A DNA stretch of 64,000 nucleotides. Origin: Paracoccus zhejiangensis. GTDB taxonomy: Bacteria; Pseudomonadota; Alphaproteobacteria; Rhodobacterales; Rhodobacteraceae. Numbering within the stretch: the stretch's first letter is position 1; each line of letters opens with the position of its first letter. The notes beneath the pieces were generated by a model. It was not told where the DNA came from. It did no database searches and was given only the letters and a program-made list of their open reading frames with translations. Shown here piece after piece: positions 1 to 64,000 of this stretch. The stretch is taken from assembly GCF_002847445.1 (NCBI RefSeq), contig NZ_CP025430.1, positions 2,666,001 to 2,730,000 of the forward strand, written 5' to 3'. Both the position numbers and the translations under genes were made by a program.

Positions 1-309
1 CGGCCCGGCTCGATCGCCTATACCGCCTCGAAACATGCGGTGACGGGCATGACCCGGGCGATCTCGCTGGACGGGAGGCCTTTCGACATTGCCTGCGGGC
101 AAGTCGACATCGGCAATGCCCTGACCTCGCTGGCCGAGCGGATGCAGCGCGGCGTGCCGCAGGCAGATGGTTCGATCAAGGCCGAGCCGATGATGGATGC
201 GCAGCGCGTGGCCGAGTCGGTCTTCTACATGGCGACCCAGCCTGAGGGGACGAATATCCAGTTCCTGACCGTGATGGCGACCAAGATGCCCTTCATCGGG
301 CGGGGCTGA
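1..309 (+). CDS. SDR family oxidoreductase, C-terminal part
   Basis: The reading frame is open from the first base of the window and ends at a TGA at 307-309, so only the last 102 residues are present. The visible part carries the Y-T-A-S-K form of the short-chain dehydrogenase catalytic motif (YxxxK) near the window edge and ends in M-P-F-I-G-R-G. SDR enzymes are cytosolic NAD(P)-dependent alcohol or sugar dehydrogenases. It lies 1 bp upstream of a second SDR gene and is probably the first visible gene of a plus-strand sugar-acid catabolic operon ending with the GntR regulator. The substrate cannot be inferred from this fragment. An internal ATG at 40 is within the conserved fold and is not the true start. 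Confidence 0.85.
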
Positions 310-310
310 G

Positions 311-1078
311 ATGAGCCTGTCGCTTTTCAATCTCAGCGGCAAGCGGGCGCTGATCACCGGCTCGTCGCAGGGCATCGGCCTTGCGCTGGCACAGGGGCTG
401 GCGGCGGCAGGGGCCTCGATCGTCCTGAATGGCCGCGATGCGGTGAAGCTGGACGAGGCCGCCGATCTGCTGCGCCTCGACGGGCTCGACGTGTCGACCC
501 TGCCCTTCGATGTGACCGATCACGCGGCCGCCCGCGCCGCCGTGGACGGGTTCGAGGCCGAGAGCGGGGCCATTGACATCCTCATCAACAATGCCGGGAT
601 GCAGCACCGCGCCCCCTTGGAGGATTTCCCGGCGGAAGCCTTTCAGCGGCTGATGCAGACGAATATCGCCAGCGTCTTCAACGTCGCCCAGCCCGTCGCC
701 CGCCACATGATCGCGCGGGGTGCAGGCAAGATCGTCAACATCGCCAGCGTCCAGAGCGCGCTCGCCCGCCCCGGCATTGCCCCCTATACCGCCACCAAGG
801 GCGCGGTGGCGAACCTCACGAAGGGCATGGCGACCGATTGGGCGAAATACGGGCTGAACTGCAATGCCATCGCGCCCGGCTATTTCGACACGCCGCTGAA
901 TGCCGCGCTGGTCGCGGATGCCGAGTTCAGCGCCTGGCTGGCCAAGCGCACCCCCGCCGGTCGCTGGGGGCAATTGCCGGAACTGGTCGGCGCGGCGATC
1001 TTCCTGTCGTCGGCGGCCTCGAGCTTCGTCAACGGCACAACGCTCTATGTGGATGGCGGCATCACCGCCTCGCTGTGA
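311..1078 (+). CDS. SDR oxidoreductase, gluconate 5-dehydrogenase-like
   Basis: This 255-residue protein is a complete classical SDR. It has the Rossmann motif T-G-S-S-Q-G-I-G near residues 16-23, N-N-A-G near 91, the catalytic Ser in N-I-A-S-V near 143, and Y-T-A-T-K near 156. The N-terminus (F-N-L-S-G-K-R-A-L-I-T-G) and overall length resemble gluconate 5-dehydrogenase (IdnO/Gno type), which interconverts D-gluconate and 5-ketogluconate with NAD(P)H. The assignment to gluconate is by family resemblance only; 2-keto-3-deoxygluconate or another hexonate is possible. The ATG is 1 bp after the stop of the upstream SDR, and the next gene starts 11 bp downstream, so the genes are very likely co-transcribed. 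Confidence 0.85.
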   Translation: MSLSLFNLSGKRALITGSSQGIGLALAQGLAAAGASIVLNGRDAVKLDEAADLLRLDGLDVSTLPFDVTDHAAARAAVDGFEAESGAIDILINNAGMQHRAPLEDFPAEAFQRLMQTNIASVFNVAQPVARHMIARGAGKIVNIASVQSALARPGIAPYTATKGAVANLTKGMATDWAKYGLNCNAIAPGYFDTPLNAALVADAEFSAWLAKRTPAGRWGQLPELVGAAIFLSSAASSFVNGTTLYVDGGITASL

Positions 1079-1089
1079 AGGAACAGGAC

Positions 1090-2031
1090 ATGACGGATAC
1101 GCTGGCCATCGGCCCCTATCTCGACCGCGACGCCACCGCGCTGCGCGAGGATTTCGGCGCAAGGCTGCTGGCCCGGCCTGACGAGATCGATACGCTGACC
1201 GAGACCGAGCGGGCGGGCATCCGCGGCCTCGCCTATGCCGGCGGCACGCCCTTTGGTGCAGCCGAGATGGACAAGCTGCCGGGTCTGAAGGTGATCGCCA
1301 ATTTCGGCGTGGGTTACGATGCCATCGACGTTGCCGCTGCCAGCGCGCGCGGCATCAAGGTCACCAACACCCCCGATGTGCTGAATGACGATGTGGCCGA
1401 TCTGGCCGTGGGCCTGCTGATCGCGCTGAACCGCCGCTTCGAACCCGGCGCGGCCTCTATCCGCAGCGGGGACTGGGCGGCGAAGGGCGACCTGCCGCTG
1501 GGGCGCAAGATGTCGGGGCGGCGCATTGGCGTCCTTGGCATGGGCCGCATCGGGCGCGAGATCGCCGACCGGCTGGCCGCATTCAAATCCGAGATCCATT
1601 ACCAGTCGCGGAGCCCCAAGGACGCGCCGGCGGGCTGGACCTATCACGCCGATCCGGTCGAACTGGCCGGGGCTGTGGATGACCTGGTCATTGCCATCGT
1701 TGGCGGCCCGGCGACGCAGGGGCTGGTGAATGCCGAAGTGCTCAAGGCACTCGGCCCTGATGGCGTGGTGGTCAACATCTCGCGCGGCAGCGTCATCGAC
1801 GAGGACGCGCTGATCGCGGCGCTGACCGACGGCACCATTCGCGGCGCGGCGCTGGACGTGTTCCGGGGCGAGCCGAAGGTGGATCAACGTCTGGTCAAAC
1901 TGGACAACCTCTATCCCCTCCCCCATATCGGCTCGGCAACGGTCGAGACCCGTGGGGCGATGGGCGATCTGCAGCGCCGGAACCTGCGCGCGGGGCTGGA
2001 CGGGACAGCATTGTCAACGCCGGTCAACTGA
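1090..2031 (+). CDS. D-2-hydroxyacid dehydrogenase family protein (glyoxylate/hydroxypyruvate reductase-like)
   Basis: This protein of 313 residues belongs to the NAD(P)-dependent D-isomer 2-hydroxyacid dehydrogenase family. It shows G-M-G-R-I-G of the NAD fold near residues 154-159, the catalytic Arg in N-I-S-R-G-S near 237, and the catalytic His in P-H-I-G-S near 284. Family members reduce glyoxylate, hydroxypyruvate or 2-keto sugar acids such as 2-ketogluconate. I start it at the ATG at 1090, after a purine-rich GAAGGAACAGG; an in-frame open stretch extends back to 838 but runs through the upstream SDR gene. It sits in the same operon as the two SDRs and the GntR regulator, which suggests a role in keto-aldonate breakdown. 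Confidence 0.88.
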   Translation: MTDTLAIGPYLDRDATALREDFGARLLARPDEIDTLTETERAGIRGLAYAGGTPFGAAEMDKLPGLKVIANFGVGYDAIDVAAASARGIKVTNTPDVLNDDVADLAVGLLIALNRRFEPGAASIRSGDWAAKGDLPLGRKMSGRRIGVLGMGRIGREIADRLAAFKSEIHYQSRSPKDAPAGWTYHADPVELAGAVDDLVIAIVGGPATQGLVNAEVLKALGPDGVVVNISRGSVIDEDALIAALTDGTIRGAALDVFRGEPKVDQRLVKLDNLYPLPHIGSATVETRGAMGDLQRRNLRAGLDGTALSTPVN

Positions 2032-2052
2032 CCGGGTCACGGGAGGGTCGCC

Positions 2053-2745
2053 ATGATGGACGCCGAGTCAGCGCAGAGCGGGGATCATGGCGCCGACCGC
2101 ACCATTCCCGCCGCCATCGCCGACCAGCTGCGGCGCGAGATCCTGAACGGCGACCTGCCGCCCGGCACCCAGATCAAGGAACGCGACAATGCCGACCGGC
2201 TGGGGATCAGCCGCACGCCGCTGCGCGAGGCGGTGCGCATCCTCGCCAAGGAGGGTCTGGTCACGCTGCGCCCGCTGCGCAGTCCCATCGTCGCCGCACC
2301 CAGCCTTGACGAGGTGCGCAACGAGATCGCCGTCTTGCGGATGCTGGAGCTGATGTCGGGCGAACTGGCCTGCCGCAACGCCACGGACGCGGAAATCGAC
2401 CGCATCCGCGAACAGGCGCTCGAAGTGGCCGAGCTTTATGACAGCGGCGACAAGGTCGATGTCTTCGGTCTGGACATGGCCATGCACTCGGCCATCGTCG
2501 CCGCCAGCCACAATGCGGCGCTGGCCCGGACCCATCAGGAATATCTGCAGCGGCTCTGGCGCATCCGCTTCCTGTCGGCACGCCAGCGACACGACATGAA
2601 CCGCACGCTTGGCGATCATGCCGGCATGGTCGATGCGCTGACCCGCCGCGACCCCGCCGAGATCCGCCGCCATATCGACAGCCACATGACCGGGATGCTG
2701 CGCAATATCGAGGCGCATTTCGGCGCCGGTTCAGGTGCTGACTAA
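2053..2745 (+). CDS. GntR-family transcriptional regulator (FadR/FCD subfamily)
   Basis: This 230-residue protein has an N-terminal winged helix-turn-helix of GntR type (I-S-R-T-P-L-R-E-A-V-R recognition helix near residue 55-65) followed by an all-helical FCD ligand-binding domain with scattered His residues (H-S-A-I-V, D-H-A-G-M-V-D-A) that bind a metal and an organic acid in the family. Regulators of this subfamily (UxuR, ExuR, GntR-like) control uronate and aldonate catabolism. It is the last gene of the plus-strand operon and is encoded about 6 kb from a TGGTATACCA palindrome in front of the TRAP operon, the expected operator for such a protein. Its stop overlaps the convergent DMT transporter gene by 4 bp. 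Confidence 0.9.
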   Translation: MMDAESAQSGDHGADRTIPAAIADQLRREILNGDLPPGTQIKERDNADRLGISRTPLREAVRILAKEGLVTLRPLRSPIVAAPSLDEVRNEIAVLRMLELMSGELACRNATDAEIDRIREQALEVAELYDSGDKVDVFGLDMAMHSAIVAASHNAALARTHQEYLQRLWRIRFLSARQRHDMNRTLGDHAGMVDALTRRDPAEIRRHIDSHMTGMLRNIEAHFGAGSGAD

Positions 2746-3662
2746 CCCACGCTCGCCCGCTCGATCTGCCTGAGCCACAGCCCGGCGGCGATGATGATGC
2801 CACCGCCCATGATGACGCTGAGGCCCGGCACGTCGCCAAAGACCAGGTAGCCGGTGATACTGACGAAGATCAGCTGCAGATAGACGACCGGCGCCAGCAC
2901 CGAGGCCCGCGCCTTCTGATGCGCCTGCACCACCAGCGTATGCGCCGCCAGCGCCACCGGGCCGATCAGGACGAAGACGATCCATTCCAACGCCCCCTGC
3001 GGCCATTCCCAATGCAGAAGCAGGATCGGCAGCAGCACCACCGTCGCCACGCCGCCGGACCAGATCTGGTGGGTGATGGTCGATTCATGCGACAGCCGGC
3101 GGGTCAGGATGAAATACATCGAGGCGCAGAGCATGGCACAGATCGAGATCAGCATGGCCGGGTGAAACGCCCCGCCCCAGGGCTGGACCACGACCAGCAC
3201 GCCGAGAAAGCCCAGCCCGACCGCCGCCAGCCGCCCGCGCGTCACCGGCTCGCCCAGAAGCTGCATGGACAGAAGCGTGACGAAGATCGGCCCGGCGAAC
3301 ATGATCGAAATGGCCACCGGCAGCGGCAGAAAGCTGAGCGCGGTGAAATTCAGAAGCGTCGAGCCGAGGAGGCACATCGAGCGGAAGAATTGCAGCTTGG
3401 GGTTCACGGAGCGGAAGCTTTTCAGCCCGTCGCGCGGCAGGGTCACCGCGAGGATCAGCGCCAGATGGCCGAAATAGCGCACGAACACCACGGTCAGCGT
3501 CGGCACGCCGGCAAGGATCAGCCATTTGGCCGAGGTATCGACCACGGCAAACAGCGCCACGGCGCAGGTGAAGATGGCGATCCCGGCCAGGCGGTCGACG
3601 GCGTCGGGATCGTCGCCCTTCGGCCTGAGCCGCCGGGCGAGGATTTCGGCACTGGTCGGCAT
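2742..3662 (-). CDS. DMT-superfamily permease (EamA domain)
   Basis: This 306-residue membrane protein has about ten hydrophobic segments arranged as two EamA repeats, typical of drug/metabolite transporter family exporters or importers (RhaT/YdcZ-like fold). The first repeat spans roughly residues 25-155 and the second 165-300. The substrate is unknown. It is convergent with the GntR gene (the stop codons overlap) and lies 7 bp downstream of the dehydratase gene on the same strand, so it is probably the last gene of the TRAP-dehydratase operon and may move a sugar acid or a by-product. Confidence 0.85.
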   Translation of the reverse strand: MPTSAEILARRLRPKGDDPDAVDRLAGIAIFTCAVALFAVVDTSAKWLILAGVPTLTVVFVRYFGHLALILAVTLPRDGLKSFRSVNPKLQFFRSMCLLGSTLLNFTALSFLPLPVAISIMFAGPIFVTLLSMQLLGEPVTRGRLAAVGLGFLGVLVVVQPWGGAFHPAMLISICAMLCASMYFILTRRLSHESTITHQIWSGGVATVVLLPILLLHWEWPQGALEWIVFVLIGPVALAAHTLVVQAHQKARASVLAPVVYLQLIFVSITGYLVFGDVPGLSVIMGGGIIIAAGLWLRQIERASVG

Positions 3663-3669
3663 CGGCGGG

Positions 3670-5163
3670 CTACATCACCGCGCCGATCTGCCAGGGCACG
3701 AATTCGTAATCGCCCAGTCCCTGCGCCTCGGATTTCGACTTCTCGCCCGAGGCGATGCGCAAGAGCAGCTCGTAGATCTCGCGCCCGACCTCTTCCACGG
3801 TCGCCTCGCCGGTCAGGATGCGGCCCGCATTCACGTCCATATCCTCGGTCATCCGGCCATACATCTCGCTGTTCGTGGCGATCTTGATCGAGGGCGAGGG
3901 CTTCGAGCCAAAGGCCGAGCCGCGCCCGGTGGTGAAGGCCACAAGGTTGCAGCCCGAGGCGATCTGGCCGGTGACCGAGGCCGGGTCATAGCCGGGGCTG
4001 TCCATGAAGGTGAAACCGCGCGCCGTCACCGGTTCCGCATACTTGTAAACGCCGTTCAGTGGCGTGGTGCCGCCCTTGGCCGCCGCGCCCAGCGACTTTT
4101 CAAGGATGGTGGTCAGCCCGCCCTTCTTGTTGCCGGGGCTGGGGTTGTTGTCCATGCTGCCCTTGTTCCGGGCGGTGTAATCCTCCCACCACGAGATCAG
4201 GGACAACAGCTTCTCGCCCACCTCGGGGCTGGCCGCGCGGCGGGTCAGCAGGTGTTCGGCGCCATAGATCTCGGGCGTTTCGGCCAGAACGCCGGTCGCA
4301 CCCTGCCCCGCCAGCAGGTCGCAGGCATAGCCAAGCGCCGGGTTGGCGGTGATCCCCGACCAGGCGTCCGAGCCACCGCATTGCAGCGCCACCATCAGCT
4401 CGGAAGCCGGGCATTCCGTCCGTTCGGCGGCATTGACGATGGGCAGCATCGCCTCGACCTTCTTCACCCCCAGCTCGATGGTCTTGCGCAAGCCGCCCAC
4501 GTCCTGGATGTTCATCGTCTGGAACAGCGGGCCGGGGGTCAGGCCATAGGCTTCGATCAGCCAGTCGATCTGGTTCATCTCGCAACCCAAACCCGCCATC
4601 AGCACCGCGCCGACATTCGGGTTCTTGGCATAGCCCCACATGACGCGCTGCAACGCCTCGAACCCGTCGCCCGACCCGGCCATGCCGCAGCCGGTGCCGT
4701 GGACGAAGGCGGTGACGCCGTCGACATTCGGGTAATCGGCCAGCTTCTCGGGGGTGAAATGCGCCGCGATCTGCCGCGCCGCCGTCGCCGAGCAATTGAC
4801 CGAGGTCAGGATGGCGATGAAATTCCGCGTGCCAACCCGGCCGTTCGGGCGGCGATAGCCCATGAAACTGTCCATCTTCGCCGGCGTCGCCGCTGGGCGC
4901 AGGTTCACCCCAAAGACATGTTCATGGCTGATGTTGCGAAACTCGACATTCTCGGTGTGGACGTGATCGCCCTTGGCAATCTCCTCCGAGGCCCAACCGA
5001 TGACCTGGGCGTATTTCGTGACCTCGGCCCCCTTGGGAATGTCGGCCAGCGCGATCTTGTGGCCGCGCGGGATGGCGGCATTGGCCCCCTGCTCCCCCTT
5101 GGCCAGCGCGCCGGTGACGGTGCCGACATTGTCGGCGGGGTCGAGGATCACGATACGGGTCAT
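3670..5163 (-). CDS. UxaA-family hydro-lyase (altronate/galactarate dehydratase-like)
   Basis: This 497-residue protein matches the UxaA/GarD family of iron-dependent sugar-acid dehydratases. An N-terminal SAF domain (residues about 1-90, with H-V-H-T-E-N) is followed by the large dehydratase domain containing G-Y-R-R-P-N-G-R-V-G-T-R-N, the H-G-T-G-C-G-M segment, L-Q-C-G-G-S-D-A-W-S-G and the C-terminal A-S-G-C-N-L-V-A-F-T-T-G-R-G-S. E. coli UxaA is 495 residues and dehydrates D-altronate to 2-keto-3-deoxygluconate; GarD acts on galactarate. The presence of uronate dehydrogenase nearby, and no uronate isomerase or altronate oxidoreductase in view, makes an aldarate substrate equally possible. 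It is 13 bp from dctM. Confidence 0.85.
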   Translation of the reverse strand: MTRIVILDPADNVGTVTGALAKGEQGANAAIPRGHKIALADIPKGAEVTKYAQVIGWASEEIAKGDHVHTENVEFRNISHEHVFGVNLRPAATPAKMDSFMGYRRPNGRVGTRNFIAILTSVNCSATAARQIAAHFTPEKLADYPNVDGVTAFVHGTGCGMAGSGDGFEALQRVMWGYAKNPNVGAVLMAGLGCEMNQIDWLIEAYGLTPGPLFQTMNIQDVGGLRKTIELGVKKVEAMLPIVNAAERTECPASELMVALQCGGSDAWSGITANPALGYACDLLAGQGATGVLAETPEIYGAEHLLTRRAASPEVGEKLLSLISWWEDYTARNKGSMDNNPSPGNKKGGLTTILEKSLGAAAKGGTTPLNGVYKYAEPVTARGFTFMDSPGYDPASVTGQIASGCNLVAFTTGRGSAFGSKPSPSIKIATNSEMYGRMTEDMDVNAGRILTGEATVEEVGREIYELLLRIASGEKSKSEAQGLGDYEFVPWQIGAVM

Positions 5164-5176
5164 GTCGGTGGTGCCT

Positions 5177-6769
5177 TCAGAGGAAGAGAGAGACGATATT
5201 CGGCCAGATCAACGGGATCGACAGGGCCAGAAGCTGCAGGCAGATGAAGGGCAGGAACCCCTTGAAGATGTCGGTCAGCGAGATCTCGGGCGGGGCCACC
5301 GATTTCAGGTAGAAGGCGGCGGGGCCGAAGGGCGGCGACAGGAAGCTGACCTGCATGTTCATACAGAAGACCACGCCGAACCAGATGGCCAGATGTTCCG
5401 GCGCGATCTGGCCGATGAAACCGATCTCCTCGATCGGCAACTGGCTGATGATGGGCAGGAAGACCGGGATGACCAGCAGCACGATGCCGACCCAGTCCAT
5501 GAACATGCCAAGGACCAGGAAGATCAGCATCATGATCAGGATGACGACCATGGTCGGCATGTCCGAGCCGATGATGGTGCTGGCGATGTAGTTCGGGCCG
5601 CCGACGATGGTATAGGCGCCGGCCAGCGCGGTCGCGCCGATGGTCACCCACAGGATCGTGCCGGTGGCCTTCAGCGTGCGCTTCAGCGATTCCGTCAGCA
5701 GGTCCATGGTCATCTCGCCGCGCAGGGTGGCGATGACGGCGACGGCGATGGTGCCCATGCCGGCGGCCTCGGTGATGCCGGTGACGCCACCGTAGATCGA
5801 GCCCAGAACCACGCCGATAACGATCAGCGGCGCGACCATGCCCTTGCCCATGCTCCACGAGGTTGCCAGACGCTCGCGCCCGCAGACGAAAAGGATCACG
5901 GCGATCGCGGCCAGCGCAATGACGCTGAGCCAGATCGCGTGCGAGGGGGTGCCAAGCGCGATCGGATCGACTCCCGCCACCACGGCATTCTGCCCGGTCA
6001 CGGTCAGGAAGATCGCCCGCAGCGCCAGCGCGCCGGTGCCACCGGCCAGCAAGGTCAGCAGGAAGGTGCCGAACAGCGCGGACTTTTCCGACCCCATCGG
6101 CTCGCCCGGAACCGGGGGCGGCAGCGGTGCATCCTCGGGATGCAGGCGGACGCGGACAAAGATGTAGATGAGATAGAAGCTCGCCAGCACGAAGCCCGGC
6201 AGGAAGCTGGCGGTGAACAGCGCCTTGATCGAGGTCTCGGTGATCATGCCGTACATGATCAGCACGATCGAGGGCGGGATCATCGTGCCAAGCGAGCCCG
6301 AGGCGCAGATGGTGCCAATGGCGAGGTTGCGGTTATAGCCCAGCCGCAGCATCTGCGGCAGGGCGATCAGGCCCAGCAGAACCACCTCTCCGCCGATGAT
6401 GCCCGACATGGCGGCCATGATGACGGCCATGATCGAGGTGACCAGCGCGATGCCGCCGCGGGTGCGGTTCAGCCAGACGTTCAGCGAATTGTACATCTCG
6501 GCCGCGATCCCCGAGCGTTCGAGAAGGTTCGCCATCAGGATGAAGAGTGGCACCGAGATCAGGACGTAATCGGTCAGGATGCCATAGATGCGCTGTCCGA
6601 TGATGTTCAGCGGCCCGCTGCCGAAATCGGCGAAAAGCAGCGTGGGGCCGAATTTCATCACCAGCACCGCGACGCCCAGCACGCCCGAGGCGAGGCCAAG
6701 CGGCATGCCGATGATCAAGAGCAGGAAAAGCGCACCCAGAAGGATGATCGAGATCGTCGAGATATCCAT
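5177..6769 (-). CDS. dctM: TRAP transporter large permease (DctM)
   Basis: This 530-residue protein is the 12-14 helix channel subunit of a tripartite ATP-independent periplasmic (TRAP) transporter, which imports organic acids using a sodium gradient. It has the family N-terminus of long hydrophobic segments, the P-P-S-I-V-L-I-M motif near residue 165 and repeated G-x-x-x-E/T-A-A segments (G-I-T-E-A-A-G). It is about 100 residues longer than a standard DctM because of a central stretch (roughly 210-320) with a hydrophilic Pro-rich linker and extra hydrophobic segments, as in a known long subgroup. It starts 3 bp after dctQ, so the two are translated together. Confidence 0.92.
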   Translation of the reverse strand: MDISTISIILLGALFLLLIIGMPLGLASGVLGVAVLVMKFGPTLLFADFGSGPLNIIGQRIYGILTDYVLISVPLFILMANLLERSGIAAEMYNSLNVWLNRTRGGIALVTSIMAVIMAAMSGIIGGEVVLLGLIALPQMLRLGYNRNLAIGTICASGSLGTMIPPSIVLIMYGMITETSIKALFTASFLPGFVLASFYLIYIFVRVRLHPEDAPLPPPVPGEPMGSEKSALFGTFLLTLLAGGTGALALRAIFLTVTGQNAVVAGVDPIALGTPSHAIWLSVIALAAIAVILFVCGRERLATSWSMGKGMVAPLIVIGVVLGSIYGGVTGITEAAGMGTIAVAVIATLRGEMTMDLLTESLKRTLKATGTILWVTIGATALAGAYTIVGGPNYIASTIIGSDMPTMVVILIMMLIFLVLGMFMDWVGIVLLVIPVFLPIISQLPIEEIGFIGQIAPEHLAIWFGVVFCMNMQVSFLSPPFGPAAFYLKSVAPPEISLTDIFKGFLPFICLQLLALSIPLIWPNIVSLFL

Positions 6770-6772
6770 GAA

Positions 6773-7579
6773 TTACGCCCTTTTGGAGTGGTCGAACTGG
6801 TGCTGGGCGGATTCGATCATCTCGCCGACTTCGCTTTCATCCACGACGCCGTGGCTTTCCGGGCCGCGATGCCAGTCGACGATCAGGTTGGCGACGGCCT
6901 GCGCCGCGATGGCCAGCGTGGCGAAGATCACCATGATCTTCATCGTCGCCGGCAGGGGTGGGTCAAAGGCGGTGCCGAAGGTCTCCCACCGCATGAATTT
7001 CTGTGCGGCCTCGGTCCAGGACCCCCAGAGGATCGCCAGTGCGAACAGGCAGATCAGCCCGGTCGAGATCAGGTCGCAGAGCCGCTGCAGGCCGCGGGGC
7101 ATCTGGTCATAGACAAGGTAGATCGAGATATGCGAGCGCTGCTGCATCGCGTAGAGGCCCGACAGCAGGTAGATGAACCCCGCCATCCACAGCGAGGTCT
7201 CGTTGGCCCAGAGCGTCGGGCGCTCGAAGACATAGCGGGCGACCACTTCGAAGAACATGACGCCCACAACGCCGGTCAGGATCAGCATGGTCACGCGCGA
7301 AACGAACAGCGCGAAACGGTCGAAGCTGCTGCGCAGCTCGATCTCGCCCTTGGTGGCGCGGGCGGTGCGGATGCCCATGATCAGCGCCACCAGCGCGACC
7401 AAGGCGAAGACATAGTCGATCAGCCCGGCGGATTGGTATTTTGACAGAAGATTGTCATTGGCCTTGCCCATCGAGACGATGAAGCGCGGGAAGAACCAGA
7501 TCACCCACATCATCGCCGCGACGAAGATCGCCGGCCACATCATGTCCTTGCCAAAGCGCATCGCTGGTTGCATCGCCAT
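6773..7579 (-). CDS. dctQ: TRAP transporter small permease (DctQ)
   Basis: This 268-residue inner-membrane protein is the four-helix DctQ subunit that pairs with DctM. The core (residues about 85-230) has the DctQ features V-F-F-E-V-V-A-R-Y-V-F and W-A-N-E-T-S-L-W. An additional N-terminal segment of about 80 residues contains two more hydrophobic stretches, so it is longer than a minimal DctQ (about 170). It lies between dctP and dctM in the usual order and 61 bp after dctP. Confidence 0.88.
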   Translation of the reverse strand: MAMQPAMRFGKDMMWPAIFVAAMMWVIWFFPRFIVSMGKANDNLLSKYQSAGLIDYVFALVALVALIMGIRTARATKGEIELRSSFDRFALFVSRVTMLILTGVVGVMFFEVVARYVFERPTLWANETSLWMAGFIYLLSGLYAMQQRSHISIYLVYDQMPRGLQRLCDLISTGLICLFALAILWGSWTEAAQKFMRWETFGTAFDPPLPATMKIMVIFATLAIAAQAVANLIVDWHRGPESHGVVDESEVGEMIESAQHQFDHSKRA

Positions 7580-7640
7580 GTCCTTTCACGGGGGAAACGT
7601 GGCGCGGCCCGCTTCCGGGCCGCGCGAGAAGCGAGCCGGT

Positions 7641-8651
7641 TTACTCGGTGATGAGACCGATTTCCTTCATGTAGGCGATGTGGCTGTCGACCAGCGACTT
7701 GGCCTCGGGGGTCTTGGCCGCCCATTCCTGCCAGGTCTCCTGCGCCGCCTTGCGGAAGCCGGCGCGGTCCTCCTGCGACCAGTCCGAGATATGGATGCCC
7801 TTTTCGGTCAGTGCCTTGGCCGCTTCCTCGTTGGCGGCGGCAAAGGTCTCGGCCGAGCGGATCGACAGGTCGTCCATGGCCTTCTGCACCACGGCGCGCT
7901 GCTCGTCTGTCAGGCTGTCCCATTTGGTCTTGTTGCAGGCCAGGTGGTCGGCGGGCATCGAGTGGAAGCCGGGATAGGTGGCGTTCTTCACCACGTCATA
8001 GAGGCCGAGGCCGACATTGTTCGAGATGGCCGAGGCATCGGCGCCGTCGATAATGCCGGTTTCCAGCGCGGTGAAGACCTCGGTGAAATCCATCACCACC
8101 GGCTTCGAGCCAAGCTTGGCGAAGATCTCTGTCTCCATCCCCGGGGGCGAGCGGAATTTCCAGTCCTTCAGGCTGTCAAGGTTGTCGAGCGGCTTCGACG
8201 AGGCCAGCGCCTCTTGTCCATACATCCACCAGCCGACGAACTGCATCCCGTACTGGTTGTAGAGCGCCTGCACCAGTTCGACATTGCCCGGCTGCTTCAG
8301 CCAGTCATATTGCTGCTGCGGCACGTCATAGCCGCCCATGATGTCGCCGACGAACTGGAAGGCCGGGTTCTTGCCGGTCTGGTAGGCGCCGCCGGTCATG
8401 TCGCAATCGAGAATGCCATTGGCAGCGGCGTCGAAGGTCTCGACCGTCTTCACCACCGAAGATGAATAGAACATTTCAATGGTCAGATCGCCGTTCGAAT
8501 CGGCGGCAACCTGGTCGACAAAGCCCTGCGCCAGTTTGCCCGAAGTGGTTTCGGGGGCGTAATGCGTTTGAATCCGCAGCGTTTCGGCTGCCGCCGGCAC
8601 GGCCAGTCCGATCAGGGCAGCGGTGCAGATCATGGTTTTCTTGATGGTCAT
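7641..8651 (-). CDS. dctP: TRAP transporter substrate-binding protein (DctP)
   Basis: This 336-residue periplasmic protein has a Sec signal peptide (K-K-T-M then hydrophobic, ending A-A-A-E near residue 23) and the DctP fold, with the conserved Arg-containing segment W-K-F-R-S-P-P-G near residue 168 that in the family contacts the substrate carboxylate, and E-T-G-I-I-D-G-A-D near 202. Its neighbours (dehydratase, uronate dehydrogenase, GntR regulator) point to a uronate, aldonate or aldarate ligand; this is inference from context. It is the first gene of the minus-strand operon dctP-dctQ-dctM-uxaA-like-DMT, with its own promoter region upstream. Confidence 0.92.
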   Translation of the reverse strand: MTIKKTMICTAALIGLAVPAAAETLRIQTHYAPETTSGKLAQGFVDQVAADSNGDLTIEMFYSSSVVKTVETFDAAANGILDCDMTGGAYQTGKNPAFQFVGDIMGGYDVPQQQYDWLKQPGNVELVQALYNQYGMQFVGWWMYGQEALASSKPLDNLDSLKDWKFRSPPGMETEIFAKLGSKPVVMDFTEVFTALETGIIDGADASAISNNVGLGLYDVVKNATYPGFHSMPADHLACNKTKWDSLTDEQRAVVQKAMDDLSIRSAETFAAANEEAAKALTEKGIHISDWSQEDRAGFRKAAQETWQEWAAKTPEAKSLVDSHIAYMKEIGLITE

Positions 8652-8705
8652 TCTCGTCAGTCCTCCTCTGCGATGGCACGCCGTCTAACATGGTTTCCGC
8701 AATTC

Positions 8706-8715
8706 TGGTATACCA
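8706..8715. promoter_or_regulatory. Palindromic operator for a GntR/FCD regulator
   Basis: The perfect 10-bp palindrome TGGTATACCA lies 54 bp upstream of the dctP start codon, in the 150-bp promoter region between a terminator and dctP. It equals the core of the UxuR/ExuR operator consensus of enterobacteria (AATTGGTATACCAATT). I saw no second copy in the window. The local GntR gene (2053-2745) is the natural candidate binder, with de-repression by a uronate or aldonate intermediate. Confidence 0.65.
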
Positions 8716-8803
8716 TTTATGTGCCAGCCCTGCAAAAACCTCGATGTCCGCGGGAAAGACGCGGGGAAAGGGCGCCCATCTGCCCGAGTTTTGCACAAAA
8801 TGA

Positions 8804-8837
8804 AGAAGATCGCGCCCCAGTTGAGGCGCGATCTTCT
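8804..8837 (-). terminator. Hairpin terminator after uronate dehydrogenase
   Basis: A perfect 13-bp stem (arms 8804-8816 and 8825-8837) with an 8-nt loop lies 36 bp past the stop of the minus-strand uronate dehydrogenase gene and is followed on that strand by a T-rich TTCATTTTG. It should end the udh transcript and insulate the downstream TRAP operon, which then needs its own promoter. Confidence 0.75.
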
Positions 8838-8873
8838 GATTTGGCATCCGGTCAGCCCGCGAAGGGCTCGGAA

Positions 8874-9674
8874 CTACTTCTTCTCGCGGTGAATCGGCTC
8901 GGCGGTGAAGCTGCCGCCCTGGTAGACGGCGACCGGCGCGTTCTTCGCCGGGCGCGGCACCTCGGACACGATCCGGTCAAGGTGGTCGGCAGCATTGTCC
9001 TGCGGCTCCCAACCCAGGTAACCTGCCGCTGAATTGTCCCACCAGCCGGCATCGTTCTTCGACGCGCCCCAGATGATCGGGCAGCCAAGGCGCGGGACGC
9101 GGAACACCGTGCCGATCAGCGAGACGAAATCGTCATGGCTGAACCAGCTTCCCAAGGCCCGCCAGTCCTTCGGCTCGGGCGTGCAAGAGCCGATGCGGAC
9201 GATCGCCGTTTCCTGCCCGAACTTGTCATAATACATCCGCGCCATCGCCTCGCCAAAGACCTTCGAAACGCCGTAAAGCCCGTCAGGCCGCACCGGGTCG
9301 CTGGCGTGCAGGCGCTGATCCTGCTTGTAGAAGCCGATGGTGTGGTTGGTGCTGGCGAAAAGGATGCGCGGCATCCCGTTGACCCGCGCCGCCTCGTAGA
9401 GGTTATAGACCCCGCGCAGGTTCGCCGGCGAGATCTGGTCAAAGCTGCGCTCGACCGAAACGCCGCCCAGATGCACGATGCCGTCGCAATCGGCGACGAT
9501 GTCGAACACCGCCTCTTCATTGGCCAGATCGCAGGTAAAGACTTCCTCGTTCTTCGCCGGCCGTCCCAGATCCGAGATGTCCGACAGCCGCAGCACCTCG
9601 GCCATCGGCGCCAGCCGTTCTCGCAACATCTGCCCCAGCGCGCCCGCTGCCCCCGTGATGAGCAACCGTTTCAT
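8874..9674 (-). CDS. udh: Uronate dehydrogenase (NAD-dependent epimerase/dehydratase family)
   Basis: This 266-residue protein matches the length and sequence pattern of bacterial uronate dehydrogenases, extended-SDR enzymes that oxidise D-glucuronate or D-galacturonate with NAD+ to the aldaro-lactone. It has T-G-A-A-G-A-L-G at residues 7-14, the catalytic Y-G-V-S-K near 135 and H-L-G-G-V near 70, plus the family-typical F-A-S-T-N-H-T-I-G-F-Y. I start it at the ATG at 9674, preceded by AGGAAG; an upstream in-frame ATG at 9740 would add 22 Arg-rich residues unlike the family. It lies downstream of thiQ but functionally belongs with the TRAP and dehydratase genes. Its product would enter an oxidative aldarate pathway. 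Confidence 0.85.
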   Translation of the reverse strand: MKRLLITGAAGALGQMLRERLAPMAEVLRLSDISDLGRPAKNEEVFTCDLANEEAVFDIVADCDGIVHLGGVSVERSFDQISPANLRGVYNLYEAARVNGMPRILFASTNHTIGFYKQDQRLHASDPVRPDGLYGVSKVFGEAMARMYYDKFGQETAIVRIGSCTPEPKDWRALGSWFSHDDFVSLIGTVFRVPRLGCPIIWGASKNDAGWWDNSAAGYLGWEPQDNAADHLDRIVSEVPRPAKNAPVAVYQGGSFTAEPIHREKK

Positions 9675-9740
9675 CCGCTTCCTTTCCGCTTTTCGCCGCA
9701 TGATGGGGCGAAACTCCTGCCGGGCGCAATGCTCGTCCAT

Positions 9741-10436
9741 CTATCCTCCCAGATAGGCTTTGAGGTCCGGCGGCGGATCATCCAGCAGCGGGCCGGTCGG
9801 CACGGGCGGTTCGGCGCGGCCGTCATGGATCACGATGGTCTCTGGGGCAAAGCGGCGCGCGTCGTCGGGATCATGCGTGACCATCAGCACCGTGGCGTCG
9901 GTCTGCCCGGCAATCTCGGCCAGCAGGTCCAGCATCTCGTCCTTCAGCGCCGGGCCAAGCGCGCCGAAGGGTTCGTCCAGAAGCAGGAGCGGGCGCGCCC
10001 GCAGCAGCACCCGCGCCAGCGCCACCCGGCTTTGCTGGCCGCCCGAGAGCTGCGCCGGTCGGCGGTCTGCCATGTCCTGCAGCCCGACCCGCGCCAAAGC
10101 GCCTGCGACCCGTTCCCGCTCGGCCGGTGACAGCCGCAGGTCGGGGCGCAACCCAAGGCCGACATTCTGCCCGACGCTCAGATGCGGAAACAGGTTCTGG
10201 TCCTGAAACAGCACCGAGACCGGCCTTTGCCCCGGCGACAGTGGCGCCAGATCGCGCCCCTGCCACAGCACCTGTCCCTGATCGGGGACCAGGAAGCCCG
10301 AGATCAGCCCCAGCAGCGTCGATTTCCCCGATCCCGACGGCCCGATCACCGCCACCCTCGCCCCGGTCCCGACGGTCAGATCGGCAGAGAGGCGGAAATC
10401 ACCAAGCGCCAGCCGCACCCCGCGAAACTCAAGCAT
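9741..10436 (-). CDS. thiQ: Thiamine ABC transporter ATP-binding protein
   Basis: This 231-residue ABC ATPase has Walker A G-P-S-G-S-G-K-S-T near residue 33, the Q-loop in F-Q-D-Q-N-L-F-P near 78, the signature L-S-G-G-Q-Q-S-R near 130, Walker B L-L-L-L-D-E-P-F near 150 and the switch His in V-T-H-D near 188. It energises uptake of thiamine or thiamine phosphates by ThiBP. The start overlaps thiP by 8 bp, and the whole operon is downstream of a TPP riboswitch, which fixes the identity better than the ATPase sequence alone. Confidence 0.92.
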   Translation of the reverse strand: MLEFRGVRLALGDFRLSADLTVGTGARVAVIGPSGSGKSTLLGLISGFLVPDQGQVLWQGRDLAPLSPGQRPVSVLFQDQNLFPHLSVGQNVGLGLRPDLRLSPAERERVAGALARVGLQDMADRRPAQLSGGQQSRVALARVLLRARPLLLLDEPFGALGPALKDEMLDLLAEIAGQTDATVLMVTHDPDDARRFAPETIVIHDGRAEPPVPTGPLLDDPPPDLKAYLGG

Positions 10437-11988
10437 TCAGCCGCCCTCCCCGGTCAAAGGCCCAGAAGAGGGCAAAGCTGATCGCCATCAGCAGCACCGC
10501 ACATCCGGCGGCATCGGCCATGCGATAGGCCGTCATCAACTGGTAAAGCTTCAGCGGCAGTGTCGGCTGGTCGCTGGCGAACAGCGTGATGACCCCCAGA
10601 TCACCCATGGCCAGCGCCGCCGCCAGCCCGCCGGCAAAGCCCAAGGGCCGGGCCAGACGCGGCAGGGTCAGATGGCGCAGCCGCGCCCAGCCCCGCAGGT
10701 CCAGCGACGCCGCCAGCCGTCCGTAGTCCTGTTCCAGCACCCGCGCCGCCGGGATCAGCGCGCGCAGGGCAAAGGGCAGCGCCATCACCGCGTTGATCGC
10801 CACCGTCACCGGCAGCGCCAGTTGCCCCGGCGTGATCCAGACCCGCAGGATCAGATAAAGGCCAGTACCCAGCACCAGCGGCGAGGCAATGATCGGCAGC
10901 ATCCCGGCGGCCTCGATCAGCCGGGCGGGCCATCCCGCACTTCCCCGTGCGATGGCCAGCGACAAGACGAGCCCCAGCGCCAGCGTCAGCAGCGCCGAGA
11001 CCAGCGCCATGATGACCGAGCGCCCCGCCGCGACCCAGACCGTCGCCTCCAGCGCCGGAAGGCGCGGCAGGCCGGCAAGGATCACGGTCAACATCGGCCA
11101 TAGCAGGAAGCCCGCCGCCAGCGTGATCGCCAGCGCATCGCCCCCGCGCCGCCAGCCACCCGGCCCGCGCAACGATGCCGCGCTGTCCATGCCGGCGCCA
11201 AAACCCGCAGGGATGGTGAACCGGCTGGCCAGCGCCATGGCGCCAAGGCACAGCCCAACCTGCACCAGCCCCAGCGTCGCCGCGCGGCCCATGTCGAAAT
11301 CGAAGCGGAAGGCCTGATAAATCGCCAGCTCGACCGTCGTGGCCTTCGGCCCGCCCCCCAACGCCAAGGCCACGGCGAAACTGGTCAGACAGACCAGGAA
11401 CACCGCCAGCCAGACCCCGGGCAGCACCGCCCTGAGCATCGGCCGTTCCAGATGCCGGGTGATGTCGCGGGGTGCAAAGCCAAGGCTCTCGGCCAGCCGG
11501 AAGCGTTCGGCGGGGATCCCTTGCCAACCCTGCAACAGCAGCCGCACCGACAAGGGCAGGTTGAAGAAGACATGGGCGAGGATGACGCCCTGCCAGCCAT
11601 AGATGCTGATCTCGGGCAGGCCGAGGGCACGAAGACCCTCGTTCAGCAGCCCGTTCCGGCCAAAGACCGAGATCAGCCCCATGATCGCGACGATCACCGG
11701 CAGGATGAAGGGCGCGCCCAGAAGCGTGACCAGCACCGAACGGCCCGGAAACCGCCGCCGCGCCAGCGCCCGCGCGACCGGGATCGCGAGCATGGCCGAA
11801 AGCGTGGCCGAAACGGCGGCCTGCCACAGCGTGAACCAGACCGCGCGCCAGTCCCACGGCCCCAGCCCCGAAAGCCCGCCGGCAAAGCTTGCCACCGCCG
11901 CCAGCGTGCCAAGGATCAGCCCGGCCAGCAGCGCGGCCGTGACCACCCCGCCAAGACCGGGTCTTACTGCGAGAACGCCGCCAGCCAT
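10429..11988 (-). CDS. thiP: Thiamine ABC transporter permease
   Basis: This 519-residue protein is a fused two-module permease of the ThiP/FbpB type, with about twelve membrane segments and two EAA loops (near residues 185-200, with A-E-S-L-G-F-A-P, and about 415-430, with A-A-S-L-D-L-R-G). It forms the inner-membrane channel for thiamine taken up by ThiB. The chosen ATG overlaps the end of thiB by 25 bp, an overlap consistent with coupled translation; a slightly later start cannot be excluded. Confidence 0.92.
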   Translation of the reverse strand: MAGGVLAVRPGLGGVVTAALLAGLILGTLAAVASFAGGLSGLGPWDWRAVWFTLWQAAVSATLSAMLAIPVARALARRRFPGRSVLVTLLGAPFILPVIVAIMGLISVFGRNGLLNEGLRALGLPEISIYGWQGVILAHVFFNLPLSVRLLLQGWQGIPAERFRLAESLGFAPRDITRHLERPMLRAVLPGVWLAVFLVCLTSFAVALALGGGPKATTVELAIYQAFRFDFDMGRAATLGLVQVGLCLGAMALASRFTIPAGFGAGMDSAASLRGPGGWRRGGDALAITLAAGFLLWPMLTVILAGLPRLPALEATVWVAAGRSVIMALVSALLTLALGLVLSLAIARGSAGWPARLIEAAGMLPIIASPLVLGTGLYLILRVWITPGQLALPVTVAINAVMALPFALRALIPAARVLEQDYGRLAASLDLRGWARLRHLTLPRLARPLGFAGGLAAALAMGDLGVITLFASDQPTLPLKLYQLMTAYRMADAAGCAVLLMAISFALFWAFDRGGRLNA

Positions 11989-12944
11989 TCATCCAGCGCC
12001 GGCCGGCGCAGCGCCTCGGCCTCGTCCTCGCTATAGAACAGGGTCTTGTCCGGTCGCGGCAGATCGCGCATCACCTGTGGCCAGTCGGCCTCGGGCAGTT
12101 TCGACGGCAGCGACCAGTTGGCATGGGGAATGACGCTCTGGAATTTGGGCGTCAGCACCCAGTCCATGAAGCTCTGCGCCAGTTCCGGCTGATCCGTGCC
12201 CTTCACCTGCGCCGCCACTTCGGTCAGGAAATAATGCCCCTCCGGGAAAATCGCGGCGTGCTTGGTTTTGTCGCCTTCGGCCTCGATGTGATAGGCGGGC
12301 GAGGTGGTGAAGGACAGCACCATATCGGCCTCGCCTTCGGTGAAGAGGCCATAGCTTTCCGACCAGCCCTTGGTCACGGTCAGCACCTTCGGCGCCAGCT
12401 TGGCCCAGGCCTGCGGCGCGCCCTCGCCATAGACCGACTTGACCCACAAGAGCAGCGCCAGACCCGAGATCGAACCGCGCGGGTCCTGGATGACGATCTT
12501 CAGATCCTCGGGCGCGTCCAGCAATTCGGCGAAGCTTTTCGGCGGATTTGGCGTGCGGGTCTCGTCATAGATGAAGGCGGTCTCGCTCCAGTTATAGGGC
12601 AGGAAGATGTCATCCTCCCAAGCCACGGGCAGAGACATATCCGAAGTGTCCTGCCCATGCTGCGCGAAAAGGCCAGAGGCGCGGGCGCGGGCCAGCACAT
12701 CGGTGTTGAGGCCGAAGACAACATCGGCCTCGGTCCCCTCGCCTTCCATCAGGAGGCGGGGGAGGATGTCGCCGGTGACGAATGTCAGGTCGCAGCCGCA
12801 GATCGCCTCGAACCCCTCCTCGATCTTCGGACCCGGCCCCCATTCGCTGGTGACGTAATCCTCGGCATAGACGGTCAGCACCGGCTTTTCCTGCGCCAGC
12901 GCGGGGCTGGCGGCCAGCAGGGCCAGAAGGGCAAGGCGTTTCAT
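11964..12944 (-). CDS. thiB: Thiamine-binding periplasmic protein
   Basis: This 326-residue protein has a short signal peptide ending A-L-A-Q-E near residue 18 and the ThiB/TbpA pattern: L-T-V-Y-A-E-D-Y at the mature N-terminus, a C-G-C pair near residue 50, and W-S-E-S-Y-G near 195. It binds thiamine and its phosphates in the periplasm and delivers them to ThiPQ. It is the first gene after the TPP riboswitch, about 45 bp away, so the operon should be switched off when TPP is plentiful. Confidence 0.92.
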   Translation of the reverse strand: MKRLALLALLAASPALAQEKPVLTVYAEDYVTSEWGPGPKIEEGFEAICGCDLTFVTGDILPRLLMEGEGTEADVVFGLNTDVLARARASGLFAQHGQDTSDMSLPVAWEDDIFLPYNWSETAFIYDETRTPNPPKSFAELLDAPEDLKIVIQDPRGSISGLALLLWVKSVYGEGAPQAWAKLAPKVLTVTKGWSESYGLFTEGEADMVLSFTTSPAYHIEAEGDKTKHAAIFPEGHYFLTEVAAQVKGTDQPELAQSFMDWVLTPKFQSVIPHANWSLPSKLPEADWPQVMRDLPRPDKTLFYSEDEAEALRRPALDEWLAAFSQ

Positions 12945-12988
12945 CGCGACCTCCTTTGTCAGGGTTCCGAAAAGAAGGATCGCGAAAC

Positions 12989-13065
12989 CTTCCCTCCGCC
13001 GGTGTGAGCCGGATCAGGTTCAACGGGTCCGCTATCGCGTCTCAGCCCTGTGGGCACCCCGAGGT
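12989..13065 (-). promoter_or_regulatory. TPP riboswitch (THI element)
   Basis: On the minus strand the leader of thiB reads through the canonical THI-box blocks in order: GGGGTGCCC, GGCTGAGA, ACCCGTTGAACCTGATCCGG and CACCGGCGGAGGGA. These form the P2/P4 arms of the thiamine pyrophosphate aptamer. The element ends about 45 bp before the thiB ATG with no obvious T-tract in between, so control is more likely at translation initiation than at termination (inference). Confidence 0.95.
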
Positions 13066-13137
13066 GGCTGCAAATGTAGAGGTTCCACCGGCCAGCGCAA
13101 GCGGCTAGAAACGCCAGGAACGACAGGCAAGGCGCAG

Positions 13138-15774
13138 ATGACTGACCAGCCCACTCCGATGATGGTGCAATATCTGGCGATCCGGGAGGCCAATCCCGGC
13201 GCGCTGCTGTTCTATCGCATGGGCGATTTCTACGAGATGTTCTTTGACGATGCGGTGGCCGCGGCCGCCGCACTCGACATCGCGCTGACCAAGCGCGGCA
13301 CCCATCAGGGCGAGCCGATCCCGATGTGCGGCGTGCCGGTCCATGCCGCCGAGTCCTATCTGCTGACGCTGATCCGCAAGGGCTTCCGCGTGGCCATTGC
13401 CGAGCAGATGGAGGACCCGGCCGAGGCCAAGAAGCGCGGTTCGAAATCTGTGGTCGCCCGCGATGTCGTGCGGCTGGTCACCCCCGGCACACTGACCGAG
13501 GAATCGCTGCTGGAGGCGCGCCGCCACAACTTCCTCGCCGCCTTCGCCACGGTGCGCGAGGAGTCGGCGCTGGCTTGGGTCGATATTTCCACTGGCGCCT
13601 TTCAGGTGATGGAATGTTCGCTGCCCCGCCTTGCCCCGGAACTGGCGCGGCTCGCCCCGCGCGAGCTTCTGGCCGTCGAGGGTGCGGACCTTGACGATCT
13701 GGCGGCGGATGCCGGTGCGGCGCTGACCGACCTGCCGCCCGGTGCCTTCGACAGCGGCGCGGGGGCGCGGCGGCTGTCGGCGCTTTACGGGGTCGAGACG
13801 CTGGACGGGTTCGGTGCCTTCACCCGGGCCGAGCTGTCGGCCATGGGCGCGATCGTCGACTATCTGGACATGACGCAAAAGGGCAAGCTGCCGCTGCTGC
13901 GCCCGCCTGTCCGCGAACGCGCCGGCGGGGCGATGCAGATCGACGCCGCCACGCGTCGCAACCTCGAACTGACGCAGGCCCTGTCGGGTGGGCGCGAGGG
14001 GTCGCTGCTGTCGGCCATCGACCGCACGGTGACGGCGGCGGGGGCGCGTCTGCTGGAACGGCGGATCAGCGCGCCGAGCCGTGATCTGGCGCTGATCCAT
14101 GCAAGGCAGGATGCGGTGACGGCGCTGGTCGAGGATGCCCGCCTTGCCGCCGACCTGCGCGATGCCCTTTCGCGCGTGCCCGACATGGACCGCGCGTTGT
14201 CGCGGCTGGCGCTGGACCGGGGCGGCCCGCGTGATCTCTCCGCCATCCGCGCCGGGCTGACCCAAGGCGCCGGGATCGCCGCCCGCCTGCCCGAGGACGC
14301 GCCGCAGGTGCTGCTGGATGCCGCCCGCGACCTGACAGGCCATGACGAACTGATCGACCTGCTGGATGACGCATTGGTGGCCGAACCGCCGCTGCTGGCC
14401 CGCGATGGCGGCTTTGTCGCCCCCGGCCATGAGGCCGATCTGGACGAAACCCGGCGGCTCAGGGACGAGGGCCGGGGCGTCATCGCCGGGATGCAGGCCG
14501 ATTACATCGCGCTGGCGGGCGTTCAAAGCCTGAAGATCAAGCACAACAACGTGCTGGGTTACTTCATCGAGACGACCACAACCCATGCCGAGAAGATGCT
14601 GGCCCCGCCGCTGAACGAGACCTTCATCCACCGCCAGACCACCGCCAACCAGATCCGCTTTACCACCGTCCCGCTGTCGGAACTGGAAACCCGCATCCTG
14701 AACGCCCGCGACCGGGCGCTCGAGATCGAGCGCGGCATTTTTGAACGCCTGCGCGGCGCGGTTCTGGATCAGGCCGCCGCCATCGGTCAGGCGGCGCGGG
14801 CCTTGGCCGAGATCGATCTGGCTGCCGCCTTTGCCGATATCGCCACCGGCGAAAGCTGGTCGCGCCCGCGCGTCGATGACAGCCGCGCCTTCCTGGTCGA
14901 GGGCGGGCGGCATCCGGTCGTCGAACGCGCGCTGAAGCGCAAGGCCGAGGGGTTCGTCGCCAATGACTGCGACCTGACCACCGGCGAGACCCCGGCGATC
15001 TGGCTGCTGACCGGGCCGAACATGGCCGGCAAATCGACCTTCCTGCGCCAGAACGCGCTGATCGCGGTGCTGGCACAGGCCGGCGCCTATGTCCCGGCCC
15101 GCCGCGCCCATATCGGCATGGTCAGCCAGCTGTTCAGCCGGGTCGGCGCGGCAGATGATCTGGCGCGCGGACGCTCGACCTTCATGGTCGAGATGGTCGA
15201 GACCGCCGCCATCCTCAATCAGGCCGACGATCATGCGCTGGTCATCCTCGACGAGATCGGGCGCGGCACTGCAACCTGGGACGGGCTATCGATTGCCTGG
15301 GCGGTGATGGAGCATCTGCACGGCGCCAACCGCTGCCGGGCGCTGTTCGCCACCCATTACCACGAGATGACGGCGCTGTCGGCGCGGCTCGACGGGGTGG
15401 AAAACGCCACCGTCGCCGTGCGCGAATGGGAGGGCGAGGTGATCTTCCTGCATGAAGTCCGAAAGGGCGCCGCCGATCGCAGCTATGGCGTGCAGGTGGC
15501 GCGGCTGGCGGGCCTGCCGGCTTCGGTCGTCGAGCGCGCGCGCGAGGTGCTGACCGCGCTGGAATCGGGCGAACGCGAGGGGGCAGCCCGTCCGGCCGCG
15601 CTGATCGACGACCTGCCCCTCTTCCGAGCGGCCCCTGCGGCCCCTGCCCCGGCAAGGGCCAAGGAAAGCCCGGTTGATGCGCGCATCAAGGCCATCCATC
15701 CCGACAGCCTGACCCCGCGCGAGGCGCTGGACCTGATCTACGAGTTGAAATCCCTGACCGGAGAGACCGCATGA
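13138..15774 (+). CDS. mutS: DNA mismatch repair protein MutS
   Basis: This 878-residue protein is MutS, which recognises base mismatches and small loops and recruits MutL. The mismatch-binding motif F-Y-E is present in M-G-D-F-Y-E-M-F near residue 33. The ATPase domain has Walker [11 protein letters not shown] near 628, Walker [10 protein letters not shown] near 705 and the conserved T-H-Y-H-E near 743. Length is slightly above E. coli MutS (853). It starts 73 bp from the end of the divergent TPP riboswitch, and its stop overlaps aroC by 4 bp (ATGA). Confidence 0.97.
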
Positions 15775-16871
15775 GCTACAACACCTTTGGCCGCGAATTC
15801 CGGTTCACCACCTGGGGCGAAAGCCACGGCCCGGCGCTTGGCGCGACCGTCGATGGCACGCCGCCGGGCGTGCCCCTGGACGAGGCCTTCATCCAGCAGT
15901 TTCTGGACCGCCGCCGTCCGGGGACCAGCAAGCACACCACGCAGCGGCGCGAGGCCGACCAGGTGCGCATCCTCTCGGGCGTGTTCGAGGGCAGGACCAC
16001 CGGCACGCCGATCCAGCTGATGATCGAGAATACCGACCAGCGCAGCAAGGATTACGGCGATATCGCGCAGGCCTATCGCCCGGGCCATGCCGATATCACC
16101 TACCAGCTGAAATACGGCCATCGCGACTATCGCGGCGGCGGGCGTTCCTCGGCGCGCGAGACAGCGGCGCGGGTCGCCGCCGGGGGCGTGGCCCATGCGG
16201 TGCTGCGACAGATGCTGCCCGACCTCAGGATCACTGGCTATATGGTGCAGATGGGCGCGATGCACCTGGAGCGCGGGCGTTTCGATCGCTCGGCCATCGA
16301 CGAGAACCCGTTCTTCCTGCCCGATGCCACGGCGGCGGATGCCTGGGCAGATTATCTCGATGGCATCCGCAAGGACCAGAACAGCGTCGGCGCGGCGGTC
16401 GAGGTGCTGATCGAGGGCTGCCCGCCGGGTCTCGGCGCGCCGGTCTATGCCAAGCTGGACACGGATCTGGCCGCGGCGATGATGTCGATCAACGCGGTGA
16501 AGGGGGTCGAGATCGGCGAGGGCATGGCCGCCGCCGCCCTGACCGGCACCGCCAATGCCGACGAGATCCGCATGGGCAATGACGGCCCGATCTTCCTGTC
16601 GAACCATGCCGGCGGGATTCTGGGCGGGATCTCCTCGGGTCAGGACATCGTGGTCCGCTTCTCGGTGAAGCCCACCAGTTCCATCACCACGCCGCGCCGC
16701 TCGATCAACGCCAAGGGCGAGGAGATCGACCTGATCACCAAGGGCCGCCACGATCCCTGCGTCGGGATCCGCGCCGTGCCGGTGGCCGAGGCAATGGCGG
16801 CTTGCGTGATCCTCGACCACCTGCTGATGGACCGGGCGCAGACCGGCGGGGTGCGCGGCCAGATCGGCTGA
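15771..16871 (+). CDS. aroC: Chorismate synthase
   Basis: This 366-residue enzyme converts 5-enolpyruvylshikimate-3-phosphate to chorismate, the last shikimate-pathway step, using reduced FMN. The signatures are all visible: G-E-S-H-G-P-A-L-G at residues 16-24, the G-Y-R-P-G-H-A-D segment, and the triad-like [11 protein letters not shown] near 125, followed by the C-terminal R-H-D-P-C-V-G-I-R near 325. The ATG overlaps the mutS stop, an unusual pairing but consistent with translational coupling. Confidence 0.97.
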
Positions 16872-16887
16872 AGAGAGGGCGGAACGC

Positions 16888-17535
16888 TCAGACGATCAGC
16901 GCACTCAGCGGCGGCAATCCGTCCACCTCCGCCTCGATCCGGTCCCCGCGCTGCAGGGCACTGACGCCGGCGGGCGTGCCGGTCATTACCAGGTCGCCCG
17001 GCATCAGCCGGTAGAGGGTCGACAGGAAGGCCACGATCTCGGCTTCGGAAAAGATCATCTGGTCGAGCCGGCCGTCCTGCCGCACCGCCCCGTTGACGGT
17101 GAGCCGGATGCCGGGGCCGGCAGGGGCCGAGGACAGCGGCGCGACCACCGCAGAGAAATCGAAATCCTTCGCCGCGTCCCACGGGCGGCGCTTGTCCTTG
17201 GCCTCGGCCTGCAGGTCGCGCCGGGTCATGTCGATGCCCACGGCCCGCCCGACGATCGCCGCCGCTGCCGCCTCGGGCGTGGCATCGACCAACTCCGTCC
17301 CGATGGCCAGCACCAGCTCGACCTCGTGGTGCAGGTCCGTGGTGCCCGGTGGATAGGGCACATCGCCCGGCCCGGTCAGCGCATGGGCGGATTTGGTGAA
17401 AAAGAAGGGCTTCTCGCGGTCAACCTCGTTGCCCATTTCGGCGGCATGGTCGGCATAGTTGCGGCCGATGCAGAAGATGCGACGGACCGGGAAGTCGCTG
17501 CCGTCCAGAGGCAGGCTGGGGGTCGGAAGGGTCAT
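16888..17535 (-). CDS. Fumarylacetoacetate hydrolase family protein
   Basis: This 215-residue protein belongs to the FAH family (2-hydroxyhepta-2,4-diene-1,7-dioate isomerase, acylpyruvase, oxaloacetate decarboxylase). It has the family landmarks C-I-G-R-N-Y near residue 22, the metal-binding E in H-H-E-V-E-L near 70-75, the D in G-I-D-M-T near 100, and G-T-P-A-G-V near 190. The compact size fits acylpyruvate hydrolase (FAHD1-like) enzymes. Its start overlaps the ribokinase stop by 4 bp (ATGA), so the two are co-translated. The exact substrate is not readable from sequence. Confidence 0.87.
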   Translation of the reverse strand: MTLPTPSLPLDGSDFPVRRIFCIGRNYADHAAEMGNEVDREKPFFFTKSAHALTGPGDVPYPPGTTDLHHEVELVLAIGTELVDATPEAAAAAIVGRAVGIDMTRRDLQAEAKDKRRPWDAAKDFDFSAVVAPLSSAPAGPGIRLTVNGAVRQDGRLDQMIFSEAEIVAFLSTLYRLMPGDLVMTGTPAGVSALQRGDRIEAEVDGLPPLSALIV

Positions 17536-18413
17536 TCTTGCTCCTTGCTGGCCAGGAATTGCTCGACCTCGTCGAGCTTGGGGATGGCGTCACCGGCGCC
17601 GCTGCGGGTGACCTTCAGCGCCGCCGCCGCCGCCGCGCGGCGCAGCGCCACCGGGATGTCGTCGCCCCGATCCAGCCCGGCGATGAAATAGCCGGCAAAG
17701 CAGTCGCCCGCGCCCGTGGTATCCACGACCTCGACCGGATAGGCCGGCACCTCGAAGCTGCGCCCGCCGCGCAGATCGCGGTATTCCGCCCCCTTGGCGC
17801 CACGGGTGATCAGCATCCCCTCGACCGCCAGATCCTCGCCGAAGGCCGCCGTCAGTTCCGCTGCCTCGCCCTCGTTCACCGCGATGATCGAGACATGTGG
17901 CAGCACGGCGCGCAGCGCCTCGATGTCGAAGGGCGCGGCGGAATAGACCACCCGAACCGCTCGCTTTGCCGCCACCTGCGCCAGTTCGACCTGCAGGTTC
18001 GTCTCGTTCTGCATCAAGAGGAAGTCCCTGCCCTTCATCCGGGCGATGGCGGACTTGAACTGCTCTTGCTGCAAGGTCCGGTTGGCGCCGCCATGGATGA
18101 CGATGGAATTCTCGCCGTCATCGTCCAGGAGGATGATGGCATGGCCTGTGGCCTGGTCGTGGTGGCGAACGATATGGGTGGTGTCGACGCCGGCACTGGT
18201 CAGGCGTCCGACCACCCAGTCATCGGAGCGCGCCGCCGCGCCCAGGTGGACCACGCTGGCCCCGGCGCGCGCTGCGGCGAGCGACTGGTTGGCGCCCTTG
18301 CCGCCCAAGCCCTTGCGATAGTCACGGGCCGACAGCGTCTCGCCGGGGCGCGGCAGGTGCGGCAGATGATAGGTATGGTCGATATTGATCGACCCGAGAT
18401 TCCAGACGGTCAT
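17532..18413 (-). CDS. rbsK: Ribokinase (PfkB family sugar kinase)
   Basis: This 293-residue protein has the PfkB-family layout: N-terminal G-S-I-N-I-D-H near residue 6, G-G-K-G-A-N-Q near 38-44, and the C-terminal signature D-T-T-G-A-G-D-C-F-A-G near 235, where the Asp is the catalytic base. Ribokinase phosphorylates D-ribose at O5. I use the ATG at 18413; an in-frame ATG at 18473 would add 20 residues and overlaps the terminator of the neighbouring pet operon. The kinase may act on ribose or another furanose, and no ribose transporter is in view. Confidence 0.82.
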   Translation of the reverse strand: MTVWNLGSINIDHTYHLPHLPRPGETLSARDYRKGLGGKGANQSLAAARAGASVVHLGAAARSDDWVVGRLTSAGVDTTHIVRHHDQATGHAIILLDDDGENSIVIHGGANRTLQQEQFKSAIARMKGRDFLLMQNETNLQVELAQVAAKRAVRVVYSAAPFDIEALRAVLPHVSIIAVNEGEAAELTAAFGEDLAVEGMLITRGAKGAEYRDLRGGRSFEVPAYPVEVVDTTGAGDCFAGYFIAGLDRGDDIPVALRRAAAAAALKVTRSGAGDAIPKLDEVEQFLASKEQE

Positions 18414-18459
18414 GGCCTGCCCCTTCGCTGATCCCTGCCAAGCCGATGTGACAAAAAGA

Positions 18460-18482
18460 AACGCGCCCGGCAAGGGCGCGTT
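18460..18482 (-). terminator. Rho-independent terminator of petABC
   Basis: A 9-bp stem (18460-18468 with 18474-18482) and a 5-nt loop lie 27 bp after the petC stop on the minus strand and are followed on that strand by TTTCTTTTTGT, a good U-tract. It closes the cytochrome bc1 operon. Confidence 0.85.
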
Positions 18483-18509
18483 CCGAAATCACGATCGCTG
18501 CGTCTGGGA

Positions 18510-19859
18510 TCAGTGCTTGCCCTTGTGGGGCGCCCAGAGCCGCTTGTTGGTGTAGAACAGCAGGCCCGACAGCACGATCAGGAACAGCACCGAAACCAGG
18601 CCGACCTGTTTGCGGTCCATCATCTTCGGCTCGGCGGTCCACATCAGGAAGGCCGACACGTCGCGGGCCATCTGGTCGACCGTGGCCGGCGTGCCGTCCT
18701 CGTAGGTGACCAGATCATCCGACAGCGGCGCCGGCATCCCGATATAGCCGCTGGAGAAGGCGGTGTTCTCGTAGAGCACGGTGCCCGCCTGCTCCATGTC
18801 CTCACCGGTATAGCTGGTCAGGATCGCATGGATGTATTCCGGGCCGCCGATGCCGTTGATCAGCTGGCTGATGCCGGTGCCATAGGGGCCGTGGAAGCCG
18901 GCGCGGGCCTTGGCCATCAGCGACAGGTCCGGACCCATGCCGTCACCGCTGACGGTCGGGAAGTGATCCGTCGGCAGGCGCGGACGCTCTTCGCCGGTTT
19001 CCTCGTCCATGATCGACAGCTGCGCCGCATAGGCGCGCACCTGATCCTCGGGCAGGCCGGGGCCGCCCTCGTCATGCAGGGTGCGGATCGGCACCTGCTT
19101 CATGCCGTGGCAGGCTGCGCAGACCTCGGTATAGACCTGCAGCCCGCGCTGAAGCTGGAACTGGTCATAGGCGCCGAAGGGGCCTTCGAAGCTGAAGGCG
19201 ATATCCTCGATATGACCGCCGCCGTGATCGCCACCCTCTTCCTCGGCCGCGTGTTCGGCAGCCTCGTCAGCCTCGGCCGTGGTTTCGCCTTCGGCTGCGG
19301 TCGGCGCATCGGCCTCGACCATCTCGCTGGCGGTCTCGGCGGTGTCGCCGGCGGCCGCGTCCTGTTCGGTCGCGGTGGTTTCTACCGCGGTTTCGTCGGC
19401 GGCGGGCGCTGTCTCGTCCTGGGCGGTCTCTTCGGCTTCGGACTGGTCAGCCGAGGCATCGGCCGGCAGTTCTTCCGAATCCTGCTGACCGGCCACGGTT
19501 TCGGCCGGGGCGGCATCGGCAGCGGTATCATCCGCAGCAGCCTCTTCCGGGGTCTCGACCGCCGGGGCTTCTGCCGCCGGGGCCGCTTCCGCGGGCTCGG
19601 CTGCAGGTTCAGCGGCAGGCTCGGCCGCCGGGGCTTCCGCATCGGGTGCTTCTGCAGCCTGAGCTTCCGCCGCCGGTTCCTCGGCAGCGGGGGCCTCGGC
19701 AGCGGGCTCGGCCGCAGCCGGCGCTTCCGTCTCGGCCGGAGCCGGGACCACCTGCGCTTCGGCAGGCTGCTCGGTGGTTGCGGTCTGCGCGAAGGCGAAA
19801 CCGGCCGAGCCGATCAGCAGGGCCGAAACGGCCGAGAGCGTCTTGGTTCTCAGGGTCAT
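18510..19859 (-). CDS. petC: Cytochrome c1 with long acidic N-terminal extension
   Basis: This 449-residue protein is the cytochrome c1 subunit of the bc1 complex, which passes electrons from the Rieske protein to soluble or membrane cytochromes c. A signal peptide ends at A-F-A-Q near residue 25. Residues about 26-215 form a low-complexity region of Ala, Glu, Pro and Asp, strongly acidic. The heme motif C-A-A-C-H is at 247-251, the distal Met region follows in G-D-G-M-G-P-D, and a single C-terminal membrane anchor (residues about 423-440) ends in K-R-L-W-A-P-H. The length and acidic extension match Paracoccus denitrificans c1 and are not seen in most other bacteria. It is the third gene of petABC. 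Confidence 0.96.
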
Positions 19860-19871
19860 TCTCGGCTCTCC

Positions 19872-21766
<1,895 letters not shown>

Positions 21767-21972
21767 GGGTTTTTCTCCAGTTCGGGCCTTATGCTTGGCC
21801 GGTACGACAATCCGGGCCGCGCGGATGGCAGCCATTGCCGGGGCGTTGTAGCGGTCAAATTCGCGTCAGTCCAGCGGGTTTGCCCGGGCAAATGGTGGCA
21901 AAGGGCCGGGGTTGTTGGAAAATTGTCGCGGCCCCGGGATGCCGGTTCGGCTCGGGCCGGTCAGGGCGGCAA

Positions 21973-22022
21973 GGCGGGGGCGCTGCCCCCGAACCCGCGG
22001 GATATTTTCAGCACGGATGATT
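21973..22022. repeat. Rhodobacterales-type intergenic hairpin repeat
   Basis: Between petA and radC is a short element with the perfect stem GGGGGC-GCT-GCCCCC (21976-21990), a CCGCGGGATATTT block and a trailing AGCACGGATGA. This arrangement resembles a short repeat I recall scattered between genes in Rhodobacteraceae genomes (GC-only hairpin, then C-rich, then GATATTT and an ATGA tail). The 21767-22060 gap otherwise holds the petA promoter and no gene. The assignment to a repeat family is from memory. Confidence 0.45.
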
Positions 22023-22060
22023 GGGCAGAGACGCGAGAGGGGCGAATCGTCGGAGAGCGA

Positions 22061-22843
22061 TCAGATCAGCCCTTCGGCACGAAAGCTGACCTCGCGGGAT
22101 TTTCCGATGATCAGATGGTCATGGACGGTGATCGACAGGCTGGCCGCGGCCTGGACGATGCGGGCGGTCATGGTGATATCGGCCTCGGAGGGGCTGGGGT
22201 CGCCCGAGGGGTGATTATGCACCAGGATCAGCGCCGAGGCGTTCAGTTCCAGCGCCCGACGCAGGATCTCGCGCGGATAGACCGGCACATGGTCGACCGT
22301 GCCGCGGGCCTGTTCCTCGTCCGCGATCAGGTTATTCTTGCGGTCGAGATAGAGCACCCGGAACTGCTCGGTCTCGGCATGGGCCATGGCGGTATGGCAA
22401 TAATCCAAGAGCGCCTGCCAGCTGGAGAGGACCGGGCGGTTCATCACCCGGGCACGGGCAAGCCGCTGCGCCGCGGCCTCGACGACCTTCAGCTCGGCAA
22501 TGACGGCGGGACCGACACCCGGCACCGCCTGCAACCGCTGGGGGGTGGCGCTGATGACCCGGTTGAAATCGCCGAACTGGTCCAGCAGCAGCCGGGCCAA
22601 GGGTTTCATGTCCTGACGCGGCACGGCGCGGAACAGGATCAACTCCAGCAGCTCATAATCCGGCATGGCCGCCGCCCCACCGCTCAGCAGGCGGTCGCGC
22701 AGCCGGGCGCGGTGATCGACGAGATAGGACGGTGCCGCCTTGCCCGGCGGCCCTGCGACGACGGGACGCAGCAGGCCGACATCATCCGCAGCCGGCAAGA
22801 ACAGCGGCAGCGGTGCTTCGGAAAAGGCGCGATTCGGGGCCAT
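22061..22843 (-). CDS. radC: RadC/MPN domain protein (JAB-family)
   Basis: This 260-residue protein belongs to the RadC family. It has a helix-hairpin-helix region near residues 100-120 (L-Q-A-V-P-G-V-G-P) and the JAB1/MPN metal site H-N-H-P-S-G-D-P-S-P-S-E-A-D near 215-228. The original link to recombinational repair is disputed in the literature; the biochemical role of the family is unclear. I start it at the ATG at 22843, which gives the family's usual length; the open frame extends further upstream through the oppositely oriented reductase gene, which is not real coding. Confidence 0.9.
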   Translation of the reverse strand: MAPNRAFSEAPLPLFLPAADDVGLLRPVVAGPPGKAAPSYLVDHRARLRDRLLSGGAAAMPDYELLELILFRAVPRQDMKPLARLLLDQFGDFNRVISATPQRLQAVPGVGPAVIAELKVVEAAAQRLARARVMNRPVLSSWQALLDYCHTAMAHAETEQFRVLYLDRKNNLIADEEQARGTVDHVPVYPREILRRALELNASALILVHNHPSGDPSPSEADITMTARIVQAAASLSITVHDHLIIGKSREVSFRAEGLI

Positions 22844-22963
22844 GGCGGCAGGCTGGCACGGCGGGGCTGAAGATTCGGTAAAGAAACCGCGCAGGATCAC
22901 CGGCGGCTCTTTCCCTTGGGGAAAGAAAGCGATCAACTGCCGGTGAACGAGGGAGGACAACAG

Positions 22964-23977
22964 ATGCGCGTGCCATTCGACACCGTTGCAGACACAATCG
23001 AGGCCGCCTTCCGGCGCGCCGGCATGGCCCCCGACAAGGCGAGGATCTGCGCCCGGATCCATGCGGAATCGAGCCGCGACGGCGTTGCCTCGCACGGGCT
23101 GAACCGCGTGCCGCGCTTTGTCGATTACCTGCAACGCGGCTGGGTCGATGCCGGGGCCGAGCCCGCGCTGGCCCGCCGCGTCGGCCCGATCGAGATCTGG
23201 GACGGACGGCGCGGTCCGGGCGTGCTGAACGCGCTGGCGGCGACCGACCGGGCACTGGCGATCGCGGCGGAACAGGGCTGCGGCATTGTCGCGCTGCGCA
23301 ACACCACCCATTGGATGCGCGGCGGCGCCTATGGCTGGCGGGCGGCCGAGGCCGGCAAGATCCTGATCGCCTGGACCAATACCGAATCTGTCATGCCGGC
23401 CTGGGGCGGGACCGATGCGCGGATCGGCAACAACCCCCTGGTCATCGCCCTGCCCGGCACGCCGGATCATGCGCCGCTGGTCCTCGACATGGCGATGTCG
23501 CAATATTCCTATGGCAAGCTGGAGGTGACGCGGCAGCAGGGCCGGCAACTGCCCTATCCGGGCGGCTTTGACAGCGCGGGCGAGCTGACCACCGACCCGG
23601 CGGCGATCGAGGCGACGCGGCGGATCCTGCCGACCGGGCTGTGGAAGGGTGCGGGGCTGTCGATCGTTCTGGATGTGCTGGCGGCGGCGCTGTCCGAGGG
23701 GCTGGCGACCGATGGCATCGACAAGGTGGGCGAAGGCAGCTGCACTGGCTGCTCGCAGATCTACATGGGTTTCGATCCCGAGACGCTTGGCAGCGCCGAC
23801 CACCTGCGCGAGACGCTGGCGGGCATGGCCCGGCATCTGGCGTCATCGACCCCGGCCGAGGCCGGGCGAGGTGTCACCTATCCGGGGCAGAATACCCGGC
23901 GCATGCGGGCCGAGAACCTGCAGGACGGCGTGCCGGTGGACGAAAAGGTCTGGGCCGAGGTGCAGGCGCTGGCCTGA
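22964..23977 (+). CDS. yiaK: Malate/L-lactate dehydrogenase family oxidoreductase (2,3-diketo-L-gulonate reductase, YiaK-like)
   Basis: This 337-residue protein belongs to the LDH2/MDH2 family of NAD(P)-dependent oxidoreductases. It shows A-S-H-G-L-N-R near residue 44, the N-T-T-H-W segment near 120, the P-G-G-F region near 195 and the M-S-Q-Y-S-Y-G-K segment near 180. YiaK of E. coli (332 residues) reduces 2,3-diketo-L-gulonate; the D-S-A-G-E-L-T-x-D-P pattern also fits that subgroup. The start at 22964 follows a strong GGGAGGA. It stands alone, divergent from radC and convergent with dnaJ, but fits the sugar-acid theme of the first 10 kb. Confidence 0.82.
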   Translation: MRVPFDTVADTIEAAFRRAGMAPDKARICARIHAESSRDGVASHGLNRVPRFVDYLQRGWVDAGAEPALARRVGPIEIWDGRRGPGVLNALAATDRALAIAAEQGCGIVALRNTTHWMRGGAYGWRAAEAGKILIAWTNTESVMPAWGGTDARIGNNPLVIALPGTPDHAPLVLDMAMSQYSYGKLEVTRQQGRQLPYPGGFDSAGELTTDPAAIEATRRILPTGLWKGAGLSIVLDVLAAALSEGLATDGIDKVGEGSCTGCSQIYMGFDPETLGSADHLRETLAGMARHLASSTPAEAGRGVTYPGQNTRRMRAENLQDGVPVDEKVWAEVQALA

Positions 23978-23986
23978 GGGGAAGGC

Positions 23987-24010
23987 GGGGCGGGCGGGAC
24001 TGCCCGCCCC
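23987..24010. terminator. GC hairpin between convergent genes
   Basis: A perfect 9-bp GC-only stem (23987-23995 with 24002-24010, 6-nt loop) fills the 39-bp gap between the convergent yiaK-like gene and dnaJ. There is no T-tract on either strand, so its action as a bidirectional terminator is inferred from position. Confidence 0.45.
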
Positions 24011-24016
24011 ACCGAG

Positions 24017-25171
24017 TCAGCTGGTCATGTCGTCCCAGAAGCCCTTGACCTTGTTGAAGAAGCTGGTCGATTGCGGGCTGTTGTCGGCCTTGACGCTTTC
24101 GAACTCGCGCAGCAGCTCTTTCTGCCGTGCGGTCAGGTTGACCGGCGTTTCCACCGTCAGCTCGATCAGCATGTCGCCCGGCTCGCCATGGGCGCCGGCG
24201 CCGTGACGCAGGGGCGGCATGCCCTTGCCGCGCAGGCGCATCTGCCGGCCGGTCTGGCTGCCTGCCGGCACCTTCACCCGCGAGCGGCCGCCATCGATGC
24301 TGGGCACCTCGACCTCGCCGCCAAGCGTGGCCGTGACCATGCTGACCGGCACCTGGCAGGCCAGCATCTTGCCGTCGCGCAGGAAGATCGCGTGTTCCTG
24401 CACCTCGACGAAGATATAGAGATCGCCCGAGGGACCGCCGCGCATCCCCGCCTCGCCCTCGCCGGCCAGACGGATGCGGGTGCCGGTCTCGACCCCCGCC
24501 GGGATGTTCACCGACAACGTGCGTTCCCGCTCGATCCGGCCAGCGCCGGCACAGGATTTGCAGGGATTCTTGACGATTTGGCCCTGACCGGCACAGGTCG
24601 GGCAGGTGCGTTCGACGGTGAAGAAGCCCTGTTGCGCCCGCACCTTGCCCATGCCCGAGCAGGTCGGGCAGGTGGTCGGTTCGATCGCGCCCTCGGCACC
24701 GGTGCCATTGCATTCTTCGCAGGTGACCGAGCCGGGAACGGTGATCTTTTTCTGCAGGCCCTGGTAGGCCTCTTCCAGCGTCACCCGCAGGTTATAGCGC
24801 AGGTCCTGCCCGCGCTGCGCCCGGGTACGCCCGCCGCCGCCGCCGCGACGGCCCATCATGTCGCCGAAGAGATCCTCGAACACATCGGCGAAGGCCGAGC
24901 CGAAATCTCCCGGATGCCCGCCACGTCCGCCGAAGCCGCCGCCATTTTCAAAGGCCTGGTGACCAAAGCGGTCATAGGCGGCCTTTTTCTGGTCGTCCTT
25001 CAGGCATTCGTAGGCCTCGTTCACTTCCTTGAAGCGGGCCTCGCAGCTGTTGTCGGTCATGTTGCGATCGGGGTGCAGCTCTTTCGCCTTCTGGCGATAG
25101 GCCTTCTTGATCTCGTCGGTGGAAGCACCGCGAGTCACACCCAGAACGTCGTAATAGTCGCGCTTAGCCAT
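24017..25171 (-). CDS. dnaJ: Chaperone protein DnaJ
   Basis: This 384-residue protein is the Hsp40 co-chaperone that stimulates the DnaK ATPase. It has the J domain with H-P-D-R near residues 33-36, a Gly/Phe-rich linker (about 75-130, with G-G-G-F-G-G-R-G-G and G-R-R-G-G-G-G-G), four zinc-finger repeats C-x-x-C-x-G-x-G near 150-220, and the C-terminal substrate domain. It follows dnaK by 74 bp in the same orientation, the classic arrangement. Confidence 0.97.
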   Translation of the reverse strand: MAKRDYYDVLGVTRGASTDEIKKAYRQKAKELHPDRNMTDNSCEARFKEVNEAYECLKDDQKKAAYDRFGHQAFENGGGFGGRGGHPGDFGSAFADVFEDLFGDMMGRRGGGGGRTRAQRGQDLRYNLRVTLEEAYQGLQKKITVPGSVTCEECNGTGAEGAIEPTTCPTCSGMGKVRAQQGFFTVERTCPTCAGQGQIVKNPCKSCAGAGRIERERTLSVNIPAGVETGTRIRLAGEGEAGMRGGPSGDLYIFVEVQEHAIFLRDGKMLACQVPVSMVTATLGGEVEVPSIDGGRSRVKVPAGSQTGRQMRLRGKGMPPLRHGAGAHGEPGDMLIELTVETPVNLTARQKELLREFESVKADNSPQSTSFFNKVKGFWDDMTS

Positions 25172-25203
25172 GTAGTTTCCTGTTCCGGACCCTCACGGAA
25201 GAA

Positions 25204-25226
25204 GCCGGCCCGCGCTGCGGACCGGC
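25204..25226 (-). other. Hairpin between dnaK and dnaJ
   Basis: A 10-bp GC-rich stem with one mismatch and a 3-nt loop (25204-25213 and 25217-25226) sits between the dnaK stop and the dnaJ start. It lacks a U-tract, so it may be an RNA-processing or partial attenuation structure that keeps DnaK in excess over DnaJ (inference). Confidence 0.4.
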
Positions 25227-25245
25227 CCCAGAAGTGTGGCGGGGA

Positions 25246-27168
25246 TCAGCCCCGTTTCTTGTCGTCGCCGAGATCTTCGAAATCGGCATCGACGATATCG
25301 TCATCCACGTCACGCGGACCGTCACGGTCAGCATCGCCCTCGTCGGACGCGCCCTCCGCCGACTGCGCCTTGTAGATCGCCTCGCCCAGTTTCATGGACG
25401 CATCCATGACGTTCTGGATCCCCGACTTGATCTTGCCGGCATCCTCGGACTTGACGGCTTCTTCCAGCGCACCGACGGCCAGCTCGATCACCTCGACGGT
25501 CGAGCCATCGACCTTGTCGCCGTGCTCTTCCAGCGATTTCTTGGTCGAGTGGATCAGGCTTTCGGCCTGGTTCTTGGCTTCGATCAGCTCGCGCCGGGAC
25601 TTGTCGGCATCGGCGTTTTCCTCGGCATCCTTCACCATCCGCTCGATATCCTCGTCGGAGAGACCGCCCGAGGCCTGGATGGTGACATTCTGTTCCTTGC
25701 CGGTGCCCTTGTCCTTGGCTGAAACCGAAACAATGCCGTTGGCGTCGATGTCGAAGGTCACCTCGATCTGCGGCAGACCACGCGGTGCCGGCGGAATGTC
25801 CTCGAGGTTGAACTGCGCCAGCATCTTGTTATCGGCGGCCATCTCGCGCTCGCCCTGGAAGACCCGGATCGTCACGGCGTTCTGGTTGTCCTCGGCGGTC
25901 GAGAAGATCTGGCTTTTCTTGGTCGGGATGGTGGTGTTGCGGTCGATCAGGCGGGTGAACACGCCACCCAGCGTCTCGATCCCCAGCGACAGCGGGGTCA
26001 CGTCGAGCAGAACCACGTCCTTCACGTCGCCCTGAAGCACGCCACCCTGAACCGCGGCACCCAGTGCCACGACCTCATCGGGGTTCACGCCCTTGTGGGG
26101 TTCCTTGCCGAAGAACTTGGTCACTTCCTCGATGACCAGCGGCATCCGGGTCTGACCGCCGACGAGGATCACCTCGTCGATGTCACCCTTCGAGACGCCG
26201 GCATCCTTCAGCGCGTCCTGGCAGGGCTTCAGCGTGCGCTTGACCAGATCGCCGACAAGGCTGTCCAGTTTGGCACGGGTCAGCTTGACCACCATGTGCA
26301 GCGGCACGCCGCTGTTCTTGTCCATCGAGATGAACGGCTGGTTGATCTCGGTCTGGCTGGCGCTCGACAATTCGATCTTGGCCTTTTCCGCCGCCTCTTT
26401 CAGGCGCTGGAGCGCCATCTTGTCCTTGGTCAGGTCGACGCCATGTTCCTTTTTGAACTCGTCGGCCAGGTAGTTGACGATCTTCATGTCGAAATCTTCG
26501 CCGCCGAGGAAGGTATCCCCGTTGGTCGATTTCACCTCGAACAGACCGTCGTCGATTTCCAGGATGGTGATGTCGAAGGTACCGCCGCCAAGGTCATAGA
26601 CCGCGATGGTCTTGTTTTCCTTCTTGTCCAGACCATAGGCCAGCGCGGCCGCGGTCGGCTCGTTGATGATGCGCAGCACGTCGAGACCGGCGATCTTGCC
26701 CGCGTCCTTGGTGGCCTGACGCTGTGCGTCGTTGAAATAGGCCGGAACCGTGATGACCGCCTGGGTGACCGTCTCGCCCAGGTAGCTCTCGGCCGTTTCC
26801 TTCATCTTCTGCAGGATCATGGCGCTGATCTGCGAAGGGGAATATTTCTCGCCCCGGGCCTCGACCCAGGCGTCGCCATTGCCGCCATCGACAATGTCGT
26901 AGGGCACCAGCTTGCGATCCTTCTCGACCTCGGGGTCGGTCAGGCGGCGACCGATCAGGCGCTTGACGGCGAAGATGGTATTGCTGGGGTTGGTCACCGC
27001 CTGGCGTTTCGCCGGCTGGCCGACCAGTCGCTCACCCTCGGTGAAGGCGACGATCGAGGGGGTCGTACGCGCACCCTCGCTGTTCTCGATAACCTTGGGC
27101 TGGCTGCCGTCCATGATGGCGATGCAGCTGTTGGTGGTGCCAAGGTCGATCCCAATGACTTTAGACAT
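25246..27168 (-). CDS. dnaK: Chaperone protein DnaK (Hsp70)
   Basis: This 640-residue protein is the bacterial Hsp70. The N-terminal ATPase domain begins [10 protein letters not shown] and contains the Hsp70 signatures [10 protein letters not shown]-like ([10 protein letters not shown] near 193) and [11 protein letters not shown] near 335. The substrate-binding domain follows from about 390 and the acidic C-terminal tail carries D-D-D-I-V-D-A-D-F. It refolds and protects proteins in the cytosol with DnaJ and GrpE. A heat-shock promoter candidate lies 127-154 bp upstream. Confidence 0.98.
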
Positions 27169-27294
27169 TCATGTAACCTTTCTTACGGCGATATAATGGG
27201 CCCCGGATCCATTACGGCCTCCGCGGCCCGATCCCATGAGTTCCGAGCCGCTGCCTGCACAGGGTGACAGACAACGTCCGGCCTTCGCTGGTCT

Positions 27295-27322
27295 ATATAG
27301 GAAGCCATTTCGGACCCGCAAG
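27295..27322 (-). promoter_or_regulatory. Candidate RpoH (heat-shock sigma) promoter of dnaK
   Basis: On the minus strand, CTTGCG (27322-27317) and CCTATAT (27301-27295) are separated by 15 bp. This fits the alphaproteobacterial RpoH pattern CTTG...CYTATNT. The predicted start of transcription would be roughly 120 bp before the dnaK ATG, leaving a substantial leader. Confidence 0.6.
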
Positions 27323-27385
27323 CCGATGAGCGGGCAGGAATGCCGGGAAAAATGTCGAATGCGGACCAATTCCTGCCGGTCTGCT

Positions 27386-28021
27386 TCAGCCCTGACGAAG
27401 GCTGGCCAGCTTCAGCCCGAAGCCGATGAAGACGACCCCCGTCACCCCCTTCAGCCAGCGCTGCACGCGGGTGCTGCGGCTGAAGCGTCCAAGCTGGGCG
27501 AACATCAGCACCATCCAGCCGAACCACAGCGCGTTGATCAGGCTGTGAACGACCACCAGAAGATAGGCCGACCCGATGCCCGCATGGCTGGCGGCGATGA
27601 ATTGCGGGAAGGCCGCGAGATAGAACATCGAGACCTTGGGATTGAGCGCATTGGTCAGGAACCCCTCGACGAAAGCGCGGCGCAGACTGCGCGGTCGGCG
27701 CGCGGCCTGAACCTCGACGGGGGGCGTGCCGCCGCGCCATGCGCCGATCAGCGCCTTGACCCCGATCCAGATCAGGTAGGCCGCGCCCAAGAGCTTGATG
27801 AAGGCGAAAGCCGTGGCCGAGGCCATCAGGATGGCCGAGATGCCGAGGATCGACAGCGTGCCGTGGACGAAGAAGGCGGCGATGAACCCGGCGATATTGG
27901 CAAATCCCGCCGCGCGCCCGGATGTGGGCACAGTCTTGGCGATCAACAGGCCATTCGGGCCGGGCGACATCACCAGCAGCGCAGTGACGCTGGCAAAGGT
28001 CAGGATCTGGGTCAGGTCCAT
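27386..28021 (-). CDS. LysE/RhtB family amino-acid exporter
   Basis: This 211-residue membrane protein has the RhtB/LysE pattern: a hydrophobic N-terminus, the M-S-P-G-P-N motif near residue 18-23, G-x-x-x-G in helix 2, and six predicted membrane segments. It likely exports an amino acid such as homoserine, threonine or lysine. The ATG at 28021 gives the usual family length; the open frame extends to 28180 but the added residues are not hydrophobic and lack family features. It is on the same strand as dnaK but separated by more than 200 bp. Confidence 0.85.
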   Translation of the reverse strand: MDLTQILTFASVTALLVMSPGPNGLLIAKTVPTSGRAAGFANIAGFIAAFFVHGTLSILGISAILMASATAFAFIKLLGAAYLIWIGVKALIGAWRGGTPPVEVQAARRPRSLRRAFVEGFLTNALNPKVSMFYLAAFPQFIAASHAGIGSAYLLVVVHSLINALWFGWMVLMFAQLGRFSRSTRVQRWLKGVTGVVFIGFGLKLASLRQG

Positions 28022-28369
28022 GGCGGGCTCGCAACGTGGGGGCGCGCCGATTGGACAGGAGTTTGGCCGTGGGTCAAGCGGGAAGTGCGGGGAGCGCATG
28101 GAAGATCGGTCGCCCGACCCGATGCCCCGGCTGGAACACAGGGCGAGCGCCTGGCCGTGGGATGGCGCTGCCGACGGCACGCCTGCGCGATTTATGGTGC
28201 CAAGGCCCTCTGTTGCCTGAACTCGGGACCAGCGTCACCCAAGCGCCAGCCCGCCCGGACGGGCAGGCGCTCGCCCGGCGGGTCTGCGACCCTTGTTCCG
28301 GGCGATGTCTCCAGATCAGCCGGTGAAATTGGACGGTCCTGAAACGACACAGGAAACCCAACAAAATAA
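28022..28369. other. Intergenic stretch without a supported gene
   Basis: This roughly 350-bp stretch lies between the divergently placed ends of the LysE gene start and the PQQ dehydrogenase terminator. Several open frames on both strands cross it, but none has a convincing ribosome site, family pattern or consistent codon use. It should hold the LysE promoter. I see no repeats or RNA gene in it. Confidence 0.5.
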
Positions 28370-28396
28370 CCCCGCCGACCTTTCGGGCCGGCGGGG
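28370..28396 (-). terminator. Terminator of the PQQ alcohol dehydrogenase gene
   Basis: On the minus strand a stem CCCCGCCG/CGGCGGGG (outer arms 28370-28377 and 28389-28396, partly extended inward) is followed by TTATTTTGTT. It lies 40 bp after the dehydrogenase stop. Confidence 0.85.
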
Positions 28397-28436
28397 CGCT
28401 GTCGTGCCGTTCTGCAGGGAGATGTCAGATCGGACG

Positions 28437-30248
28437 TCAGCCGTTGGAGGCGGCTTCCGCCGGTGCTTCTCCAGCGGGTTCGGTCGCGGCGGTGCTGGCG
28501 CCCGAGGGCAGCTTGAACGTCCAGACCATGCCACCCTGGTTCAGGTAGTTGACCTTGCTGGCCACCTCGCCACCCCAGAGCGGAACCGCGCCGCCCCAGC
28601 CCGAGACGATCGAGACATATTGCTCGCCATCCATGTCCCAGGTCACCGGCTGCCCGACGATGCCCGAGCCGGTCTGGAACGACCACAGTTCCTCGCCGGT
28701 GCTGTCATCCAGCGCGATGAACTTGCCCTCGGGCGTGCCGAAGAAGACCAGCCCGCCGGCGGTGGTCATCACGCCGCTCCACAGCGGAGCACCGTTCTTG
28801 AACTCCCATTTCCATTCGCCGGTCATCGGATCGATGGCCTTCAGCGAACCGATATGGTCCTCGTAGTTCGGCTTGATGGTAAAGCCTGCGCCCAGATAGG
28901 CGGCGCCCTTCTTGTAGGTGATCGGCTCGTTCCAGATGTCCATGCCCCATTCGTTCGAGGGCACATAGAACAGGCCGGTATTCTGGCTGAAGGCCATCGG
29001 CATCCAGTTCTTGCCGCCAAGGAAGCTGGGCGAGGCAAAGACGGTCGCGCCCTTGTTGCCCTCGGTCGCGGCGGTCGGGTCGCCCGGGCGGTTCTCCTCG
29101 ACGAAGATCGGCCGGCCCGTCTCGTCGATGCCCGAGGCCCAGGTGATGTCCTTGACGAAGGGCCAGGCGTTCAGGAATTTCCCGTCCTCGCGGTTCAGCA
29201 CGTAGAAGAAGCCGTTGCGGTCGGCGGTCGCGTATTTCTTGGCACCCTCGGCATCGGTGAAGGACACCACCTCGTTCACGCCGTCATAGTCCCAGCCCTC
29301 GCGCGGCGTGGTCTGGAAATGCCACTTGATCTCGCCATTGGCCGGATCGATGCCGACGCGCGAGGCGGCATAGAGGTTGTCGCCCTTGTTGCCTTCGACC
29401 GGGGTGCCGGCGCCACGCAGGTGGCTGTTCCAAGGCGAGGGGTTGCCCGCGCCGAAGACCAGCGTCTTGGTGTCCTGGTCGTAGGAACCGCCGAGCCAGG
29501 TCGCGCCACCGCCGGTCTTCCACAGATCCCCTGGCCAGGTCGCGTTCAGTGTGCCGGTCATGGTGCTTTCGGCGCCGTTGAAGGTGCCCATGTGACCCTC
29601 GATCATCGGACGGGTCCAGACCACCTCGCCGGTATCGGCATTGCGCGCCTGCACCTCGCCGACGATGCCGAATTCACCGCCCGAGTTGCCGGTGATGACC
29701 AGCCCGTCGACGATCAGCGGCGCGGCGGTGTAGCTGTAGCCGGCCTTGTAATCGGCGATCTGGTCGCGCCAGACGACATCGCCGGTCTTCAGGTCCAGCG
29801 CCACGATGCGCGCGTCCAGCGTGCCGAAATAGATCTTGTCGCCATAGATCGCGGCGCCCCGGTTGATGACGTCGCAGCAGGGCAGGATGCCTTCGGGCAG
29901 GCGGGCGTCGTATTGCCACAGTTCCTCGCCGGTCTTCACGTCGATGGCGTAAAGCCGCGAATAGGAGCCGGTGACATACATCACCCCGTCATAGATCAGC
30001 GGCTGGGTTTCCTGACCGCGCTGCTTTTCGCCGCCCATCGAGAAGGCCCAGGCCGGAACCAGCTGCTTGACGTTTTCCTTGTTGATCTTGTCCAGCGGGC
30101 TGAAGCGCTGCAGATCGCGGCCCATGCCATTGGTCAGCACCGTCTCGGTCACGCTCTGGTCCTTGGCCAGGTCTTCCTCGGTGACCTGCGCCAGAGCCGG
30201 CACTGCCATCATGACCGCCAGCATTGCGGTCGCGGTGAGTAATTTCAT
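28437..30248 (-). CDS. PQQ-dependent alcohol dehydrogenase, lanthanide type (XoxF/ExaF/PedH-like)
   Basis: This 603-residue periplasmic quinoprotein has a signal peptide ending A-L-A-Q near residue 21 and an eight-bladed W-motif propeller. The adjacent disulfide cysteines are C124-C125 (C-C-D-V-I-N-R-G). The catalytic Asp region reads W-D-Y-D-G-V-N-E with D320 and D322; the second Asp, replaced by Ala in calcium enzymes such as MxaF, is the signature of lanthanide-dependent enzymes. Wording around the Cys pair is closer to ethanol-type dehydrogenases (ExaA, PedH, ExaF) than to methanol-type XoxF, so ethanol or a broad alcohol range is likely. Electrons would pass to the cytochrome c-550 encoded at 39235. 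It heads its own transcript. Confidence 0.9.
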
Positions 30249-30292
30249 CGGTATCCTCCCTCGCGGTGGCGCATCTCGCGCACGCTTCGCCG

Positions 30293-30341
30293 AGTTAAGT
30301 CCGGGGCCCGAAACCGATCAATTCTCGTATTGTCGTAAGAC
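30293..30341. promoter_or_regulatory. Promoter region of the PQQ dehydrogenase with repeat motifs
   Basis: Upstream of the minus-strand dehydrogenase are AGTTAAGTCC (30293-30302) and the partial palindrome GTCGTAAGAC (30332-30341). The cores TAAGTC and GTCGTAA recur upstream of the NosR-like gene (31013 and 31035) and at the cytochrome/binding-protein divergent promoter (39988), suggesting shared control by the locus' FlhR-like regulator. This is inferred from similarity only. Confidence 0.35.
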
Positions 30342-30399
30342 TTTGGTATGAGATTTGCGCCGATTTGATTCGCCGCATAGCGGCGGATCACAAGGCCGA

Positions 30400-30960
30400 T
30401 CAGAACATCGGCCCATAACGCCAGTTGTCGGCATCCGGCGTCACCTCGTCGGGGTCGTAACCGGCGTTGCGCAAGCGGATGGCGGAATCGACGCCCTCGG
30501 CGGCGGCCTGATCGATCAGCGCCCGCCCGGCATCCTCGTCCCGCGCCACGCCATAGCCGCGGATCAGGTCGAGCCCATGGTTGAACTTGCCGATCGGATC
30601 GCCGGCCTCGGCGGCACGGCGGCTCCATTCTGCGGCGGCATCGGGGTCATAAGGACCGGCCAGCGCGTTATTATCGAGCTGGCTCATCCAGGTCATCGCC
30701 GCTGTCCAGCCGGCATCGGCGCAGGCGGTGAAGGTCTCGCGCGCAATGCCGTGTTCGCCCTTCTTGGTCATGGCATAGCCCGAGGCGCAGGTCATCATGT
30801 CCAGCTTGCCCTCGCGGGCGTTCTGGATCATCCGCTCCATGCTCTGCTCGTCGGGATTGAGCGTGCCGTAAGGATCGGATTGCTGCGCCACGGCCGGCAA
30901 AGCCAGCGTGAGGGCAAGGGCGGCGATGCAGGGGAAGGTTGCAGGCTCAGACATTCTCAC
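30400..30960 (-). CDS. Sel1-repeat secreted protein
   Basis: This 186-residue protein begins with a signal peptide (hydrophobic A-L-A-L-T-L-A-L-P-A-V-A-Q-Q near residues 14-27), followed by helical repeats with A-A-E-W-S-R-R-A-A-E-A-G-D-P and G-Y-G-V-A-R-D-E-D-A-G-R-A, the hallmarks of Sel1/TPR-like repeats (two or three copies, residues about 95-165). It is probably periplasmic. Its function in alcohol oxidation is unknown, but it lies between the PQQ dehydrogenase and the regulatory run. A 10-bp hairpin at 30367-30388 follows its stop. Confidence 0.75.
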   Translation of the reverse strand: MRMSEPATFPCIAALALTLALPAVAQQSDPYGTLNPDEQSMERMIQNAREGKLDMMTCASGYAMTKKGEHGIARETFTACADAGWTAAMTWMSQLDNNALAGPYDPDAAAEWSRRAAEAGDPIGKFNHGLDLIRGYGVARDEDAGRALIDQAAAEGVDSAIRLRNAGYDPDEVTPDADNWRYGPMF

Positions 30961-31004
30961 CTCCTGCCGGTGAGGCTAGGGTTGCGCGGCCCAGCTGACC
31001 AGAC

Positions 31005-31041
31005 GGACCATGGTCGTAACCCCCGGCCAAGACCTAAGTCG
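31005..31041. promoter_or_regulatory. Inverted-repeat operators upstream of the NosR-like operon
   Basis: GGACCATGGTCG (31005-31016, with the perfect palindrome GACCATGGTC) and GACCTAAGTCG (31031-31041) lie 40-76 bp before the plus-strand ATG at 31081 and 44 bp or more from the divergent Sel1 gene. The first 12-mer is repeated exactly at 40057-40068. These are candidate binding sites for the FlhR-like response regulator encoded in this operon. Confidence 0.45.
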
Positions 31042-31080
31042 AACTACGGCCAAACCCGGCCCACGATTAGGCTGAGGGCC

Positions 31081-33174
31081 ATGCGCGCAGTTCTGATCGT
31101 CCTCTTTGTCCTTCTGGCCTTGCCCGCCCGCATCGAGGCGGCCCCCAAGGTGATGCCCAGCCCGCCCGAACGCATCGCCGCGCTGATCGTGCCGCCGATG
31201 ACCTTGGGCGAACCGCTCAGCGAGGACGGGGTTTACGAGTTGCTGAATTCCGGCGGGGCGCTGGCAGGTTATGTCTTCGAGACCGGACCGCTGGCGCCCC
31301 TTCCCGGCTTCTCGGGCGCACCGATCAACATGCTGGTGGTGCTGGACCTGAACGGCCGCTTCCTGGATGTGAAGCTCTTGGACCATAACGAGCCGATCTT
31401 CGTCTCGGGTCTGGGTCAGGCGCCGTTCCATGCCTTCTTCGAGCAATATCCGGGCCTGTCGATCGCCGATCCGATGGTCGTCGGCAACGCCTATGGCGCG
31501 GGCGGGGCGGGCAGCGATCTGATCTATCTGGACGGTGTGACCAAGGCCACGGCCAGCGTCCGCATCGCCCATGAAACCCTGCTGGCAGCGGCGCTGAAGG
31601 TGGCGCGCGAGCGGATGCAGGGCATTGCCAGCGGCCCGCCCGCCGCGCCCGACCCGGATCATGACGAGACGCTGAGCTGGGATGATCTGGTGGCGCAGGG
31701 GCTGGCGGCGCATCGCCGGGTCAGCAATGCCGAGGTGGACGCCCTGTTCAAAGGCACGATCTGGGCCGATGACGACCCCGAGGCCAAGGCCGAGCCCGAG
31801 GCGCCCTTTTTGGACCTCTGGCTGATCGATATCGGCCCGCCCTCGGTCGCCCGCGCCGCGCTGGACGCGAGCACGCTGGCCGAGTTGCAGGATTTCCAGC
31901 AGATCTCGCCCGATGATGAGCCGCTGCTGGTGATCGACACGGGCCGGCACGGGCTGGTTTCGCCGGATTTCGTCAGGAATACCGCGCCCGACCGGCTGAC
32001 GGCAGAGCAGGGCGGCTTGCCGGTGGCGCTGCGCGATGCCGATCTGCTGGTCGGGTTGTCGGATCAGGTGCCCGAGGCGCTACATGACGGCACGGCGATG
32101 ATCCTGCGCACCGACCGCCGGCTTGGCTTCAACCCCGTGCAGGACTGGCTGCTGAACGTCCAGATCGTGCGCCAGCACGGCATGTTCCAGCCCGAGACCG
32201 GCAGCCAGCACATCCAGATCGCCGCGCGCTCCGACCCGCGATTCTTCAAAACGATCGAGCCGCCGCAGACCCTGCCGCCCTGGCGCGAGGCGCTGCTGAA
32301 CCGCGAAAGCGACCTGATCCTGCTGGCCGGGGGGCTGGCGGCGCTGCTGCCGCTTCTGCTGCTGCGCCAAAGCTGGCTGGCCGGATTGCGCAGCTTTACC
32401 CCGGTGCGGCTGGCGATCCTTGCGGTCGTGGTGGGTTTCGTCGGCTGGTGGGGTCAGGGACAGCTTTCCATCGTCACGCCGTTGGCAACCGCCCGGGCGC
32501 TGATCGATGGGGGCAGCCTGAACTTCCTCCTCTATGACCCGTTCTCGCTGGTGATCTGGGGCGCCGCGATCCTTGGTTTCTTCCTCTGGGGGCGCGGGCT
32601 TTTCTGTGGCTGGCTCTGCCCCTTCGGCGCGTTGCAGGAATTCGCCCATCACATCGGCCGCGCCCTGCGCCTGCCCCGGATCGAGCCGCGCGCGGTCTGG
32701 GACGCCCGGCTGAAGCTGGTGAAATTCGCCGCGCTGGCAGGGCTGGTCGCCACCATGCTGATCTCGCCCGGCCATCTCGACAAGGCGGTCGAGATCGAGC
32801 CGTTCAAGACCGCCATCACCGTCTTCTTCATCCGCGACTGGTATTATGTCGCCTATGCCGGTTTCTGGCTGGTCCTCGGCATGTTCGTCTTCAAGGGCTT
32901 CTGCCGCTATCTCTGCCCGCTTGGCGCGCTGATGGCGATCGGCGGGGCGCTGCGCGGGCGCGACTGGATTCCGCGCCGGGCCGAATGCGGCACGCCCTGC
33001 CAGCTGTGCCGGGTGCGCTGCAATTATGCGGCGATCCGCAAATCGGGCGAGATCGACTATGCCGAGTGCTTCCAATGCCTCGATTGCGTCACCATCCATG
33101 ATGATGCGCGCCAATGCGTGCCGTTGGTCCTGTCGCGCCGCCGCGCGCTGCGCATCCCGGAGGCGGCGGAATGA
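31081..33174 (+). CDS. NosR/NirI-like membrane flavo-iron-sulfur protein
   Basis: This 697-residue protein has a signal-like N-terminus, a periplasmic FMN-binding domain with the flavinylation-like motif D-G-V-T-K-A-T-A at residues 151-158 (T157 the likely FMN-ester residue), a further periplasmic region to about 400, then five or six membrane helices with two C-x-x-x-C-P motifs (F-C-G-W-L-C-P-F-G-A near 515 and F-C-R-Y-L-C-P-L-G-A near 610) and a C-terminal 4Fe-4S segment (C-x-x-C-x-x-x-C and C-F-Q-C-L-D-C). This is the NosR/NirI architecture, which moves electrons across the membrane. In this PQQ locus it is not next to nitrous-oxide reductase genes. The frame is open further upstream, but the ATG at 31081 begins a clear signal peptide. 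Confidence 0.85.
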   Translation: MRAVLIVLFVLLALPARIEAAPKVMPSPPERIAALIVPPMTLGEPLSEDGVYELLNSGGALAGYVFETGPLAPLPGFSGAPINMLVVLDLNGRFLDVKLLDHNEPIFVSGLGQAPFHAFFEQYPGLSIADPMVVGNAYGAGGAGSDLIYLDGVTKATASVRIAHETLLAAALKVARERMQGIASGPPAAPDPDHDETLSWDDLVAQGLAAHRRVSNAEVDALFKGTIWADDDPEAKAEPEAPFLDLWLIDIGPPSVARAALDASTLAELQDFQQISPDDEPLLVIDTGRHGLVSPDFVRNTAPDRLTAEQGGLPVALRDADLLVGLSDQVPEALHDGTAMILRTDRRLGFNPVQDWLLNVQIVRQHGMFQPETGSQHIQIAARSDPRFFKTIEPPQTLPPWREALLNRESDLILLAGGLAALLPLLLLRQSWLAGLRSFTPVRLAILAVVVGFVGWWGQGQLSIVTPLATARALIDGGSLNFLLYDPFSLVIWGAAILGFFLWGRGLFCGWLCPFGALQEFAHHIGRALRLPRIEPRAVWDARLKLVKFAALAGLVATMLISPGHLDKAVEIEPFKTAITVFFIRDWYYVAYAGFWLVLGMFVFKGFCRYLCPLGALMAIGGALRGRDWIPRRAECGTPCQLCRVRCNYAAIRKSGEIDYAECFQCLDCVTIHDDARQCVPLVLSRRRALRIPEAAE

Positions 33175-34070
33175 GCGCCCTGACCCGCCGCCGCTTTCTC
33201 GCCGTCACCGCCTTCTCAGCGCTGGCCCGTCCCACGCAGGCCGCCCCCGCCGACTGGCAGGGCGTGGTCATGGGCGCCGATGCCCGTCTGACGCTGCACG
33301 GGCCACCCGGGCAGACCGGCCCGGCCCTGACTGCCGCGCTGGCCAGGATGGCGCAGATCGAGGACCTGTTCAGCCTCTACCGCCCCGGCTCGGCACTGTC
33401 GCGGCTGAATGCGGGCGGACGGCTGGACGATCCCGACCCGGATTTTCTTGCCCTGCTGCGGCTTGCCGGCCATGTCCATGCGCTGACCGAAGGCCGCTTC
33501 GATCCGACGGTGCAGCCGCTCTGGCGGGCGCTGGCCGAGGGGGGCGACCCCGGCCCGGCCCGCGCGCTGATTGGCTGGGACGGCGTTCGGATCACCGCCG
33601 ATCGGGTGCAACTTGCGCCGGGGCAGGCGCTGACGCTGAACGGCATCGCGCAGGGCTTTGCCGCCGATGCGGTGCGCGCGGTGCTGGCGCAGCATGGCCT
33701 GACCCGCGCGCTGGTCGATCTGGGCGAATTTGCCGCGCTTGGCGGGCCGTGGCGGGTGGGGGTTAGCGATCCGGGCCTTGGGCTGGTGCTGGACCGGCGA
33801 CTTCAGGGCAATGCCATCGCCACCTCCTCACCGACTGCCCTGATGCTGGGGGCCGCGCCGCATATCCTTGATCCTGCCGGGAAAACCGCCCCGATCTGGT
33901 CCACTCTCAGCGTCGAGGCCGAGAACGCCGCGCTGGCCGACGGGCTCTCCACCGCCCTCTGCCTTGCCGACCGCGCCGCGCTGGCGGCGATCCTCCGCCG
34001 CGCTGGCCCCGCCGTCACCCGCATCACCGCCATCGCCCCGAATGGCGATCTCATCACCGAGGTGACATGA
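33171..34070 (+). CDS. apbE: FAD:protein FMN transferase (ApbE family)
   Basis: This 299-residue protein starts with T-R-R-R-F-L-A-V-T (Tat-like) and a short hydrophobic stretch, then the ApbE fold: S-L-Y-R-P-G-S-A-L-S-R-L-N near residue 70-80, F-D-P-T-V near 110, G-I-A-Q-G-F-A-A-D near 165 and the late A-D-G-L-S-T-A segment near 260. ApbE attaches FMN to Thr of target proteins in the periplasm. Its ATG overlaps the stop of the NosR-like gene by 4 bp, so its likely target is T157 of that protein. Confidence 0.9.
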   Translation: MSALTRRRFLAVTAFSALARPTQAAPADWQGVVMGADARLTLHGPPGQTGPALTAALARMAQIEDLFSLYRPGSALSRLNAGGRLDDPDPDFLALLRLAGHVHALTEGRFDPTVQPLWRALAEGGDPGPARALIGWDGVRITADRVQLAPGQALTLNGIAQGFAADAVRAVLAQHGLTRALVDLGEFAALGGPWRVGVSDPGLGLVLDRRLQGNAIATSSPTALMLGAAPHILDPAGKTAPIWSTLSVEAENAALADGLSTALCLADRAALAAILRRAGPAVTRITAIAPNGDLITEVT

Positions 34071-34843
34071 GCCGTCCCCCGTCCTTCACGCAACCGTGGC
34101 GACAAGCTTCGCAATCGCGATATGCTGGCTTCATGCAGCAGAACGCCACACACCCCGAATCGAACCGCGACGGCCAGAACCGGCGCATCGAAACCGCCCT
34201 GATCGTCGAGGATCACCCGCTGTTCAGCGATGCGATCTCGATCACGCTTCGCATGGTGCGGGGGATCACCGATGTCACCGCCGTCGAGACGCTGAACGAG
34301 GCGATCATCCGGCTGGAAAGCGCGCCGCCGCCCGACATCATCCTTCTGGACCTGAACCTGCCCGATGTGGACGGGCTGGAGGGGCTGCTACGGGTGCGCC
34401 GGGCAGCACCGGGATCGCTGGTGATGATCGTATCATCCGTCACCGATCCGCGCATCATCGCCGCCGCCATGAGCGCGGGGGCCGCAGGCTTCGTGCCCAA
34501 GCACAGCCAGCGCCATGTCTACCAGTCGGCCTTCGACGCATTGGCGCGGGGCGAGAGCTTTTTGCCCGAGGGCACGGTGCTGCCGCGCCCCTCCGAGGGC
34601 GGATCGGGCAACCCCGCCGCCGACCGGGTAAATAGCCTGACACAGCAGCAGGCGCGCATCCTCGCGCTGATCTGCGAGGGCAAGTTCAACAAGCAGATCG
34701 CCTATGAGCTGTCGATCGCCGAAACCACGGTCAAGGCGCATGTCACCTCGATCATGCGCAAACTGGGGGTGAACAGCCGCACGCAGGCGGTGCTAGTGGC
34801 GCAAGAGGCGCGGATCGGCAACCTGGGTTCGTTCGAGACGTGA
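34067..34843 (+). CDS. flhR: LuxR-family response regulator (FlhR-like)
   Basis: This 258-residue protein has a receiver domain (about residues 45-165) with the phospho-acceptor D95 in I-L-L-D-L-N-L-P and the conserved Lys in F-V-P-K-H, then a LuxR/NarL helix-turn-helix (about 190-250; I-A-Y-E-L-S-I-A-E-T-T-V-K-A-H-V). It should activate or repress the PQQ locus when phosphorylated by the FlhS-like kinase. In P. denitrificans FlhSR controls C1 and alcohol oxidation genes. The ATG at 34067 has GAGGTGAC before it and overlaps apbE by 4 bp; an alternative ATG at 34133 would drop 22 residues. The symbol is by similarity and context. Confidence 0.8.
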   Translation: MSRPPSFTQPWRQASQSRYAGFMQQNATHPESNRDGQNRRIETALIVEDHPLFSDAISITLRMVRGITDVTAVETLNEAIIRLESAPPPDIILLDLNLPDVDGLEGLLRVRRAAPGSLVMIVSSVTDPRIIAAAMSAGAAGFVPKHSQRHVYQSAFDALARGESFLPEGTVLPRPSEGGSGNPAADRVNSLTQQQARILALICEGKFNKQIAYELSIAETTVKAHVTSIMRKLGVNSRTQAVLVAQEARIGNLGSFET

Positions 34844-35985
34844 GCGAGACTGTCGACCGCCTGACCCGCGTGGCGAACCTGCCGCCCGATTGCGCCGATG
34901 TCGGCGGCGAATTGCGCGCGGCGCTTGGTGATGATCTGGCGCTGCTAGCGCTTTTCGTCTCCCCCGCCGCCGATTTCGCCGCCGTCTGCGCCGCCGCCAG
35001 CGAGGCCCTGCCCGAGGTCGCGGTCATCGCCTGCACCACCGCCGGAGAGATCGATCGCGGCTATGTCGAGGGCCGCATCGTCGCCGTCGGCCTGCCGAAG
35101 GCGCATTTCCGCGCCGCCACGGTGGTTTTCCCCGATCTCGGGGCGCTGGATGCCGCGCGGCAGGTGCGCGAGTTGATCCTTGCCCGCAAGGCGACGATGC
35201 GGGCCGGGCCGGATTTCCACCATGAATTCGCCTTCCTGATGGTCGATGGCATCACCATGCGCGAGGACGCGCTGATGCGGATGGTGGCGCAGGGGCTGGG
35301 GCCGGTGCCGTTGTTTGGCGGCTCGGCCGGCGACGGCCAGCAATTCCACCGCTGCCTTGTCGCCCATAATGGCCGGGTGATGACCAATGCCGCGGTGCTG
35401 GCCTTCCTGCGCACCGATTGCCCGATCAAGGTGTTCAGCTTCGACCACCTGGAACCCGGCGACAAGCGCATGGTGGTGACCGAGGCCGACCGCGACGGCC
35501 GCATCGTGCGGCGGATCAATGACGAGCCGGCGGCGCGCGAATATGCCCGCATCCTCGGCAAGGACCCGGACCAGCTGTCGACCTTTACCTTTGCCGCGCA
35601 TCCTCTGGTGGTGCGGGTGGGCGGGCAGTATTACGTCCGCTCGATCCAGCGCGTCACCGAGGACGGCGATCTGGTCTTCTACTCGGCCATTGACGAGGGG
35701 GTGGTGCTGACGCTGGCGCAGACCCGCGACATTGCCGAGACGCTGGAACAGGACCTGCAGGCCATCGCCAAGATGGGCGATCTGGACCGGGTGCTGATCT
35801 GCGACTGCGTGCTGCGCCGGCAGGAGGCCGAGCAGACACAGGCCAGCCGCACCATGTCCGACAGCTTTCGGCGCCATGACGTGGTGGGCTTCTCGACCTA
35901 TGGCGAGCAATATGGCGCGACCCATGTGAACATGACCATGACCGGCGTGGCCTTCTTCCATCCCCAGCAACCGGCGCGGCGATGA
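34840..35985 (+). CDS. FIST N/FIST C domain sensor protein
   Basis: This 381-residue protein starts at a GTG overlapping the response-regulator stop (GTGA). It has a FIST N domain (about residues 30-210; T-T-A-G-E-I, F-G-G-S-A-G-D-G) and a FIST C domain (about 215-360; V-V-G-F-S-T-Y-G-E-Q-Y near the end). FIST domains are thought to sense small molecules and occur beside signal-transduction genes. No transmembrane segment is seen, so it is probably cytosolic. Its position between regulator and kinase, with overlaps on both sides, suggests it provides input to the pair. Confidence 0.85.
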   Translation: MSETVDRLTRVANLPPDCADVGGELRAALGDDLALLALFVSPAADFAAVCAAASEALPEVAVIACTTAGEIDRGYVEGRIVAVGLPKAHFRAATVVFPDLGALDAARQVRELILARKATMRAGPDFHHEFAFLMVDGITMREDALMRMVAQGLGPVPLFGGSAGDGQQFHRCLVAHNGRVMTNAAVLAFLRTDCPIKVFSFDHLEPGDKRMVVTEADRDGRIVRRINDEPAAREYARILGKDPDQLSTFTFAAHPLVVRVGGQYYVRSIQRVTEDGDLVFYSAIDEGVVLTLAQTRDIAETLEQDLQAIAKMGDLDRVLICDCVLRRQEAEQTQASRTMSDSFRRHDVVGFSTYGEQYGATHVNMTMTGVAFFHPQQPARR

Positions 35986-38198
35986 CCGAAAGCCTGCTGG
36001 ACCCCGCCGATTCACTCGAGCGGAAGCTGTCGAAGATGACGGCGATCTGCGACGCACTGATGCGCCGGGTCGAGGCCCAGACCGATGCCGATGGCGCCGC
36101 CTATGCCCATTTCGAACGCGCGGTGGTGCTGGAGGAAGAGGTTCGCCGTCGCACCTCGGAACTGGAAACCGCGCTGCGTCTGCTGAACGAAAGCAACGAG
36201 CAGTTGTCGCAGGCCAATACCCTGATCGAACGCGAGCGGCGCGATGTCGAAAGCGCGCTGGAAACCGTGCAAGAAGGCTTTGCGCTGTTCGATCAGGACG
36301 ACCGGCTGAAGCTCTATAACAGCCGCTTCTGCTGGGGGCTGCGCGATGTGCGGGACCGGCTGTGGCTGGGCATGGGATTTACCAGCTATATCTCGCTGGC
36401 CAGTGACAGCGCCCATCTGCGCCTGCCGCGCGGGGTCAGCCGCGACGACTGGCGCGAGGCGCGGCTGCAAAGCCACGGTCAGCCCCATGCCAACCTGACC
36501 ATCGGGCTCGCCGGCGATCACTGGCTGCAGATCAGCGAGCACCGCACCGCCAATGGCGGCACCGCCATCATCCAGACCGACGTGACCGACCTGATCCGGG
36601 CCGAACGCGCGGCGCGCGAGAACCTGTTGGACAACCAGTCGCAAGTGATCCGCGCGGCGCTGGATCATCTGGTGCAGGGCGTGGCGGTGTTCGACCGCGA
36701 CGCAAGGCTGGTGCTGTGGAACTCTCAATTCCGCATCCTCACCCGCCTGCCGCCCACCGCCTTCCGCATCGGTGCGGATTTCGAACGCGTGGCCGAGCAG
36801 TTGCAGCAGATGTTCGTGCTGCCCGATGCCGAGGCGCGCCACCGCATCACCGACTGGGTGCGCGACCACAGCCGCCGCGGGGCGCCGGTATTCCAGGAAC
36901 TCTCGGACCGTCACGGCAGCACGCTGGAAACCTTCATGCAGCACCTGCCGGATGACGGTTTCATCATCAGCCTGACCGACGTGACCGAGGAACGCGCCAG
37001 TCTGGCCGACCTGACCCGGGTGAACCAGTCGCTGGAAGATCGCGTGCGCGCCCGCACCGCCGAATTGCAGCTGGCCCTGCGCGGGGCCGAACGCTCGAAC
37101 GCCGCCAAGAACCGTTTCGTCGCCGCCGCCAGCCATGACCTGTTGCAACCGCTGTCAGCCGCGAAGCTCTACCTGATGGGCGCCAAAGAGGGGCCGCAGG
37201 CCGAGACCATCGCCAAGGCCGAACAGGCGCTGCAGAATGTCGAGGACATCATCGAGGCGCTGCTGGATATCTCGCGCCTGGACAGCGATGACGAGCCGCT
37301 GGATCGCTATGTCTTCCCGCTGGACGAGATCCTGATCCCGGTCGCCAATGCGCTGGCGCCGCAGGCCGAGGCCAAGGGGCTGGACCTGCGGGTGATGCCA
37401 AGCGCCGCCCATGTGGTCAGCGATGCTGGCTTCCTGCGCCGGGTGCTGCAGAACCTGATGTCGAACGCCATCCGCTATACCGCCTCGGGCCGGGTGTTGG
37501 TCGGTGCGCGGCGGCAGGGCAGCGCGCTCAGGCTGGAGGTCTGGGATACCGGCCCCGGCATCCGCGAGGCCGATCAGCGGGTGATCTTCGAGGAGTTCCG
37601 CCGGCTGAACCGCCGTGCCAGCGCCAGCGAGGGCATGGGTCTTGGCCTTGCCATCGTCGAACGCGCCTGCGCGCGACTGGGGCATCACCTCGAACTCTGC
37701 TCGATCCCCGGCAAGGGCACCGTGTTCAAGGTGACGCTGCCGCTGGCCGGGTCGGGGGCCGCACCGCTGTTGACCATCGCGGCCGGCAATCTGTCGGATG
37801 CCGAAGACCAGACCCTGCCGGGTGACGGGCTGATCGTGCTCTTGGTCGATGACGATGACCAGATGCGCGAGGCGATGGTCGGCCTTCTGGACAGCTGGGG
37901 CGTCAGCGTGCTGGAGGCCGGCAGCTATGCCGAGGCGCTGGTGCTGCTGGACGAGACCGGCATCGCCCCGGATGCGGTGCTGCTGGACCATCAGCTGGGC
38001 GAGGGCGAAACCGGGCTCGATCTGGCGCGCGAGGTCGAGCTGCGCTTTGGCCGCCGCCCCGGCCGGATCATCTCGGCCGACCGCTCGGCGACGCTGGTCG
38101 AGGCCTGTCTGGCCGAGGGGATGGCGCTGTTGCCAAAGCCGCTGGACACCGACGCCCTGCGCAGCTTTCTGGCCTCGGTCACACCCTCCGAGGGTTGA
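35982..38198 (+). CDS. flhS: PAS-containing hybrid sensor histidine kinase (FlhS-like)
   Basis: This 738-residue kinase has an N-terminal coiled coil (about residues 20-90), two PAS-like domains (about 90-210 and 215-340), a second coiled coil, a HisKA domain with H385 in A-A-S-H-D-L-L-Q-P, an ATPase domain with N-L-M-S-N-A-I-R-Y near 490, D-T-G-P-G-I and G-M-G-L-G-L-A-I-V, and a C-terminal receiver with D669 (L-L-D-H-Q-L-G). No membrane segments are apparent, so it is a cytosolic sensor. It overlaps the FIST gene by 4 bp and ends 6 bp before the convergent binding-protein gene. It is the likely phosphodonor of the FlhR-like regulator. Confidence 0.85.
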   Translation: MTESLLDPADSLERKLSKMTAICDALMRRVEAQTDADGAAYAHFERAVVLEEEVRRRTSELETALRLLNESNEQLSQANTLIERERRDVESALETVQEGFALFDQDDRLKLYNSRFCWGLRDVRDRLWLGMGFTSYISLASDSAHLRLPRGVSRDDWREARLQSHGQPHANLTIGLAGDHWLQISEHRTANGGTAIIQTDVTDLIRAERAARENLLDNQSQVIRAALDHLVQGVAVFDRDARLVLWNSQFRILTRLPPTAFRIGADFERVAEQLQQMFVLPDAEARHRITDWVRDHSRRGAPVFQELSDRHGSTLETFMQHLPDDGFIISLTDVTEERASLADLTRVNQSLEDRVRARTAELQLALRGAERSNAAKNRFVAAASHDLLQPLSAAKLYLMGAKEGPQAETIAKAEQALQNVEDIIEALLDISRLDSDDEPLDRYVFPLDEILIPVANALAPQAEAKGLDLRVMPSAAHVVSDAGFLRRVLQNLMSNAIRYTASGRVLVGARRQGSALRLEVWDTGPGIREADQRVIFEEFRRLNRRASASEGMGLGLAIVERACARLGHHLELCSIPGKGTVFKVTLPLAGSGAAPLLTIAAGNLSDAEDQTLPGDGLIVLLVDDDDQMREAMVGLLDSWGVSVLEAGSYAEALVLLDETGIAPDAVLLDHQLGEGETGLDLAREVELRFGRRPGRIISADRSATLVEACLAEGMALLPKPLDTDALRSFLASVTPSEG

Positions 38199-38204
38199 AA
38201 GCCC

Positions 38205-39224
38205 TTACCTCTCGGGCGGCTGGTGGGTCATGCCGTAGCTGTCATAGATCTTCGAGATGCGGCCATCGGCCAGACCTGCCGCGATGGCGTCATCCACCGC
38301 ATAGGCCAGAGGCCGATGGGCGAAATGTTCGCCCGTCCCCAGCGTCCAGCGCGACTTGGCCAGCCCCGGCAAGGGCGGCTGGTGCAGCCCGATCCCGGCC
38401 TTGGGGCCCAGCTCGGCAATGGCATATTCCAGCTGCCCGCGCGGCCCCATCGCCGCCATCACCTCGCCATCCGCCAGCGCCTGCATCGCCGCCGCCACGG
38501 TCGGATAGCGCCGCACGCCCGCCGCCGTCTGCCCGCCGGCAAAACTGGTCAGGTAGAAATCCGAGATCGAGTCATTCTCGACCCCCACCGTATCGATGCG
38601 GAAATAGGCGGGCACCGGCGGGTTCTCGGGGTAATCCTTCTTGGCATAGGCGATGGCGATGGATTCCTCGGCATATTGGCCGTTGAACACTACCTGCTCG
38701 ACCCGGCAGGCGAAATGGCTGTCATAGGGGACGCGCATCATCACGTTCGACACCGGCGCATTCAGCGCCGAGCCCTGCCAGATGTTCAACCTCAGGTCGG
38801 TTTCCAGATTCTCGCCCGACATGACGAAGGTAAAGCGCGGCTCGACCCCGATCTCGCCGGCGATGAGCTTGGCGATGTCCACATCCACTCCGCGCGGCGT
38901 CTCACCCTCGAGCCACGAATAGGGTGGATAGGCGTCATAGACGGCGAAGGTCATGAAGCCGCGTTCCCGCACCTGATCCAGATCCTGCCCGACGATGTCG
39001 CGGCTGGCATTCTGCGGCTTCGCCTGCGGCACGAAATCGGCGCAGGGGTCCTGCTTGCCCTTGGCCGTTTCGGCTGAAGGCGGGGTGGTGACGGCGAAGG
39101 GCGACAGCGGGGCTTTCGTCCCAGCCTCTTGTGCGGCAGTTGGCATGACAAGACCAAGCGCCAGAACGGCGAAAAGGGCGCATTGCGCCCCCTTGCCTGC
39201 GATGAAATTCGTTCGCATCCGCAT
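38205..39224 (-). CDS. Quinoprotein dehydrogenase-associated substrate-binding protein (MxaJ/XoxJ-like)
   Basis: This protein of 339 residues has a signal peptide ending P-T-A-A-Q-E near residue 32 and a type-2 periplasmic binding fold with F-A-V-Y-D-A-Y-P-P-Y-S-W near 90 and D-V-D-I-A-K-L-I-A near 115. Family members encoded beside PQQ alcohol dehydrogenases (MxaJ, XoxJ) are thought to help activate or metallate the enzyme rather than feed an ABC transporter. The start is uncertain: GTG 39227, ATG 39224 and ATG 39218 are all close together and lack a strong ribosome site. It follows the cytochrome gene by about 10 bp, so the two form an operon. Confidence 0.82.
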   Translation of the reverse strand: MRMRTNFIAGKGAQCALFAVLALGLVMPTAAQEAGTKAPLSPFAVTTPPSAETAKGKQDPCADFVPQAKPQNASRDIVGQDLDQVRERGFMTFAVYDAYPPYSWLEGETPRGVDVDIAKLIAGEIGVEPRFTFVMSGENLETDLRLNIWQGSALNAPVSNVMMRVPYDSHFACRVEQVVFNGQYAEESIAIAYAKKDYPENPPVPAYFRIDTVGVENDSISDFYLTSFAGGQTAAGVRRYPTVAAAMQALADGEVMAAMGPRGQLEYAIAELGPKAGIGLHQPPLPGLAKSRWTLGTGEHFAHRPLAYAVDDAIAAGLADGRISKIYDSYGMTHQPPER

Positions 39225-39234
39225 CACATCGGCA

Positions 39235-39948
39235 TCAATGCGCCGCCGACAGCCCGATGGTCAACACCTCGGCCGCCTCGCCATAGGCTTCGGGCTTGGC
39301 TTCCAGCACATGGGCCGCGCGGATGGCGATATTGTCCGAAACCGGGGCGCCCGACAGGGTCTCGATGGCACCGGCAATCTCGGTCAGACGCGCCGCAATC
39401 GCCGCACTGTCGGCGCTGCCGCCATCGGCTGCGGCCTTCAGCGAGTCGCGGATCTCGGTCAGCTCCGGCGCGGCCTCGGTCACCTGCCCGTCATCGGGGC
39501 GGCTTTCGACATAGCTGCGGATCGCCCAGGCAGCCGCCGGGCCCAGAAGCTCGCCAAAGGCCGGCATCTTGGTCACGCCGTCCTGCGTGTAGCCCTCGCG
39601 GAAGCGTTCGATGAACCATTCATCGCCATATTCCTCGGCCTCGAGATAGCGCAGGTCGGGGGCCAGCCCGCCCGAGATCGCCTCGAGCCCGTGGCAGCGG
39701 GCGCAGTTCTGGTTATAGCCCGAGGCGCCGATCTCGACCGCCTTGTTGAACACCTCGTCGCCGGCGGTATCGGCGCGGTAGGGGTTGACGGTCGCCCAGT
39801 CATCGGCGGCGATCTCGGGCAGGCCGGCCGTATCAACGGCCTGCGGCGCCACGTCGCCATGGGCCAGAACGGCAGCGGGGGTCAGCGTCGCCACGCTCAG
39901 GATCGCGGCCAGGATCAGCCGTTCGGTCGGTTTCGCAAGTCCGGACAT
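39235..39948 (-). CDS. pedF: Cytochrome c-550 (PedF-like)
   Basis: This 237-residue secreted cytochrome has a signal peptide ending V-L-A-H-G near residue 30 and a single heme motif C-A-R-C-H-G near 82-87, with a candidate Met ligand in K-M-P-A-F near 128. The C-terminal 90 residues form an additional helical, Ala/Glu-rich tail. Cytochromes of this type accept electrons from PQQ ethanol dehydrogenases. It is the first gene of the minus-strand operon with the binding protein, opposite the PQQ-ABC binding protein gene, and both share a promoter region with repeated operators. Confidence 0.87.
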   Translation of the reverse strand: MSGLAKPTERLILAAILSVATLTPAAVLAHGDVAPQAVDTAGLPEIAADDWATVNPYRADTAGDEVFNKAVEIGASGYNQNCARCHGLEAISGGLAPDLRYLEAEEYGDEWFIERFREGYTQDGVTKMPAFGELLGPAAAWAIRSYVESRPDDGQVTEAAPELTEIRDSLKAAADGGSADSAAIAARLTEIAGAIETLSGAPVSDNIAIRAAHVLEAKPEAYGEAAEVLTIGLSAAH

Positions 39949-39982
39949 GGCAAACTCCTCCTCAGCCTGTCACCTTGCCCTT

Positions 39983-40068
39983 GGTCTAAGTCGGGGCGGT
40001 CCTTCACGGCTATTCGACATTGGTCGCGCCGCGCCGCGCCGCAGCAGAGCGGCATGGGACCATGGTCG
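39983..40068. promoter_or_regulatory. Divergent promoter region with three related inverted repeats
   Basis: Three related sites occur here: GGTCTAAGTCG (39983-39993), CGACATTGGTCG (40015-40026) and GGACCATGGTCG (40057-40068). The last is identical over 12 bp to the site at 31005. The second and third are 42 bp apart, four helical turns, so proteins bound there would face the same side. The region separates the divergent cytochrome c-550 and PQQ-ABC binding-protein genes. Confidence 0.5.
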
Positions 40069-40120
40069 AATTGGGCATGTCCGCGACAGTTTTTATTCTT
40101 TCCGAAAGGGGAGGACGAGG

Positions 40121-41338
40121 ATGACCGGACCGGCACAGGCCGCCCGCTGCGACTGGCGCAGCTTACCAATCGCGGCGCTTCTGGTCGCAGTTTTGGCAAC
40201 GCCCGCGCTGGCCCAGACAGCCGCGAAAGAGCCGCTGCCGGTACCCATCGGCTGGCTGAAGGTCGAACAGCCTGCCCCGCCGATCCTGTCGAACCTTGCC
40301 CCGCCGCCCGCCGATACCGGCCTTGCCGGCGCGAGGCTGGGGCGCGAGGACAATGCCACCACCGGCAGCTTCATGGGCCATGACTACCAGCTGACCGAAA
40401 CCCTCGTGCCCGAGGGCGAGGATGCGCTGGCCGCCGCCCGCTCGGCACTGGCCGCGACCCCCTTCCTGCTGGTCGATGCCCCGGCCCAGACCATGATCCA
40501 GATCGCCGACCTGCCCGAGGCGCAGGGGGCGCTGATCTTCAACATCGCGCGTGGCGAGGACAGCTTGCGCGGTGCCGATTGCCGCCGGAACCTGCTTCAC
40601 ACCGCGCCCTCGGATTCGATGCTGACCGATGCGCTGATGCAGTTCATCGCCTGGCGACAATGGTCGGATCTGGTGCTGATCGAGGGCGAGCATCCGGGCG
40701 ATGCGGAATTTTCCGCCGCGCTGGAAGCCTCGGCCACGAAATTCGGGCAGAAGATCGCCGCCCGCAAGACCTGGGCTTTTGACGCCGACATGCGCCGCAA
40801 TGCCAGCGCCGAGGTGCCGCTGTTCACCCAGGATTTCGGCGATTACGACCTGCTGCTACTGTCGGACACATTGGACGATTTCGACCGTTACATCCCTTTC
40901 AACACCTGGCTTCCCCGTCCCACCGGGGGCACCGAGGGCATCGTGCCGGCGGCATGGTCGCCTTCGGTCGAACAATCGGGCGCGGCGCAGTTGCAAAGCC
41001 GCTTCATCGACCTGAACGGGCGCGAGATGCAATCGGCCGATTACGCCGCTTGGGCGGCCGTCCGCGCCGTGGGCGAGGCGGTGACGCGGCTGAACAGCTC
41101 CGATCCGGCCGCGCTGCGGGATTTCCTTCTCTCCGACCAGTTCCAACTGGCCGGGTTCAAGGGCCGCCCGCAAAGCTTCCGCGACTGGAACGGCCAGATG
41201 CGCCAGCCGATCCCGCTGGTCAGCGACCGCGCCGTGGTCGCGCTCGCCCCGATCGAGGGCTTCATGCATCAGGTGACCGAGCTCGACACGCTTGGCACCG
41301 ACCGCGCCGAATCCGCCTGCTCCGCCTTTTCCGACTGA
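40121..41338 (+). CDS. PQQ-dependent alcohol dehydrogenase system ABC-type substrate-binding protein
   Basis: This 405-residue protein has a signal peptide ending A-L-A-Q near residue 31 and a type-1 periplasmic binding fold. It matches the family annotated as ABC substrate-binding protein of the PQQ-dependent alcohol dehydrogenase system: L-L-V-D-A-P-A near 110, C-R-R-N-L-L-H-T near 155, Y-D-L-L-L-L-S-D near 245. The ligand is unknown. The ATG at 40121 has GGGGAGGACGAGG before it; the open frame runs further upstream through the divergent promoter and is not coding. Downstream, at 20 bp, is the beta-propeller gene; the ATPase and permease usually encoded next are absent. Confidence 0.85.
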   Translation: MTGPAQAARCDWRSLPIAALLVAVLATPALAQTAAKEPLPVPIGWLKVEQPAPPILSNLAPPPADTGLAGARLGREDNATTGSFMGHDYQLTETLVPEGEDALAAARSALAATPFLLVDAPAQTMIQIADLPEAQGALIFNIARGEDSLRGADCRRNLLHTAPSDSMLTDALMQFIAWRQWSDLVLIEGEHPGDAEFSAALEASATKFGQKIAARKTWAFDADMRRNASAEVPLFTQDFGDYDLLLLSDTLDDFDRYIPFNTWLPRPTGGTEGIVPAAWSPSVEQSGAAQLQSRFIDLNGREMQSADYAAWAAVRAVGEAVTRLNSSDPAALRDFLLSDQFQLAGFKGRPQSFRDWNGQMRQPIPLVSDRAVVALAPIEGFMHQVTELDTLGTDRAESACSAFSD

Positions 41339-41358
41339 TTTGACCAAGGACGTTTGCC

Positions 41359-42327
41359 ATGCGCTGTCTTGCCCTTTCCGCCCCGATTCTGGCCGCCCTG
41401 TCCGCCGCCCCGATGGCCCATGCCGCCGAGATCTGGGTCACCAATGAGAAGGACAACTCGATCAGCGTGATCGACGTGGCGACGCTGGAGGTGACCCGCA
41501 CCATCCCGACCGGCGAGCGCCCGCGCGGCATCACCTTCAGCAAGGATTACAGCGTCGTCTATATCTGCGCCTCGGACAGCGACACGGTGCAGGTGATGGA
41601 CCCGGAGACGGGCGAGATCCTGCATGACCTGCCCTCGGGTGAGGACCCCGAGCAATTCGTCCTGCATCCCGATGACAAGCATCTCTATATCGCCAACGAG
41701 GATGACGCGATCACCACCGTCGTCGACACCGAGACGCATAAGGTGGTCGCCCAGATCAATGTGGGGATCGAGCCCGAGGGCATGGCCGTCAGCCCCGATG
41801 GCAAGATCGCCATCACCACCTCGGAAACCACCAATATGGCGCATTGGATCGATACTGGGACGCAGCAGCTTTTCGCCAATACCCTGGTCGACTCGCGACC
41901 CCGTCATGCCGAGTTCACCCATGACGGCGGGCAATTGTGGGTCAGTTCCGAGATCGGCGGCACCATCACGGTCTTCGACGCCAAGACTCAGGCAGAACTC
42001 GGCAAGGTGCGCTTCGACATGCCGAACATTCATCCCGACAAGATTCAGCCTGTCGGTTTCGAGTTCGACGAGAAGGGCGAATTTGCCTGGGTGGCGCTGG
42101 GTCCGGCGAACCATGTCGCCGTGGTCAACATGAAGACCCTCGAGGTCGAGGATTACGTGCTGGTTGGCCGCCGGGTCTGGCACATGGCGTTTTCACCGGA
42201 CATGAGCCAGCTCTTCACCACCAACGGCGTATCGGGCGATGTGACGGTGATCGACGTGGCCAGCCGCAACCCGGTCAAGACCATCAAGGTCGGTCGCTAT
42301 CCCTGGGGCGCGGCGACGCGGCCCTGA
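41359..42327 (+). CDS. PQQ-associated YVTN beta-propeller protein
   Basis: This 322-residue secreted protein has a signal peptide ending M-A-H-A-A-E near residue 24, followed by about seven repeats of roughly 42 residues of the YVTN type (W-V-T-N-E-K-D-N-S-I-S-V-I-D and similar, with T-I-P-T-G-x-x-P-R-G). The family is found beside PQQ-dependent catabolic genes in methylotrophs and ethanol oxidisers; its role is unknown. It is co-oriented with and 20 bp downstream of the PQQ-ABC binding protein and convergent with the DUF3035 gene. Confidence 0.88.
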   Translation: MRCLALSAPILAALSAAPMAHAAEIWVTNEKDNSISVIDVATLEVTRTIPTGERPRGITFSKDYSVVYICASDSDTVQVMDPETGEILHDLPSGEDPEQFVLHPDDKHLYIANEDDAITTVVDTETHKVVAQINVGIEPEGMAVSPDGKIAITTSETTNMAHWIDTGTQQLFANTLVDSRPRHAEFTHDGGQLWVSSEIGGTITVFDAKTQAELGKVRFDMPNIHPDKIQPVGFEFDEKGEFAWVALGPANHVAVVNMKTLEVEDYVLVGRRVWHMAFSPDMSQLFTTNGVSGDVTVIDVASRNPVKTIKVGRYPWGAATRP

Positions 42328-42336
42328 TCGCGCCGT

Positions 42337-42368
42337 CTTATTCGTCGGCAGGCTTATTCGTCGGCGGG
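42337..42368. repeat. 16-bp tandem duplication at the end of the DUF3035 gene
   Basis: Two 16-bp units, 42337-42352 and 42353-42368, differ at one base (CTTATTCGTCGGC then A or G, then GG). The second unit contains the DUF3035 stop codon and last codons; the first is a copy just past the stop. Confidence 0.85.
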
Positions 42369-42878
42369 CGGCGGCGGTGCGCTTGGGGTCTGCGCCCCGG
42401 CGCGGCGCCAGCGCAAGAGCTCGGCATCCGAATCCAGCGTCATCGGGCGATAGGCCCGCATGTAGACGCTGGTCTGGGCCAGCCGCTCCAAGAGCTTGCG
42501 CGAATGGTCCGAGCGCCATTCGACATCGGCCTGCGCCAACTCGCCGCGGATGTTCGGTTGAACACCGTAACGCGAGGCATAGGAAACCAGCCCGCCATCG
42601 GCCGCGCCGACGCCGTTATTGGCCAGCCGCGCCGGGTTGCCGCCAAGCGCGCCCACGGCATCGCCGAAGGGCGTCGGGTCGGTAATGTTGCCACCACCGG
42701 GCGTCGGCGTCGGCAGCAGCGCGAGGTCGGGCGGCATGGACAGGGGTTTCGTCGGCAGGATGGCAAACTCGTCCGGCCCGTCCTGACCGGATTTCAGGTT
42801 CATCAGCCGCGGATCGTTGCTGCAAGCGGCCAGTCCAAGCCCGGCCGTGATCGTCAATGTCAGCGCGAATGCCCGCAT
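42354..42878 (-). CDS. DUF3035 lipoprotein
   Basis: This 174-residue protein starts with a lipoprotein signal ending L-A-A-C at residues 16-19, so the mature protein is anchored by Cys19. Residues 35-90 are Pro/Gly-rich, with P-P-D-L-A-L-L-P-T, and the rest is weakly helical. It matches the DUF3035 family of alphaproteobacterial lipoproteins found next to lspA. The function is not known; outer-membrane or periplasmic attachment is likely. It is 33 bp downstream of lspA, whose product would process it. Confidence 0.8.
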   Translation of the reverse strand: MRAFALTLTITAGLGLAACSNDPRLMNLKSGQDGPDEFAILPTKPLSMPPDLALLPTPTPGGGNITDPTPFGDAVGALGGNPARLANNGVGAADGGLVSYASRYGVQPNIRGELAQADVEWRSDHSRKLLERLAQTSVYMRAYRPMTLDSDAELLRWRRAGAQTPSAPPPPADE

Positions 42879-42911
42879 ACTGTGCCTGCCCTCTGTCTCT
42901 TTCGGCCCGTT

Positions 42912-43535
42912 CTAGCGTGAATTCCGAGGCTCGTCACGGGTCTTGTCGCCCGGCTTTTCTGCCTTGTCCTTGGCCGGCATCAGGATCAGCCCGATGGCGC
43001 CGGCGAAAATCGCTATATCGGCCACGTTGAAGCTGTAGGGGTTCTGCCAGCCCGGCAGCGACATGTTCAGGAAATCCGCCACCGCGCCGAAATAGATCCG
43101 GTCGATGACGTTGCCGATGGCCCCGCCGATCAACAGCCCGCCGGCAATCTTGGCGATCCGCCCCTGCGCGCTGCGCTTCAGCCAGAACCACACCCAGAGG
43201 CAGATGACCACCGCCACGGCGATCAGCACCCAGCGCATGAAATCCTTCTCGCTGGAGAGAAGGCCGAAATTCACCCCCTCGTTCCAAGCCATGCGCAGGT
43301 TCAGCCAGGGGGGCAAGAGGTCGATGGCCCGAACCCGGTCCAGCTCCAGCACATGCACGACCCAGTACTTCAGCACCTGATCGATCAGGACGATCGCACC
43401 CGCAACCCAGGCGACCAGACGCATCGAGCCGGTCAACGCGGGATCGGGCCGCGGCTCGATCTTCGGCGCGCGGGGCTTGGGCTTGGCTGCTGCGGGCTTT
43501 TTCCGCAGCGGCGGCGGAGCGCTGTTCTCGGTCAT
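42912..43535 (-). CDS. lspA: Lipoprotein signal peptidase (signal peptidase II)
   Basis: This 207-residue membrane protease removes signal peptides from prolipoproteins. It has four membrane helices and the two catalytic Asp motifs G-N-V-I-D-R (near residue 140) and F-N-V-A-D (near 168). The N-terminal 35 residues are a Lys/Pro/Arg-rich extension not seen in E. coli LspA (164 residues); a later start is possible but I see no better ribosome site. It starts 3 bp after the purH stop, and the gene order purH-lspA-DUF3035 is common in Rhodobacterales. Confidence 0.93.
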
Positions 43536-43538
43536 GGA

Positions 43539-45128
43539 TCAGTGCCGGAAATGCCGCTGGCCGGTGAAGACCATGGCCAGACCCAGACGGTCGGCGGCCT
43601 CGATCACCTCGGCATCGCGCATCGAACCGCCGGGCTGGATCACCGCCTTGGCCCCGGCCTCGGCCAAAGCCTCGATCCCGTCGGCAAAGGGGAAGAACGC
43701 ATCCGAGGCGACCGCCGAGCCAACCGTCAGCGGCAGCGGCAGGGCCAGCGCCTCGGCCATGTCCTCGGATTTGCGGCGGCCGATGCGGGTGCTGTCCACG
43801 CGGCTCATCTGGCCGGCGCCGATGCCCACGGTCGCCAGGTCCTTGGCATAGACGATGGCATTGGATTTCACATGTTTCGCGACGGTCCAGGCGAACATGA
43901 GATCGGCCAGTTCCGCATCCGAGGGCTGGCGCTTGCTGACGATCTTCAGCGCCTCGCGCGCCACATGGCCATTGTCGCGCCCTTGGGCGAGGAACCCGCC
44001 CGCCACCTGCCGGAAGGTCAGCCCCGCGGCCATCGGATCTGGCAAGCCGCCGGTGGTCAGCAGGCGCAGGTTCTTCTTGCCGGCGAAAATCGCCTTCGCT
44101 TCCTCGTCGGCATCGGGTGCAATGACCACCTCGGTAAAGATCTTCACGATCTCTTCCGCCGTCGCCCCGTCGAGCGGCTGGTTCAGCGCCACGATCCCGC
44201 CAAAGGCCGAGGTCCGGTCGCAGTCATAGGCGCGCTTGTAGGCCTCGAGCGCGGAACCGCCCTGCGCCACACCACAGGGATTGGCGTGCTTGATGATGGC
44301 GCAAGCCGGGCCTTCAGCCGGGTCGAATTCCGCCACCAGCTCGAAAGCCGCATCGGTATCGTTGATATTGTTGTAGCTCAGTTCCTTGCCCTGCCACTGG
44401 CGCGCGGTGGCAACGCCCGGCCGCGCCTCGCCGGTGACATAGAAGGCCGCCGCCTGGTGCGGGTTCTCGCCATAGCGCAGCCCCTGCGCCAGCGTCCCGG
44501 CAAAGGCGCGGCGGCGCGGAGTCTCCTCGCCGATGGCCCCGGCCATCCAGGTCGAGACCGCCGCGTCATAGGCCGCGGTGCGGGCATAGGCGGTCTGCGC
44601 CAGCCGCTTGCGGAACGCCAGCGAGCAGCGGTCGTCATTGGCATCCATCTCGGCCAGAAGCGCGTCGTAATCCTGCACATCGACGATGACATTGACGAAG
44701 GCATGATTCTTGGCCGCCGCGCGGATCATCGCCGGACCGCCGATGTCGATATTCTCGATGCACTCGTCGTAACCCGCGCCCTTGGCCACGGTCTCCTCGA
44801 ACGGGTAGAGGTTCACCACCAGAAGATCGATCGGCCCTATCCCATGGGCCTCCATCGCGGCCAGATGCTCGTCATTGTCGCGCAGCGCCAGAAGACCGCC
44901 ATGCACCGCCGGGTGCAGCGTCTTGACGCGCCCGTCCATCATCTCGGGAAAGCCGGTCACATCGGCCACGTCCACGACCGTCAGCCCGGCCTCGCGCAGC
45001 GCCTTGGCGGTGCCGCCGGTCGAGAGGATCTCGATCCCCCGCGCATCCAGCCTCCGGGCGAAATCGATCAGCCCGGTCTTGTCGGAAACGGAAATCAGCG
45101 CGCGGCGCAGCGGGATCAGGTCGGTCAT
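43539..45128 (-). CDS. purH: Bifunctional AICAR formyltransferase/IMP cyclohydrolase
   Basis: This 529-residue enzyme catalyses the last two steps of IMP synthesis. The N-terminal IMP cyclohydrolase (MGS-like) domain covers about residues 1-200 and shows S-V-S-D-K-T-G near 13 and S-T-G-G-T near 36; the AICAR transformylase domain follows with the catalytic K-H in I-I-K-H-A-N-P-C-G near 270. Length equals E. coli PurH (529). It heads the purH-lspA-DUF3035 run. Confidence 0.97.
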
Positions 45129-45188
45129 CTGGGTCCTCGGGCGTGGTTTGCGGGTCAGTTACCTCTAGGGCGAGGCGGCGTCCAGCAC

Positions 45189-46454
45189 TCAGGCGGTTTT
45201 CCGCAGAGCGGCGATGAAGAACCCGTCCATGCCGCCACGATCCGGCCAATAATCCGGGCGCAGGCGCAGCCCACCCTCGGGGGTGATCCATGCGGGGTCC
45301 ACGCCGGGCAGGTCGGGGCGGATCACCTGCAGGTCCGGGTGACGCGCCACTGCGGCGGCCAGCTGCGCCTCGCCCTCTTCGGGCAGCAGCGAGCAGGTGG
45401 CAAAGACCAGCCGACCGCCCGCAGGCAGCATCGCCAGCGCATGGTCGATCAGCGCCGATTGCAGCGCGGTGATCTCGGCCAGCCCCTCGCCATCGCGCAG
45501 CAGCGGAAGGTCGGGATGGCGGCGAATCGTGCCGGTGGCGGAACAGGGCGCATCCAGCAGCACCGCATCGGGCGGGCTGGCCGGGGTCCAGTCCAGCGCA
45601 TCGGCCACCACCAATTCGGCCGAAAGCCCGCAGCGGGCCAGGTTCTCGGCCACCCGCGCCATGCGCTGATCCGAGATGTCGACCGCCGTGACCTTGGCCC
45701 CGGCAGCGGCCAGTTGCAGCGTCTTGCCGCCCGGCGCGGCGCAGAGGTCCACGACCGTCTCGCCCGGCTGCGCGTTCAGCAGCTTCGCCGCCAGTGCGGC
45801 GGCGGCATCCTGCGCCCACCAGTCGCCCGCCTCGAATCCCGGCAGCGCCGAAAGCTGCGGCGAGCCGGCCAGACGGACCGAGCCGGTGGGCAGCAGGTCG
45901 CCTTCGGGTCCGGCAGCACCCGGTTTCAGGGTCAGGTCCAGCGGCGCGCCGGCCTGATGCGCCGCCTCCATCGCCGCAAGGGCCTCGCGCCCATAGGCGG
46001 CGACCAGCGCCTTCCTCAGCCAATTGGGCAGGGGTTGCACCGGCAGGCTGGCCCAGTCCGTGACCTCGGCCACCTTGCGCAGAACCGCGTTCACCATGCC
46101 CGAGGCCGCCGCGCCCTTCTTGCCCATGCCGCGCACCAGCCCGACGGCGGCATTCACCACGCCATGCGGGGCCTCGCCCAGTTCCAGCAGTTCGACCGTC
46201 GCCAGACGCAGCAGGTCAGCCACCTCGGGCTTTGGCTTGCGCTGTAGGAACCGGCCCAGCACTAGGTCGGCGCGATCCCGGTGGCGCAGGGCGGCCAGTG
46301 CGAGCCGCTGCGCCCGCGCCCGGTCGCCATGCGGCAGGTGGTTCAGCCGCCCGGCCTGATCGCCGAGTGACCGCCCCTCGCGCAGACCCGCCAGCAGCGT
46401 CAGCGCACCCTTGCGCGCGCCATCCTGAACCGCCCGATCCTGAACCTTTGCCAA
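45189..46454 (-). CDS. rsmB: 16S rRNA (cytosine-967-C5)-methyltransferase RsmB
   Basis: This 421-residue protein has an N-terminal NusB-like RNA-binding domain (about 1-140) and a SAM-dependent methyltransferase domain with D-L-C-A-A-P-G-G-K-T near 235 and the two catalytic-cycle cysteines in D-A-P-C-S-A-T-G near 305 and F-A-T-C-S-L-L-P-E-E-G-E near 355. It methylates C967 of 16S rRNA in its family. It lies upstream of purH on the same strand with a 60-bp gap. Confidence 0.93.
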   Translation of the reverse strand: MAKVQDRAVQDGARKGALTLLAGLREGRSLGDQAGRLNHLPHGDRARAQRLALAALRHRDRADLVLGRFLQRKPKPEVADLLRLATVELLELGEAPHGVVNAAVGLVRGMGKKGAAASGMVNAVLRKVAEVTDWASLPVQPLPNWLRKALVAAYGREALAAMEAAHQAGAPLDLTLKPGAAGPEGDLLPTGSVRLAGSPQLSALPGFEAGDWWAQDAAAALAAKLLNAQPGETVVDLCAAPGGKTLQLAAAGAKVTAVDISDQRMARVAENLARCGLSAELVVADALDWTPASPPDAVLLDAPCSATGTIRRHPDLPLLRDGEGLAEITALQSALIDHALAMLPAGGRLVFATCSLLPEEGEAQLAAAVARHPDLQVIRPDLPGVDPAWITPEGGLRLRPDYWPDRGGMDGFFIAALRKTA

Positions 46455-46513
46455 AGCCGCTTCCTTCGCCTAAACCGAAGTGAGACACATAGGCGCATTA
46501 GAGGTCCAAGACC

Positions 46514-46702
46514 ATGACCGACAAGCACGATATCCCCGCTGACCTTCCCCCCGCCGCGAAGCGTGCCCTTGCCGAAGCTGCCGAGCGCCGCAAAAAGGCC
46601 GAGGCGCTGCCGCCGCCGCCCAAGGAATATGGCGGGCGCGATGGCGCCGAGCCGGTGCGCTTTGGCGATTACGAGAAGAACGGTCTGGCGGTGGATTTCT
46701 GA
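46514..46702 (+). CDS. sdhAF4: Succinate dehydrogenase assembly factor 4-like protein (DUF1674)
   Basis: This 62-residue protein has a Lys/Ala-rich helical N-terminus and the conserved C-terminal block E-Y-G-G-R-D-G-A-E-P-V-R-F-G-D-Y-E-K-N-G with the ending V-D-F. That block defines DUF1674/Sdh8, whose eukaryotic members protect flavinated SdhA during complex II assembly. It starts 59 bp from the divergent rsmB gene and its stop overlaps the amidase ATG (TGATG). The symbol is by family analogy. Confidence 0.85.
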   Translation: MTDKHDIPADLPPAAKRALAEAAERRKKAEALPPPPKEYGGRDGAEPVRFGDYEKNGLAVDF

Positions 46703-48027
46703 TGGACTGGCTCAGGGCGTCGGCGGCCGAACAGGGCCGCGCGATCATGGCCGGGCTTCTGGACCCGGTCGACCAGACCGAGGCCTATCTGGCCGCGATC
46801 GAGGCCAATCCCTATGCCAAGCGCATCTATGCCCGCGTGACCCCGGCACGCGCCAAGGTCGAGGCCATTGCCGCCCATGACCGCAACAAGGCCGGGATGC
46901 GCCGGTGCCTGTTGGACGGCGTGGCGATCAGTTGGAAGGACAATATCGACAGCGCCGGCATCGCCACCGAGGCCGGCTCGCGGCTGCTGGAAGGCCGGAT
47001 CCCGGCGCAGGATGCAGCGACGCTGGCCAATGCCACGGCGGCGGGAACCGTCTGCCTCGGCAAGACCCATATGACCGAGCTGGCCTTTTCCGGTCTTGGG
47101 CTGAACCCGATGACGGCGACGCCGCCCAATGCGCTGGATGCGGCGCTGGCGCCCGGCGGCTCGTCCAGCGGGGCGGCGGTCTCGGTGGCGATGGGGCTGG
47201 CGGCGGCGGCAATCGGGTCCGATACCGGCGGCTCGATCCGGGTTCCGGCAGCGTGGAACGGGCTGGTGGGGTTCAAGCCGACGCATGGCGGGACCGACAG
47301 CCGCGGCGTGGTGCCCTTGGCGCGCAAGTTCGATGTGGTGGGCCCATTGGCCCGCACGGTCGAGGATTGCGCCTTCCTGCTGGCGGCGCTGCGCGGCGAT
47401 CAGCCGGTCGATCTCGCCGGTGCCTCGGTCGCCGGCTTGCGGCTGATGGTGCTGGACGGCGTGCCCTTCGACGAGGCCGAAGAGGCCCCGGTCCTCGCCT
47501 TCGAGGACGCGGTGAACCGTCTTGCCGCTGCGGGTGCCATCATCTCGCGCACCGCGCCGGGCTTTCTGCCCAAGGCCATGGCGCTGTCGCCGCTGCTGTT
47601 TGCGCCCGAGGCCTATGGCATCTGGCGCGACCAGATCGAGGCCGCGCCCGAGGCGATGCATCCGCCGATCCTCGAGCGTTTCCGGGGCGGCAAGGAGGTC
47701 AGCGCCCCGGATTTCGTCGCCGCGTGGGAATCGCTGGTGCGCTATCGCCGGGAATGGGCAGCCGAGATGGCGGGCTATGACGCGGTGATCCTGCCCACCG
47801 TGCCGGTCCTGCCGCCCGATGCCGAACGGCTGGCAACCGATACCGATTATTTCGTCAAGGCGAACCTGCTGACGCTGCGCAATACCCGGGTCGGCAACCT
47901 GATGGGCCTGCCCGCGGCCACCCTGCCTACCGGCCAGCCCGGTTGCGGGCTGATGGCCATGGGCGCAACCGATGGTGACCGGCTGCTGCTGCGGGTGGCG
48001 GCCGGAATCGAGGCCGCACTCGGCTGA
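46702..48027 (+). CDS. Amidase (amidase signature family)
   Basis: This 441-residue hydrolase has the Ser-cisSer-Lys triad of the amidase signature family: Lys in S-W-K-D-N near residue 77, the Gly/Ser stretch G-G-S-S-S-G-A-A near 152-159 and the nucleophile in G-S-D-T-G-G-S-I-R near 172-180. It is probably cytosolic; substrates in this family range from aryl amides to glutamyl-tRNA. Without GatB/GatC partners in frame nearby it is not likely GatA. The ATG overlaps the DUF1674 stop, so the two genes form one operon. Confidence 0.9.
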   Translation: MDWLRASAAEQGRAIMAGLLDPVDQTEAYLAAIEANPYAKRIYARVTPARAKVEAIAAHDRNKAGMRRCLLDGVAISWKDNIDSAGIATEAGSRLLEGRIPAQDAATLANATAAGTVCLGKTHMTELAFSGLGLNPMTATPPNALDAALAPGGSSSGAAVSVAMGLAAAAIGSDTGGSIRVPAAWNGLVGFKPTHGGTDSRGVVPLARKFDVVGPLARTVEDCAFLLAALRGDQPVDLAGASVAGLRLMVLDGVPFDEAEEAPVLAFEDAVNRLAAAGAIISRTAPGFLPKAMALSPLLFAPEAYGIWRDQIEAAPEAMHPPILERFRGGKEVSAPDFVAAWESLVRYRREWAAEMAGYDAVILPTVPVLPPDAERLATDTDYFVKANLLTLRNTRVGNLMGLPAATLPTGQPGCGLMAMGATDGDRLLLRVAAGIEAALG

Positions 48028-48235
48028 CCCTGAGTTCGGCCCGGATCGCGGGCCGAACGCCTTAAAATCCCAAGAGAAATTTCCCGATCTGGACGGTGTG
48101 CGCGCCCTCCCGGCCGCACCTCCCTGTGGTTGTGCGCCAATTGGTCACACCCCCCGGGCCTTTCACAGATCATGGTTAAGCATGGTATCATGCGCGTGGC
48201 CCCCCGAGCTGGCGTTTACATTCAAAGGGAAAGCC

Positions 48236-49861
48236 ATGTCTCAGTCTTTCAGACCCCCAACGTCGATCCGGACCGTCCTTGCGACCTCAAGCCTGGCGCT
48301 GGCCGCGATGCTTGCCGGTCCGGTCCTTGCACAGACGACAGCCGAGCCCGCAGCCACGGGTGACGCCACGCAGTCAGACGCAGCCAGCAAACCCAATATC
48401 ATCATCATCTTCCCCGATGACGTGGGCTGGACCAATATCAGCGCCTATGGCCAAGGGGTGATGGGGTACCACACGCCCAATATCGATCGACTGGCGCGTG
48501 AAGGCATCATGTTCACCGAACATTATGCCCAACCCTCCTCGACCGCCGGACGTGCGGCGCTGATCACCGGGCAATACCCGATCCGCTCGGGCCTTACCAC
48601 GGTAGGCCGCCCCGGCGCCGATCTGGGCCTGAAGCCCGCCACGCCCACGCTGGCCGAGGTGCTGAAGACCCAGGGCTATGCCACCGCCCAATTCGGCAAG
48701 AACCATCTGGGCGACCGCAACGAGCACCTGCCCACCATGCACGGCTTCGACGAGTTCTTCGGCAATCTCTATCACCTGAACAGCTCGGAAGAACCCGAGC
48801 AGAAGGACTATCCGCCCGCACCCTTCTTCGAGAACTACGGACCGCGCGGCGTGGTGCACAGCTGGGCCACCGATGTCGATGATCCGACCGAGGACCCGCG
48901 GTTCGGCCGCATCGGCACGCAAAGGATCGAGGATACCGGCCAACTGACCATCGAGCGGATGAAAACCGTCGATCAGGAATTCTATGATGCCGGGCTTGAT
49001 TTCATCAAACGCGCCGAAGAGGCTGACAAGCCCTATTTCGTCTGGATGAACCCCAGCCGGATGCACATGTACACGCATCTGACCGACGAGGATCGCTATC
49101 TGGCGCTGAACGACACGACCGAGCACGATCTCTACGGCTCGGGCCTGATGCAGCATGACCGCCAGGTCGGGGCCTTCCTCGACTCGATCAAAGAGATGGG
49201 CGCACTGGAAAACACCATCGTCATCTACTCGACCGACAATGGCCCGGAACACAGCGCCCGCGCCCATGGCGGCACCACGCCCTTCCGGGGCGAAAAAATG
49301 ACCACCTATGAGGGCGGAGTCCGCGTGCCCTTCATCGCTTGGTGGCCCGAACAGATCCCCGGCGGCAGGGTCATCAACGGCATTCAGGCCCATATGGACG
49401 TGCTGCCGACCTTGGCCGCCGCCGCCGGGGTTCCGGATGCCGCCGAACGGATTCTGGCTGAACAGGATCAGGTCATCGACGGCGTGAACAACCTCGACCT
49501 CTGGGAAGGCAAGACCGACAAGTCGCTGCGCAATGATTTCCTGTATTACTACGAGGGCGACATCAAGGCGGTGCGGGTCGGAAACTGGAAGCTGCATTTC
49601 GCAACCAGCGAGGACTATTACAGCGAGTGGGTCACGCAGAAATTCCCGATGATCTACAACCTGCATTTCGATCCCTATGAATCCTTCGACACCGTCGGCG
49701 ACCGCTCGCAGGCGATGCAGCGCAAGCAATGGCTGTCCGAGCCGGTGCAGGATCTTCTGGGCAAGCATGTGCAATCACTCATGGAGCACCCGCCGGTGCA
49801 GTCCGCGCCGACGCTGGATTTCTCGGCCATGATCAAGCAGATGAACGCGGCCAACCAGTAA
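48236..49861 (+). CDS. Secreted Ser-type arylsulfatase
   Basis: This 541-residue protein has a signal peptide ending V-L-A-Q near residue 33 and the sulfatase fold. Metal-binding D-D lies in I-F-P-D-D-V-G-W near 57, and the active-site motif reads P-S-S-T-A-G-R with S102 as the residue to be converted to formylglycine (S-T-A-G-R at 102-106), followed by A-A-L-I-T-G-Q-Y-P. K-N-H-L-G near 158 and the second metal site D-N-G-P-E-H near 340 are present. Enzymes with Ser rather than Cys need a radical-SAM maturase, and one is encoded 66 bp downstream. Sulfate-ester hydrolysis in the periplasm is expected; the substrate is unknown. Confidence 0.92.
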   Translation: MSQSFRPPTSIRTVLATSSLALAAMLAGPVLAQTTAEPAATGDATQSDAASKPNIIIIFPDDVGWTNISAYGQGVMGYHTPNIDRLAREGIMFTEHYAQPSSTAGRAALITGQYPIRSGLTTVGRPGADLGLKPATPTLAEVLKTQGYATAQFGKNHLGDRNEHLPTMHGFDEFFGNLYHLNSSEEPEQKDYPPAPFFENYGPRGVVHSWATDVDDPTEDPRFGRIGTQRIEDTGQLTIERMKTVDQEFYDAGLDFIKRAEEADKPYFVWMNPSRMHMYTHLTDEDRYLALNDTTEHDLYGSGLMQHDRQVGAFLDSIKEMGALENTIVIYSTDNGPEHSARAHGGTTPFRGEKMTTYEGGVRVPFIAWWPEQIPGGRVINGIQAHMDVLPTLAAAAGVPDAAERILAEQDQVIDGVNNLDLWEGKTDKSLRNDFLYYYEGDIKAVRVGNWKLHFATSEDYYSEWVTQKFPMIYNLHFDPYESFDTVGDRSQAMQRKQWLSEPVQDLLGKHVQSLMEHPPVQSAPTLDFSAMIKQMNAANQ

Positions 49862-49927
49862 CCAGCCTTGCGGCGCGCCCCAACCATCGGGCGCGCCGCC
49901 CCTGTTGCCCATGTGGAACCCGTGACG

Positions 49928-51172
49928 ATGGCCCAAGCCCCTGCCCTGGACCCGACAGCCCGCAGGAGCGGTCAGACCTACCGCTTTCACGCGATGGTCA
50001 AACCCTCGGGGGCCGAGTGCAATATCGACTGCACCTATTGCTTCTACCTGCACAAGTCGGGGCTGCTGCATCACCCCGCCCATTCGCGCATGTCCGACGA
50101 GGTGCTCGAGCAGCATATCCGGCAATATATCGAGGGCCAGACCGGCGAGGAGGTTATCTTCTCGTGGCAGGGCGGAGAGCCGACGCTGATGGGCCTGCCC
50201 TTCTTCCAGAAGGTCGTGGTGCTGCAGGCGAAATACCGCAAACCCGGCCAGCGGATCGAGAATGACCTTCAGACCAATGGCCTGCTGCTGGATGCGCGCT
50301 GGATCACCTTCCTGAAAGCGCACGGCTTCCATGTCGGGCTGTCGATCGACGGGCCGCGCCATCTGCATGACCGCTTCCGCGTGACCAAGAACGGCAAGCC
50401 GACCTTCGATCTGGTCATTGCCGCCGCCAAGCTGCTGCGCGAGGCCGAGATTCCCTTCGCCGCGCTTTGTGTGGTGAACCGCGAAAATGCGCTGGAACCG
50501 CGCGCGGTCTATCGCTTCCTTGCCGACGAACTTGGCACATGGCGTGTCCAGTTCACCCCCGCTGTCGAGCCGCGCCAGTTCCAGACCGACGCCCCCGCCC
50601 TGACCCACGACCAGCCGCGCGAGGACGAGCCGCGCGCCCGCCCCGGCCTGCCGGACTCGATCGTCACCGACTGGTCGGTCGATCCGGTCGATTACGGCGC
50701 CTTCCTGTCGGCGGTCTGGGATGAATGGTTCGCCACCGATATCGGCCGCGTCCATGTGAACCTGTTCGAGACCGCCGTGGCGCAGGCCGCCGGCCAGCCG
50801 GCGCAGATGTGCACGCAAAGCGAGTTCTGCGGCAAGGCGCTGGCGGTCGAGCATGATGGCGAGGTCTATTCCTGCGACCATTTCGTCTATCCCGACTATC
50901 GTATCGGCAATATCGGCGAGACCCATCTGGGAGAGCTGGCCTTTTCCAAGCCGCAACAGGATTTCGGCCGGGCGAAAAGCGCCACCCTGCCGCAGAAGTG
51001 CCGCGATTGCGCCTATCTGCGGCTCTGCTGGGGCGAATGTCCCAAGAACCGGCTGATCCGCACCGCCACGGGCGAGCCGGGCCTGAACTATCTCTGTGCC
51101 GGGCTCTATGCCTTTTATGACCACATCGGTCCGGATGTGGTCCGCATCCTGCAGCGGCTGGGGCGGCTCTGA
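49928..51172 (+). CDS. Anaerobic sulfatase maturase (radical SAM)
   Basis: This 414-residue radical-SAM enzyme has C31-x3-C35-x2-C38 (C-N-I-D-C-T-Y-C) for the SAM-binding [4Fe-4S] cluster, the S-W-Q-G-G-E-P-T-L-M motif near 80, and C-terminal SPASM cysteines (C-T-Q-S-E-F-C-G, C-D-H, C-R-D-C, C-W-G-E-C, C-A-G). These match anSME/AtsB, which oxidises the active-site Ser or Cys of sulfatases to formylglycine. It directly follows the Ser-type sulfatase. The start is uncertain; I chose ATG 49928, but GTG 49922 or TTG 49868 in the same frame are possible. Confidence 0.9.
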   Translation: MAQAPALDPTARRSGQTYRFHAMVKPSGAECNIDCTYCFYLHKSGLLHHPAHSRMSDEVLEQHIRQYIEGQTGEEVIFSWQGGEPTLMGLPFFQKVVVLQAKYRKPGQRIENDLQTNGLLLDARWITFLKAHGFHVGLSIDGPRHLHDRFRVTKNGKPTFDLVIAAAKLLREAEIPFAALCVVNRENALEPRAVYRFLADELGTWRVQFTPAVEPRQFQTDAPALTHDQPREDEPRARPGLPDSIVTDWSVDPVDYGAFLSAVWDEWFATDIGRVHVNLFETAVAQAAGQPAQMCTQSEFCGKALAVEHDGEVYSCDHFVYPDYRIGNIGETHLGELAFSKPQQDFGRAKSATLPQKCRDCAYLRLCWGECPKNRLIRTATGEPGLNYLCAGLYAFYDHIGPDVVRILQRLGRL

Positions 51173-51319
51173 CCCCCGCCGCACCCTGCGGAGCCGGTCC
51201 CGGCACCCCGACCCAAAAGCCACAACCCCCTGTTGCCGCCGTCCTTTTGCTGGACGGGAACCGGGCTTCACGTTACTCTGACAGCAAAACGGGACATCAG
51301 ATCCCGAAAGCGAGGCAGT

Positions 51320-52504
51320 ATGGCAATCCCCGAGCGGTTCTCGAACCTGCCGGATTATGCGTTTCCGCGTCTGCGGAAGCTTCTGTCGGGCATTCAGCCC
51401 GGCGGCGAGCCGATGGTGATGACCATTGGCGAGCCCCGCCATGCCATGCCCGATTTCGTCGCCTCGGTGATGGCCGAGCATATCGGCGAGTTCGCCAAAT
51501 ACCCGACCAACGAGGGCACGCAGGGCCTCTTGGACGCCATTTCCGGCTGGCTCCAGCGCCGTTATGGGCTGCAGGTCGCGCCAGAGCGGATCATGGCGCT
51601 GAACGGCACGCGCGAGGGGCTGTTCAATGCCGCGCTGGCGCTCTGCCCCGAGTGGAAGAATGGCGAGCGGCCGGCGGTGCTGATGCCGAACCCGTTCTAT
51701 CAGGTCTATACAGTCGCGGCGGCCGCCGTGAACGCCGATCCGGTCTATGTCCCGGCGACGCGCGATACGGACGACCTGCCGGACTATGCCAGCCTGCCCA
51801 CCGATCTGCTGGATCGCACCGCCATCGCCTATATCTGCTCGCCGGCCAATCCGCAGGGCGCCATTGCCTCGGTCGATTACCTGCAGGAACTGGTGACGCT
51901 GGCAGCGCGGCATGACTTCCTGATCTTCTCGGATGAATGCTATTCCGAGATCTGGCGCGATACGCCGCCGCCCGGCGCGCTGGCCGTCGCCACTGCCATG
52001 GGTCAGGCCGATCGGGTGGTGATGTTCAACTCGCTCAGCAAGCGGTCGAACCTGCCCGGGCTGCGCTCGGGTTTCGTCGCGGGCAGCGCCGAGAACATCG
52101 CCCAGATCCGCAAGCTGCGCAGCTTTGCCGGTGCGCCCCTGTCGCTGCCGGCGCAGCGCATCAGCGAGGCGGCATGGCGCGACGAGGCGCATGTGACCGC
52201 GAGCCTGCGCCTCTACCAGCAGAAATTCACCATCGCCGACCGGGTGCTGGGCAATGTGCCGGGCTATCAGGGCCCCGCTGGCGGTTTCTTCCTGTGGCTG
52301 CCGGTCGAGGATGGCGAGGCGGCGGCGAAGACGCTTTGGGCCAAGGCCGGGATTCAGGTCCTGCCCGGTGCCTATCTCTCGCGCGAGGTCGGGGGCCGCA
52401 ATCCCGGCGCAGGATTCATCCGGGTGGCCCTGGTCGGCCCGGCAGACGAGACAGAAACCGCACTGACGCGGCTCAAGGCCGTGCTTTATGATGCGGGCGA
52501 GTAG
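51320..52504 (+). CDS. PLP-dependent aminotransferase class I/II (DapC-like)
   Basis: This 394-residue protein has the fold-type I aminotransferase motifs: N-G-T-R-E-G-L near residue 95 for phosphate binding, P-N-P-F-Y-Q near 121, S-P-A-N-P-Q-G near 176, D-E-C-Y near 210 and the PLP Lys in S-L-S-K-R-S-N near 243, with the C-terminal R-V-A-L-V near 375. The pattern fits N-succinyl-diaminopimelate aminotransferase (DapC) of lysine synthesis, but other class I/II substrates are possible. It is 15 bp upstream of ftsK, an arrangement I recall from other Rhodobacterales. Confidence 0.85.
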   Translation: MAIPERFSNLPDYAFPRLRKLLSGIQPGGEPMVMTIGEPRHAMPDFVASVMAEHIGEFAKYPTNEGTQGLLDAISGWLQRRYGLQVAPERIMALNGTREGLFNAALALCPEWKNGERPAVLMPNPFYQVYTVAAAAVNADPVYVPATRDTDDLPDYASLPTDLLDRTAIAYICSPANPQGAIASVDYLQELVTLAARHDFLIFSDECYSEIWRDTPPPGALAVATAMGQADRVVMFNSLSKRSNLPGLRSGFVAGSAENIAQIRKLRSFAGAPLSLPAQRISEAAWRDEAHVTASLRLYQQKFTIADRVLGNVPGYQGPAGGFFLWLPVEDGEAAAKTLWAKAGIQVLPGAYLSREVGGRNPGAGFIRVALVGPADETETALTRLKAVLYDAGE

Positions 52505-52519
52505 GGAAGGGTAAGGATC

Positions 52520-55171
52520 ATGGCAAGCTGGCAGGCGAAACACCGCGATCCGCTGTTCGATCAGACGACGCAGGCGGCGCTGGAACGGCGCGGCAAGGAA
52601 CTCTTGGGCGGCGGGTTGGTGCTTCTGGGCATCATCGTGGCGATGATGCTGTCGAGCTGGTCCCCCGATGACCCGAGCTTCCTCTCGGCCACCGACCAGC
52701 CGGCCGAAAACCTGCTGGGCACCTTCGGCGCCTATATCGCCTCGCCGCTGATGATGATCGCCGGCTATGGCGCCTGGGGTCTGGTCGTCGGTGCGGTGGT
52801 CTGGGGCCTGCGCCTGATGCTGCACCGGGGTGAAGAGCGGATCATGCGCGCGATCTTCCTGCCGATCGCCGTGGCGCTCTGGTCGATCTATGCAACCTCG
52901 ATGGTCCCGCCCGCCGAATGGGCGCAGAATTATGGCCTTGGCGGCCATTTCGGCGACATGGTGATGGGCGCGATCCTGACCGTCCTGCCCTTCAGCCCCT
53001 ATGTCGGCATCAAGCTCGCCGCCCTGCTGGTCGCCGCCGGCGCACTGGCATTCTCGGCCTTCGTGCTGGGCTTCGACCAGACTGAGCTGCGCCAGCTGTG
53101 GCGGCGCTTCGTCATCGGGCTGGTGACCGCCTATGACGGCGCCATGCGGCTGGCCGGTCGCGGTGCGGTCCTGTCGACCCAGACCGCCCAACGCCTGCGC
53201 GAGAAGCGGGCCGAGAAGCGTCAACGGGCTTCGGCTGTGCCCGATGCACCCACCTTCACCGAGGCACGTATGGGCCTGATGGCCCGGTTGCGCGGCCAGC
53301 CCGCCGGTACGGAACCGATGGAGCAGCTGACCGAGGACTGGCCCGAGCCGGAACTGGTCGATCGCAGCGCCCATTACGACGGCGAGGCGCCCTCGGCCGA
53401 AGAGGTCAACCACCGCATCAGCGATGCGATCAAATCCCACGGCAACCGCCCCTCGGTGCTGGCGACCGTGGCCGCGCGGCTGGCCCGCGACGGCGGCCGC
53501 AGTCAGCCCGAACCCGAAATCGACGAGATCGAACCCGCCGAGGCCCGCCCCTTCGGCGCCGAGACCGCCCGTGTGGTGATGCCACCCAAGGTGAAGCCCC
53601 CTGCCCCCTCGCGCCAGGCCCAGGCCGAGGCCCAGCCCGCTCTGCGCTTTGACGAATCCACCAGCGCCTATGAACGTCCGCCGCTGTCGCTGCTGACCGC
53701 CGCCGTCGCCAGCCCGCAGCACCAGATGAGCCAGGAATCACTGCAGGAAAACGCCCGCATGCTCGAGGCCGTGCTGGACGATTACGGCGTCAAGGGCCAG
53801 ATCACCGAGGTCCGCCCCGGCCCGGTGGTCACGCTTTACGAACTGGAACCCGCGCCGGGCCTGAAGGCCAGCCGGGTGATCGGTCTGGCCGATGACATCG
53901 CGCGCTCGATGTCGGCGCTGTCCGCCCGCGTCTCGACCGTGCCGGGCCGCACCGTCATCGGCATCGAACTGCCGAACCAGCGCCGCGAAAAGGTGGTGCT
54001 GCGCGAGATCCTCTCGGCCCGCGCCTTCGGCGATGGCAGCCACCCGCTGCCCTTGGCCCTCGGCAAGGATATCGGTGGCGATCCGGTGGTGGCAAACCTC
54101 GCCAAGATGCCCCACCTGCTGATCGCCGGCACCACCGGCTCGGGCAAGTCGGTGGCCATCAACACCATGATCCTGTCGCTTCTCTACAAGCTGACGCCGG
54201 ATGAATGCCGGCTGATCATGATCGACCCGAAGATGCTGGAACTGTCGGTCTATGACGGCATCCCGCACCTTTTGTCCCCGGTCGTGACCGACCCCAAGAA
54301 GGCCGTCGTGGCGCTGAAGTGGGTCGTCAGCGAGATGGAGGACCGCTATCGCAAGATGTCCAAGATGGGCGTGCGCAACATCGAGGGCTATAACGGTCGC
54401 GTCCGCGAGGCGCTGTCGAAGAACGAGATGTTCCGCCGCACCGTCCAGACCGGCTTTGACGAGGATACCGGCGAGCCGGTCTTCGAGACCGAGGAATTCG
54501 CTCCCGAGAGCCTGCCCTATATCGTCGTCATCGTCGACGAAATGGCCGACCTGATGATGGTCGCCGGCAAGGAGATCGAGGCCTGCATCCAGCGCCTCGC
54601 GCAGATGGCCCGCGCCTCGGGCATCCACCTGATCATGGCGACGCAGCGCCCCTCGGTCGATGTCATCACCGGCACGATCAAGGCGAACTTCCCCACCCGG
54701 ATCAGCTTCCAGGTGACCTCGAAGATCGACAGCCGCACCATCCTGGGCGAACAGGGGGCCGAGCAGCTTCTGGGCCAGGGCGACATGCTCTACATGGGCA
54801 CCGGAAGCCGCATCACCCGCATCCACGGCCCCTTTGTCAGCGACGAGGAGGTCGAGGAGGTGGTGAACCACCTGAAGAGCTTCGGCCCCCCGAGCTACAA
54901 ATCCGGCGTGGTCGAGGGCCCCGAGGACGAGGTCGCCTCGGATATCGACGCCGTGCTGGGCCTCGGCGGCGATGGCAGCGACGATGCGCTTTACGACCAG
55001 GCGGTGATGATCGTCGCCAAGGATCGCAAGTGCTCGACCAGCTATATCCAGCGCAAACTCGCCATCGGCTATAACAAGGCCGCGCGGCTGGTGGAGCAGA
55101 TGGAGGAGCAGGGGGTTGTGTCCTCGGCGAACCATGTCGGCAAGCGCGAGGTGCTGGTGCCGGAGGTGTGA
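52520..55171 (+). CDS. ftsK: DNA translocase FtsK
   Basis: This 883-residue protein has an N-terminal membrane part (about residues 30-190, four helices), a Pro/Ala/Glu-rich linker (about 210-400), the alpha and beta motor domains with Walker A G-T-T-G-S-G-K-S near 537 and Walker B V-I-V-D-E-M-A-D near 672, and the gamma winged-helix domain (about 815-880; [15 protein letters not shown]). It pumps chromosome ends toward dif during division. The linker is short compared with E. coli FtsK, as in other alphaproteobacteria. Confidence 0.96.
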
Positions 55172-55477
55172 GGGGGGCACTCGCTTCCGCCGCATCTGAC
55201 CAAGGGCCAGCGGCTGACCGCCGGGGGACGCAGGGGAGGTTGAGCAAAGCACCTTTATGGCGAAAATATATCGAACGGCTGTTCGGCGCTGACCGTCACC
55301 AAAGCTGCCGCCCAGGGGGTGGTCGGCCGCTGGCCCGGCGCGCCTCGCGCTTGATTCCGGGCCGGGGTTCGTCGGGGGAGAGTGGACTTTGGTACAATTC
55401 GATAGACACCGCACCCAAAGCCTATCTCGAAAGTCTAGAGGCCGCGGTATATTTCCGGCCCCGGTGGAGAACATCTT
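55172..55477. other. Intergenic stretch at the edge of an inserted segment
   Basis: This 306-bp stretch follows ftsK. Composition shifts from the GC-rich host pattern to a lower-GC pattern near 55400. An open frame runs across it on the plus strand, but it has no ribosome site and no family pattern. I see no terminator with a T-tract, no clear direct repeat and no RNA gene. Confidence 0.4.
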
Positions 55478-56881
55478 TCAGTCGTGAAAATACGAATCGG
55501 AAAAATCAAATTGCGTTTTGATATAATATCGCGCCAAAGCCCGCATAATTTCTGCAGCCACGGATAGTCTGCGGGTCTCGGATGAGATATCCCCATCCGA
55601 TGGATAATCCTTCGATGCATGAGCAGTAGCAACACGGCAATTTCGATAGACATACTCTTCAACAGAGAGGTCCTGTCTATTTTCATTGAACATCTTCAAC
55701 ATTTTCTCAGGAACTTCGGCGCAGGCCTGGTCGAAGACCTAGGCAATCCATGCCTTAACCCTCGGTCCCTTCCGCTTCATTTCAAACACCTTGAAGAAGC
55801 TGAGCACCTCTTGAGATGCAATTTCAGCTTCTGCAGCGTTCAAGCCCTCACGGTAGTAAGAAAGACAATTCAATAGCCGCTCGTCATCTGGCATGGTGCG
55901 ACCGAACGCCCAGATTGACATAGTCGAGGTGGCTATATCGCGTCTCGGAACGGGTACGGGCACCGGGTTGCCAGACCAACCCTCACGCAAGATCGCGTAG
56001 CGATTATCACACCATGACAGAAGGCTCAGAAAACGATTGAAAAGCGTCCTCGCCTCCTCAGCCGTGACGCCTTCGTTGAAGAGATCGATGCTTAACGAAT
56101 AGGAGTTGTCTTTCGTCTTAGGAAATAGAACGAAATGGCGGCCACCAAACTTGATCCGTGTCGGATCCTTTGGCCAAGTGACATTTGTATCAACGCCAAG
56201 ATTCAAGAACTTCGAGTGGCTTTGGACGCCGAGCCGTTTGTGAAATGCGTTGCGCTCATCCTCACTCTCATATTCGCGCCGGTCCGTCTTTAGCGGCAAG
56301 CCCATTTCGCGGGAAAGGTCAACTTCCTGCTTCAACGCTCGAAAAAACTCGCGACTTAGGACCAATTGGCGCGTGCTGCTCGACACAAGCTGGTCATGGT
56401 CAAAGTCCTTGCCGGCACCTTCGGCGGTTAGCGACGATGCATACCGTGACACATAACTTGCCGTCTTTCGGGAACCGCCCTCCTCGAAGAGGAACTTTGC
56501 GTGATACTCATCGTTCCCGGGAATACGAGCTATGGACAGCGACAAGGAGATAAGGGCATTGCAGTGGCATTCTTCTTGCAACAAAGCCGCGATAGCCGCC
56601 ACGAGCGACGTTGTATTTCTGAACGATCCGCTCACTCCACCAACGGGTCGAAGCTCGCTCATGATTGAAGCGACTTGCCCTGCCCATCCACTGAGGATGG
56701 GCACATAGCCCAAAATTGAACGTGCAATTTCCTCATTTGTAAGCCGCTGTGTCGCTCTTTCACGACCTCGCGGAAGCTGACCATACCCACGCAAACTTTG
56801 AAAGCGTTCAAGCGTTTGGTCGTAGCTCTGTATCTCAGAAAGATCACGATGGAGGCGTAGTGAGAGGTCTTTTGCATACAT
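55478..56881 (-). pseudogene. MauJ-like protein gene interrupted by an in-frame amber codon
   Basis: The first part (56881-55742) encodes 380 residues ending K-A-W-I-A and stops at TAG 55741-55739. The same frame continues without another stop to 55478, with A-C-A-E-V-P-E-K-M-L-K-M-F-N-E-N-R and V-E-E-Y-V-Y-R-N-C-R, giving a product of about 467 residues if the TAG were read. The continuation (R-V-A-T-A-H-A-S, L-S-V-A-A-E-I-M-R-A-L-A-R) resembles the C-terminal region of MauJ-like proteins as I recall them. The coding has markedly lower GC and more AGA/ATA-like codons than its neighbours, indicating recent transfer. It is either a nonsense-mutated gene or a gene now ending early. Confidence 0.6.
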
Positions 56882-57033
56882 CCCTAACGCTTAGTTAAGG
56901 ATGCGCCGGCCATCAATACGCCCAAAAGCGCCATTTTTTGTTCAGTACCCATTTTTCCCGCTCTAGCAACTGGGATTCACCTGCCAATCTACAATGCTGT
57001 GACCCATCATTCACCACACCGATATCCTAACCC

Positions 57034-57088
57034 GTGCACCCCCTGTGCACAGCCTGTGCACACCCGGTGTACGCACTGTGCACCCCCA
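57034..57088. repeat. Array of five 11-bp direct repeats (GTGCAC iterons)
   Basis: Five units begin at exactly 57034, 57045, 57056, 57067 and 57078, each starting GTGCAC (fourth copy GTGTAC) with a C-rich tail. The 11-bp period keeps all copies on one face of the helix. They lie 195 bp upstream of trxC in the 56882-57282 gap, which is otherwise free of supported genes; the first part of that gap (56882-57000) is AT-richer and contains TTTTTTG and CCATTTTTCCC runs. The array could bind a protein at the trxC promoter or be a plastic simple repeat. Confidence 0.75.
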
Positions 57089-57282
57089 TCCCCAGCATTT
57101 GCTGGCCCTTCCGCCGCTCACCCCTCCTCCCGCGCAACACCCACCGCACGCCGCCGTTGCGCAACGCCCCGCCGAAGCCCGGGACCCGCAGCGCGATCCC
57201 GGAATAGTCCGACCTCTCCCCAATCCTTGCAACCGCGCCATAAACCCCCAGATAACCTTTTCAAAAACCGGGGAGCCTACGC

Positions 57283-57726
57283 ATGGCCGAGAAGCTGAAA
57301 CTGACCTGTCTCGATTGCGGGCAGACCAATGCCGTGCCGGCCGAGAAGCTTGCCCAGGATCCCAAATGCGGCACCTGCGGCGTGGCGCTGATGCCGGGGA
57401 AGCCCGTTGCCGTCGATGCCAGGACGCTCGAGAAGGCCGCGAAGACCGACCAGGTGCCGCTGCTGGTGGATTTCTGGGCGCCCTGGTGCGGTCCCTGCCG
57501 GCAGATGGCGCCCGAGTTCGAGAAGGCCGCGCGCACGCTGAAAGGCCGCGTGCGCCTGGCCAAGATCGACACCGAACGCGAGCCTGCCGCCAGCCAGCGT
57601 TGGGCCATCCGCGGCATCCCCGCCTTCATCCTGTTCCGCGGCGGCCGCGAACTGGCCCGCGAGGCGGGCGCGCGCCCCGCCGCCGACCTGGTCCGCTTTG
57701 CCGAGGTGGCAGTCGGGGCGCGCTGA
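57283..57726 (+). CDS. trxC: Thioredoxin 2 (TrxC)
   Basis: This 147-residue thioredoxin has the zinc-finger N-terminus typical of TrxC (C-L-D-C near residue 9-12 and C-G-T-C near 29-32), the active site W-C-G-P-C near 67-71, and the cis-Pro in G-I-P-A-F near 110. It reduces protein disulfides in the cytosol and is often induced by oxidative stress. A strong GGGGAG precedes the ATG. It lies downstream of the 11-bp repeat array. Confidence 0.95.
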   Translation: MAEKLKLTCLDCGQTNAVPAEKLAQDPKCGTCGVALMPGKPVAVDARTLEKAAKTDQVPLLVDFWAPWCGPCRQMAPEFEKAARTLKGRVRLAKIDTEREPAASQRWAIRGIPAFILFRGGRELAREAGARPAADLVRFAEVAVGAR

Positions 57727-57792
57727 TTTCCGTTCAGGACCGGTAACTTGCGGCGTATCATGGCAGGGTCCGACTCGCGAATGGAGCCTGCC

Positions 57793-58122
57793 ATGCCCCG
57801 CTGCCTTGCCCCTCTGTCCCTCTCCGCCCTGCTGGCCGCCTGCACCCCCGCGCCCGGCCCCACCGACCCGGCCGATTTCGCCTTCATGGGCAGCTGGGAT
57901 TGCGGCGTGACGGTGATGACCTTCCTGCCCGACGGCTACATGCCCTCGAACGAGGACGCGCCGATCGCCGTCGCCGAATTCCTCCGCACCGCCAACGGCG
58001 CGACCCAGATCACGCTGGCCAATGGCAACCGCATGTCGCTGCAGAACGTGACCGACCAGACCATGACCTGGTTCTCGCACCAGTCCGGCGACAGCTTCGA
58101 TTGCACCCGCGTCGCCGGCTGA
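57793..58122 (+). CDS. Small lipoprotein of unknown function
   Basis: This protein of 109 residues has a lipoprotein signal with L-L-A-A-C near residues 13-17, then a small domain with two Cys (W-D-C-G near 35 and F-D-C-T-R near the C-terminus) that could form a disulfide, and F-M-G-S-W-D-C-G-V-T. I do not recognise the family. The ATG at 57793 has GGAG six bases before it; upstream starts at 57748 (TTG) and 57781 are in frame. It is 66 bp after trxC and 44 bp before tRNA-Ala. Confidence 0.65.
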   Translation: MPRCLAPLSLSALLAACTPAPGPTDPADFAFMGSWDCGVTVMTFLPDGYMPSNEDAPIAVAEFLRTANGATQITLANGNRMSLQNVTDQTMTWFSHQSGDSFDCTRVAG

Positions 58123-58166
58123 CATGGCTTGACAATCGGCCTCCGCAGGCTAGAACCGCGTGCTGT

Positions 58167-58242
58167 GGGGCCATAGCTCAGTTGGTAGAGCGCATCGTTC
58201 GCAATGATGAGGCCAGGGGTTCGACTCCCCTTGGCTCCACCA
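58167..58242 (+). tRNA. tRNA-Ala(CGC)
   Basis: The 76-nt sequence folds into a full cloverleaf: acceptor GGGGCCA/TGGCTCC, D arm GCTC/GAGC, anticodon arm CATCG/TGATG with loop TTCGCAA (anticodon CGC, reading GCG), T arm AGGGG/CCCCT with TTCGACT, and the CCA end encoded. It abuts a lower-GC, IS-rich segment, so its 3' end may be an attachment site. Confidence 0.96.
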
Positions 58243-58397
58243 GATAAATCAGGTGGATTTTTAGAAAATTTTTATTCCTCAATGGCTTGGCTGCACATGA
58301 GTCATGAAGCGATAGCATTTTGCTACATATTCCGCTACAAGATTTGCTACATCCAGACGTTAGGGTCTGCGCCATAACATCGGCGGAATCGCTATTG
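58243..58397. other. Lower-GC spacer between tRNA-Ala and an IS3 remnant
   Basis: This 155-bp stretch is clearly lower in GC than the rest of the window and contains TTTTTAGAAAATTTTTATT just after the tRNA and three GCTACA repeats (near 58321, 58334 and 58348). It carries no supported gene. It looks like the scar of an integrated element at the tRNA 3' end; no copy of the tRNA end was found downstream in the window. Confidence 0.45.
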
Positions 58398-58855
58398 TGA
58401 ATAGCCCCGAGTTCCTTAGACGCCTTCGCGTCTTGTCATCTTCCACCGCTCGGACTCGGCAGGCGACAGCATCCCGCTCCTCGCAGGCTTGCGCTTCGGG
58501 TTGTATAACATTTCAATGCAATCGAACACGTTCTGCCTTGCTTCCTCGCGGGTCCTGTTGGCCCCGCGCCTGATCCGTTCGCGCTTGAGCAGATTGAAGA
58601 AGCTCACGGCGACCGCATTATCGTGACAGTTGCGAGGACGATTCATCGAATGGTCAAGATCGCAGCGCGCAAGAATGCCGTCCTGTCCATGCTGAGAACT
58701 GACTACCCTGATCTGAAGGAATCGGCGCCATTCCCTTCAATGCTCGCCGACAGACTGCCATAAGCATAGCTTGCAGGACGACATCCGTCGTTTGACAGTT
58801 TTGCCTCGACCAGCTGAGAACGGCGGTGAGAAAGTCGACCACGGTAGCGGCGGGA
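58398..58855 (-). pseudogene. IS3-family transposase OrfB remnant
   Basis: Two adjacent minus-strand frames encode C-terminal pieces of an IS3-type DDE transposase: upstream, T-T-D-V-V-L-Q-A-M-L-M-A-V and S-D-Q-G-S-Q-F; downstream after a frameshift near 58650, S-M-N-R-P-R-N-C-H-D-N-A-V with S-F-F-N-L-L-K-R-E-R and Y-N-P-K-R-K. The N-terminal half is missing. A likely right inverted repeat (TGAATAGCCCCGAG) marks the outer end at 58398. The other side is cut off near 58855, where the IS21 element begins. It cannot encode an active enzyme. Confidence 0.8.
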
Positions 58856-58932
58856 TGAGCCCGCTGCGGGCGGCGTAAAAGTCGTCCACCTTTACCCTTT
58901 CTGGCGACAGGGAGGGCGGGAGGATTTTCACC

Positions 58933-60420
58933 GTGGATTTGTATCGGAAGGTTCGCCTGGCTTGTTCAGAAGGCATGAGCCAGCGCGAGGCTGCGCGTCA
59001 GTTTGGGGTTTCCCGCGACAGCGTTCGGAAGATGTTGGCGTTCTCGGTTCCGCCTGGATACCGGCGGACGGCGCCGGTGAAGCGGCCGAAGCTGGATGGG
59101 TTCACCGAGATCATCGATGGCTGGCTGGAGGGGGATCGCGAGGTCCATCGAAAGCAACGGCACACGGCGAAGCGGGTATTCGAGCGGCTTCGCGATGAGC
59201 ATGGCTTCACCGGCGGCTATACGATCATCAAGGACTATATGCGGGAGCGCGAGCGGCGCGGCCGAGAGATTTTCGTGCCGCTAGCCCATCCGCCAGGACA
59301 TGCCCAGGCCGACTTCGGCGAGGCTGTGGTCGTCATCGGCGGCGTCGAGCAGAAGGCGCACTTCTTCGTTATGGACTTGCCGCACAGTGATGCCTGCTTC
59401 GTGCGCGCCTATCCCGCGGCGACAGCGGAAGCCTGGGTAGACGGCCACGTCCACGCCTTCGCCTTCTTCGGCAGGGTGCCGGTATCGGTCCTCTACGACA
59501 ACGATCGCTGTCTTGTTGCGAAGATCCTGGCGGACGGCACACGTCAGCGGGCCACGCTCTTCAGCGGGTTCCTGTCCCACTACCTGTTCCGAGACCGCTA
59601 TGGCCGCCCCGGCAAGGGGAACGACAAGGGCAACGCGGAAGGATTGGTCGGCTATTCCCGCCGCAACTTCATGGTCCCGGTCCCGCGGTTTGTGAGTTGG
59701 GCTTCGTTCAACGCCTATCTGGAGGAGCAGTGTCGCAAACGTCAGGCGGATGTTCTGCGCGGCCAGTCCGAGACCATCGGGGAACGCCTCGTGCGAGATC
59801 TGGTCGTGATGTCTGATCTGCCACCCGCGCCGTTCGATGCCTGCGACCAAGCCACCGGGCGAGTCAGTTCCCAAGCGCTGGTGCGCTACAAGACCAACGA
59901 TTACTCGGTGCCGGTCGCCTACGGCCACCGCGATGTCTGGATCAGGGGCTATGTCGACGAGGTTGTGATCGGCTGCGGTGGCGAGCTCATCGCACGCCAC
60001 CCCCGCTGCTATGACCGCGAGGACATGGTGTTCGATCCGGTGCATTACCTCCCGCTCATCGAGAGGAAGATCAATGCTTTGGATCAGGCCGCGCCTCTTG
60101 CCGAATGGAACCTGCCGCCGGAGTTCGCAACCCTGCGCCGCCTGATGGAGGCGCGGATGATCAAGGCGGGACGCCGGGAATATGTGCAGGTTTTGCGCCT
60201 GCTGGAAACCTTCGACATCGATGATCTCCACGCGGCCGTGAAGAAGGCCCTGCAATTGGGCGCTGTCGGCTTCGATGCCGTGAAGCACCTCGCTCTCTGC
60301 CATGTTGAGAAACGGCCGCCGAAGCTGGACCTCGATGTCTATCCCTACCTGCCGCGGGCCAACGTGGGGACCACCTCGGCGGCAAGCTACATGTCTCTGC
60401 TGTCGGGAGACGCGGCATGA
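58933..60420 (+). CDS. istA: IS21-family transposase IstA
   Basis: This 495-residue transposase begins with a helix-turn-helix (Q-R-E-A-A-R-Q-F-G-V-S-R near residue 17) and has the DDE catalytic core: D in Q-A-D-F-G-E-A near 125, D in V-L-Y-D-N-D near 190 and E in N-A-E-G-L-V near 237, followed by a C-terminal beta-rich domain. It cuts and joins the element ends with the help of IstB. The GTG start at 58933 is used. The frame is intact, so the element may be active. Confidence 0.93.
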   Translation: MDLYRKVRLACSEGMSQREAARQFGVSRDSVRKMLAFSVPPGYRRTAPVKRPKLDGFTEIIDGWLEGDREVHRKQRHTAKRVFERLRDEHGFTGGYTIIKDYMRERERRGREIFVPLAHPPGHAQADFGEAVVVIGGVEQKAHFFVMDLPHSDACFVRAYPAATAEAWVDGHVHAFAFFGRVPVSVLYDNDRCLVAKILADGTRQRATLFSGFLSHYLFRDRYGRPGKGNDKGNAEGLVGYSRRNFMVPVPRFVSWASFNAYLEEQCRKRQADVLRGQSETIGERLVRDLVVMSDLPPAPFDACDQATGRVSSQALVRYKTNDYSVPVAYGHRDVWIRGYVDEVVIGCGGELIARHPRCYDREDMVFDPVHYLPLIERKINALDQAAPLAEWNLPPEFATLRRLMEARMIKAGRREYVQVLRLLETFDIDDLHAAVKKALQLGAVGFDAVKHLALCHVEKRPPKLDLDVYPYLPRANVGTTSAASYMSLLSGDAA

Positions 60421-61181
60421 CCGGTGCGCCGCAGATCCTGCTTGCTCATCACCTGAAGACGCTGAAGCTCCCGACCTTCTTGCGGGAGCACGAGAAGCTG
60501 GCGCGCCAATGTGCAGCCGAGGGCCTGGACCACGTCCAGTTCCTCGCCCGACTGGTCGAACTGGAACTGATCGACCGCGAGGGACGGATGATCGAACGCC
60601 GGATCAAGGTTGCAAAGTTCCCCGCCAAGAAGAGCCTGGACAGCTTCGACTTCAAGGCGATCCCGAAGCTCAACAAGATGCAGGTGCTGGACCTTGCCCG
60701 TTGCGAATGGATCGAGCGGCGCGAAAACGTCATTGCGCTCGGACCGAGTGGCACGGGCAAGACGCATGTTGCTCTGGGGCTGGGACTGGCCGCTTGTCAG
60801 AAAGGAATGTCGGTCAGCTTCACTACGGCCGCGGCACTGGTCAACGAGTTGATGGAAGCCCGCGACGAGCGCCGCCTCCTGCGGCTCCAGAAGCAGCTGG
60901 CTTCGGTCAAACTGCTCATCATCGATGAACTGGGCTTCGTGCCTCTGTCAAAGACCGGCGCCGAGCTACTCTTCGAGATGATCTCGCAACGCTACGAGCG
61001 CGGCGCCACGCTCATCACCAGCAACCTGCCGTTCGACGAATGGACCGAGACCTTCGGAACAGAGCGGCTGACCGGCGCTCTGCTCGACCGCCTGACCCAC
61101 CACGTCAACATCCTCGAGATGAATGGCGAGAGCTACAGGCTCGCGCAAAGTCGGGCCCGAAACGCCGGCCAGACCCCATAG
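60417..61181 (+). CDS. istB: IS21-family helper ATPase IstB
   Basis: This 254-residue AAA+ ATPase has Walker A G-P-S-G-T-G-K-T-H near residue 108-116 and Walker B L-L-I-I-D-E-L-G near 168. IstB selects target DNA and activates IstA. Its ATG overlaps the istA stop by 4 bp (ATGA). The gene is intact. Confidence 0.95.
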   Translation: MTGAPQILLAHHLKTLKLPTFLREHEKLARQCAAEGLDHVQFLARLVELELIDREGRMIERRIKVAKFPAKKSLDSFDFKAIPKLNKMQVLDLARCEWIERRENVIALGPSGTGKTHVALGLGLAACQKGMSVSFTTAAALVNELMEARDERRLLRLQKQLASVKLLIIDELGFVPLSKTGAELLFEMISQRYERGATLITSNLPFDEWTETFGTERLTGALLDRLTHHVNILEMNGESYRLAQSRARNAGQTP

Positions 61182-61302
61182 AAAACCGCAACGCGCGCTT
61201 GAGCCCGCCGCTCGGGCTACGCCCTCCCGGCGGGCTCAAGCGCGCAAGAAAGTGGCCTGCTTTTGCGCCGCCCCGTGGCCGGTTTTTGCTCCGCCGTTGA
61301 CA

Positions 61303-61440
61303 GGTTTCGAGGCAGGCGAAGGTGATATCGTCGGCCTGATCCTTGATCCGACGGACGAGGCCGAACTGGCAGGCAATGCGCAGCCATTGATCGTCGGCGT
61401 CGCCTTCGACGCTTTGGCTCAGGATTGCTTCTGCTTCTGA
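61303..61440. other. Right flank of IS21: truncated gene of unknown identity
   Basis: Immediately after the IS21 end both strands are open. The plus frame reads G-D-I-V-G-L-I-L-D-P-T-D-E-A-E-L and stops at 61440, 11 bp before a hairpin; the minus frame reads D-Q-W-L-R-I-A-C-Q-F-G-L-V-R-R. I do not recognise either. It is probably the remaining end of a gene cut by the insertion or by a rearrangement. Confidence 0.35.
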
Positions 61441-61451
61441 CCGTGCAAAAG

Positions 61452-61479
61452 GCCGCGCCGCCCGTGGTGGCGGCGCGGC
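61452..61479. terminator. GC hairpin downstream of the truncated flank
   Basis: A perfect 11-bp stem (61452-61462 with 61469-61479, 6-nt loop) lies between the IS21 flank and the exosortase pair. On the minus strand it is followed by CCTTTTGC; on the plus strand there is no T-tract. It separates upstream transcription from the exosortase genes. Confidence 0.5.
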
Positions 61480-61586
61480 GGCTATTCCGGCTTCCAAGCG
61501 CCGGGATCGGGATCGCGGGTGCGGTTCTGTCGTGAAGAGTGGCGGTAACTTGGATTGCCGTCTGGTAAACCTGAAGGAGCTCTAAG

Positions 61587-61778
61587 ATGAAGAAAATCGC
61601 TCTGACTGGCCTGATGGCCAGCCTGACCACCGCACTGGCGAGCGGCGTCGCTTTCGCCAACATGGGGCCGCGCCCGACCCCAGTCCCGGAAATCAGCGCC
61701 CTCGAAGGCACCGCCGCGATCGCCGCGCTGGCCGCCATCGTGCTGCTGACCTGGGAGCGTCGTCGTCGCGCCCACTGA
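61587..61778 (+). CDS. VPEID-CTERM-type sorted peptide (exosortase substrate)
   Basis: This 63-residue protein consists of a signal peptide (K-K-I-A-L-T-G then hydrophobic, ending A-F-A near residue 24), a stretch of only about eight residues (N-M-G-P-R-P-T-P), the sorting signal V-P-E-I-S near 33-37, a hydrophobic helix (about 41-56) and a basic tail E-R-R-R-R-A-H. This tripartite C-terminus is an exosortase recognition signal; the V-P-E-I form is that of the VPEID-CTERM class. AAGGAG lies 9 bp before the ATG. The dedicated enzyme gene follows. What remains after processing would be a peptide of about ten residues. Confidence 0.85.
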   Translation: MKKIALTGLMASLTTALASGVAFANMGPRPTPVPEISALEGTAAIAALAAIVLLTWERRRRAH

Positions 61779-61803
61779 TCGGTTTTTGTCGATCGGTATA
61801 TTG

Positions 61804-61829
61804 ACAGGCCCGCCCTTCGGCGGGCCTGT
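61804..61829 (+). terminator. Hairpin between the sorted peptide and exosortase genes
   Basis: A perfect 11-bp stem (61804-61814 with 61819-61829) and a CTTC loop, followed by a short TCATTCC. It lies 25 bp after the substrate stop and 35 bp before the exosortase start. It may act as a partial terminator, giving more substrate than enzyme. Confidence 0.65.
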
Positions 61830-61864
61830 TCATTCCAGAACCTGTTCTTCAACGATTGCCTGCG

Positions 61865-63487
61865 ATGTCAGATAGCCGTGTGATACCCGCCCGTCCCCCG
61901 TTCCGCCCGCTGCTGCTGGCGGCGTTTCTGCTGGTCGCCCAGTTCCTTGTCATCGGGGTGACCTTCAAGCACGGGATCGAGTTCCGCTGTCTCGACAACT
62001 GGCCGCAACCGGCCTGTGCCACGGCCAGCAAGTCACTGGCGGCGCTCTATTGCATCATTGCCGCGATCGGGCTTTTCGCGCTGCTGCGTCCGGCGCTGTT
62101 TCGCACCCTTCTGGCCGAGGCTGGCCGCAGCCTGAAGCCGCTGGGGCTGAACCTCGCCGGGTTCGCGCTGGCCATGCTGCCCGCCTTGTTCATGCGGCAG
62201 GGGCAAGGGGCAGCCATGCTGTTGCCGGCCTTCGCGCTGTGGGCACTGGGCATGGGGTTACTGCTGGTCGGGTTGCTGGGTTGGCTGGCGCCCTGGCGCT
62301 TGTGGCGGCAGTTCCTGCGCGCCGGGGGCGGCGCGCTGGCCGTGGTCGTGGCCGCCGGTGCGGCCGCGCCTGCGCTTGCGGTCAAGCTGCAACCGGTCTG
62401 GCAACTGGACACCATCGCAGACCTGACCTTCAGTGCCGTTGCCTGGCTGATCGATGCCGCGGGCTACGTGACCCTCTCGGACCCGGTGCAGAAGCATATC
62501 GGGACCGAGGATTTCATGATCTCGGTTGCCCCTGTCTGCTCGGGAATCGAGGGCATCGCCCTGGTCACGATCTTCGTCAGCCTCTACCTGTGGCTGTTTC
62601 GTGCCGAGCTGCGCTTTCCCCATGCCCTGCTGCTCTACCCGCTGGGTATCCTGGCCAGTGCCACGCTGAACGTGGTGCGGATCGCCGTGCTGTTGATCAT
62701 CGGGATCGAGGGCCGGCCAGAGCTGGCCGTCGGCGGCTTCCACAGCCATGCCGGATGGGTCATGTTCACCGCTGTGGCGCTGGGGATCATCGCCGTGGCG
62801 CGGCAGATCGGCTGGCTGCACCGCGCGCCGACGGCCGCCGTGGCCACCGCACCGGAATTGCCGCCGCTGCGCCGTGACCCGGTGGCGGCACGCATCCTGC
62901 CCTTCGCGGTCTTCATGCTGACCGCCGTGGTCGTCCCCGCGATCAGCCAGAACCCGGCGATGTTCTACCCGATCCGGGTGCTGCTTCTCGCCGCCGCCGT
63001 TGCGCTGGTCTGGCCGGTCATCCGCGATCTGCCCCGCCGCGTCGCGCCCTTGTCCTGGATCGCCGGTGCAGCTGTTGGGGTGATGTGGATCGCCATCCCC
63101 GTGACCCCGATCGACGGCCCCCCGCCCTACGGCAGCCTGGCGGGAGGGGCGCTGGCCTTGTGGTTCCTGTTCCGGGGCATCGGCACGGTGCTGCTGGTGC
63201 CGCTGGTCGAGGAGCTGTTCTTCCGCGACTACCTGGAAAGCCGCATCCGCGGTGCCGCACCCGACCAGCCCGCTCCCCTGTGGCGGGTTTTGCTTGCGGC
63301 GACGATCACTGCCGGCCTTTTCGCCGCCCTTCACGACCGATGGATCGAGGCGCTGATCGCCGGCCTGGTCTTTTCGCTGGTCACCCGGCGAACCGGACGG
63401 ATCTCCGATGCGATCGCGGCCCATGCCATCGCCAACCTGATCGTCTTTGGCGTGGCTGTCGGTACCGGCAACCTGGCGATTATCTGA
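61865..63487 (+). CDS. xrtE: Exosortase E/CPBP protease fusion
   Basis: This 540-residue membrane protein joins two domains. The N-terminal exosortase domain (to about residue 310) has the catalytic C225 in V-A-P-V-C-S-G-I-E-G, R272 in N-V-V-R-I-A and H295 in F-H-S-H-A-G-W. The C-terminal domain is a CAAX/CPBP-type protease with E449-E450-x-x-x-R454 (E-E-L-F-F-R), H490 in A-A-L-H-D-R and the late H-A-I-A-N segment. About fifteen membrane helices are likely. This fusion defines exosortase E of the VPEID-CTERM system. I start at ATG 61865; TTG 61856 in frame is possible. It should process and perhaps transfer the peptide encoded immediately upstream. Confidence 0.9.
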   Translation: MSDSRVIPARPPFRPLLLAAFLLVAQFLVIGVTFKHGIEFRCLDNWPQPACATASKSLAALYCIIAAIGLFALLRPALFRTLLAEAGRSLKPLGLNLAGFALAMLPALFMRQGQGAAMLLPAFALWALGMGLLLVGLLGWLAPWRLWRQFLRAGGGALAVVVAAGAAAPALAVKLQPVWQLDTIADLTFSAVAWLIDAAGYVTLSDPVQKHIGTEDFMISVAPVCSGIEGIALVTIFVSLYLWLFRAELRFPHALLLYPLGILASATLNVVRIAVLLIIGIEGRPELAVGGFHSHAGWVMFTAVALGIIAVARQIGWLHRAPTAAVATAPELPPLRRDPVAARILPFAVFMLTAVVVPAISQNPAMFYPIRVLLLAAAVALVWPVIRDLPRRVAPLSWIAGAAVGVMWIAIPVTPIDGPPPYGSLAGGALALWFLFRGIGTVLLVPLVEELFFRDYLESRIRGAAPDQPAPLWRVLLAATITAGLFAALHDRWIEALIAGLVFSLVTRRTGRISDAIAAHAIANLIVFGVAVGTGNLAII

Positions 63488-63562
63488 AGGCCGGGCGCGG
63501 CATCTCGCCCGAACGATGTCGCCTGCGAAGGATCCGCAAAGCACCCCGTCAGAGGCGGGTGA

Positions 63563-63990
63563 TCACAGCCCCAGCTTCGTTGCCACCAACTCGTCCACGA
63601 CGGCCGGATTGGCTTTTGCCGCCAGTGGCCCTCCCGCCAGTGGCCTTCAGCACCGGGCCGACGAGCCAGCCGGCGAGTTTCGGATTCGCCTTCTCCCTCT
63701 CGACCTGAGCCGGCTTCGCGGCGATGATCTCGTCCACGTCGGTTTCGATGGACCCCAGACCGGAGACCTGCTTCATGCCTCGCGCGGCCACGATCTCGGC
63801 GGGTTCGCCGCCCTCGGCCCACGGAATTTCGATCAGGTCCTTGGCGATCCAGCCCGAGGCGACCAGGTCGACTACTCCGTCAAGCTACGCTGCGGAAATC
63901 GGCGATGTCTCGATGGTCAGTCCCTTCTTGTTCATCCGACCGAACAACTCGTTGATGACCCTTCTGACCTGCCATGAGATTTTTCCTCCA
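63563..63990 (-). pseudogene. gatB: Decayed gatB fragment (Asp/Glu-tRNA amidotransferase subunit B C-terminus)
   Basis: The minus strand reads V-I-N-E-L-F-G-R-M-N-K-K-G, then S-P-I-S-A-A, an in-frame TAG at 63887-63885 where GatB has Gln, then a segment missing several residues ([14 protein letters not shown]), then [11 protein letters not shown] and [12 protein letters not shown] 15-bp tandem duplication (GGCCACTGGCGG units) and an extra A in an A-run shift the frame before [11 protein letters not shown]. Only the C-terminal YqeY/tail part is present, and it continues toward the window edge. It is a remnant, not a working subunit. Confidence 0.8.
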
Positions 63991-64000
63991 TCTGTAACTA

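Follow-up and report, generated by a model that had tools for sequence, protein, structure and literature searches.

The window, a stretch of 64,000 nucleotides of the Paracoccus zhejiangensis contig NZ_CP025430.1 (positions 2,666,001 to 2,730,000), carries near its right end a tiny gene with a VPEI sorting tail followed by an exosortase E gene (xrtE), both preceded by the remains of a third gene that lie directly against an insertion element. The features of this region are the following:

58810..61302, plus strand: IS21-type insertion element with istA (58933-60420) and istB (60417-61181), recognised by Pfam IstB_IS21 (257.8 bits) and Mu-transpos_C_2
61303..61440, plus strand: 3' stump of a large adhesin gene of probable thioester type, 45 codons plus stop, not intact, found by profile match
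61574..61579, plus strand: Shine-Dalgarno-like AAGGAG of the tiny protein, read from the sequence
61587..61778, plus strand: tiny VPEI-tailed protein of 63 residues, identified by TIGR04161 (33.4 bits, cut-off 33) and by its relatives
61804..61829, plus strand: GC-rich hairpin 3' of the tiny gene, ACAGGCCCGCC CTTC GGCGGGCCTGT, whose stem resembles a terminator and lacks a long stretch of T
61865..63487, plus strand: exosortase E fused to a CPBP (Rce1-like) intramembrane protease, 540 residues (TIGR04162, PF09721, PF02517)

Both intact reading frames lie where the preliminary description of this DNA had placed them. The enzyme matches TIGR04162 (exosortase E/CPBP protease) with 414.9 bits (cut-off 150) over residues 22–540, so that both halves are covered, and its domains are recognised by PF09721 (52.4 bits) and PF02517 (53.4 bits); the match to TIGR03008 reached 104.4 bits (cut-off 81). 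With M1 at 61865, the exosortase residues Cys225, Arg272 and His293 are invariant in all 30 aligned XrtE sequences. The catalytic residues proposed earlier are thus retained for C225, R272, E449, E450 and H490, while His295 has to give way to His293: position 295 is Phe or Tyr in some of the 30 sequences, its His being invariant among the 16 closer ones. The CPBP part is complete, with E449, E450, R454, F486, H490, H520 and N524 conserved in 30/30 sequences, and we take these residues to represent the EExxxR, FxxxH and HxxxN motifs. Only one PF09721 exosortase is present in the genome, together with a single VPEI protein above the cut-off, and the two therefore constitute a dedicated pair, as had been proposed, in the sense in which the accessible part of Haft's work uses the term (PMC3237569). 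The fusion itself is not new, since four EpsH-CAAX protease fusions are already mentioned in the accessible part of the 2006 report by Haft (PMC1569441).

The tiny protein is composed of a signal peptide, a tail of about eight residues (NMGPRPTP), the VPEIS motif, a hydrophobic helix and the basic end WERRRRAH, the AxA-type signal-peptide cut being positioned by eye. Its match to TIGR04161 (VPEID-CTERM) is marginal, 0.4 bit above the NCBI cut-off. Translation starts at the ATG at 61587, preceded by the AAGGAG element, and the relatives begin at the matching site (MKK...); this common start indicates no longer N-terminus, and the mature part of about ten residues given in the preliminary description stands. 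At E≤10 the genome contains three TIGR04161 matches, one of them above the cut-off. The other two, weak at 17.1 and 12.7 bits, look spurious and overlap an opposite-strand MFS transporter-like frame and a CcmF-like frame (named by eye), and the idea of many hidden VPEI clients in this genome was rejected given the single match above the cut-off. A strict terminator scan showed no intrinsic terminator after the tiny gene; a looser stem test was positive.

The truncated third gene (61303-61440) had been missed in the preliminary description. Its sequence, GFEAGEGDIVGLILDP...QPLIVGVAFDALAQDCFCF, begins at the base right after the right end of the IS21 element. A profile built from the C-terminal 260 residues of the adhesins of related loci was run with hmmsearch over the open reading frames of the window together with those of 41 retrieved loci, and it matched positions 61303-61437 at E 7e-14 (48.1 bits, against at most 15.0 bits for 1303 scored shuffles). 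The stump is 55% identical to residues 926-965 of the adhesin protein of Rhodobacter sp. CZR27. When this protein was used as the query against the P. zhejiangensis genome, the stump and one weak Ig-like match were all that appeared. The position of the stump against the element and the outcome of this search indicate that the adhesin gene has been truncated, its 5' part being either gone or unrecognisable by the CZR27 query. Seven further copies of the element occur in the genome at 100% identity, with matches running from window positions 58810-58815 to 61302-61303, which points to recent transposition. The anatomy of the cassette and the truncation of its adhesin gene by IS21 at this locus are regarded as very likely.

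To the left of the element, a tRNA-like sequence (58170-58240) and an IS3-like transposase fragment (58416-58646) were noted by eye, so that the pair is flanked by mobile debris. Soon after xrtE, on the minus strand, lies a frame at 63549-63791 that by eye looks like a fragment and resembles the C-terminal end of GatB.

In the relatives, an adhesin-like protein of approximately 450–1900 residues is encoded immediately upstream of the tiny gene. It consists of an SdrD_B stalk, a C-terminal thioester-type domain and a CxC end. No sorting signal was found on these adhesins, and no Sec signal was seen by eye on those with visible starts. The plasmid relatives of Rhodobacter sp. CZR27, Alloyangia pacifica and Rhodobacteraceae bacterium SC52 carry an adhesin of 673–989 residues before the tiny gene, with Pfam SdrD_B in all three and Big_9 in two. 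PF08341 matched two of these three full proteins below its gathering cut-off of 22 (20.1 and 15.6 bits), the third giving no match, and it matched 21 of 26 adhesin domains at E≤0.1 (best 8e-5), likewise below the curated cut-off. All 16 aligned adhesin domains share Cys109, Gln182 (within QxAIW) and the terminal CxC; in the set of 26 the Gln remains invariant and Cys109 is present in at least 90%. An AlphaFold model of the C-terminal domain, obtained from 26 sequences, has a pLDDT of 92.5. A Foldseek search of 350,542 PDB chains placed the thioester domain 5a0n at rank 1 (probability 0.80, TM 0.43/0.51), at a non-significant E value of 0.15; no match was found at E≤0.001, and a sequence search of the PDB with the domain found nothing. 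Taken as a whole, the C-terminal domain is in all likelihood of the thioester type, with the bond itself predicted. Type I secretion genes lie near the adhesins of L064, L080, L066 (slightly under the cut-off) and L162 (HlyD), and were not seen near that of L076; type I secretion was consequently rejected as a fixed part of the cassette.

The adhesin profile matched all 16 loci in which the substrate gene lies upstream, each with an intact adhesin gene next to it, and none of the convergent VPEIDAS-type loci among the 41. Of 248 genomes surveyed in the family, 32 contain xrtE and 31 a VPEI substrate (E≤1e-3), and the search for the pair suggested earlier returned both together in 29 (Fisher p 4e-32); in 22 of the 31 the substrate scored above the curated cut-off. 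A full-length adhesin domain was found in 15 of the 248 genomes, other profile matches covering mainly the Ig-like part and not being counted as full-length, and 13 of these 15 have a VPEI protein and 12 have xrtE (Fisher p 1e-11 and 9e-10). Among 125 genomes of the genus, 22 carry xrtE, 16 the full-length adhesin and 13 both (p 1.4e-9), 12 of these 13 in the intact three-gene order and one with the genes approximately 10 kb apart. The type of tiny protein follows the adhesin: VPEISALEG...TWERRRRA-type proteins occur at 14 of the 16 adhesin loci of the genus, and VPEID[LY]-type proteins at all six complete xrtE loci that have no adhesin.

A profile scan of genome contigs returned 43 loci, 24 of them full-length and alphaproteobacterial (L139–L161 and L163; L139, L141, L145, L147, L153 and L160 duplicate loci of the family survey; in the same way, L189 and G961 stand for one record). 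The tiny protein is directly downstream in 21 of the 24 and xrtE lies within the locus in 16. In the remaining eight, xrtE is present elsewhere in the genome for L140 (about 6 kb further on), L149, L151 and L157, and a genome-wide search did not find it for L145, L148, L154 and L159. The adhesin and the tiny protein are still adjacent in L140, L149 and L157, with xrtE located elsewhere, and they lie side by side in 5/5 plasmid records. Adhesins without the tiny protein also exist (L148, L151, L154, G063, G001 and G645, as well as L162, L164, L170, L236 and L238). In Pseudomonadota at large, one of 398 genomes matched the adhesin at E≤1e-15; it belongs to the same family and shows no tiny protein.

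In 19 of the 32 xrtE genomes of the family the tiny protein type is present and the full-length adhesin was not found. In a tree of 52 XrtE sequences, none of the loci examined for one clade of 19 members (98/93) contains the adhesin. The presence of the adhesin requires six changes on this tree against 17.6 in shuffles (0/500 as low), and the window enzyme, labelled by its stump, falls within a supported set of ten sequences, eight of which have the adhesin. Outside the clade, six sequences have no adhesin in the locus: L083, L182, L186 and L187 carry one elsewhere in the genome, and none was seen for L063 and L087. The two-gene system of the preliminary description thus does not apply to the present locus, where the stump is found and where the clade has an upstream adhesin, while it may hold for the branch represented by the 19 genomes.

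The tails of the tiny proteins were compared in 34 proteins encoded beside adhesins. Mean pairwise identity is 73% for the sorting part and 14% for the tail (cuts placed by script; L142 is mis-cut and L155 has no cut), and the alignment of the residues before VPEI, proposed in the preliminary description, revealed no conserved mature peptide. The tails are 6–18 residues long (median 11). Two Cys residues are present in 20/34, none in 14/34 and a single one in no case, a distribution without odd counts that never appeared in 20,000 runs of random placement (hand-cut tails, kinship ignored) and that suggests a folded loop in part of them. Lys is absent from 29/34 tails and Cys from 14/34, so that the tail offers no universal chemical partner. 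A mixed disulfide between the adhesin CxC and a tail Cys was not retained as a general solution, as the CxC is kept even beside the Cys-less tails (14/34). A stem of at least 9 bp is found within the first 75 nt after the stop codon of the tiny gene in 32/33 loci, compared with 88/1320 random windows, and through this GC-rich hairpin the adhesin and the tiny protein may be made in excess over the enzyme.

A further case was found in a second phylum. In Verrucomicrobiae bacterium DG1235, an adhesin with the same N-terminal motif and CxC-type end as its alphaproteobacterial counterparts is followed, 374 nt downstream, by a VPDSG-CTERM protein of 59 residues (L165 7218-7394; TIGR03778, 41.5 bits, cut-off 22) composed of a signal peptide, about ten residues and the VPDSG-CTERM signal. 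The genome gave no match to TIGR04162 and contains one ordinary exosortase (a 316-residue frame with no CPBP half), 69 kb away on the contig. No other observation hints as strongly that the tiny protein and the adhesin work together as this locus, where the anatomy and the neighbour are the same and the sorting signal is a different one. DG1235 is the sole match among 288 genomes of its phylum, no full-length adhesin being found in the other 287, and the VPDSG case is therefore single.

The pair in the window is what is left, orphaned, of a three-gene cassette for surface display made up of the adhesin, the tiny VPEI-CTERM protein and the exosortase E/CPBP enzyme. As to its function, we tentatively propose, on the basis of gene order and sequence, that the tiny protein may provide the adhesin, as a distinct polypeptide, with its sorting tail or anchor, a possibility that we regard as substantial although short of probable. 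According to this proposal, the adhesin, devoid of a Sec signal and of a sorting tail, would use a different export pathway, possibly type I secretion, and the tiny protein would pass through Sec and be retained by means of its C-terminal helix. After cutting at VPEI, XrtE would attach the short tail to a lipid or glycan acceptor in the envelope; the remaining helix may be removed or cut again by the CPBP half. Once displayed, the tail would hold the adhesin at the surface or help to assemble it there, so that the sorting signal, carried by a polypeptide of its own, would act in trans. This strain has lost the adhesin, and the pair is probably idle or otherwise employed. A stricter form, in which the processed tail is captured, possibly covalently through the adhesin thioester or the CxC, and thereby fixes the tail-less adhesin to the envelope, is unlikely; if it were correct, DG1235 would provide a further example, with another exosortase class.

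Other explanations account for parts of the same data. The tiny protein might take part in adhesin export as an assembly, pilot or regulatory factor whose membrane form matters, with turnover by XrtE/CPBP releasing or switching off the adhesin and no covalent anchoring of a tail. The close spacing of the adhesin and tiny genes, the conservation of the sorting and helix part (73%) over the tail (14%) and the complete motifs of the fused CPBP half would all agree with such a role. The motif, the helix and the basic end are, however, those expected of a substrate, and in DG1235 the pairing involves a different sorting signal and an exosortase of the plain kind, which has no CPBP half; this explanation appears somewhat unlikely. 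The processed tail could instead be the product itself, coupled to lipid or exopolysaccharide, with the adhesin merely binding the decorated polymer. The relatives L063, L065 and L190 lie in or near polysaccharide loci, and exosortase clients elsewhere are thought, although unproven, to tie the surface to EPS (accessible part of PMC12188702). Against this, EPS genes are missing next to the pair in the window and at many other loci, and the tails lack conservation and are not consistently enriched in glycosylation-type residues; we consider decoration of a polymer quite unlikely.

The secreted or lipid/glycan-linked signal micro-peptide put forward in the preliminary description would suit the small size of the product, the pattern of zero or two Cys, which suggests a folded loop in some tails, and the fast change of the tails, which could mean strain-specific signals. 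The tails nevertheless share 14% identity and change even within one genus, and no receptor or regulator gene recurs in the neighbour clusters, the recurrent partner being the adhesin. A signal was for these reasons rejected as the first choice and is now very unlikely; the free form of the peptide is weakened, while a lipid- or glycan-linked peptide survives as part of the mechanism preferred here. Simple neighbourhood, in which the adhesin and the exosortase pair share islands or plasmids without working together, is improbable to a similar degree. Both are indeed patchy, each is found without the other and several copies reside on plasmids, but order and spacing are kept across deep divergence (aligned XrtE sequences are mostly 32–58% identical), the type of tiny protein tracks the adhesin within the genus, and a second phylum shows the pairing too, with a different signal.

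With respect to known systems, the locus belongs with VPEID-CTERM/exosortase E (TIGR04161 and TIGR04162), both cut-offs being passed by adjacent genes with one substrate per genome, and differs in that the VPEISALEG...WERRRRA type of this clade scores at or under the cut-off and accompanies an adhesin gene. In the open-access literature we found neither a description of an adhesin partner for exosortase E/VPEID-CTERM nor an assigned role for exosortase E. The adhesin of the relatives resembles the Gram-positive TED adhesins with sortase LPXTG tails (TIE proteins), as presented in the accessible part of PMC8092201, in its Ig/SdrD_B-like stalk, in the invariant Cys and QxAIW Gln and in having a TED as best, if non-significant, PDB fold match. 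It departs from them in the C-terminal instead of N-terminal location of the domain, in the CxC end, in its Gram-negative host and in showing no Sec signal and no sorting tail of its own. Exosortase and CPBP also occur together in PEP-CTERM systems with a fused or adjacent CAAX-type protease (TIGR03008; accessible part of PMC1569441). PEP-CTERM genomes often have many clients with large cargo, in contrast to the single client with almost no cargo seen here. VPDSG-CTERM (TIGR03778) provides, in DG1235, a 59-residue protein that has the same anatomy and neighbours an adhesin of the same type, and is distinguished by another signal class and by a plain exosortase 69 kb away.

The products and attachment points of exosortases are unproven, and a tiny client beside a thioester-type adhesin offers a small, concrete and testable model with one enzyme, one product of about ten residues and one candidate partner. 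If the tail does act in trans, a sorting signal would be supplied by a polypeptide of its own, and Gram-negative bacteria would have a route to display thioester adhesins. For orphan tiny sorting-signal proteins in general, a truncated or distant cargo gene should be looked for before they are named signal peptides.

Full-size clients are also possible for the XrtE family, as five frames of 203–539 codons with VPEV...WERRR tails lie near the divergent XrtE of G141 (L085 12474-18574); the tail may thus occur in cis or nearly alone. The neighbour of xrtE in G017 (L087 9608-9901) has an APEI tail and no clear signal peptide. Neighbouring genes were predicted with a home-made gene caller and named by eye. 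By this criterion the adhesin-less loci are often near housekeeping genes, an odd site for a surface system, the pairs of L081, L096, L103 and L104 adjoining rpoC-, rpsL-, rpsG- or fusA-like genes. One Alloyangia pacifica plasmid (L065) carries, in addition to the exosortase E cassette, an XrtD/VPLPA-CTERM set with polysaccharide genes.
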